Source of the DNA: an uncultured Bacteroidota bacterium
GTDB lineage: Bacteria > Bacteroidota > Bacteroidia > Chitinophagales > Chitinophagaceae
Reading direction: 5' to 3'
NCBI GenBank assembly: GCA_903821465.1
Contig: CAIJLK010000102.1
Coordinates: forward strand, 1-39,751
Length of the DNA: 39,751 nucleotides
Positions 1-39,751 of this stretch are shown here, in pieces. The notes beneath the pieces are model-generated. The model did no database searches, was not told where the DNA came from, and was given only the letters and a program-made list of their open reading frames with translations. A program made the translations under genes and the position numbers. Position 1 is the stretch's first letter. The number at the start of each line of letters is the position of its first letter.

Positions 1-5
1 TAGTG

Positions 6-94
6 CGGTGAGGGCGGGATTCGAACCCGCGGTACAGAGTAACCCGTACGGCAGTTTAGCAAACTACTGATTTCAGCCGCTCATCCACCTCACC
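6..94 (-). tRNA. tRNA-Ser (anticodon GCT)
   Basis: The reverse complement GGTGAGGTGGATGAGCGGCTGAAATCAGTAGTTTGCTAAACTGCCGTACGGGTTACTCTGTACCGCGGGTTCGAATCCCGCCCTCACCG folds as a class II tRNA: 7-bp acceptor stem GGTGAGG/CCTCACC, anticodon loop TTGCTAA, long variable arm, GGTTCGAATCC T-arm. CCA is not encoded. Confidence 0.95.
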
Positions 95-180
95 GTCCTT
101 GCTCTTTTCAGAGAGGGCTGCAAAAATAGGGAGCTGCGTTCTAATTGCCAAAAAAGGATGCAATAAATATTAAAATAAAA

Positions 181-210
181 ATCCCGAACTGGTTTTAACC
201 GGTTCGGGAT
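181..210 (-). terminator. Rho-independent terminator downstream of dnaA
   Basis: Inverted repeat ATCCCGAAC...GTTCGGGAT. On the minus strand it is followed by a T-rich stretch (TTTTTATTTTAAT). Confidence 0.75.
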
Positions 211-234
211 CAATCTTATAAGTCACTAATAGCC

Positions 235-1668
235 TTACATGGCCGCTAATTGCACTTTCTGCGTCAACTCCATCACGTTCTCACGGAAAATACTGTCCGT
301 ATCCATGAGATCTTTTACAGTCTGACAGGAATGTATCACCGTAGTATGATCACGACCACCAAAGTGCTCCCCAATCGTTTTAAGAGAGTTTTTGGTGAAT
401 GCCTTCGCCAGGTACATTGTAATCTGACGAGCCTGCACTATCTCACGCTTTCTTGTCTTATGTAATAATCTATCATAAGGAACATCGAAATACTCACATA
501 CCATTTTCTGAATGGCATCGATGGTGATTTCTTTGCTGCTGGTCTTCACAAAATTGCGCAACACTTTCTTCGCTAACTCTACATCAATATCTTTCTTATT
601 TAAAGAAGACTGCGCTAATAATGAAATTAAAGCCCCTTCTAATTCACGTACATTGGTATTAATATTATATGCCACATACTTCACTACTTCCTTCGGCATG
701 TCTAAACCATCATTCTTCATTTTCTTCTCCAGGATCTCGATCCTAGTTTCATAATCAGGAATCTGTAGATCGGCACTTAAACCCCAACGGAACCTGCTCA
801 ATAAACGCTCCTGCATGCCATCCAGATCTTTCGGTGGTTTATCAGAAGTTAATACCAATTGCTTTCCACTTTGATGTAAATGGTTGAAGATGGCAAAAAA
901 TGCATCCTGACTCTTCTCAGCCCTGCTAAAGAACTGCACATCATCAATGATCAATACATCGATCAATTGATAAAAGTGGATAAAGTCGTTAATGGCATTA
1001 TTTCTACTATGATCCTGAAATTGATTGATGAATTTTTCGCTGCTCACATATAAAACCACTTTCCCCGGATGGATGCGTTTTACTTCATTACCGATCGATT
1101 GAGCCAAATGCGTTTTTCCTAATCCTACACCACCATAAATAACCAATGGATTAAAAGAGTTTCCTCCTGGCTTCTCTGCCACTGTTTTACCAGCTCTGCG
1201 TGCAACCCGATTGCAATCACCCTCGATAAAAGAATCGAAAGTGTACATATGATTTAATTGAGGATCGATCTGCATTTTCTTTAACCCCGGAATCACAAAT
1301 GGATTCTTAACAGGATTATCAATAACCAATGGAAAATTCATTTCATTGTTATTGTACGTTTTCATATTGCTTGCAGGAATATCCATTGAACCATTACGGC
1401 CATTTGTATTTCCACTGTCAACCATAATGCGATATTCTAAACAAGCTTCTTTTCCTAATTCGCGTTTTAATGTTTTCGCTAATAGGTTTACGTAATGCTC
1501 TTCTAAGTACTCGTAAAAAAATTGACTAGGTACTTGAATCAATAAAACGTTTGCTTTAAGTTCAATGGGTGTTATTGGCTCGAACCAAGTTTTGTAATGT
1601 TGCCATTCTACAATGTCTTTAATAATTTTTAAGCAATTGCTCCAGATTAATTCAGCGTTCTTAGCCAT
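235..1668 (-). CDS. dnaA: Chromosomal replication initiator protein DnaA
   Basis: 477-aa ORF with Walker A GGVGLGKTHL, Walker B LIIDDVQF, and the C-terminal DnaA signature GGRDHTTVIHSC. Confidence 0.98.
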   Translation of the reverse strand: MAKNAELIWSNCLKIIKDIVEWQHYKTWFEPITPIELKANVLLIQVPSQFFYEYLEEHYVNLLAKTLKRELGKEACLEYRIMVDSGNTNGRNGSMDIPASNMKTYNNNEMNFPLVIDNPVKNPFVIPGLKKMQIDPQLNHMYTFDSFIEGDCNRVARRAGKTVAEKPGGNSFNPLVIYGGVGLGKTHLAQSIGNEVKRIHPGKVVLYVSSEKFINQFQDHSRNNAINDFIHFYQLIDVLIIDDVQFFSRAEKSQDAFFAIFNHLHQSGKQLVLTSDKPPKDLDGMQERLLSRFRWGLSADLQIPDYETRIEILEKKMKNDGLDMPKEVVKYVAYNINTNVRELEGALISLLAQSSLNKKDIDVELAKKVLRNFVKTSSKEITIDAIQKMVCEYFDVPYDRLLHKTRKREIVQARQITMYLAKAFTKNSLKTIGEHFGGRDHTTVIHSCQTVKDLMDTDSIFRENVMELTQKVQLAAM

Positions 1669-1828
1669 ACAAAATTCTACTTATATAATGAGTTATATTA
1701 TTCAAAGCTTACCAAACCTGGTCACAGTTTCTTTTCAACAAGTTATCCATTTTATTTCAAATGTGGAAAACTTAAAAAAATAATTAAGGGGCTGCAATAT
1801 GTACACTTTATGTTGAAAAAAAAATTTT
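1669..1828. promoter_or_regulatory. Candidate DnaA-box / AT-rich region upstream of dnaA (possible oriC or dnaA autoregulation)
   Basis: AT-rich intergenic region. TGTGGAAAA at 1762-1770 is the complement of TTTTCCACA, which fits TTWTNCACA. A degenerate TTATCCATT lies at 1743-1751. A/T runs follow at about 1775-1785 and 1811-1840. Confidence 0.4.
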
Positions 1829-2764
1829 TTATTTCGTTGATTTATTCCCTATAATAATTGTTTTTGTATTAGGTGTTTTTGAATTGTTATATGATGAAAT
1901 ATTGTAATCTAATTGACCTAGTTGAATTCCAGCCCAACCGACCTGATTTACGAGCACTTCATTTTGTCTTTTATTCACGTATTTTCTTGGTGTTTCAAAG
2001 AACCTATGCGTGTGTCCACCAATAATTAAATCTATATCGTAGCTCTCTTTTGACAAAATTTCGTCACTTACTTTTACATCTTCGTATTTGTCTCCTAAGT
2101 GAGACAAACAAATTATCATGTCGCATCCCTGTTTTTTTAAAATCTCTGCTGTTCTATTTGCTGCTGCTATAGGGTCTTGGTAGATGGTTTTTTCATATAA
2201 ATTTTCTGGTACTAATCCTTGTAATTCAATACCAATTCCGAGTACCCCAATTTTGCTTTTCCCTTTTTTGAAAATTTTATACGGAATAGTTTTTTGTTCT
2301 AACGCTGTTCCTGTAAAGTCGTAATTGCAAATGATGATCGGAAATGTGGCATGCACTAATTGATTCGCAAAATTTTCAATCCCTCCATCAAAATCATGAT
2401 TACCCATTGTAGCAGCATCATATCCCATCATGCTCATGGCTTTGATCTCAGGCTCTCCCTTATACATATTGAAATAGGGTGTGCCCTGAAAAATATCTCC
2501 TGCATCTAATAATAATAGATGTTCTTTTTCTTTTCTGATCTGCGAAATTAAAGCAGCCCTTGCCGCTACCCCACCCAATCCCTGATTTCTAGTGCCATCC
2601 ATCGGAAAGGGTTCTAATCTGCTATGTACATCATTAGTATGCAATATGGTAAACTGCGATGCCCTGCTTGTGGCTGCTGCCATACCGGGCAATAATGATG
2701 CAGTTAATATTGCTGCACTTGCCGCTGCAGTTTGCTGAATAAATTTTCTTCTACTAGTTTGCAT
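1829..2764 (-). CDS. Bifunctional-type metallophosphatase / 5'-nucleotidase N-terminal (metallophosphoesterase) domain protein with Tat signal
   Basis: Twin-arginine leader TSRRKFIQQTAAAS; metallophosphoesterase motifs LHTNDVHSR, DAGDIFQGTP, GNHDFDGG, GGHTHRF. Confidence 0.9.
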   Translation of the reverse strand: MQTSRRKFIQQTAAASAAILTASLLPGMAAATSRASQFTILHTNDVHSRLEPFPMDGTRNQGLGGVAARAALISQIRKEKEHLLLLDAGDIFQGTPYFNMYKGEPEIKAMSMMGYDAATMGNHDFDGGIENFANQLVHATFPIIICNYDFTGTALEQKTIPYKIFKKGKSKIGVLGIGIELQGLVPENLYEKTIYQDPIAAANRTAEILKKQGCDMIICLSHLGDKYEDVKVSDEILSKESYDIDLIIGGHTHRFFETPRKYVNKRQNEVLVNQVGWAGIQLGQLDYNISSYNNSKTPNTKTIIIGNKSTK

Positions 2765-3497
2765 TGACTACCCTGTTTTCGATGTTAGAATCAATTGTTT
2801 TGCCCTTTGCCGTGCTTGCTACTGTATACTCCAATAAGGCGTCGCGTAATAAATAACCTCTGTTCTCCTGTGCAATTCCTTTTAACATGCTACAATCACT
2901 TCCCCCATTGGCTACATAATCGGAATTAGCAATCAAATATTTGGCATGCAGATCCAATGGCTTTCCTGCAATCATGATATGCACCGCTTTTTTGTCTTTG
3001 ATCTCCATAGTGATTCCACTTGAAGGCCATCCCCCATCAATAGCCGTCTTATCTAAAAACTGCTGCAATACAGACCCATTAATCTCTTGCAATACCACTA
3101 AATTGTCGAATGGCATGAGTTCGAAAATTTGTCCCACTGTTACATTTCCCTTTGCGATATAAGAACGAACACCTCCATAATTCACAAAAGCTGCGTCTAC
3201 TTTTTTACCAAACTTAATTTCAACCATCTCCTTCATCGCATCGGCCATAAAATTTCCAATTTCAGATTCAGGCTGTTTCTTGTACAACCCTCTTTCTGAA
3301 ATGCCGATCACTTTTCCCATCGTTGATTTGAGCTGATTACCATAGGGCGCAATTAAACGAACAAGCGAGGAGTCGACAAATACCTGTTTATTAACTTGAT
3401 AACCCTGGAATTGAACTACAGATTGTTGCGGTGCAGGTTTACAGGAAATAGCCAGTAGCAATACTAAAGCAATTCCAATCTTCCTTATTTGATACAT
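2754..3497 (-). CDS. 5'-nucleotidase C-terminal domain lipoprotein
   Basis: Lipobox-like LLLAISC after the signal peptide; 5'-nucleotidase C-domain motifs (NFMADAM, AFVNYGGVRS, LMPFDNLVV, ANSDYVANGGSDC). Overlaps the 5' end of the downstream metallophosphoesterase ORF. Confidence 0.88.
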   Translation of the reverse strand: MYQIRKIGIALVLLLAISCKPAPQQSVVQFQGYQVNKQVFVDSSLVRLIAPYGNQLKSTMGKVIGISERGLYKKQPESEIGNFMADAMKEMVEIKFGKKVDAAFVNYGGVRSYIAKGNVTVGQIFELMPFDNLVVLQEINGSVLQQFLDKTAIDGGWPSSGITMEIKDKKAVHIMIAGKPLDLHAKYLIANSDYVANGGSDCSMLKGIAQENRGYLLRDALLEYTVASTAKGKTIDSNIENRVVNAN

Positions 3498-3567
3498 AAT
3501 AAAGTGTTACCATAGGAAGGTACTGATTATCGTGGATAGATGATTGCTTTTTAGCCAATTTTAAGCT

Positions 3568-3575
3568 TAGATTTG
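3568..3575 (+). promoter_or_regulatory. Bacteroidota-type -7 box (TAnnTTTG) upstream of the DUF3127 gene
   Basis: TAGATTTG at 3568-3575 with an upstream TTG at 3544-3546 (about 21-bp spacing). The ATG is at 3597. Confidence 0.45.
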
Positions 3576-3596
3576 CCGTTTCAAACAAAAGCAATC

Positions 3597-3971
3597 ATGT
3601 CATACGAAATAATAGGAAAATTAGTAGCCCGATTCGATATCGTGCAGAGAACAGAAACTTTTAAAACACGCGAATTCGTGATTGAAAAGTCAGAAGATAT
3701 TAATGGTAGAACCATCACGAATTATGTGAAGTTCCAGTGCGTACAAGATAAAACAGCCATGGTTGATAGATTTAATCTTGGCGATGAAGTAAAAGTGCAG
3801 TTCAATATCAAGGGCACTAAATGGGTAAAAGATGGCAAAGAAAACTATATCACCAACCTAGATGCCTGGAGAATGGAGACCGTTAAAATAAGTCAGGATA
3901 CACCAGCCGATACTACTAATTATAATGATATGCCTCCAACCCTCGATGCGGTGGATGATCTACCATTCTAA
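3597..3971 (+). CDS. DUF3127 domain-containing protein (small OB/SSB-like)
   Basis: MSYEIIGKLVARFDIVQRTETFKTREFVIEK... resembles DUF3127. The ATG at 3597 is preferred over the TTG start of the supplied ORF. Confidence 0.85.
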   Translation: MSYEIIGKLVARFDIVQRTETFKTREFVIEKSEDINGRTITNYVKFQCVQDKTAMVDRFNLGDEVKVQFNIKGTKWVKDGKENYITNLDAWRMETVKISQDTPADTTNYNDMPPTLDAVDDLPF

Positions 3972-4012
3972 TACAACTACTTTTTTAGGATAAAAACCTA
4001 ACAGTAATTTTT

Positions 4013-5614
4013 ATGCAAAAAGAAATTAGCCTTAAACTAAAACCTTCGGAAGCTGCCGATAACGAAATTGTCAAAGACTTTATCGCAAAATCAATTGGCC
4101 TTCCCATTGATCAGGTAAGCGGATTTTATCGCAGCAAAGAATCGATCGATGCCAGAAGCAGTAAACAGGTCTGGATCAATTTAAGCCTCAAGGCTTTTAT
4201 CAATGAGCCCTTTGTTCTTCGCCCAACAATTCAAATAGATTTTCGCGATGTTTCTAAGGCTGAGAAAAAAGTTGTGATTGTGGGGGCGGGACCAGCCGGA
4301 CTCTTTGCGGCGCTTCAATTAATTGAGTTGGGTATTCAGCCAATCATTTTAGAAAGAGGTAAAGATGTTCGAGCACGACGAAGAGATCTTGCAATTCTTA
4401 ATCGTGAAGGCATCGTAAATCCTGAAAGTAATTACTGTTTTGGAGAAGGTGGTGCTGGCACTTATAGCGATGGCAAACTCTATACACGTAGTTCTAAACG
4501 TGGTGATATCAATCGCATTTTAAATATTCTTTTTCAATTTGGTGCCGAGGAAAATGTATTGTACGAAGCACATCCACATATTGGCACTAATAAACTACCG
4601 CATATTATAACGGCTATCAGAAAACAAATTGTGGACTGTGGCGGTCAATTCTTATTTGAAAAAAAGGTCACCCGTTTTATCATTGAAGTCAATAGCATCA
4701 AAGCTGTTGAAACAGCCGATGGCAATAGATTTGATGCCCATGCCGTAATTCTTGCAACCGGACATTCTGCCCGCGATATTTTTGAATTATTGCATCGCCA
4801 AAATATTCTGATCGAAGCAAAACCCTTTGCACTTGGAGTTCGGATCGAACACCCACAAGCATTGATCGATCGCATTCAATATCATTGCATCACACGCGAC
4901 GAACATCTTCCACCCGCGAGTTATGGGTTGGTTGAACAGGTGAATGAAAGAGGTGTATTTAGTTTCTGCATGTGCCCCGGAGGGATCATTGCCCCAGCTG
5001 CAACGAGTGAGGGTGAATTAGTTGTAAACGGATGGAGCCCTAGTAAAAGAAATAATCCATTTGCCAATAGTGGCATGGTAGTGCAAGTGGCGATAGAGGA
5101 TGCAATTGTTTATTTCAAAAAAAATAATCCAGATGCAGCTCATTTGCATGATGCTACAAATCCTTTATTACTAATGCATTTTCAGAGGGCAGTAGAACAA
5201 GCCTGTTTTAAAGCCGGCGGGGGAAAATTAGTAGCACCCGCACAACGCATGGTTGATTTTACACGCAACAAATCTTCCATTGATTTACCTGATAATAGTT
5301 ATTTACCCGGCACCATTTCAACTAATCTTTCTGAAGTATTACCTTCTTTTATACATAAAAGTTTGCAAGGAGGCTTCAATGCATTCGGAAAAAAAATGAA
5401 TGGCTATTTAACCAACGACGCAGTAGTGGTTGCAACCGAAAGCAGAACATCATCGCCAGTAAGAATTCCGCGTAATGCAGAAACATTTGCGCATCCTCAA
5501 ATCAAGAACCTCTACCCATGTGGCGAAGGTGCTGGATTTGCTGGAGGTATTGTGAGCGCTGCAATGGACGGAGAAAAATGTGCACAGTTCTGTGCCCTTC
5601 AATTAGTTAATTAA
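4013..5614 (+). CDS. NAD(P)/FAD-dependent oxidoreductase (COG2509-type FAD-dependent dehydrogenase)
   Basis: 533 aa; GAGPAGLFAALQLIELG dinucleotide-binding motif, FGEGGAGTYSDGKLYTR, C-terminal YPCGEGAGFAGGIVSAAMDG. Confidence 0.9.
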   Translation: MQKEISLKLKPSEAADNEIVKDFIAKSIGLPIDQVSGFYRSKESIDARSSKQVWINLSLKAFINEPFVLRPTIQIDFRDVSKAEKKVVIVGAGPAGLFAALQLIELGIQPIILERGKDVRARRRDLAILNREGIVNPESNYCFGEGGAGTYSDGKLYTRSSKRGDINRILNILFQFGAEENVLYEAHPHIGTNKLPHIITAIRKQIVDCGGQFLFEKKVTRFIIEVNSIKAVETADGNRFDAHAVILATGHSARDIFELLHRQNILIEAKPFALGVRIEHPQALIDRIQYHCITRDEHLPPASYGLVEQVNERGVFSFCMCPGGIIAPAATSEGELVVNGWSPSKRNNPFANSGMVVQVAIEDAIVYFKKNNPDAAHLHDATNPLLLMHFQRAVEQACFKAGGGKLVAPAQRMVDFTRNKSSIDLPDNSYLPGTISTNLSEVLPSFIHKSLQGGFNAFGKKMNGYLTNDAVVVATESRTSSPVRIPRNAETFAHPQIKNLYPCGEGAGFAGGIVSAAMDGEKCAQFCALQLVN

Positions 5615-6609
5615 TACTCTTCTTTTATAGCAGTTGCTTTTTTGGCAATTAATTTATCAGTAGCGATGAGTCCGTTTTTCTGAAAGTCTTTTAAATCAGC
5701 TTTCAATGACGCCTCATCTGCCTTACTATAATCATTGTTTAAATTTTGCAAATCTGGTTTCCCTCCATCTACCCATGCTGTATAATAAAAATCAGCGATC
5801 AAATTTGATGAAGAAATAAGCTGATCATTAATAGAGTTTTTTAAAGAAACCGCATAGGCTTTTGCAAATTCACTAGTATAATATTTGTAAGTTTTCCCCT
5901 TACGGATTTGTGTACGAAATTTCTGCTCACTAGTAAATGACTTACTCACTTCTTTCTCCTTCATAAACATATCTGCTACTAATGCAGCAGCAGATCTTAC
6001 GGCTGTCCAAATAGCTTGATCAGGATGTTTTAAATATTTTGCTTCATGATTTGAATACAAAGTGTAATTAGAAATCTCAATTTCAGGAATCATCGATTCC
6101 CATAAACTATGTATTCCTTTCTGATCAGTAAACTGGCCATCATAGTTAACTGTTGTATGCAAAGGAACATGTGCATCCGATATATAATGACCTATATCAG
6201 ATGCATAAAAAAGAATACTGTCTTTATTCTGCGAACGAAACGCTTCTGTGAGTTTGCCCTTTATATATATTACATGATAAGGAACATAACCGTATTTCAG
6301 CAAACTATCTTTTGTATATTTTTTTACAGCTTCTTCCCAGCCTAGAGGCATATCATTTACTGCATTCTTACCAAACATTTCCAAATCAATAAAGTGTTTG
6401 GTTGCTTCTGTACTATCCTTGCTCCTACGAATATCTGGCCTGGATGCATCATACACCAACTTGTCTTTATGCTTATAGAAAAACGGGCGAATTGATTTGG
6501 GCAATTCGTAGATTGCTAATTGCTGCACTGTCTTATGTACTAAAAAACCCCAGCTGCTCATTAAAATGCAGATACTGAGTAAACTTATCGTAATAAAAAT
6601 CTTCTTCAT
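5611..6609 (-). CDS. Zinc-dependent phospholipase C / S1-P1 nuclease-like secreted protein
   Basis: Signal peptide, mature WGFLVHKTVQQLA, DIGHYISDAHVPLHT and GIHSLWES metal-binding motifs. Confidence 0.8.
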   Translation of the reverse strand: MKKIFITISLLSICILMSSWGFLVHKTVQQLAIYELPKSIRPFFYKHKDKLVYDASRPDIRRSKDSTEATKHFIDLEMFGKNAVNDMPLGWEEAVKKYTKDSLLKYGYVPYHVIYIKGKLTEAFRSQNKDSILFYASDIGHYISDAHVPLHTTVNYDGQFTDQKGIHSLWESMIPEIEISNYTLYSNHEAKYLKHPDQAIWTAVRSAAALVADMFMKEKEVSKSFTSEQKFRTQIRKGKTYKYYTSEFAKAYAVSLKNSINDQLISSSNLIADFYYTAWVDGGKPDLQNLNNDYSKADEASLKADLKDFQKNGLIATDKLIAKKATAIKEEY

Positions 6610-6759
6610 GATCACTGGGGGGCGATGGATTAACCTGCAAGTTTAAGCTTTATAAATTCAATCTGTAATATTTGTATGATTGGTGCTACTTACGTTATAG
6701 TTTTTGCTTAATTTAACTAACTTATATAACCAATTCATTAGATCTGAAACCAAACTGCT

Positions 6760-7698
6760 ATGAGTAAAATTCTGGAACTGAAAAATCTGAAGAAATACTA
6801 CGCTACCCAAAAAGCGGTAGACGATATTAGCTTCTCTATTGAAAAAGGAAGCATATTTGGATTACTCGGACCCAATGGTGCCGGTAAGACCACTTTATTA
6901 CGAATGATCACTGGGATCTTTTATCCCGATCAGGGGGAGATTATTTTAGATGGACAAACTTTTGATCCGATCAACGATATTATTAAGATCGGATATATGC
7001 CAGAAGAAAGAGGCTTATATAAAAAAATGAAAATTGGCGACCAAGCCCTATACCTAGCCCAATTAAAAGGCTTGAGTAAGACAGAGGCAATGGCTAAGAT
7101 CAAATTCTGGTTTAAAAGACTAGAAATGGAAAGTTGGTGGAACAAAAAAGTAGAGGACCTGAGTAAGGGGATGAGCCAAAAATTACAATTCGTGATTACC
7201 GTTTTACACGAACCAAAACTCATTATTTTGGATGAACCATTCAGCGGACTCGACCCTGTTAATGCCAATTTGATCAAAGATGAGATTTATGGATTGGCTC
7301 AACGCGGTTGTACTGTAATTTTTAGTACACACCGAATGGAACAAGTAGAAGAGATCTGCGACCATATTGTGCTAGTAAATCTAGGCAAGAAAATTTTAGA
7401 TGGTACAGTGTCTGGCATCAAACAACAATTCAAGGAAAATATCTATAGCATAAAAGTACAAGAGATGCCTGCTGCAATAAGTAGCGATGCATTTAATATT
7501 GTTGACCAGACCGCTAACATGCTTACAGTAAAAATCAATGAAGGAAAGAACAGTAACGATGTGTTGAAATATTTTATTCAACAAAACCTAACTATCGAAT
7601 CCTTTAATGAGGTGTTACCTACACTTAATGATATTTTCATTAACCTGGTAGAAGGCACAAAAGCAACTACTCGCGCATTTCAACCACTTAACGACTAA
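6760..7698 (+). CDS. ABC transporter ATP-binding protein (NatA-like)
   Basis: Walker A GPNGAGKTT, signature LSKGMSQKL, Walker B LIILDEPFSGLDP, H-loop STHRMEQ. Confidence 0.95.
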   Translation: MSKILELKNLKKYYATQKAVDDISFSIEKGSIFGLLGPNGAGKTTLLRMITGIFYPDQGEIILDGQTFDPINDIIKIGYMPEERGLYKKMKIGDQALYLAQLKGLSKTEAMAKIKFWFKRLEMESWWNKKVEDLSKGMSQKLQFVITVLHEPKLIILDEPFSGLDPVNANLIKDEIYGLAQRGCTVIFSTHRMEQVEEICDHIVLVNLGKKILDGTVSGIKQQFKENIYSIKVQEMPAAISSDAFNIVDQTANMLTVKINEGKNSNDVLKYFIQQNLTIESFNEVLPTLNDIFINLVEGTKATTRAFQPLND

Positions 7699-7707
7699 TT
7701 AACTGTT

Positions 7708-9039
7708 ATGAACAAAATATTATTAGTAGCTCAAAGGGAATTTTTAACTCGCGTACAAAAGAAAACTTTTCTTTTGTCAACCATTGGTTTGCCTCTGATC
7801 ATTTTCGTATTCTATGCAATGATCATTTACTTTTCTGTTAAAACAACTGACAATTACAAAATTGCCGTAGCCGATAAAGCAAATATTTTCAATGGCAAAA
7901 TCGAAACAAATGGCAATGAGGTAATTTTTGAATTTGTAAAATCTGACACAGCTGCACTTCAAGATGCAATGATTAAGAATGCGTATCAAGCCTATCTCTA
8001 TGTGCCTGCTAGCTTTACTTTAGAAGGAAGAGACTCACTCCAATTCCGCTCAGCCAAATCTGTGGGAATCATGACACGCGAAAAAATTCAAAGCCATATT
8101 AACAAAGCCCTGGAAGAAAAGCGTCTCATGGGATTTAATATCACTAAAGCACAAATAGACAGCATTCAAAAAGAAAAAGAATATATACAGTTTTCCTCAG
8201 CATCCGGTAAAACTGAAAACGAAACTAAAGTGGGTGTTAGTTATGCAGTGGGAATGATTTCTGGTTTCATGATCTATATTATCCTATTCATTTATGGCAC
8301 TATGGTTATGCGGGGAGTGATGGAAGAAAAAGTTAGCCGAATTGCAGAAGTAATTATTAGTAGTGTAAAACCATTTCAATTAATGATGGGAAAAATCTTA
8401 GGCATTGGTGCTGTTGGATTGATTCAATTTTTGATCTGGATCGTCCTCGTGTTTGGAATACAGTTCGCAATAGCATTACTATTCCCATCCCTTGTGCAAT
8501 CTATGCAGGGACAACCTATACAACCAGCAGGCATGCAAGCTGCTCAAGCTTTAAAAGACAGTGGGGCCCTATCTGGTGCCATGAGCGGTTTAAGCACCAT
8601 TAATTTCCCACTAATCATTGGTTGCTTTATATTTTATTTCATTGGTGGATACTTATTGTATTCTTCTCTTTTCGCAGCAGTAGGCAGTGCAGTTAATGAA
8701 GATCCACAAGATGCACAGAGTTTATTATTACCTATCACTATGCCAATTGTATTTGCAATTGTAATTATGATGAAAGCTGTAAACGATCCAAACAGTGGCA
8801 TTGCCGTTTTTGGAAGTTTATTCCCTTTAACCTCACCAATTGTGATGATGGCAAGGGTTGCTTATGGAGTACCTGATGGGGTTACACTTTTCCAATTAAT
8901 ACTTAGCATGGTATTTCTAATTATCGGTTTCCTTGGAACTACCTGGGTTGCCGCAAAGATTTATCGCACAGGTATCTTATTATATGGAAAGAAAATTACT
9001 TGGAAAGTAATGTGGACTTGGGCCTGGAAGAAAAATTAA
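7708..9039 (+). CDS. ABC transporter permease (NatB-like ABC-2 family)
   Basis: N-terminal TM, large extracytoplasmic domain, C-terminal multi-TM region with MRGVMEEKVSRIAEVIISSVKPFQLMMGK. Starts 9 nt after the ATPase ORF. Confidence 0.92.
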   Translation: MNKILLVAQREFLTRVQKKTFLLSTIGLPLIIFVFYAMIIYFSVKTTDNYKIAVADKANIFNGKIETNGNEVIFEFVKSDTAALQDAMIKNAYQAYLYVPASFTLEGRDSLQFRSAKSVGIMTREKIQSHINKALEEKRLMGFNITKAQIDSIQKEKEYIQFSSASGKTENETKVGVSYAVGMISGFMIYIILFIYGTMVMRGVMEEKVSRIAEVIISSVKPFQLMMGKILGIGAVGLIQFLIWIVLVFGIQFAIALLFPSLVQSMQGQPIQPAGMQAAQALKDSGALSGAMSGLSTINFPLIIGCFIFYFIGGYLLYSSLFAAVGSAVNEDPQDAQSLLLPITMPIVFAIVIMMKAVNDPNSGIAVFGSLFPLTSPIVMMARVAYGVPDGVTLFQLILSMVFLIIGFLGTTWVAAKIYRTGILLYGKKITWKVMWTWAWKKN

Positions 9040-9055
9040 ACTTTTATAGGATGTT

Positions 9056-10993
9056 CTAATTGACTAGTTTCCAGATAATCCCATCTTTGTTTGTAGAAAA
9101 CTTATGAATGATATTTTTCTGAAACAAGTCAATTAGAATATTTTCAGCCTCAATTAAATTCAAATCAATTAAAAAAGAAAATTCCTTTGTTGTAAGTGTT
9201 GGATACTTTTTAAATAGATTATTGTAATTTTTTTTGATAAGATTTTTTTGAACTCCAGGTATCATTTCTAAAATGATGTTTTCGAACTTTTCATATTCCT
9301 GAAATCCTTTTAAAATTCTAGAGTTATCATATCTATCAGTAAATATAAATGTGGGCAAAACGTTTATGTCTAATTGCTTGGCTAGCTTTAGGTCTTCTTG
9401 AAATAGCTCTTGCGCTTTACCCTCTAGATCTCTCATTAAACGCGCTGCATCTAATCCTGATTCAAAAGCGGCATTATGTATTGGAATATTTCCAACAATA
9501 TTTTTATTCTCAAAAAATAATAACTCATTAATCCTTCTTAGAAAAATAATGGCTTTATCTATGTCCTGCATTTGTGCAGCTTTAAAAGCAATTGAGGGCG
9601 GAAAAGAAGATTCAGGCGGATCTGTATACCAAATATCTGGATAAATTGGCTGATCGTATTTTTCATTTGCCCTTTGCCAATATTCACCCGCATCTTCAGG
9701 TGTTTTAATTCCACCACTTTGAAAATTATCCCAAGACGGCAAAAGCCCACCCATACAATAATCTATTTCTACAAAGTCGCCATATTCGAGTTTTAGTTTT
9801 CGCAATTGCGGTTGTATCACCCAACAAGTTGAGCAAACAGGGTCTGTAAAATAGAGTAAATGAATCCGCTTGTATTTGGGTTTAATTTTGCTCTTGGCCT
9901 GGCGATGCGTGATCAGCGGAACTGTTAATTCATCCTCACTTATCTTTTGGGGATGCAAAAAATTTTGTGCCACTTCTCTTCCAAGAAGTGTATGCTCTTT
10001 TACATCTTCGGCTCGCTCTTTATAAAAATCTATAAATGCTTCCTCATAATTATTTGAACTGATAATTTTCTTAGCTAATATTTTTGCGTCGTTTAATGCA
10101 TTAGTAGTACCAGCGCTAGTAAAAGGCATAGCCAAATGCGCAGCATCACCAATAAGTACTACATTTTTTTTGTGAAAAGTTGGTAACAGATCAAAGTCGG
10201 TTGCATTCCAAACATAACTAGTACTAAAATCATTTAGCCCAATAATTTCATGCACTATCTCCGGAAAATCTTTTAAAAGATAAGTACAAAATTCTCGAAG
10301 TGTATCAGGATTTGAGTCTTTCAATTCTAGTAATTTCACATCAAATTGCATGAACCATACTAATTCTTCATGCGAAGTAGGTATGAATCCAAAGGAAAGC
10401 CCCTTTTCTTGACTCAGATATTTGGTGAAGACATTCGCATATTTAATAGCAATAGTTGGAATTTTCACTACTCCAATGATCTCCTTAACACTAACTTCTG
10501 AGAAGTTCACTTTTCCAAACAAATTAAATCTGACCTGTGAATTTGCGCCATCCGCTCCCACAAAAATATCGCCATATTCTATTTCTCCATTTTGAAATAC
10601 CGCAGCAATGGCTATTTCGTTTTCGTACATGAAATGAGAAAATGTTCTATTTGGCTTAATTAACGTTGCATCAATTTGATTACATAAAAACGCAATCAGG
10701 TCTCTCCTTTTGATACATTGCCAAGGCTCCAGTTTCAAATATTTTATTTCGGTCTCATCAGGTCTTTTTAAAATGAATGTATGGATCAATTCACCCGGAA
10801 TATTATCAATTTCTTTTTTATTTAAAAACATTTGCAAAACCGAAATGCCATCGGAATGCATTAAAAAAGCATTCCCACCCATGGGTACTACTGGTTCTCG
10901 CTCGTTAATAATTACTTGTACCCCACTCTTGTGTAGGATAATACCGAGTGCCATACCTCCAATTCCACCGCCTATAATTACTACTTTCTTCAA
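9056..10993 (-). CDS. FAD-dependent monooxygenase (TetX/PHBH-like class A) fused to a C-terminal DsbA/YjbH-like thioredoxin-fold domain
   Basis: N-terminal half: VVIIGGGIGGMALGIILHKSG, VGADGANSQVR, VVLIGDAAHLAMPFTSAGTTNALNDAKIL. C-terminal half: YFTDPVCSTCWVIQPQLRKL (CxxC encoded at 9824-9835) and cis-Pro-like DINVLPTFIFTD. One uninterrupted 645-codon ORF. Confidence 0.88.
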   Translation of the reverse strand: MKKVVIIGGGIGGMALGIILHKSGVQVIINEREPVVPMGGNAFLMHSDGISVLQMFLNKKEIDNIPGELIHTFILKRPDETEIKYLKLEPWQCIKRRDLIAFLCNQIDATLIKPNRTFSHFMYENEIAIAAVFQNGEIEYGDIFVGADGANSQVRFNLFGKVNFSEVSVKEIIGVVKIPTIAIKYANVFTKYLSQEKGLSFGFIPTSHEELVWFMQFDVKLLELKDSNPDTLREFCTYLLKDFPEIVHEIIGLNDFSTSYVWNATDFDLLPTFHKKNVVLIGDAAHLAMPFTSAGTTNALNDAKILAKKIISSNNYEEAFIDFYKERAEDVKEHTLLGREVAQNFLHPQKISEDELTVPLITHRQAKSKIKPKYKRIHLLYFTDPVCSTCWVIQPQLRKLKLEYGDFVEIDYCMGGLLPSWDNFQSGGIKTPEDAGEYWQRANEKYDQPIYPDIWYTDPPESSFPPSIAFKAAQMQDIDKAIIFLRRINELLFFENKNIVGNIPIHNAAFESGLDAARLMRDLEGKAQELFQEDLKLAKQLDINVLPTFIFTDRYDNSRILKGFQEYEKFENIILEMIPGVQKNLIKKNYNNLFKKYPTLTTKEFSFLIDLNLIEAENILIDLFQKNIIHKFSTNKDGIIWKLVN

Positions 10994-12162
10994 TTGGTAT
11001 CCATTATCTTTTTTATCCTTGCAAATGCATCATTGATAATATCCTCTGATGTTGCAAAACTAATTCTTATATAGCCTTCCGAGCCCTTACCAAACCATTT
11101 ACTCAAGCCTGGCACTACAGCAACTTTGGCTTCAACCAATAATTTTTGTTGAAATGCTTCACTTGAATATCCTGTTCCAACAATACTAGGAAATGCCAAA
11201 TAACATCCTTGCGGCTCAAAACAATTTACTCCTTCAATTGCATTTAAATGATCAACACAAATTCTTTTAACCTTCTCAAGATGTGTAATAAATGCAGTCA
11301 GCCAATAATCACATTCATTTAAAGCTGCCGTGGCCGCGACTTGTGCTAGCACATTACTCCCATGCACGGTTGAGGAATGAAGTGATGCTTTTAATAATAA
11401 ATCGTAATGCGCTTTGTTAGAAGCCATAATGAGTCCAATTCTCAAACCAGCTAATCCGTACGACTTACTAAATCCATGAACTGTTACTGTCTGATTCGCA
11501 ATTTCTTTATTAATTGAAGCGATACTGGTAAACAGATGAGGAGAAAAAACAATATCACTCCATATTTCATCCGACAAAATAATCAATCCATGTTTTACAG
11601 CCAGGTTTCCAATTCCTTCTAACTCCACTTTTGAAAAAACCTTACCACTAGGATTTAATGGGTTACAAAGACAAATCATTTTTGTTCTTGCAGTAATTAA
11701 ATCAGAGAGTTTTTCAATGTCGAGTATTTGATTGGGATCTATCCCTATTGCAAAAGGAATGGCTTTAGCCTGATTGCTTTCAATATTATATTTAAACAGA
11801 AAATCTACTGGATCAAAAATAATTGCCTCATCGCCTTCTTGTAAGAATGCCTTACAAACAGTTGCAATTGCAAAAGCTGCGCTGTCAACCGGAAAAATAT
11901 AATTTGCATCAGCAGCTATTCCCCTTTTCTTATAAAAATAGTTGGCTACACTTTCTTTAAAAAAAGAGTAACCCTCATCTGGGGAATAAGAAAAATATCG
12001 ATCTTTTGAAAATTTGCATATGGCTTCTGCAATTTCAGGTGCACAAGGAAAATCTGGATCAGCAGCAGTTAAAGGAATCACACCATCAGGAACAGATGCC
12101 CACCGCAGATTAAATGCACGAGTTTTAAGAAGGGGTAGATTAATTGAGCTATTAGAAAACAT
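10990..12162 (-). CDS. Class I/II pyridoxal-phosphate aminotransferase (PatB/MalY-like)
   Basis: Fold-type I PLP motifs: LCNPLNPSGKVFS, ILSDEIWSDIVF, HGFSKSYGLAGLRIG. 4-nt overlap with the downstream fusion gene. Confidence 0.88.
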   Translation of the reverse strand: MFSNSSINLPLLKTRAFNLRWASVPDGVIPLTAADPDFPCAPEIAEAICKFSKDRYFSYSPDEGYSFFKESVANYFYKKRGIAADANYIFPVDSAAFAIATVCKAFLQEGDEAIIFDPVDFLFKYNIESNQAKAIPFAIGIDPNQILDIEKLSDLITARTKMICLCNPLNPSGKVFSKVELEGIGNLAVKHGLIILSDEIWSDIVFSPHLFTSIASINKEIANQTVTVHGFSKSYGLAGLRIGLIMASNKAHYDLLLKASLHSSTVHGSNVLAQVAATAALNECDYWLTAFITHLEKVKRICVDHLNAIEGVNCFEPQGCYLAFPSIVGTGYSSEAFQQKLLVEAKVAVVPGLSKWFGKGSEGYIRISFATSEDIINDAFARIKKIMDTN

Positions 12163-12399
12163 TATCTGCAGTTTTGTTCCTATGGATACTTAGATACTTA
12201 GTGAAGTCCCATTCGTCTAATATGAATATATATGTTTTTAAAGAAGAATCTAATTAAACTCCAATTTTTCTCCATCCTGACCAGCTATGTTAAAATACTT
12301 GCACCCATTCGTCCATAAATTTAACTTTATAGGCATTGGTTCGATTGGCTGAAACCCAGCTCTAGATCGTGTTTGATAAGTGAAATCAATAGGGCCATC

Positions 12400-12460
12400 C
12401 ACTCTTCACTCTTCACTCTTCACTTTTATCTCTTATCTTTTATCTTTTATCTTTTATCTT
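12400..12460 (-). repeat. Heptad repeat locus A: (GATAAAA)n then (GTGAAGA)n, read in sprA sense
   Basis: Plus strand reads CACTCTTCACTCTTCACTCTTCACTTTTATCTCTTATCTTTTATCTTTTATCTTTTATCTTA. It abuts the sprA stop codon (12459-12461). Confidence 0.9.
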
Positions 12461-15400
12461 ATTGTAGTGAGATTCTAATATTAACCCCCGCCCTCGTTGT
12501 TGTCATCGGTGCAGAAGTAGAGATATACGGAATTACTTTACGCTGATCGAAGAAGAACTTGATATTGATTCTGTTATTGATCACATAGTCAACCGCAGGC
12601 TGAATAACAACTTCTTTTTGTCCCCCCGTTCCATAAGCATTACTCTGATCGAGGCGACTATTACTGGTTGCTACATCTCGTACGGATAAATCCAATTTCA
12701 AATTAAGATCATTACTTAACTTCTTACCACTCATGCCCGGTAGTTTAAATGGCAGGTTCACACCCTTCTTGCGCCATGCCCCACCAAATGTCCACTCAGT
12801 ACTCCGGCTTTCACTCAACTGATAATCGATCAAACTCATACTTAGCGTTCTGCTTTTCTTGTATTCGAATTTCAGACTGAGTTTTTTATTGGTGGTTACT
12901 TCAATTCCAAACAAAGGCACAAACTGTTCTTGCATGGTAATATTTGGAACCAGGAAATAAGGAATATAGTTGCCACTTACTGTATCAATAAACGAAGGTG
13001 CACCTAATCTAAACGGATCGCGATAAAGTAATGCACTGGTGTAGCTATTCATACTCAGTGTACCATTGTATCCATGCGTTAAAGTAATGGCACTGAAAAT
13101 AGAAGCCAGGGCTGGTATTTTAGTCAGCCCCGTATAAGTAGCTCTCCAGTTAGGTTTAGGCATAATACCGCTGAATGGATTAGAACGAATATTGGCATTT
13201 GATTGTTGGATCAATCCAATACTCTGCGGATCTTTTCCAGTATACGCTGCAAAGAATGCTGGCAGTATTACATCCTGAGAATATCGTCCATACCCTTTTG
13301 CATATCCATCGGCAGTAAATTTATCACTCGCAGGTAAATTCTGCCAATATGGATTCCCGTTCGCTACCCTACTAGAAATAATAATTCTATTCGCTTCAAA
13401 AGTTTTAAATGTTTCTGATACTTCATTCGGATTATGATTTCCAAATAAGGTATTGAAAGCAATATAAGAAACGCTGAATCCACCTGAGGCCAAAGGATTC
13501 AAATGTTCTGGCCTTCCAAAGCCCGAGGTATCCTTAAACAACTCTGTATACTCTTTCGTAAATGATTTGTCTAAATTAACATCAATTATTAATTCTCTAA
13601 TCGGCTCTATTTGTGCAGTGATACTGAAACGTTGTTCGAAATTCTGACGATATAAATAGTTGAATGTGCTATCTTTTGAAAGTAAGCCTTGACTATATTT
13701 TTTATTCAACCAACTAGTATCGGGCTGACGGCCAAAAACATAATCTAACCCTGGCTGCATACTATTCCAGTTCTGTCCTAACGCTCTACTACTATCCATA
13801 TAACCCGGCACACGACTTCTAAAATTAGCTGAATAATTTACTTGAACAGTCTTCACCATCGTTATCAACTTACCCAGACCTCTTTCGAATCCATTGAGTT
13901 CAATTTGCTGATTGGCTTTTGCCATTCTTTGTGCAGTGCGCTCATCTCTTTTTTGTTGCCTCCATTTCACTAAAGCCTCTTTGCGCAATTTACCAGTTAG
14001 GCCACGCAATGCTTCTTCTTTTGACGGCACCGCATATCCCAAACTATTTTGTTGCGAATTCTTTACGTCGGTGCCTTTTAGCATATCCTTCTTGCCCTTC
14101 GACTTTTTAGCATCGTTAGCATTTGTTGCCGGCTTAGGATTAGACATAGGAATATTATCTATGGCACGTAACCATTTTGACTTCGCATATAAATTGCCAA
14201 AACTAAATTGGGTATTAAAATTATTCTCCTGAGAGTTCTCAATGGCATTTCCCAAATTGATTGCCACACGACTTGCTCCAATCCAGTTATAAGAAGTTGC
14301 ATAACTATACCTGGCGCTGATCCAATCGGTAATAGGTAATTTAGCAAGCGGTATATCCCAATTCAGTGAAGCACGTTGTTGATACAAAGTATTTCTACCC
14401 CCACTAAAGAAATTCCCTCTTAAGCTATCTCTTTTTTCTTTTGAATCAATTCTTCCTGCAGGTTCATCAACACGTGCATTATTAGTGGCAGTAAAATTAA
14501 GATTCAATCTTCTTGCCAAATCCCATTGCATATTATAGAATCGATCGAAAGTAAAATACTTGTCATACGTTGTATCTACCCGCTCTACTTTATTATCATA
14601 AGTATTTACAATTCTCGGAACGTATTCACCAAATTGTCTGTTCACATCGGCTCTGAAACTCAGTAATGAAGGATGCAGATTAAAGTTGAAATCTCTTAGC
14701 CAAGAAAGCCAAGCGGTCTTAGACTTAATTAATTTTTTTAATGGTTCAACATATTTACTCTGGCCAATATAAGTATATCCCAAACCCCCACGATGTCGCG
14801 TGATCTTGTTTTCCATGATCACCGGACTCGTTTGTTCAGTTTGAGTATAGGAATAACTAAGATCAAAATTACTCAGCTTCAACAAACCCGTTTTAGTGCC
14901 AGTAGGTGCCACACGCACATTAGTAAAGTTGATGGTCTTAATGGTAGTCCGATCTGCTGCTGCATTTTTTATAGAGTCGCGCTTTGTAGGCATACTCAAC
15001 AACTTCTCAGCATAAAGTACGTCCTTATCAAAAGGGTCGTATTGCGGTGTGCGTAAAGTCTGACTAATACTGGCATACACCGGCATACTCAACTTCGCTT
15101 GCTTTGGCAATAACTTTCCTGCATTAATGCTGGCGGCTGCATCGAACTGTACTAAATTATCTCTCGCTCTTTCATTCACCCGTTGTTCAATGGTACCAAA
15201 ACCTTGGGTATGTGTATTGGCAGAAACAGAAACTGTTCCCAAATCTGCAAGGGTAAAATCAACCCTTCCTAATGCAGCCCATCCACCACGTTCATCAATT
15301 TCAGACAATCGTAATTCATTGACCCAAACTTCTGTATTTTGAATCGGCCCATCTGCTTTATAGGGGTTCTCAATTGCAATTAAAAATCCACGTACTTCGC

Positions 15401-18400
15401 CCAAGTTGGGATTACCCATGATGGAATAAGTCTTGTTTCCTAGAACTTCCCGATAAATATTATTCATCGGGAACCCAACCGTATTTCTTTTGAGTTTCAA
15501 ATCGATCAAATCACGAAGACTAAAGTCCAGATTGTTTTCCGCAGGCCAAATTGCTAACTCTTGCCCCTTGGCATAAGTACCAGGAGGCGTTATATTCAAT
15601 GGTATTTTAATTTCATAATAGTTGTTCAAGAAATCCTGACCAATTCTTATTACCGCATTGATTTCTCCATTCTTAATTGGTCTTTGACCAGTAACTGATT
15701 CGGCATGGATAAACATAGATAGTTTTCCAAACTGACGCATATCCAAATTCATGCTTTTAAAAATAGCACGTGCATCCCCAGAAAATAAATTGCGTGCCTG
15801 CAAACTAATACTCTGTTCGTTCTGTAAAAGATTCACCCCATTATTACTCAATTGCTGCACACGCTCAATGCCTGGAGGAATTAAATAATTCACGGGTTGT
15901 CTGCTACTATTCTCTTCTAAGTTTACTGACAAAGTATTGAATGTAGTTCCATTCGAATTATTAATGGGCGAGTAACTACCTGTAGTATCTAAATTATAAG
16001 TAAACTGACGCCATTGATTTCTAACTAAGTTCAAACTTGCAAAACGTAACACAACGGAATCATCAAAATCTGTCAAATACATTCTTGCAAAACGAATGGA
16101 TTTAAAATCAGGAATGCCTCCCACTCTGTTACTATAATCCTTAATCGGCACTCTGAATAAATACCAATCTTCCTGACGAACAATTCCATCAGCAGAATTT
16201 ACGGTCACACGTTTTTTATCCGTGATATATTTTGTTACCCCTACATCCATGCCTGGTTTCAGATCGATCTGGTATTCGTAGTAGGCTTCTGTTTCGTTTA
16301 AAGTATTATCTCTATTTAGATCTTCATTGTCTGGATATAATGTTGCAGCAGATGTAAACAATCCATTGGTAGTAGCAATAGGTGAATTGCCCTGCGGATT
16401 ATTGAAGTTTTTGTATCGGCCTAAGATACCAGTACCAGCAGCATCAAAGCTTGGATCGCGATACCATTTATAATCATCGTTTGAAGGATCACTCAATGTT
16501 TTCTGATAAATTGGTGAGCTAGTTCCAAAATTGTTAGCAATACGATTTAGGATATATCCTTTCTTTCTTACTTCACCATCATTATCCAATCCATCTAAAC
16601 CTACATCCTGAAATGGTCGATCAGCCGGATCATTACTAAATGCTTGTGTAATTTGAATCGGATTCACAGGTGTCTTACCCCAAGTATTGCTACTATCAAC
16701 TGCTGCATTAATATTCGGTGTGTTCATTCCATTCTCATAGAATCTTTTTCCATCTTTTAAAATGTCTTCACTCACATTACCGAAGTTCAAGAGCAATTTA
16801 CCACCTTTGCTAGTAGGAGTTTTGATAAATGGATTTTGCACCCAGAATTCAACAAACTCAACATTACCAGTTTCGAAATCGGTTTGGTCAATCGCTCGCA
16901 TTACGCCACCCCATCTACTTGCAGGATTTGATAATTTTCCGTTGGCATCAATAGCTGTTTTTCTTGTTTCGAAATTGTATGGGCCTTTCTCCATTGGATA
17001 AAAAGCTAAATCAAAAGTCGATGCCTGAACATCCGTGATATTGGTTGTACGTTGCGGAAATAATTCGTTTGTGTATACCTGTCTAACTCTCGGATCACTT
17101 AACTCTGCAAGGTTATGACGCATTGGGTTATTCGGACTATTCTTATCCTGCAAATTGGGTTCGATATTATACCATGCCAATTTTGCACGATTAAAATTAT
17201 AATCGATTGAATCGTTCAAGATTGCTTCAGGAAATTTTGGATTACCCTGCGGAGTAGAAGCAAGTGCCCATGCAACAAAGGGGAAACGTAAATCAATACT
17301 CGTTTTAGAAGACTCAAAATCATCGATATAAACTAATCCCTGATCGCCCTTTCCAATTTGCGGCGGATGTCCGGGTTGTAAATATGCAGCTTCACCATAG
17401 GCAGTTACAAATGATTTGGCTTTAGTTGAGTAGTTAGGTAAACGATTTAGGAATCTGGTTAAGCCAGGCAATTCAGATTTATAGCTAAAGTCTAAACCAT
17501 ACATGGTATTTCTAATCGGATCTTCTCCATATCCCATTTTGGTAAAAAATGGCCGCTCACTTAATCGCATAACTGAAGTACCAATAGCGAATTTTTTACT
17601 AGCGATATAATCTAAACGCAATGCGGCAAAGCCACGCTGCTGCATGCCGAATCCAGAATTGTTTTCAAATGCAACTTTTACCGGAACATTAGAACTGAGT
17701 ATCGCCTGATTTAAGATCTTAACTGTACCCAAATTATAATCAACCACATAATCAGAACCTTCACGAAGAATTTGTCCCCCCGCAGTTACTGATACAGAAC
17801 CGGGTGGCACATTAAATGTGTTCAACGAAATTTCAGAACCTCCCGTGCTCTTCACAGTTCCCTGCATCATAAAACGATTCAAATTCATATAAGTCTGCGC
17901 AATAGCTTTAATAGAATCGTATAGGGCATAAAAAATATACTTCTTCTTTGTAGCTGCAGGCATTCCTGCAAATGCCAATGCTTCTAAGTCTCTACCAAAA
18001 GGTTCGAGTACAGGAAATACAACCCTACCTAATTGTGGAAGAATGGTATATCCTTCCACATAGTCAAATACCCCATCTGGTTGCGGATCGTTTCTACTAT
18101 TTAATCGATCTAAGTTTAAGATTTTTAAGAGCGGCTGACCATTTACGGCAGGTGCTGTTTCGGGTAAATATCTTTTCAATCCACCACTCGGCTCTTCATA
18201 TAAAACGTTTAAATTAAAACCCTCACGCTGAATTCCTCCGAACATATCAAGCGAATAAACGTTCTTCATCATCAAGCCCCATAAAGGCAATTGAATTCTT
18301 TGTGAGGTAGCTTTCAATAATTTTAACATCAAAACTTTCTGTACACCTTTAGTTGAATCTAAAGCAACGTCCTGCGAAAATTCACCCACCTGAAAAACCT

Positions 18401-19760
18401 TTCCATTATAAGTGTACTGATATGCAACTGCCAAAACTTCATCCGATTGCAACTGACTATTTACAGAAAGAAAACCCACTTGCGGGTTAAAATAATATTC
18501 GTTGGTAGTTAGTTTTCTAGCAAATGTTTTTTCATAATCATCAACAGGTCTTAGTCCCCTTGCAGTCAACAAACTATTGATCTGTGAAGGATTTCTTGCA
18601 CTCGGATTATTTACTAAAGAACTATACAAATTATTCGCGCCGTTAAAAGGCAATGGGTTGCCTGTGTTAGATTGGATCAGGGGGTTATACGGACTAGGCT
18701 CGCCCAAATCCATAAATCCCACAATGTCGCGCGCATCTGTTGTTGCGCCATTACGATTAGTTACCCATACTTCAATACGTTGAATCGTTGCCATTGAATT
18801 TACCACAGGCAGGTTCTTCATTGCTTTATTGAAATTATTTCTAAAGAACTGGGCTAACAAAAAGTGTCTGTTCTCTTCATAATCATCCAATCTTTTTTGA
18901 AAAGATTGGGTAGCTGCTCCACCCTGTAAACCGATTGATTGTTTTTGCGAACGTTGATTGGCAAGCGCACCGGTGATAAATAATTTACCGAATTGCAATT
19001 GTGCTTTAATACCAAATAAATTCTGTGTACTAGGAATTAATGTTCCTTTTGATTGATAAGAAATATTACCTGCTTCAATACTCTTGATCACTTCATCATC
19101 TTTACCCTTATAATCAAGTTTGATCTGATTATCAAATCCTAGATTCGATTGAGTATTATAGTTGAGGGGGAATTTTAGCTTATCGCCGATAATTGCATTC
19201 ACTGCAATATTCGCATTCATGTCGAAATCGAATCCTCCGTTTTTACGAGCTCTTTCGGGAAGTGTTGGGTTCTTGATATTTTGTCCCTGATAACCCGCCA
19301 TCACATTTACTTCACCACTTGGTCTGATATCAACTTTCATTCCTTTGTCGGTCACACCAAAAATCCGATCAAATAAACTGGTATGTACTTTCATTGGCGG
19401 ACGCTTGGTCTTTTCGTTCAACACCGAAAGCATATCCGCACGCTTTTTGAAATATTCCGTTTCTGCTTTTCTTGATTTTATTTTCCAAAACTCATCAAAA
19501 CTTAAAGTGGTTGGAGTTCGATAAATCTTCCCTGCAATTTTCTCAACAATTACATAATGCTGGGTCTTTGCATCATACTCAATGGTCTGTTTTATTAAAC
19601 TAGTATCTCTGATTGCAAAAGGATTGCTGGAGGAAGTAGAGAAGGCATCAGATCTTCTGTCGGTTATAGCATAGTGAACACTATCCTTTTTTTGGGCATT
19701 CAAAGGAATACCGCAAAACAGGAATAGTTGAACAGCCATTACAGTTGCTAAAAACTTCAA
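12459..19760 (-). CDS. sprA: Cell surface protein SprA (type IX secretion system outer-membrane translocon)
   Basis: 2433-aa secreted protein. Recognisable SprA segments include YQGQNIKNPTLPERARKNGGFDFDMNANIAVNAIIGDKLKFPLNYNTQSNLGFDNQIKLDYKG, plus size and a neighbouring ruvA. Confidence 0.96.
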   Translation of the reverse strand: MKFLATVMAVQLFLFCGIPLNAQKKDSVHYAITDRRSDAFSTSSSNPFAIRDTSLIKQTIEYDAKTQHYVIVEKIAGKIYRTPTTLSFDEFWKIKSRKAETEYFKKRADMLSVLNEKTKRPPMKVHTSLFDRIFGVTDKGMKVDIRPSGEVNVMAGYQGQNIKNPTLPERARKNGGFDFDMNANIAVNAIIGDKLKFPLNYNTQSNLGFDNQIKLDYKGKDDEVIKSIEAGNISYQSKGTLIPSTQNLFGIKAQLQFGKLFITGALANQRSQKQSIGLQGGAATQSFQKRLDDYEENRHFLLAQFFRNNFNKAMKNLPVVNSMATIQRIEVWVTNRNGATTDARDIVGFMDLGEPSPYNPLIQSNTGNPLPFNGANNLYSSLVNNPSARNPSQINSLLTARGLRPVDDYEKTFARKLTTNEYYFNPQVGFLSVNSQLQSDEVLAVAYQYTYNGKVFQVGEFSQDVALDSTKGVQKVLMLKLLKATSQRIQLPLWGLMMKNVYSLDMFGGIQREGFNLNVLYEEPSGGLKRYLPETAPAVNGQPLLKILNLDRLNSRNDPQPDGVFDYVEGYTILPQLGRVVFPVLEPFGRDLEALAFAGMPAATKKKYIFYALYDSIKAIAQTYMNLNRFMMQGTVKSTGGSEISLNTFNVPPGSVSVTAGGQILREGSDYVVDYNLGTVKILNQAILSSNVPVKVAFENNSGFGMQQRGFAALRLDYIASKKFAIGTSVMRLSERPFFTKMGYGEDPIRNTMYGLDFSYKSELPGLTRFLNRLPNYSTKAKSFVTAYGEAAYLQPGHPPQIGKGDQGLVYIDDFESSKTSIDLRFPFVAWALASTPQGNPKFPEAILNDSIDYNFNRAKLAWYNIEPNLQDKNSPNNPMRHNLAELSDPRVRQVYTNELFPQRTTNITDVQASTFDLAFYPMEKGPYNFETRKTAIDANGKLSNPASRWGGVMRAIDQTDFETGNVEFVEFWVQNPFIKTPTSKGGKLLLNFGNVSEDILKDGKRFYENGMNTPNINAAVDSSNTWGKTPVNPIQITQAFSNDPADRPFQDVGLDGLDNDGEVRKKGYILNRIANNFGTSSPIYQKTLSDPSNDDYKWYRDPSFDAAGTGILGRYKNFNNPQGNSPIATTNGLFTSAATLYPDNEDLNRDNTLNETEAYYEYQIDLKPGMDVGVTKYITDKKRVTVNSADGIVRQEDWYLFRVPIKDYSNRVGGIPDFKSIRFARMYLTDFDDSVVLRFASLNLVRNQWRQFTYNLDTTGSYSPINNSNGTTFNTLSVNLEENSSRQPVNYLIPPGIERVQQLSNNGVNLLQNEQSISLQARNLFSGDARAIFKSMNLDMRQFGKLSMFIHAESVTGQRPIKNGEINAVIRIGQDFLNNYYEIKIPLNITPPGTYAKGQELAIWPAENNLDFSLRDLIDLKLKRNTVGFPMNNIYREVLGNKTYSIMGNPNLGEVRGFLIAIENPYKADGPIQNTEVWVNELRLSEIDERGGWAALGRVDFTLADLGTVSVSANTHTQGFGTIEQRVNERARDNLVQFDAAASINAGKLLPKQAKLSMPVYASISQTLRTPQYDPFDKDVLYAEKLLSMPTKRDSIKNAAADRTTIKTINFTNVRVAPTGTKTGLLKLSNFDLSYSYTQTEQTSPVIMENKITRHRGGLGYTYIGQSKYVEPLKKLIKSKTAWLSWLRDFNFNLHPSLLSFRADVNRQFGEYVPRIVNTYDNKVERVDTTYDKYFTFDRFYNMQWDLARRLNLNFTATNNARVDEPAGRIDSKEKRDSLRGNFFSGGRNTLYQQRASLNWDIPLAKLPITDWISARYSYATSYNWIGASRVAINLGNAIENSQENNFNTQFSFGNLYAKSKWLRAIDNIPMSNPKPATNANDAKKSKGKKDMLKGTDVKNSQQNSLGYAVPSKEEALRGLTGKLRKEALVKWRQQKRDERTAQRMAKANQQIELNGFERGLGKLITMVKTVQVNYSANFRSRVPGYMDSSRALGQNWNSMQPGLDYVFGRQPDTSWLNKKYSQGLLSKDSTFNYLYRQNFEQRFSITAQIEPIRELIIDVNLDKSFTKEYTELFKDTSGFGRPEHLNPLASGGFSVSYIAFNTLFGNHNPNEVSETFKTFEANRIIISSRVANGNPYWQNLPASDKFTADGYAKGYGRYSQDVILPAFFAAYTGKDPQSIGLIQQSNANIRSNPFSGIMPKPNWRATYTGLTKIPALASIFSAITLTHGYNGTLSMNSYTSALLYRDPFRLGAPSFIDTVSGNYIPYFLVPNITMQEQFVPLFGIEVTTNKKLSLKFEYKKSRTLSMSLIDYQLSESRSTEWTFGGAWRKKGVNLPFKLPGMSGKKLSNDLNLKLDLSVRDVATSNSRLDQSNAYGTGGQKEVVIQPAVDYVINNRINIKFFFDQRKVIPYISTSAPMTTTRAGVNIRISLQ

Positions 19761-19797
19761 GACAGTTACATTGGTTAAGTAGAACTAGGGGAATAGG

Positions 19798-20385
19798 CTA
19801 TAAATTTTTTAATGCTTGTTTAATGATCTCTTCCAGACTTGCATCTGAATGGATTGTATTCATCGTTTTTTTAACGGCTTGTTCAGCCATCGGTTTTCCA
19901 ATTCCTAAAGCAATCAAAGCATACACTGCATCCGCATCAATAGTTGCCACAGCAATTGTTCCTCCACCTGCACTATCAAATGAATGTTTAGCTAGTTTAT
20001 CACGTAGTTCCACAATCAAACGCTCAGCAGATTTTTTTCCAATTCCTTTAACGCTTTCAAGCTGTTTTGTATTGCCCTGCACAATGGCTCGAGCAATTTC
20101 ATCCGGACGCATCCCCGACAACATCATTCTTGCAGTTGATGCTCCTACTCCTGAAACACTAATCAGTTGCATGAACATTTCTTTTTCTGCCAACTCAGCA
20201 AATCCAAAAAGAGTATGTGCATTTTCTGTAATCTGTAAATAAGTGAATAATAGTCCACTCTCTTTTGTACTGATAGCAGAATAGGTATTTAAACTTATTT
20301 GCAGGTCGTATCCAACCCCATTCACATCTACAACAACACGTGTTGTTGTTTTTACCACAAACTGTCCTCTTACAAATGCAATCAT
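19798..20385 (-). CDS. ruvA: Holliday junction branch migration protein RuvA
   Basis: 195 aa; FTYLQITENAHTLFGFAELAEKEMF, LISVSGVGASTARMMLS, VKGIGKKSAERLIVELRDKL helix-hairpin-helix motifs. Confidence 0.97.
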   Translation of the reverse strand: MIAFVRGQFVVKTTTRVVVDVNGVGYDLQISLNTYSAISTKESGLLFTYLQITENAHTLFGFAELAEKEMFMQLISVSGVGASTARMMLSGMRPDEIARAIVQGNTKQLESVKGIGKKSAERLIVELRDKLAKHSFDSAGGGTIAVATIDADAVYALIALGIGKPMAEQAVKKTMNTIHSDASLEEIIKQALKNL

Positions 20386-20524
20386 ACTCTTTCAAAAATA
20401 GTGTAAAATTACCTTTCTGGTTCATATTTAAACAACAGATTTATAACTGTTTCAAGCTAATCCTGAGCGGTTTGGTCCTTTTTACACAAAGTTTCTAGAT
20501 ATTTGCGGCAGATTTATAAAAGCT

Positions 20525-21514
20525 ATGACGAAAATTACAGCAGCAATTACCGCCGTTGGTGGATATGTTCCGGAGACAAAATTGACCAATTTCGACCTTG
20601 AAAAAATGGTAGATACCAATGACGAATGGATTAGAAGTCGCACTGGCATTTCTGAAAGAAGCATTTTAAAGGAACCAGGAAAGGGTAGCAGCGATATGGC
20701 TGTACCTGCCATCGAAGAAATTTTAAGAAAGAAAAACCTAGATCCTAAAGAGATCGATTGTATTATTTGCGCTACCGTAACACCTGATATGGTTTTCCCA
20801 GCAACTGCAAATATTATTGCAGACAAGATTGGGGCAACCAATGCCTGGGGTTATGATTTGAGCGCAGCTTGTAGCGGATTCTTATTCGCTTTAAGCACTG
20901 GTGCTATGTACATCGAAAGCGGAAGATATAAAAAAGTGTTGGTGGTAGGTGTTGATAAAATGAGTGCCATTGTTGATTATACCGATCGTACCACTTGTAT
21001 CATTTTTGGGGATGGTGCTGGCGCCGTTTTACTCGAACCAAGTACCGATGGATTAGGGATCCAGGATAGTATTTTGAGAAGCGATGGAAGTGGCCGCCAT
21101 TACTTGCACATGAAAGCAGGCGGATCTGTGAAACCCGCCACTGCAGAAACAGTTGCTGCGAGAGAGCATTTTGCTTATCAAGAGGGACAGGCAGTTTTCA
21201 AATTTGCAGTAAAAGGCATGGCTGATGTGAGTGCTGAATTATTAGAACGCAATAACCTTACTGGCGATGATATCGCTTGGTTAGTTCCTCACCAAGCCAA
21301 CCTGCGCATCATTGATGCAACAGCTAATCGGATGGGACTAGCTAAAGAAAAAGTAATGATCAATATTCAGAAATACGGTAATACCACTGCTGCCACACTG
21401 CCTCTTTGTTTGTGGGATTGGGAAAATCAACTGAACAAAGGCGACAAGATTGTTCTTGCTGCATTTGGAGGAGGATTCACATGGGGAGCGACCTTACTCA
21501 CATGGGCATATTAG
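20525..21514 (+). CDS. fabH: Beta-ketoacyl-ACP synthase III
   Basis: 329 aa; [27 protein letters not shown] (catalytic Cys), [20 protein letters not shown]. Confidence 0.97.
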
Positions 21515-21592
21515 AAGAAGTGAAAAGATAAAAGTGAAGAGTGAAGAGTTAAAGAAGAAGATAAAAGTGAAGAGTGAAGAGTGAAGAGTTAA
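21512..21592 (+). repeat. Heptad repeat locus B, read in fabH sense
   Basis: TAGAAGAAGTGAAAAGATAAAAGTGAAGAGTGAAGAGTTAAAGAAGAAGATAAAAGTGAAGAGTGAAGAGTGAAGAGTT starts at the fabH stop codon. It contains two copies of a roughly 39-bp half. Confidence 0.9.
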
Positions 21593-21613
21593 AAACAAGT
21601 TCAAATTTTCACA

Positions 21614-22840
21614 ATGAGTAAAAAAATACCTCTTACTGGCATTAGTTCTGTAGCGATACATACAAGCGGACATAATAATGCAGAGTACGCGCATATCACA
21701 CCCATTTTTGCTACATCAACTTTTACATTCGACGATGCCGACTCGGGGATGGAACGCTATTCTGGAAAAGATAAAACCAGAATCTATAGCCGCTGGGGCA
21801 ACCCAACATTTACTGCTGCCGAAGAAACCATCGCCGCATTGGAATCATTCAACTTAAAGAATGAAGATGGAAGTCAGCTTCAATTAAAAGCGCTCTTACA
21901 TTCAAGCGGTCAAGCTGCTATGACCACCATGTTCATGAGCAACTTGAAATCAGGCGATACGGTGCTTTCGCATTTTGCATTATATGGCGGTACTAACGAA
22001 TTATTTAAATCGGTTTTGACTCAGGCCGGCGTGAATGCCATCATCATTGATATGCGCGATCTGAATGCTGTAGAGGATGTAATCAAAGCAAACCCTAGCA
22101 TTAAAGTCATTCACCTTGAAACGCCCGCCAATCCTACACTTCAGTGCATTGATATCGCAGGAATTTCAGTACTTGCAAAAAAATACGGCGCTATTCTTAC
22201 CGTTGACAATACTTTCGCAACACCCTATTTACAACAGCCTTTTAAATATGGTGCAGATTTTGTTTTTCACTCTACTACTAAATTTTTAAACGGACATGGC
22301 ACTGCTATCGGTGGCGTTCTTTTAGGAAAAGATCTGGAAAAAATGAATGGCCCAGTTTGGAAATGGCATACACTCATGGGCGGTAATAGCAATGCTTTCG
22401 ATGCATTTTTATTATCACAGGGATTAAAGACTTTAGAGATCAGAATGGACCGCCATTGCAGCAACGCCATGGATGTAGCTAATTTTTTGGAGCAACATCA
22501 AGCTGTTCAAAAAGTTAATTATAATGGTTTAATCTCCCACCCCGATTATGCCATCGCACAAAAACAAATGCGCCATCCAGGTGCATTGATGAGCTTTGAA
22601 TTAAAAGGCGGATTACAAGCCGGCAAAAACTTTATCGATAAACTAAATATGTGTGTACGTGCCGTTTCTTTGGGCACACTCGACACTTTGATCTCACATC
22701 CTGCTAGTATGACGCATTCAGGATTAACCGTTGAAGAACGCCAGAAATATGGCATAACAGATGGACTGATTCGCATGAGTGTGGGTATCGAAAATATCCA
22801 GGACATTTTGAATGATCTTGATCAGTCATTATCAGCCTAA
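21614..22840 (+). CDS. Trans-sulfuration family PLP enzyme (cystathionine gamma-synthase / methionine gamma-lyase-like)
   Basis: RIYSRWGNPTFTAAEETIAALE, VDNTFATPYLQQPFKYGADFVFHSTTKFLNGHGTAIGGV (PLP-lysine), C-terminal VRAVSLGTLDTLISHPASMTHS, GLIRMSVGIEN. Confidence 0.93.
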   Translation: MSKKIPLTGISSVAIHTSGHNNAEYAHITPIFATSTFTFDDADSGMERYSGKDKTRIYSRWGNPTFTAAEETIAALESFNLKNEDGSQLQLKALLHSSGQAAMTTMFMSNLKSGDTVLSHFALYGGTNELFKSVLTQAGVNAIIIDMRDLNAVEDVIKANPSIKVIHLETPANPTLQCIDIAGISVLAKKYGAILTVDNTFATPYLQQPFKYGADFVFHSTTKFLNGHGTAIGGVLLGKDLEKMNGPVWKWHTLMGGNSNAFDAFLLSQGLKTLEIRMDRHCSNAMDVANFLEQHQAVQKVNYNGLISHPDYAIAQKQMRHPGALMSFELKGGLQAGKNFIDKLNMCVRAVSLGTLDTLISHPASMTHSGLTVEERQKYGITDGLIRMSVGIENIQDILNDLDQSLSA

Positions 22841-22915
22841 TGCTCGCTTATCAAAATCATGAATTAAAAAAGCATTTTATTATTATATTGTATTGGCCTT
22901 TTTAAGCCATGCACC

Positions 22916-24745
22916 ATGATAAAAAAAGTTTTTTTAGCTAGTCTCCTGCTAGTTGTGTTTGTATTTGCAAACGCTCAAAAGAAAAGCAAAACAATTTTAA
23001 AAGCCGATCCCTTTGCTGGTTTAGATACTACTTTCGAAAGGGTTCTAAAAGATTGGCATGCGGCCGGTTTTGCCGTTGCAGTTGTAGAAAAAAACAAACT
23101 GATCTATGCCAAAGGATTTGGTTATCGCGATCTTGAAAATAAAATTCCAGTTACCCCCAATACACTTTTTGCAATTGGAAGTTGTACCAAAGCCTTTACC
23201 GCATCAATCCTAGGAATCTTACAAAAAGATGGTAAGCTGGATTTAAATAAACCAGTTCGAAATTATTTGCCAGAACTGAAATTCTTCAACGACAATATGA
23301 ATAGTCAAATTCAATTGGTTGATATGATGTCTCATAGAACCGGTCTGCCAAGACACGACTATTCTTGGTACGCCTTTCCATCTAACTCAAGAGATAGTCT
23401 GATGAAAAGAATCCAATACATGGAACCTTCAGTTGGAGTAAGGGAAAAATGGCAGTACAATAATTTTATGTTCTTAGTTCAAGGAATGGTCGCTGAAAAA
23501 ATTACGGGTACTAGCTGGGAAAATAATGTGCAAGAGAAAATATTCAAACCACTTGGCATGAATCATTCAAATTTTTCAGTGCTTGATCTCCAAAAAAATA
23601 AAGATGCTTCTATTGGTTATGGATTAAAAAAAGATAGTATCATTAAAAAACTAGACTACTATAATATCAATGCAATGGGCCCTGCCGGTAGCATTAATAG
23701 CAATGTTTTAGAAATGGCCAATTGGGTAATCACATGGATCAATGGGGGAAAATTTAATGGCCAGGAAATTATACCTGCTGCCTATTTAAATGAGGCAATG
23801 GGCTCTCAAATGGTTATTGGCACTGGCCTTCCTACAAAAGAAAAAACGGATGTATTCTTTTCAAACTACGGTTTTGGCTGGATGCTCGCATCCTATAAAG
23901 GACATTTTCGTGTGGAACATGGCGGAAATATTGATGGATTTTCTGCGAGTACCTGCTTCTTCCCTTCAGACAGTGTTGGTATCATCGTATTAACTAATCA
24001 AAACAGTTCTTCCATCCCATCAATTATAAGAAATACCATCGCCGATAGAATCTTACAATTGCCCAATTACGATTGGAATAATGATGTGAAAAAGTCGGTC
24101 GCAAAAGCAAAATCAATTGAAAAAGAAGCCGAGAAAAATAAATCAAGTAACCAAAAAATAAATACCCATCCTTCCCATCCATTAAAAGATTATGAGGGCT
24201 TGTATCATCATCCTGCTTATGGAACTTTTGAAGTGTTATTGATCAACGATTCTTTGATTTGCAAAATGGGTAAAGATGTTTTATGGCTTAGAAATTATCA
24301 CTACGATATTTTTGAACCATTCGAGAAAGACCCCCTTGAAGGAATCGATACCACTCAGAGAAGTCCCACTCGTGTTGCATTCCAAATGAATGAAGCGGGC
24401 GATATCAACGCTGCTCAAATGGGAATCGAACCAACACTTCCCCCACTACTTTTCAACAAAACACCTAAACCAAAAGAAATAACTGTTGATGAATTAAAAA
24501 AATATGAAGGCGACTATGATCTAGCTGGTGCAGCAACTGCAAAAGTTTATATCAAAGACAATAAGACTTTATTTGTATTGGTACCCGGACAGCCAGACTA
24601 TGAATTAGTAGCAGTAGAAAAAGATAAATTCAGTTTAAAAATTTTAAATGGGTATTTTGTACAATTCGAAATCAACGACAAAGCAGTCAGCACTGGCTTA
24701 ACTTTTATACAACCCAATGGTAATTTTAAAGCAACAAAGAAATAA
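22916..24745 (+). CDS. Serine hydrolase, class C beta-lactamase / DD-peptidase family, with C-terminal DUF3471-like region
   Basis: Signal peptide; SxxK motif GSCTKAFTASILG; YxN-like WQYNNFMFLVQG; C-terminal LKDYEGLYHHPAYGTFEV. Confidence 0.88.
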   Translation: MIKKVFLASLLLVVFVFANAQKKSKTILKADPFAGLDTTFERVLKDWHAAGFAVAVVEKNKLIYAKGFGYRDLENKIPVTPNTLFAIGSCTKAFTASILGILQKDGKLDLNKPVRNYLPELKFFNDNMNSQIQLVDMMSHRTGLPRHDYSWYAFPSNSRDSLMKRIQYMEPSVGVREKWQYNNFMFLVQGMVAEKITGTSWENNVQEKIFKPLGMNHSNFSVLDLQKNKDASIGYGLKKDSIIKKLDYYNINAMGPAGSINSNVLEMANWVITWINGGKFNGQEIIPAAYLNEAMGSQMVIGTGLPTKEKTDVFFSNYGFGWMLASYKGHFRVEHGGNIDGFSASTCFFPSDSVGIIVLTNQNSSSIPSIIRNTIADRILQLPNYDWNNDVKKSVAKAKSIEKEAEKNKSSNQKINTHPSHPLKDYEGLYHHPAYGTFEVLLINDSLICKMGKDVLWLRNYHYDIFEPFEKDPLEGIDTTQRSPTRVAFQMNEAGDINAAQMGIEPTLPPLLFNKTPKPKEITVDELKKYEGDYDLAGAATAKVYIKDNKTLFVLVPGQPDYELVAVEKDKFSLKILNGYFVQFEINDKAVSTGLTFIQPNGNFKATKK

Positions 24746-24774
24746 TAGTTCTATTCAAACTCAAAAATAAAAAC

Positions 24775-26442
24775 ATGCGCAACCTAATTTGTTTCTTATT
24801 TATCTGTGCAAGCGTAGCATCTTGTTCAACCAAACATTACGATACCATTATCCGCAATGGTCTGGTATATGATGGTAATGGCGGGGAACCTGTGAAAGCC
24901 GATATCGCTATACAAAACGATACGATTGCTTTGATTGGAGACCTTTCAAAAGCTACTGCAAAAAATGAAATAGATGCAAAAGGAATGGCGATTGCTCCTG
25001 GTTTTATTAATATGATGGGGCATTCAGAAGAATCCCTGTTTCAAGATGGCAGGGCGCAGAGCGATGTTAGACAAGGCGTTACAACAGAAATATTCGGAGA
25101 ATTAAGTTTTGGTCCATTGAATGAAAAGATGAAAAATCAATTACAAAATGGGCAGTCAGATATTAAATATAAAGTTGAATGGAATACACTCGGAGAATAC
25201 ATGCAGGTGCTAGAGAAGAAAGGGATTGCACCAAATATTGCAACTTTTGTAGGTAGTGGTGCTGTTAGGCAATATGTAATTGGTGAAGCTAATGTAGCAC
25301 CTACTCCAGCGCAACTTGACAGTATGAAATTATTAGTGGGTCAGGCCATGCAAGAAGGTGCACTTGGTTTAACCAATGCACTCATTTATCCAGTTGATTT
25401 TTTTGCTAAAACAGATGAGCTAATTGCACTTGCAAAAGAAGCATCAAAATATGGTGGCACTTATTCTAGTCATATGAGAAGCGAAGGCAATCATTTATTA
25501 GAAGCTGTAGAAGAATTAATGACCATTTCAAAAGAAGCGAATATTCCAGCTGAGATCTTTCACTTAAAGGCAGCAGGAAAAAATAACTGGGGCAAGATGG
25601 ATTCTGTCATTAAAAGAGTAGAACGTGCAAGAAAAGAAGGCATGGATATTACAGCAGATATGTACACCTACTTGGCGGGTGCAACTGGTATGACTTCAGC
25701 CTTTCCTCCTACTTTGCAAGATGGTGGTTTTGGCAAGCTCAGAGAAAGATTACAAGACCCAAAGATTCGCAAAGCAATGGCAATAGCGATGAACACCAAT
25801 GCACAGGATTGGGAAAATTTATATAATGGTTCGGGGGGCGCAGAACATGTATTACTACTGGGTTTCAAGCAGGACTCTTTAAAAAAATATACGGGTAAAA
25901 CATTGGCAGAAGTTGCTAAGCTGCGCAACAAATCGCCCGAAGAAACTGTCATGGATCTGATTGTTCAGGATAGCACCCGCGTAGGAGTTGCTTATTTTTT
26001 AATGAACGAAGACAATGTAAAAAAACAAGTGGCTTTACCTTGGGTTAGCTTTGGTAGCGATGAAGGTTCTTATACCACCGAAGGTGTGTTCTTGAAATCG
26101 AATGCACATCCCAGAGCTTATGGAAATTTTGCGCGCGTAACTGGTCACTATTCACGTGATGAAAAAGTATTGAGCTTGCAAGCAGCTATTCAAAAATTAG
26201 CGAACCTTCCTGCAAAACATTTGAAATTGCAAAAGCGTGGAGAAATTAAAACAGGTTATTTTGCAGACCTGATTGTATTTGATCCTGCAAAAGTGAAGGA
26301 TAATGCAACTTATGAAAAACCGCATCAATATGCTGAAGGCATGAAAGATGTATTTGTAAATGGCATTGCCGTATTTAAGAACGGAGAACCAACAGGTAAT
26401 GCAGCGGGTAGATTTGTAAAGGGACCAGGATTTAAAAAATAG
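24775..26442 (+). CDS. N-acyl-D-amino-acid deacylase family amidohydrolase (lipoprotein)
   Basis: Lipobox VASC; YDTIIRNGLVYDGNGGEPVKADIAI, SHMRSEGNHLLEAVEE, AEIFHLKAAGKNNWGK, C-terminal KRGEIKTGYFADLIVFDPAKV. Confidence 0.88.
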   Translation: MRNLICFLFICASVASCSTKHYDTIIRNGLVYDGNGGEPVKADIAIQNDTIALIGDLSKATAKNEIDAKGMAIAPGFINMMGHSEESLFQDGRAQSDVRQGVTTEIFGELSFGPLNEKMKNQLQNGQSDIKYKVEWNTLGEYMQVLEKKGIAPNIATFVGSGAVRQYVIGEANVAPTPAQLDSMKLLVGQAMQEGALGLTNALIYPVDFFAKTDELIALAKEASKYGGTYSSHMRSEGNHLLEAVEELMTISKEANIPAEIFHLKAAGKNNWGKMDSVIKRVERARKEGMDITADMYTYLAGATGMTSAFPPTLQDGGFGKLRERLQDPKIRKAMAIAMNTNAQDWENLYNGSGGAEHVLLLGFKQDSLKKYTGKTLAEVAKLRNKSPEETVMDLIVQDSTRVGVAYFLMNEDNVKKQVALPWVSFGSDEGSYTTEGVFLKSNAHPRAYGNFARVTGHYSRDEKVLSLQAAIQKLANLPAKHLKLQKRGEIKTGYFADLIVFDPAKVKDNATYEKPHQYAEGMKDVFVNGIAVFKNGEPTGNAAGRFVKGPGFKK

Positions 26443-26450
26443 AGGCATTT

Positions 26451-26897
26451 ATGGAAATAATAATAAGAAGAGCGGAGAAAAAAGATTGTGTTAGGATCAT
26501 GGAATTGATTCAGGAGCTAGCAGATTTTGAAAAAGCGCCGCAGGAAGTAACCGTTACGCTATCGCATTTTGAAGAAAGTGGATTTGGCGCAAACCCTGTG
26601 TGGTGGGCATTTGTAGCCGAAGCAGATGGAAAGGTTCAGGCATTTGCCTTATACTATATTCGATATAGTACTTGGAAGGGACAAAGGATGTACCTCGAAG
26701 ATATTTTGGTAACAGAAGAAATGCGCGGTAAAAAATTGGGACAAAAATTATTCGATCAACTTATTGTAGAAGCAAAAGAAAAACAATTGCATGGCATTTG
26801 CTGGCAAGTGTTAGACTGGAACGAACCAGCGATACACTTTTACAAAAAATACCATGCCCATTTCGATGGGGAGTGGATCAATTGCAGTATTAGCTAA
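26451..26897 (+). CDS. GNAT family N-acetyltransferase (diamine acetyltransferase-like)
   Basis: IRRAEKKDCVRIMELIQELADFEKAP, YLEDILVTEEMRGKKLGQKLF, WQVLDWNEPAIHFYKKY. Confidence 0.9.
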   Translation: MEIIIRRAEKKDCVRIMELIQELADFEKAPQEVTVTLSHFEESGFGANPVWWAFVAEADGKVQAFALYYIRYSTWKGQRMYLEDILVTEEMRGKKLGQKLFDQLIVEAKEKQLHGICWQVLDWNEPAIHFYKKYHAHFDGEWINCSIS

Positions 26898-27783
26898 CAC
26901 CATCAACGATGGCTTCGCGATAAATTTTTTGTACAAGGCCTTGTAATACTTTACCCGGACCCACTTCTGTAAAATGCGTGGCACCATCGGCAACCATTGC
27001 TTGAACAGATTGCGTCCATCTTACGGCACCTGTTAATTGATCGATCAGGTTCTGTTTAATTTCAGAAGGGTCGGTCACGGCCTTAGCAACAACGTTTTGA
27101 TATACAGGGCAGATAGCATTATTAAAATGTGTTGCTTCAATTGCTGCAGCTAATTCTAGTTTTGCAGGAGCCATTAATGGAGAATGGAATGCACCACCCA
27201 CAGGAAGTACCAAGGCTCTTTTTGCGCCGGCTGCTTTCATTCTTTCGCAGGCAATTTCAATACCTCTGACTGAACCACTAATTACTAACTGACCCGGGCA
27301 ATTATAATTGGCAGCAACCACCACTTCGCCGGTTTCGGCAGTAATTGCAGCGCATATTTCTTCTACCTTATCATCTGCCAAAGCCAAAACTGCGGCCATG
27401 GTAGAAGGCTGAATTTCGCAGGCTTTCTGCATGGCCTGTGCACGAATGCTAACAAGCTTCAATGCATCTTCAAAATGCAACACATGGTTGGCAACCAATG
27501 CAGAGAATTCGCCTAATGAGTGACCGGCAACCAAGGATGGTTGTGGATCTTGTAATGTTTGGTAAGCGATCACAGAATGCAGGAATACGGCAGGCTGCGT
27601 AATATTTGTTTGCTTCAATGCTTCATCAGTTCCTTCGAAAAGGGTATCACTTATTCTAAACCCTAGTAATTCATTTGCTTTTTCAAAAAGAATTTTTGCC
27701 GTTGGATGGGTATCATATAATTGCTTTCCCATTCCGATAAACTGACTTCCTTGACCAGGAAACAAAAACGCGTGCTTACTCAT
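26890..27783 (-). CDS. fabD: ACP S-malonyltransferase
   Basis: FLFPGQGSQFIGMGKQLY, AGHSLGEFSALVA (catalytic Ser), GGAFHSPLMAPA. The start at MSKHAF (27783) is preferred. Confidence 0.96.
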   Translation of the reverse strand: MSKHAFLFPGQGSQFIGMGKQLYDTHPTAKILFEKANELLGFRISDTLFEGTDEALKQTNITQPAVFLHSVIAYQTLQDPQPSLVAGHSLGEFSALVANHVLHFEDALKLVSIRAQAMQKACEIQPSTMAAVLALADDKVEEICAAITAETGEVVVAANYNCPGQLVISGSVRGIEIACERMKAAGAKRALVLPVGGAFHSPLMAPAKLELAAAIEATHFNNAICPVYQNVVAKAVTDPSEIKQNLIDQLTGAVRWTQSVQAMVADGATHFTEVGPGKVLQGLVQKIYREAIVDGVS

Positions 27784-27814
27784 AACATTCAATTTCAGGC
27801 GGCTAAAATAAATA

Positions 27815-27842
27815 AAAAAGCCTGATAAAATTTATCAGGCTT
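27815..27842 (-). terminator. Rho-independent terminator after folE
   Basis: Minus strand AAGCCTGATAAATTTTATCAGGCTTTTTTATT: a perfect stem followed by a T-run. Confidence 0.85.
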
Positions 27843-27861
27843 AGTAGTATCGTGCTATTTA

Positions 27862-28581
27862 TTAAAATTCAGATTTAATTTCTAAGTAGCGAAGAAACTC
27901 ATTATGCGTTTTATCTTCTTTGAATTTACCTCCGTAATAAGCAGTAATTGTTGAAGAAGTATCATCTTCTACGCCTCTACTCGCAACACATAAATGTTTG
28001 GCATCGATCAATACCGCCACATCATCTGTACCCAGCACTTTTTGAAGTTCTTTACCAATTTGCATGGTCAGACGTTCTTGTACTTGCGGACGCTTAGCAA
28101 AATATTGAACCAGTCTGTTTAGTTTACTCAATCCAACTACAGTCCCATTACTAATATAAGCCACATGTGCTTTACCAATGATCGGAACAAAATGGTGCTC
28201 ACAATTGCTGTAGAAAGAAATATTCTTTTCAACCAGCATTTCGTTGTACTTGTATTTGTTTTCGAACATGGCCATCACAGGCATATTCGCTGGATTTAAT
28301 CCGCTGAAAATTTCTTTCACGTACATTTTTGCAACCCTGCGAGGTGTGCCTTTTAAGCTATCGTCGCTCAAGTCAAGACCCAATGTTTCCATGATGGCAG
28401 TAAAATGTTTTTCAATTTTTTCTACCTTCTCATCATCAGATAAATCAAATGCATCATCGCGCATGGGCGTATCCACTGAAGTACTAACATGGTTGTCTCC
28501 CATGTCATCAATCATCAAATCACTTAACTCTATTTTGTCACCGTTAAGCCGGATATTCAACAAAGTTTCTTTCTGTTTCAT
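27862..28581 (-). CDS. folE: GTP cyclohydrolase I
   Basis: FYSNCEHHFVPIIGKAHVAYISNGTVVGLSKLNRLVQYFAKRPQVQERLT, KHLCVASRGVEDDTSSTITAYYGG. Confidence 0.97.
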   Translation of the reverse strand: MKQKETLLNIRLNGDKIELSDLMIDDMGDNHVSTSVDTPMRDDAFDLSDDEKVEKIEKHFTAIMETLGLDLSDDSLKGTPRRVAKMYVKEIFSGLNPANMPVMAMFENKYKYNEMLVEKNISFYSNCEHHFVPIIGKAHVAYISNGTVVGLSKLNRLVQYFAKRPQVQERLTMQIGKELQKVLGTDDVAVLIDAKHLCVASRGVEDDTSSTITAYYGGKFKEDKTHNEFLRYLEIKSEF

Positions 28582-28957
28582 ACAATGTTATTTTTAGATC
28601 TAACCCCGCATCTAGTTTAGCTCTCAACAGATCATAAATCACAATTGCGATATTTTCTGCCGTGGGATTTACAGTTGCAAATTCTAGGGTGTCGAGGTTT
28701 AAATTTTTATGATCAAATTTATCAAGCACTTGTTCTTTAATCAAGCCGCTTAATAGTTTCATATCTAACACATAACCAGTACTTGGGTTCACTTCACCCA
28801 CCACTTTAACAATTAAATCATAATTGTGCCCATGGTAGTTATCGTTATTGCAAAGTCCGAATACCCGCTTATTCTCTTGAGTAGTCCAACTAGGATTATT
28901 CAGGCGATGCGCTGCATTAAAATGTTCTTTACGATATACGGCAACTTTCTTGCTCAA
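28544..28957 (-). CDS. 6-pyruvoyl / 6-carboxy-tetrahydropterin synthase family protein (paralog 1)
   Basis: HFNAAHRL, LCNNDNYHGHNYDL (Cys and His residues), GYVLDMKLL, FDHKNLNLD, YETERNFVEY. The 3' end overlaps folE by 38 nt. Confidence 0.92.
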   Translation of the reverse strand: MSKKVAVYRKEHFNAAHRLNNPSWTTQENKRVFGLCNNDNYHGHNYDLIVKVVGEVNPSTGYVLDMKLLSGLIKEQVLDKFDHKNLNLDTLEFATVNPTAENIAIVIYDLLRAKLDAGLDLKITLYETERNFVEYPA

Positions 28958-29078
28958 GTGTTATGTTTATAAATAATAATTAATCGAATGCTAGTTAAGG
29001 CACTGTTTCAGAAGTGTGCTGATCAAGTGGCCAATTTGTAACTTATCAAGGCTGCAATTCAGACTTTCTAAACTTCTG

Positions 29079-29086
29079 CAAAGATA
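29079..29086 (-). promoter_or_regulatory. Possible Bacteroidota -7 box (TATCTTTG) for the paralog 1 PTPS gene
   Basis: Minus-strand TATCTTTG fits TAnnTTTG. No convincing -33 TTTG at the expected spacing. Confidence 0.25.
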
Positions 29087-29159
29087 AGTACGAGAATATA
29101 AACGGTTAGGTTTCCATTTTGTTTAAATATTTAAAAAAATAATTAAACAATAATTTCCT

Positions 29160-29285
29160 TCACGCTTCACTTCTTCTTCCTCAACTCTGCACTCTTCACT
29201 CTTCACTTCTTCTTCCACTCTTCACTTTTATCTTTTATCTTTTATCTTTTATCTCTTCACTTCTTCTTCACTTCTTCTTCACTTC
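29160..29285 (-). repeat. Heptad repeat locus C, overlapping the 3' end of the paralog 2 PTPS gene
   Basis: Minus strand reads GGAAGTGAAGAAGAAGTGAAGAAGAAGTGAAGAGATAAAAGATAAAAGATAAAAGATAAAAGTGAAGAGTGGAAGAAGAAGTGAAGAGTGAAGAGTGCAGAGTTGAGGAAGAAGAAGTGAAGCGTG. Confidence 0.9.
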
Positions 29286-29688
29286 CAAAGTATTCTACAT
29301 ATATGCGCGCTGTTTCGTAAAGCTTAACACAATGTAACTGAACAGTTTGTGGAAGATTTGGAGCCAACTGTTGCCAGATGGCGATGGCCAGATTTTCGGT
29401 GCTGCACATTTTTCCCTGCATAAAATCTACATCGAGATTCAGGTTTTTATGATCCAGCGGCTCGATCACAAACTGCTTCATTAGCTTACTAAGCTTCTTT
29501 ACATCGAATACAAAGCCAGTTCCTGGGTCAGGAATACCCTTTACGGTAACATAGAGGTCGAAATTATGCCCATGCCAGTTCTCATTGGCACAAACCCCAA
29601 ATGTCTCGTCGTTCTTCTCCTTAGACCAACTAGGATTAAACAATTTATGAGCAGCATTAAAATGTTCTAGTCGCGTTAAATACACCAT
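29257..29688 (-). CDS. 6-pyruvoyl / 6-carboxy-tetrahydropterin synthase family protein (paralog 2)
   Basis: MVYLTRLEHFNAAHKLFNPSW, VCANENWHGHNFDL, GFVFDVKKLSK, LDHKNLNLD, YETARIYVEY. The upstream extension of the supplied ORF overlaps divergent mqnB and lacks family similarity, so the start is placed at 29688. Confidence 0.9.
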   Translation of the reverse strand: MVYLTRLEHFNAAHKLFNPSWSKEKNDETFGVCANENWHGHNFDLYVTVKGIPDPGTGFVFDVKKLSKLMKQFVIEPLDHKNLNLDVDFMQGKMCSTENLAIAIWQQLAPNLPQTVQLHCVKLYETARIYVEYFGSEEEVKKK

Positions 29689-29790
29689 TCTACACAAAAT
29701 TTCGGCAAACTTACAACTTGCCACGCAAATAAGCATTTCCTGAGCATTTCCCCATTTGTAGAAATCAATCTTTACCCCGAACTTTGAACG

Positions 29791-30459
29791 ATGCGTGTGA
29801 TTATAACAGCAGCAACAGTAGCAGAATGGATGCCTTCCTTTCTGAATATCAATGCACTCTATACAGGCGAAAGTCAACGGCTTAAACTACAATTTCACCA
29901 ATCGGGGATTGGCATGCTGGCGGCTGGTTTTGCCCTCACTAAAATGGCTATCGAAGACAAACCCGATTTGATCATACAAGTAGGCATTGCAGGAACATTT
30001 GATGAGCAAATACCCTTGGGCACTGTAGTGGTGGTTAATGAAGAAACAATTGGCGATCTGGGTGTGGAGGAAGAAGGGAAATGGAAGGATTTATTTGATC
30101 TGAAATTAGAGAAGAGTAGTTACCATCCATTTGAAAAAAGAAAATTGCCGAATCAATGGTTGAAGAAATATAATTTATTAGCCTTAAAGGAAGTAAGCGG
30201 ATTAACGGTAAATGAGATCAGTACAAATGAGGAAAGAATTCAGAAGCTGATCAAAAAATACAACCCGGGTATCGAAAGCATGGAAGGTGCTGCCTTACAT
30301 TATGTGGCACGCGAATCAACTATTCCTTTTATCCAAATCAGGGCGATCTCGAATTATATTGGAGAACGTGATAAATCAAAATGGCAAATGAAAAAAGCCA
30401 TCGATCACCTGAATCAAACCTTAATAAAATACATCGACAGTTTATATCAAATAGCTTAA
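29791..30459 (+). CDS. mqnB: Futalosine hydrolase
   Basis: 222 aa nucleosidase fold: QVGIAGTFDEQIPLGTVVVVNEETIGDLG, SMEGAALHYVARESTIPFIQIRAISNYIGERDKSKW. Next to mqnD. Confidence 0.92.
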   Translation: MRVIITAATVAEWMPSFLNINALYTGESQRLKLQFHQSGIGMLAAGFALTKMAIEDKPDLIIQVGIAGTFDEQIPLGTVVVVNEETIGDLGVEEEGKWKDLFDLKLEKSSYHPFEKRKLPNQWLKKYNLLALKEVSGLTVNEISTNEERIQKLIKKYNPGIESMEGAALHYVARESTIPFIQIRAISNYIGERDKSKWQMKKAIDHLNQTLIKYIDSLYQIA

Positions 30460-30468
30460 GAATTGAGT

Positions 30469-31272
30469 ATGCATTTTACGCTTGGATTTTCACCTTGTCC
30501 CAACGACACATTTATTTTCGATGCCTTGGTGAATCAAAAAATAGATACGGAAGGATTTAGTTTTGATACACAGTTAGAAGATGTGCAGACCCTGAATGAT
30601 TGGGCTAAGTCGGACCGATTAAATATCTCTAAAATTAGTTATGGGGTCTTGCCCTTGGTACAAAATAATTATAATTTATTAAGTAGTGGCGGCGCGTTGG
30701 GAAAGGGAGTTGGTCCACTTTTAATTTCAAAAAAAGCTTTGTCCCACCTTACTGCTGTTGATGAAATGATCATTGCCATTCCCGGTATCAATACAACGGC
30801 ACATTTATTATTTTCTCTTGCATTTCCGAATGCGAAAAATAAAAAGTTTCTCGTCTTTCACGAAATCGAAAATGCTGTGTTAAATGGGGATGCAGATGCA
30901 GGAGTGATCATCCACGAAAATAGATTCACGTATCAGGATAAGGGGTTGATTAAGCTGATGGACCTAGGTGCCTATTGGGAAGAAAAATTAGATTGTCCCA
31001 TTCCATTGGGTGGCATTATTATGCAAAATAAATTCGATCAATCTATTCAATTAAAAATCGAATCCTTGATCAAACAATCTGTTGAATATGCATTTCAACA
31101 TTATCCACAGATTACAGATTATGTGCGAAGCCATGCACAGGAAATGAGTGAGTCGGTCATGCGCCAACATATTGATCTTTATGTAAATAACTATAGCATT
31201 GATTTAGGAGCGGAAGGAAGAAAAGCCGTAAATACTTTATTAGAGGTCTACCAAAAAATTAATGACCACTAG
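30469..31272 (+). CDS. mqnD: 1,4-dihydroxy-6-naphthoate synthase
   Basis: LGFSPCPNDTFIFDALV, ISKISYGVLPLV, GKGVGPLLISKK, DAGVIIHENRFTY, LDCPIPLGGI. The ATG at 30469 is preferred. Confidence 0.95.
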   Translation: MHFTLGFSPCPNDTFIFDALVNQKIDTEGFSFDTQLEDVQTLNDWAKSDRLNISKISYGVLPLVQNNYNLLSSGGALGKGVGPLLISKKALSHLTAVDEMIIAIPGINTTAHLLFSLAFPNAKNKKFLVFHEIENAVLNGDADAGVIIHENRFTYQDKGLIKLMDLGAYWEEKLDCPIPLGGIIMQNKFDQSIQLKIESLIKQSVEYAFQHYPQITDYVRSHAQEMSESVMRQHIDLYVNNYSIDLGAEGRKAVNTLLEVYQKINDH

Positions 31273-32582
31273 TGTTCTTTCAAAGCTTTTGCATATACCT
31301 CTAATACTCTTTTGCGTGCTATCTCATGCACAACAATGGGATGCGGATAATTAAGTTCTTCCAATTCAGGAACCCATTTCTTAATATATTTTAATTCTTT
31401 ATCGAATTTTTCTGTTTGAAGGGTGGGATTAAATACCCTGAAATAAGGAGCGGCATCACAACCACTACTACTGGCCCATTGCCATCCTCCATTATTAGAA
31501 GCCAAATCGAAGTCCATCAATTTTGATGCAAAATAGGCTTCACCCCAACGCCAATCGATCAACAAATGTTTACATAAAAATGAAGCTACAATCATTCTTA
31601 CCCGGTTATGCATAAATCCTGTAGCGTTCAATTCACGCATGCCTGCATCAACAATCGGGTAACCTGTTCTGCCCTCACACCAAGCTTTAAATTCCTTCTC
31701 ATTATTACGCCAAGGAATTAATTCGTAGGCGGGTTTAAAGGATTTGCCTTTGCCTACCTGCGGAAAATTCCAAAGAATCATTTGATAAAATTCTCGCCAG
31801 ATAAGTTCGTTCAAATAAGTCTCATTTAGTTTCATCACTTCATTAACCAACGCCCGAATGCTGATGGTTCCAAAACGTAAGTGCACGCCCATTTTTGATG
31901 TTCCATTTTCGAGAGATGGAAAATTGCGATGAGTGGTATACTCTTTTACTGTATCGATTTTTAATTTTTTTGCAGGAAATGCAATTTCATTTTCAACAAA
32001 ACCCATCGATGCAAGTGTCGGGATCTGAAGCGGGGCCTGCTTAAAAAAATGTGTAAAATATGCTTCGGTAGGATAGGATTTTAAATAGAATTCCGAAAGT
32101 TTAGCCTTCCATTTTTTACTGTAGGGAGTGAAAATAGTATAGGCTGTTCCATCGTCTTTGGTGACTTCTTTTTTTTCAAAGATCACTTGATCCTTAAAAG
32201 TTTTGAATTCGATTCCACTGGATTCTAAATAGTTAGCCACTAACTGATCTCTTTCAAATGCATAAGGTTCATAATCATGATTGGTAAAAACAGCAGCAAT
32301 AGCATATTTTTTATGCAACTTTTCAAACACTTCACCTGGCGTTCCATAATAAACTTCCATGCTCGAACCCAATTGAATAAGTGCGGATTGCATTTCGCTT
32401 AAAGCAGCGTGAATAAAAGCTACCCGCCTATCTTGCTTATCTTCTAATTGTTCTAAGATCCGGGTATCAAAAATAAAAATGGGCACAACGGGGTTCCCTG
32501 ATTTTAGCGCATGATATAGTGCTGCATTATCTGTAAGCCGAAGATCTCGTCTGAACCAAATAATATTTACAAGTGGGGCCAT
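31269..32582 (-). CDS. Deoxyribodipyrimidine photolyase / cryptochrome family
   Basis: WFRRDLRLTDNAALYHAL, FTNHDYEPYA, ELIWREFYQMILW, GRTGYPIVDAGMRELNATGFMHNRVRMIVASFL, DLASNNGGWQWASSSGCDAAPYFRVFNP. Confidence 0.96.
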   Translation of the reverse strand: MAPLVNIIWFRRDLRLTDNAALYHALKSGNPVVPIFIFDTRILEQLEDKQDRRVAFIHAALSEMQSALIQLGSSMEVYYGTPGEVFEKLHKKYAIAAVFTNHDYEPYAFERDQLVANYLESSGIEFKTFKDQVIFEKKEVTKDDGTAYTIFTPYSKKWKAKLSEFYLKSYPTEAYFTHFFKQAPLQIPTLASMGFVENEIAFPAKKLKIDTVKEYTTHRNFPSLENGTSKMGVHLRFGTISIRALVNEVMKLNETYLNELIWREFYQMILWNFPQVGKGKSFKPAYELIPWRNNEKEFKAWCEGRTGYPIVDAGMRELNATGFMHNRVRMIVASFLCKHLLIDWRWGEAYFASKLMDFDLASNNGGWQWASSSGCDAAPYFRVFNPTLQTEKFDKELKYIKKWVPELEELNYPHPIVVHEIARKRVLEVYAKALKEH

Positions 32583-32637
32583 GAATTAGTTTACAATAAA
32601 ACAAGAAACCCTATTAAAAGTTTAACCACTACAAAAC

Positions 32638-32672
32638 AAAAGAGTCCCCCCGAGGATTCGGGGAGACTCTTT
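32638..32672. terminator. Bidirectional-looking Rho-independent terminator between ompA-like gene and photolyase
   Basis: AAAGAGTCCCCCCGAGGATTCGGGGAGACTCTTT: long stem with one mismatch, flanked by A and T runs. Confidence 0.8.
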
Positions 32673-32693
32673 CTATCAATCATCAAATTGAAA

Positions 32694-33989
32694 TTAGTCT
32701 TTAAAAGATGGAACCAACGTAACGTTTCTGTTCAGTTTTCTTCCTTCTTTAGTTTTGTTATCAGCTTGTGGTTTTCTAGAACCGTTAGCTGTAGTAGTTA
32801 AACGATCAGCAGAAATTCCTTTGTCTGTGAATGCTTTCTTAACTGCATCAGCACGTCTTTGTGACAATGGTTCATTGATCTTATCAGTACCAGTGATATC
32901 TGTATTACCCTCGATACCTAATTGTAACTTAGGATACTTGTTCAACAATTCTAATACTGGATCGAATTTAGCTTTTGCAATCTTAGCATCTAACAATTTA
33001 GCAGTGTTGATTACGAAGTAGAATGACTTAGCTGCTTCGTTCAATACTGGAGTTAAATCAGGACAACCTTGGTAAGCTGCAACACCTGGAACAGTAGGAC
33101 ACTTATCTTGCTCATCATTGATACCATCACCATCTGTATCAGGAATAGGACAACCATTGTATCTAGCTAAACCTGGAACGGTAGGACACTTGTCTTGTTC
33201 GTCATTGATACCATCTTTATCAGTATCAGGAATAGGACAACCTTGGTATTTAGCCAAACCTGGAACAGTAGGACATTTATCCAGACTATCAATAATACCA
33301 TCACCATCCGTATCGATTGGAGCTGGAGGAGGTACAACAACTGGAGGAGTTTTCACTTTACCGAATAATTTCAGTTTCACACCAGCTTGAATACCGTTAT
33401 TATAATATTTATAACCATTGGTATTAACGTTAGGATTCAAACCATATTTCATGTCGCTCATTCCGTAGATATAACGAGCATAGATTTGAAGCGTGCTATG
33501 AGGGAATAATTCAAAACCTGCAGTAATTGCAGTGCTTTGATCAATAAACATTCTCTTATAGAACTGAGGTGTAGTAGTTTGAGAAGCAATCTTGTTTGTG
33601 AAGTCGATCTGTGGTCCAACTAACAAAGCAAAATTCTTACCAGTTTGAATCTTGAACAACAAAGGGTAAGACTGATACTGTAAAGTACCATCAAACTGCT
33701 TAAGATTCGATGTGTTAGTATTAAGCGAATATTTTAACCAAGTAAACTGAGCTTGAGGCTCGAATGACAAAAAGCTATTTATTGGAAAATTAAGCCACGC
33801 ACCTGCAGCAAATCCGAAATCACTCTTATAGTCTACTGGGGGAGCATCCTTCATTCTGAATTTTGTGTAGTTTAACCCTCCCACTAAACCTCCAGAAATA
33901 CTATATTTCGGTTTGGCGGTTTGTGAAAATGCCGTTGTAGCTAACATTATTATTGCTACAGTTAAAGACATTAATTTTAAGTTTTTCAT
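32694..33989 (-). CDS. OmpA family protein: N-terminal PorT-like outer membrane beta-barrel, thrombospondin type 3 repeats, C-terminal OmpA domain
   Basis: Signal peptide; GGLVGGLNYTKFRMKD barrel start; three DTDGDGINDEQDKCPTVPG-type repeats; OmpA C-domain LGIEGNTDITGTDKINEPLSQRRADAVKKAFTDKGI. Confidence 0.93.
   Translation of the reverse strand: MKNLKLMSLTVAIIMLATTAFSQTAKPKYSISGGLVGGLNYTKFRMKDAPPVDYKSDFGFAAGAWLNFPINSFLSFEPQAQFTWLKYSLNTNTSNLKQFDGTLQYQSYPLLFKIQTGKNFALLVGPQIDFTNKIASQTTTPQFYKRMFIDQSTAITAGFELFPHSTLQIYARYIYGMSDMKYGLNPNVNTNGYKYYNNGIQAGVKLKLFGKVKTPPVVVPPPAPIDTDGDGIIDSLDKCPTVPGLAKYQGCPIPDTDKDGINDEQDKCPTVPGLARYNGCPIPDTDGDGINDEQDKCPTVPGVAAYQGCPDLTPVLNEAAKSFYFVINTAKLLDAKIAKAKFDPVLELLNKYPKLQLGIEGNTDITGTDKINEPLSQRRADAVKKAFTDKGISADRLTTTANGSRKPQADNKTKEGRKLNRNVTLVPSFKD
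33061..33321 (-). repeat. Three in-frame 87-bp tandem repeats encoding 29-aa TSP3/calcium-binding units
   Basis: The GGACAACC landmark recurs at 33061, 33148 and 33235, exactly 87 bp apart. Protein units are (D)TDxDGIxDxxDKCPTVPGxAxYxGCP. Confidence 0.9.
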
Positions 33990-34027
33990 GTTTTTCTTTT
34001 GATTTATTACTTGCTTAGATTTAGTTC

Positions 34028-34044
34028 CTTATCAACGTGATAAG
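34028..34044. promoter_or_regulatory. Perfect inverted repeat in the 5' leader of the OmpA-family gene
   Basis: CTTATCA-ACG-TGATAAG, 39 nt upstream of the ATG. It lies downstream of a minus-strand TAATTTTG (34058-34065) matching TAnnTTTG. Confidence 0.45.
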
Positions 34045-34193
34045 AAGCTAGACGTTGCAAAATTAAACAAAAAAGAAGAAAATAATTATATATCTGTTAA
34101 ATTATTATTACAATTAGTTAGTTTAAGAGTTTTGGGTCCATTTTGAATAGCTTTAATCGATTTTTTCAATCACTATATGAATATTTTATACTT

Positions 34194-35003
34194 ATGCGAA
34201 TTTTAGAGATCATACAGGCTTTAGAATCTTTTGCTCCCCCTATTTATCAAGAATCTTACGATAATTCTGGTCTACTTGTTGGCAATCCGAACTGGAATTG
34301 TACAGGCGTGCTTTGCACCTTGGATGCAACTGAAGAAGTAATACTTGAGGCTAAATCGGCTGGTTGTAATTTAGTAGTTGCCCATCACCCCATCATTTTC
34401 GGGGGACTCAAACAGCTCACCGGCAAGAATTATGTTGAAAAAACAGTGATCACCGCTATTAAAAATGATATCGCTATTTATGCCATACATACCAATCTCG
34501 ATAATGTAATAGAGGGCGTAAGTAATACAATGGCTGATAAACTTGGGTTGCAAAATACGAAAATATTATCCCCTAAATCGTCCCTATCCCAGAACTTAAC
34601 AACTGATAATCAATCTGTTGGTTCCGGAATCATCGCCGATTTACCCGAACCGATGGAAGAGATTGGCTTCCTGCAAATGCTCCAGACAAGTTTTGATTTA
34701 CCCCTGATCCGACATACCCCATTATTAAACAAACACATTCAAAAAGTGGCAGTTTGCGGGGGTGCCGGCAGCTTTTTACTAAAACAGGCAATTGCCGCTG
34801 GGGCGGATATTTTTATCAGTGCGGACTTCAAATACCATGAATTTTTCGATGCAGAAGGGCTCATTGTGGTAGCCGACATCGGTCACCGGGAAAGTGAACA
34901 ATTTACGGTTGGTCTTTTAATTGATATTTTACAGGCTAAATTCCCTACCTTTGCCGTCCTCAAATCAGTAATAAAAACCAATCCGGTGAACTATTTTCTG
35001 TAA
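34194..35003 (+). CDS. Nif3-like dinuclear metal center protein
   Basis: MRILEIIQALESFAPPIYQESYDNSGLLVG, VAHHPIIFGGLKQLTG, YAIHTNLDNVIEGVSNTMADKLGL, VAVCGGAGSFLLKQAIAAGADIFISADFKYHEFFDAEGL, DIGHRESEQF. Confidence 0.93.
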   Translation: MRILEIIQALESFAPPIYQESYDNSGLLVGNPNWNCTGVLCTLDATEEVILEAKSAGCNLVVAHHPIIFGGLKQLTGKNYVEKTVITAIKNDIAIYAIHTNLDNVIEGVSNTMADKLGLQNTKILSPKSSLSQNLTTDNQSVGSGIIADLPEPMEEIGFLQMLQTSFDLPLIRHTPLLNKHIQKVAVCGGAGSFLLKQAIAAGADIFISADFKYHEFFDAEGLIVVADIGHRESEQFTVGLLIDILQAKFPTFAVLKSVIKTNPVNYFL

Positions 35004-35060
35004 GAGGATTAAGGTCTGCAGTAATGTGAACCAATACAAACTCCAAATTTTATACTAGAT

Positions 35061-35816
35061 ATGGCATCTGTTAAAGATTTCTCTGTTGAAGAAAAACTGT
35101 TAAACCTAGTTAGGTTACAAAAGATTGACAGCAAACTTGATGAGATTCAAGTGTTGAGAGGCGAATTGCCAATGGAAGTAAGCGACCTCGAAGATGAGAT
35201 CCAAGGTTTGCATAGTCGTCAAACACGTATTGAAGAAGAAATCAACGGTATTTCAGAATTCATTGAGGGAAAGAAAAACACCATCAAAGAAAGTGAAGCC
35301 TTGATTGCTAAATACGAAAAGCAAAGCGAGAACGTAAAGAACAACCGTGAATTCGAAGCGATCAATAAAGAGATCGAAATGCAACAGCTTGAAATCAAGC
35401 TAGCTGAAAAGCATATCCGCGATGCAAACGAAGAATTGACCGAAAAGATCAAGAACTTGGATGTTGCAAAAAAGCAAGTAGCAGTTAAAGAAGGTGTATT
35501 GAATCACAAGAAAAGTGAACTCGAAAAGATCATCGCTGAAACTGAAAAAGAAGAAACTCAATTCAGAAAACAAAGTGCAGATGCACGTGGTCATATCGAC
35601 GAACGTTTATTGTATAGCTACGATCGGATCCGTAACAGTTATCGCAACGGCTTGTCTGTTGTGCCTGTTGAAAGAGATGCTTGTGGCGGTTGCTTTAACT
35701 CGATTCCACCTCAACGTCAGAGCGAAATTCGCTTACACAAGAAAATTATCGTTTGTGAGAACTGCGGTAGAATTCTAGTAGACGCTGACCTGAACGATAC
35801 CATTGAAATAAAGTAA
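35061..35816 (+). CDS. Coiled-coil protein with C-terminal C4-type zinc ribbon
   Basis: Long heptad-rich coiled coil followed by ACGGCFNSIPPQRQSEIRLHKKIIVCENCGRIL (CxxC...CxxC). Confidence 0.9.
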   Translation: MASVKDFSVEEKLLNLVRLQKIDSKLDEIQVLRGELPMEVSDLEDEIQGLHSRQTRIEEEINGISEFIEGKKNTIKESEALIAKYEKQSENVKNNREFEAINKEIEMQQLEIKLAEKHIRDANEELTEKIKNLDVAKKQVAVKEGVLNHKKSELEKIIAETEKEETQFRKQSADARGHIDERLLYSYDRIRNSYRNGLSVVPVERDACGGCFNSIPPQRQSEIRLHKKIIVCENCGRILVDADLNDTIEIK

Positions 35817-35841
35817 GTGTAAATCATTCATAGAAATTTAT

Positions 35842-35870
35842 AAAGGGTCTGCATTTAGCGGCCCTTTATT
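35842..35870 (+). terminator. Rho-independent terminator after the zinc-ribbon gene
   Basis: AAAGGGTC TGCATTTAGC GGCCCTTT ATTATTT: 8-bp stem (one G-U) and T-rich tail. Confidence 0.6.
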
Positions 35871-35882
35871 ATTTAAGTTATA

Positions 35883-37370
35883 ATGAAACCGATCATACTA
35901 GTATTTGCATCACTATTATTTTCCTTTTTCGCATCTGCTGAAAAAGTGTTTGACTATAATAGTACCTGCCAGCAAGCCTATCAGGAAATCACCAAACTGA
36001 AAATGGCAACTGGAATCGCATTGATTGCCAAAGCAAAAAGCCAGAACCCTGATAACTTAATTCCATTGATGCTGGAAGACTACGTTGATTTCTTTCAACT
36101 TTTTTTCAATGAAGACCCACGTGATTTTGAAAAAATGATGCCGCTTTTTAATGAGCGCTTTAGCAAAATATCTGAGGGTCCGCACAATTCACCCTATTAT
36201 AATTTTTGTCTCAGTTCAATCAAAATTCATAAAGCGGCCATTGAAATTAAATTCGGACAAAACTGGAACGCCGGCTGGGATTTTAGAAGGGCCTTTCTAC
36301 TTTTAAAAGAGAACAGAAAAAATTACCCGAATTTTATTTTAGATGAAATGATGACAGGCTCTTTGTATGCCATCATTGGCACTTTGCCATCGGGTTACAA
36401 ATGGTTAGCGAGTCTATTGGGACTAAAAGGTTCGATTGTTGAGGGCGTGGCTTTGTTACGAAAGTTCAGTTATAGTAACGACCCCTGGGCTAAATTATAC
36501 TCGAACGAATCTGCTTTTATTTATCCCTTCATTTTATTCTATATCGAAAACAAAAGAGATGAAGCAGTAGCATTTGCGCAACAAAGAAAATTAGATCTGG
36601 TTAATAATCATTTACTCTGCTATATGGCGGCTAATTTGGCTATCAATAATAAACAGACGGCATTAGCAGGTCAGATCATGCAGAATAGAAATATGTCCCC
36701 TGAATATTTAAAATTGTCGGTCTGGGATTTCGAAATGGGATTTGTAAAACTCTATCATCTTGAATTACCGGAAGCCATCAAATACTTAGAACAATTTCAA
36801 AAAGATTTTAAAGGAAATTTCTATCGAAAAGATGCGAACCTGAAATTAAGTTATGCCTACTATCTTCAAAGCAATATGGATAAGGCAATGGCTACCAGAA
36901 ATGAAATTCTAAAAAAAGGTGCTACAGATACTGATGCAGATAAGAAAGCGTTGAAAGATGCTAAGTCCGGCATTTGGCCAAACGCAGTACTGTTAAGATC
37001 TAGATTGTTGAGTGATGGGGGCTTTCATAAAGAAGCACTGGCCATACTTGCAGGAAAAAATTTAGACAGTTTTACAACTGATGCTGATAAATTGGAATTC
37101 TCTTATCGCGTTGCAAGGATCTATGACGATCTGGGCAGAAAAGACGAAGCCATCAAAGCATATCAAGCAGCCATTCAGTTAGGAGAATATCGCAAAGAAT
37201 ATTATGCGGCAAGGGCGGCTATTCAAATCGGACAGATTTATGAAGAAAGGGGACAAAAAGCTTTAGCCATCACTTATTATCAGAAATGCTTAAATATGGG
37301 TGATCATGAATACAAAGACTCACTCGATCAACGAGCTAAATCAGGCATTGGGCGTTGCAAGGGCGAATAA
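35883..37370 (+). CDS. Tetratricopeptide repeat protein with signal peptide
   Basis: N-terminal signal MKPIILVFASLLFSFFASA; C-terminal TPR motifs (YRVARIYDDLGRKDEAIKAYQAAIQLG, IQIGQIYEERGQKALAITYYQKCLNMG). Confidence 0.85.
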   Translation: MKPIILVFASLLFSFFASAEKVFDYNSTCQQAYQEITKLKMATGIALIAKAKSQNPDNLIPLMLEDYVDFFQLFFNEDPRDFEKMMPLFNERFSKISEGPHNSPYYNFCLSSIKIHKAAIEIKFGQNWNAGWDFRRAFLLLKENRKNYPNFILDEMMTGSLYAIIGTLPSGYKWLASLLGLKGSIVEGVALLRKFSYSNDPWAKLYSNESAFIYPFILFYIENKRDEAVAFAQQRKLDLVNNHLLCYMAANLAINNKQTALAGQIMQNRNMSPEYLKLSVWDFEMGFVKLYHLELPEAIKYLEQFQKDFKGNFYRKDANLKLSYAYYLQSNMDKAMATRNEILKKGATDTDADKKALKDAKSGIWPNAVLLRSRLLSDGGFHKEALAILAGKNLDSFTTDADKLEFSYRVARIYDDLGRKDEAIKAYQAAIQLGEYRKEYYAARAAIQIGQIYEERGQKALAITYYQKCLNMGDHEYKDSLDQRAKSGIGRCKGE

Positions 37371-37471
37371 TATCCTCCTAAAATTATATTAGTAGGATCA
37401 ATTTGTTGAACAGGTAGAGCTTCTATATCTTGCGCAGAAGTTCCAAAAAGAACATTGAATAAAAATCAAAG

Positions 37472-39126
37472 ATGCTTCGCAAATTACAGATACAATATTA
37501 TGCCATCATCGATTCGGTTGAGATCGAATTTGCACCGCAGTTAAATATCATTACTGGTGAAACGGGTGCGGGTAAAAGTATTTTGATGGGGGCATTGAGT
37601 TTAATATTGGGCGAACGTGCCGATAGCACTGTATTGCGCTACGCCGATAAGAAATCGGTGATCGAAGGATATTTTCAGATCAATCACAAACAGCCAGTAT
37701 TAGACTTTCTGGCAGCAAATGACCTCGATACAGATAATGAATTGGTAATCCGCAGAGAGATCGCACCAAATGGAAAGTCCAGGGCCTTTATCAATGATAC
37801 CCCAGCAAGCTTACAACAGCTAAAAGAGTTGGCGAGTTTACTAGTTGATCTGCACCAGCAATTTGATACACTTACCCTGGGTGATGGAGATTTTCAAAGA
37901 ACCGTAATAGATGCTCTGGCAGCTAACCAACAAACCCTGCTTCAATTTCAACAGATCTTTCATCAGTTACAAACTGCTAAGAAAGAATTAGAAGAACTTG
38001 AAAATCGTAAAATAAATTTTCAGAAAGAATTCGATTATCATCAGTTTTTATTTGATGAACTAGCAGAACAATCTTTTAAAGAAAACGAATTAGAAAATAT
38101 AGAATCAGAGCTTCAGGTATTGAGCCATGCCGAAGGAATCAAAGCAGTGCTGCAAAAAGTAAATACCGATCTGGAAACAAGCGACCAGCCCATCCTTCCA
38201 CAATTCAAACAATGGATCAACCAACTAGCCAGCATTGCAGCTTATCATGCAGGTTTACCAGAGCTGATTCAAAGATTAACAAGTGCACAGATAGAATTGC
38301 AGGATATTACAGACGAGTTAGAACAACTCAATAGTAAAGTGCATCTCGATGAAAAAAGAATGGAATGGATCAATGATCGCATGGCTGCTGGATATAAATT
38401 ATTGAAGAAGCATGCAGTAAAAACCACGAATGAATTATTGTCTATACAAAAAGAATTATCCGACAAACTAGAGGCAGTATTACAGATCGACGAAACCATT
38501 GCAGAAAAACAAAAACAGGTTGCTTTATTATTAGTTGATACAAATGCTTTGGCAAAAAATTAGCTACTGCCAGAAAAAAAGAAATAGCTCCACTAGAATC
38601 GAAAGTGAACGAACTATTGCAATTAGTAGGAATGCCCAATGCGCGATTGCAGGTTAGCATTACAGATACGGCCTTGCATTTGTATGGGACCGATCAGATT
38701 GAATTCTTATTCGATGCCAATAAGAGCAACCGTTTCGAGCCTATTCGAAAAGTGGCAAGTGGTGGAGAATTAAGTAGGCTCATGCTCTGTATTAAATCGT
38801 TGGTAGCAGAAAAAATTGATTTGGCCACCCTTATTTTTGATGAGATTGATACGGGCATTTCAGGTGAGGCAGCCAAACAAGTGGGTCGCATCATGAAAGC
38901 CCTTTCAAAAAACAGACAGATCATTTGCATCACACATCAACCGCAGATCGCGGGTAAGGCCGATGCACATTTTTATGTTTACAAAGAAGAACAAACCGGA
39001 ACGATCAAAACCAATTTGCGTTTGTTAAGCAATGAAGAAAGAATCGTAAAGATTGCACAAATGCTGGGGGGAGAAACACCTTCGGTAGCAGCATTAGAAA
39101 ATGCAAAAGAAATGATGCAAGTATAA
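37472..39126 (+). pseudogene. recN: DNA repair protein RecN with an apparent frame disruption at about 38554-38563 (two ORFs: 37472..38563 and 38605..39126)
   Basis: First ORF: LNIITGETGAGKSILMGALSLILGERADS, VDLHQQFDTLTL. Second ORF: LMLCIKSLVAEKIDLATLIFDEIDTGISGEAAKQVGRIMKAL, CITHQPQIAGKADAHFYV. GCA AAA AAT TAG ends frame 1. A -1 shift (or one extra A) gives AKKLATARKKEIAPLESKVNELLQLVGMPNARL, continuous with ORF 2. Confidence 0.85.
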
Positions 39127-39165
39127 ATTGTATTTAATTCTATTACCCACATAAAAATAAATAGT

Positions 39166-39426
39166 ATGCATTGGACTGAGTATTTTGGTTATGTTGGCGC
39201 TTTCTTAAGTGCTGTTACTTTTATGCCACAAGTATGGCAGGCATGGAAAACAAAAAGTGTAGGCGATCTTAGCCTCGGCACAATGTCGATCGTTTTTATC
39301 AGTGTGGTAGTTTGGTTGGTGTATGGATTTTATTTGAACCTAATACCCGTGATCATCGCTAACCTGATCGTTGGACTATTATCGATCGTATTACTTTATT
39401 TCAAATTTACTTTCCCAAAAAAATAG
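39166..39426 (+). CDS. SemiSWEET-type sugar transporter (single PQ-loop/MtN3 unit)
   Basis: 86 aa, three TM segments, EYFGYVGAFLSAVTFMPQVWQAWKTKSVGDLSLGTM (PQ motif). Confidence 0.92.
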   Translation: MHWTEYFGYVGAFLSAVTFMPQVWQAWKTKSVGDLSLGTMSIVFISVVVWLVYGFYLNLIPVIIANLIVGLLSIVLLYFKFTFPKK

Positions 39427-39433
39427 TGAAACA

Positions 39434-39470
39434 AAAAAAGCCATCCTAAATAAATCAGGATGGCTTTTTT
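39434..39470. terminator. Rho-independent terminator between SemiSWEET and DUF2795 genes (convergent)
   Basis: AAAAAAAGCCATCCTAAATAAATCAGGATGGCTTTTTT: perfect 10+ bp stem with A and T runs on both sides. Confidence 0.9.
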
Positions 39471-39504
39471 ATGGGATAATATTTTCAGTCCCTCTTGGAA
39501 AGGT

Positions 39505-39726
39505 TTAGTATTCGTCTTCATTGAACATAAAGTCCTCCTGACTTGGATAATCCGGCCAGATGTCTTCGATGCTCTCGTACACTTCACCTTCATCTTCCAG
39601 TTCCTGTAAATTTTCTACCACTTCAATGGGCGCGCCGCTACGAATAGAGTAATCAATCAATTCGTCTTTGCTTGCTGGCCAAGGGGCTTCTTCCAGGTAA
39701 CTTGCTAATTCTAATGTCCAGAACAT
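39505..39726 (-). CDS. DUF2795 domain-containing small acidic protein
   Basis: 73 aa MFWTLELASYLEEAPWPASKDELIDYSIRSGAPIEVVENLQELEDEGEVYESIEDIWPDYP. Confidence 0.85.
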   Translation of the reverse strand: MFWTLELASYLEEAPWPASKDELIDYSIRSGAPIEVVENLQELEDEGEVYESIEDIWPDYPSQEDFMFNEDEY

Positions 39727-39751
39727 ACCTATAAAATTTTTGCAAATGTAA

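Follow-up and report, generated by a model that had tools for sequence, protein, structure and literature searches.

The stretch of DNA analysed here (the window, 39,751 nucleotides from an uncultured member of the Chitinophagaceae) carries on its minus strand a gene whose product joins a predicted class A flavin monooxygenase to a YjbH/SpxH-type domain. Directly upstream, overlapping it by four bases, lies the gene for a predicted PLP enzyme. The features of the two genes are as follows.

9056 to 10993, minus strand: fusion gene, class A flavin monooxygenase plus YjbH/SpxH domain as assigned by Pfam, AlphaFold2, Foldseek and about 60 related fusions; 645 amino acids, TTG start
9899 to 10993, minus strand: monooxygenase domain, residues 1-365 (FAD_binding_3; Foldseek matches to HpxO, PhzS, TetX and TrlE)
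10955 to 10972, minus strand: GGGIGG dinucleotide-binding motif, residues 8-13 (G8, G10 and G13 invariant in alignment A3)
10547 to 10552, minus strand: DG motif, residues 148-149 (D148 and G149 invariant in alignment A3)
10136 to 10150, minus strand: GD motif GDAAH, residues 282-286 (G282, D283, A285 and H286 invariant in alignment A3)
9872 to 9898, minus strand: inter-domain linker, residues 366-374 (pLDDT below 50 at 366-373)
9269 to 9871, minus strand: thioredoxin-fold part of the YjbH domain, residues 375-575 (Thioredoxin_5; alignment with 6ghb)
9824 to 9835, minus strand: CSTC active-site motif, residues 387-390 (Cys387 in 61 of 61 fusions, Cys390 in 58 of 61)
9353 to 9355, minus strand: Pro547 of the predicted cis-Pro loop (LPT, residues 546-548; the proline and the threonine after it invariant in 61 of 61 fusions)
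9059 to 9268, minus strand: small C-terminal domain of YjbH, residues 576-645 (alignment with the 6ghb chain up to its residue 293; the least conserved part)
10990 to 10993, minus strand: TTGA, four-base overlap of the partner's stop and the fusion's start (from the sequence; equal spacing in 39 loci)
10990 to 12162, minus strand: partner gene, predicted fold-type-I PLP enzyme (aminotransferase/C-S-lyase-like), 390 amino acids (Aminotran_1_2; adjoins the monooxygenase in nearly all loci)
11464 to 11466, minus strand: Lys233 of the partner, predicted PLP Schiff-base lysine in SKS (S232 and K233 invariant in alignment A4)

The Pfam model FAD_binding_3 covers residues 3-333 of the fusion at 69.6 bits (cut-off 22), and this match and the conserved GxGxxG, DG and GD motifs assign the N-terminal half to the class A flavoprotein monooxygenases, as a preliminary description of this DNA had proposed. 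Thioredoxin_5 matches residues 381-571 at 141.3 bits (cut-off 27), whereas the DSBA model (PF01323) reaches 24.5 bits, just below its gathering cut-off of 25.6, and so marks a related fold only. The complete DsbA-family domain of the preliminary description is borne out by Thioredoxin_5, CSTC and the cis-Pro loop, but not by the DSBA model itself. Because the FAD fold begins at residue 3, there is no room for a signal peptide, and the fusion protein with its thiol domain is expected to be cytosolic, which agrees with the location first suggested. The TTG start is plausible since the same −4 spacing recurs in 39 related loci.

A domain-architecture search and a structure prediction had been suggested at the outset; the former found both domains, and an AlphaFold2 model built from 57 aligned relatives (mean pLDDT 91.2, pTM 0.84) shows both modelled confidently, with only the linker at 366-373 below 50. 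With Foldseek and TM scores normalised by target length, the monooxygenase domain model resembles HpxO, PhzS, TetX and TrlE (about 0.8), and the C-terminal domain model resembles the Geobacillus YjbH crystallised with Spx (6ghb/6gho; 0.90). At the level of sequence, residues 377-644 match 6ghb over 268 residues with E 2.7e-33, and because the match spans this whole region, the C-terminal tail can be taken as part of the YjbH architecture. Alignment and model together thus identify the C-terminal half as a full-length YjbH/SpxH homologue that includes the small C-terminal domain, a closer definition than DsbA-like and one that upholds the earlier description of a YjbH/SpxH-like thiol domain with CSTC and cis-Pro.

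YjbH/SpxH is a protease adaptor in Firmicutes. The importance of its redox-type active site is disputed: the cysteines are needed in Listeria, whereas B. subtilis and S. aureus can degrade Spx without them, and S. aureus YjbH is without the CxxC (PMC7253607). This active-site CxxC, held by many but not all members of the family, is present in the window fusion as CSTC. The whole of YjbH/SpxH from Geobacillus (GK0824, PDB 6ghb/6gho), Listeria and Bacillus aligns with the fused domain, CxxC and cis-Pro included; here, however, it is fused behind a monooxygenase and adjoins a PLP enzyme, and nothing found here supports Spx binding.

We collected 61 complete fusions, of which the window is one and two are copies of one contig. 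Cys387 is invariant in all of them, and the three that depart from Cys390 have Ser or Ala in its place. Moreover, the thioredoxin part is better conserved than the monooxygenase, with mean column entropies of 1.30 and 1.53, respectively, and 2.07 for the tail. Two cysteines of the monooxygenase are typical of the clade, C93 (60/61 fusions) and C236 (57/61). C236 is missing in never-fused relatives, yet it is retained after later YjbH loss, which weakens it as a candidate partner thiol.

Small class A monooxygenases (HpxO, PhzS, TrlE, TetX and NicC) share with the fusion the FAD_binding_3 fold and the GxGxxG, DG and GD motifs; the fusion differs in falling under every family cut-off (HpxO, 122 of 500) and in its extra YjbH domain. 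Residues 290-300 of the monooxygenase (10094-10126) read PFTSAGTTNAL, and PFTSQG is the counterpart of PFTSAG in more distant relatives that likewise pair with a PLP enzyme. Most class A monooxygenases carry a GQG-type loop at this position. The domain-III enzymes, such as phenol hydroxylase and GrhO5, likewise have a thioredoxin-fold domain behind a class A monooxygenase, but their domain III, which in GrhO5 and many others has no catalytic Cys (PMC9299503), belongs to a family different from the fusion's domain with its conserved CxxC, and Pfam gave no Phe_hydrox_dim (domain III) match to the fusion at E 0.001. The preliminary description had not recognised the architecture as described, and we likewise found no description of it in the open-access literature searched.

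About 60 other loci encode both domains in the same order, which confirms that the two-domain observation is real and far beyond chance. A mis-assembled junction is thereby rejected, as is the concern voiced at the outset that close relatives might lack the fusion, since the roughly 60 loci lie in Bacteroidota. When the monooxygenase part was used to scan one genome per species for 84,980 species, it returned 73 loci in Bacteroidota and two in Planctomycetota. The fusion is a widespread, uncharacterised joining of known families in many Bacteroidota, and its occurrence is patchy (2/396 sampled genomes of the phylum and 7/150 of the window's family).

Where the contig extends far enough, a PLP gene almost always adjoins the monooxygenase, with the exact 4-base overlap in 39 pairs; two sister fusions (L060 and L162) are without an adjoining PLP gene. 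The genome that holds L162 (G657) has, besides this fusion, a separate monooxygenase-PLP pair (L158) and a stand-alone YjbH. Divergence of the monooxygenase correlates with that of the PLP enzyme over 96 loci (r 0.94) and within 63 fusions (r 0.80, with 0/2000 permutations as high), a co-variation that partly reflects shared ancestry. Four genomes from the family of the window also carry the pair with no YjbH fused to it, as do one genus (g18) of another Bacteroidota family (f4) and 9/10 Planctomycetota loci examined, where the monooxygenase gene precedes the PLP gene. The PLP enzyme and the small class A monooxygenase are therefore a conserved pair in Bacteroidota and Planctomycetota, and YjbH is an addition to this broader core. 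Of the system as first pictured, YjbH and the cytosolic setting hold, but the PLP partner and the wider core had been left out.

In several Planctomycetota (L185 and L187-L190), the PLP gene is flanked on its other side by a further, diverged monooxygenase paralogue. At about 23 loci (e.g. L029:5894-7797, L031, L041 and L067), genes for a PAS histidine kinase and a lone receiver domain lie upstream of the PLP-monooxygenase pair in the same orientation; the window has neither.

The monooxygenase tree places all fusions in one clade (SH-aLRT 99), inside which YjbH was later lost several times, in Pedobacter, Spirosoma and others. A search at E 1e-20 found no YjbH in six Pedobacter genomes, and YjbH appears dispensable in some lineages because it was lost repeatedly while the pair stayed. 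The YjbH tree separates the fused domains, as one group, from the stand-alone proteins (SH-aLRT 99). Five g18 genomes have a stand-alone YjbH gene immediately upstream of the monooxygenase-PLP pair, and these operon genes form their own clade (SH-aLRT 100) within the stand-alone lineage. Given this separate descent, YjbH has been joined to the pair twice.

The slot upstream of the pair in g18 (L125-L139, L099 and L100) holds either a tryptophanase or YjbH, never both in the sampled genomes: the six sampled genomes with tryptophanase in the slot have no YjbH, and the six searched without tryptophanase have it. Tryptophanase was set aside as a pathway partner: it adjoins the pair in one clade of one genus, in genomes without YjbH, and as the alternation may stem from a single swap, it is a hint only.

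Stand-alone Bacteroidota YjbH-like proteins, annotated as ClpXP adapter SpxH family, are about 45-50% identical to the fused YjbH part and tail but form a separate clade and have an N-terminal NPLLC[DN]xxxGxC segment that is absent in the fusions. This two-cysteine segment (L101-L112, L147-L156 and L164-L169) follows a lipobox-like stretch in several of them, so some may be lipoproteins. The stand-alone genes often lie beside HxlR-type regulators (L101-L108, L110 and L165-L169), and some beside DoxX, YceI-like or glyoxalase-fold dioxygenase/esterase genes. The HxlR, DoxX and dioxygenase/esterase setting is associated with quinone and electrophile stress.

The PLP partner matches Aminotran_1_2 at 170.2 bits (cut-off 19.7) and, by sequence, is a member of the class I aminotransferase superfamily, within which it may be a transaminase or a lyase. 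It scores well under the cut-offs of its best-matching family models (PRK07682, 221 of 620; GntC, 203 of 415) and of the PatB C-S lyase model TIGR04350 (212.5 against 340). The solved structures closest to it are archaeal aromatic/aspartate aminotransferases, which rank first in the profile search, a putative clostridial aminotransferase and PatB-type C-S lyases; 6qp3, 9k71 and 3l8a are among the top structures. With both the PatB/MalY C-S lyases and the class I aminotransferases it shares the features of a fold-type-I PLP enzyme and invariant K233, D198, N170 and R366, and it differs from both in being intermediate between them and in an invariant Trp201.

Building on these observations, we tentatively favor, at a little under an even chance, a two-gene pathway in which the PLP enzyme and the monooxygenase act in sequence and YjbH serves as a dedicated thiol-redox module. 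One small molecule, most likely an amino-acid-derived aromatic, would be handled by both enzymes in turn, in cytosolic chemistry that draws on FAD, NAD(P)H and O2. The target of Cys387 would be a disulfide, sulfenate or thiol adduct carried by the monooxygenase (Cys93 and Cys236 are candidates) or by a reactive product, and Cys390 would resolve it; the YjbH thiol-disulfide module could thereby protect or control oxygenation. This reading is suggested by the roughly 60 fusions with a PLP gene directly upstream, by the recurrence of the pair, minus the fused YjbH, in Planctomycetota and in other clades, and by the correlated divergence of the two enzymes. It is also suggested by the two separate associations of YjbH with the pair, by the conservation of Cys387, Cys390 and Pro547, by the confident models of both domains, and by the HxlR, DoxX and dioxygenase/esterase neighbors of the stand-alone relatives of YjbH. 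Weighing against it are the scores of the PLP enzyme, which lie below every family cut-off, the dispensability of YjbH in some lineages, the two fusions without an adjoining PLP gene, the persistence of Cys236 after YjbH loss, and the share of ancestry in the co-variation of neighbors.

It is possible, but rather unlikely, that the YjbH part instead binds proteins as SpxH does for ClpXP, recruiting an ArsC/Spx-like client or the PLP enzyme or governing monooxygenase turnover, with the cysteines at most redox sensors. The full-length similarity to YjbH, C-terminal domain included, fits such an adaptor, as does the finding that B. subtilis and S. aureus do not require the cysteines to degrade Spx. 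Moreover, the window's genome encodes an ArsC-family protein above the TIGR01617 Spx/MgsR cut-off (95.4 against 75.05), the only Spx-like candidate found there. However, ArsC-family proteins are also found in genomes without YjbH (G266 and G588), and an adaptor fused to a metabolic enzyme would be an unusual design. The invariance of Cys387 and near-invariance of Cys390 likewise contrast with the S. aureus protein that has no CxxC, and the motif is needed in Listeria (PMC7253607).

A further version of the pathway, to which we give about one chance in a handful, is a self-contained one: from an amino acid processed by the PLP enzyme, the monooxygenase would form a product or intermediate that reacts with thiols, and its own YjbH domain would receive it. 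If so, YjbH proteins, at least those of Bacteroidota, would work alongside oxygenases and in electrophile chemistry, and acting as an adaptor for Spx would be one special case of the family.

We consider it improbable that the YjbH domain stands outside the main chemistry as a guard, removing H2O2 from uncoupled flavin turnover or repairing oxidized monooxygenase cysteines. In the larger class A monooxygenases a catalytic Cys in domain III, which GrhO5 and many others lack, enables H2O2 breakdown with DTT (PMC9299503), and the CxxC is conserved in the fusions, but the YjbH family is not that of domain III and no YjbH peroxidase activity was found in the literature examined. Equally improbable is a sulfur pathway that makes or degrades a thiol compound, in which the PLP enzyme would be a C-S beta-lyase freeing a thiol from a cysteine conjugate, the monooxygenase would oxidize that thiol on ring or sulfur, and YjbH would make or break a disulfide. 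This would combine all three activities and would suit the PatB/MalY-like features and near neighbors of the PLP enzyme; however, its TIGR04350 score is far under the cut-off, archaeal aminotransferases come first in the profile search, and no sulfur gene recurs nearby. The tetracycline modification raised in the preliminary description, or inactivation of a similar drug, is rejected as very improbable: the fold is common to TetX and Tet(51) (Foldseek), but tet_destruct (NF033476) scores 60.5 bits against a cut-off of 550, HpxO and other models score higher, the PLP partner is conserved, and the monooxygenase part matched no plasmid record. Of the other roles raised there, thiol-dependent redox control or a two-step chemistry may apply, but nothing points to a bacillithiol-like cofactor.

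Under the two-gene pathway with a YjbH redox module, the finding points to a widespread, uncharacterized two-enzyme pathway in Bacteroidota and Planctomycetota. YjbH is tied to one monooxygenase-PLP pair twice, by fusion and by gene order, with its cysteines kept, and the fusion system offers a concrete case in which a catalytic redox role of YjbH can be tested.

Other origins were considered and set aside. For a defense system, PADLOC gave a single trivial match, to the FAD fold; for phage origin, the fusion has no PHROGs family; and for a plasmid cassette, plasmids carry relatives of the YjbH part only (E 1e-25). A large biosynthetic cluster was likewise rejected, as the 2433-aa upstream ORF is SprA and the only recurrent extra neighbors are the PAS kinase and receiver domain. 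This ORF (12459-19760) encodes the outer-membrane translocon of type IX secretion, SprA/Sov (TIGR04189, 2383 bits), and the gap between sprA and the PLP gene (12400-12460) holds short tandem repeats of the 7-base unit CTTTTAT and variants. At 4013-5614, 3.4 kb from the fusion, lies the gene for another FAD protein, an unrelated one of the FAD-depend_C family.
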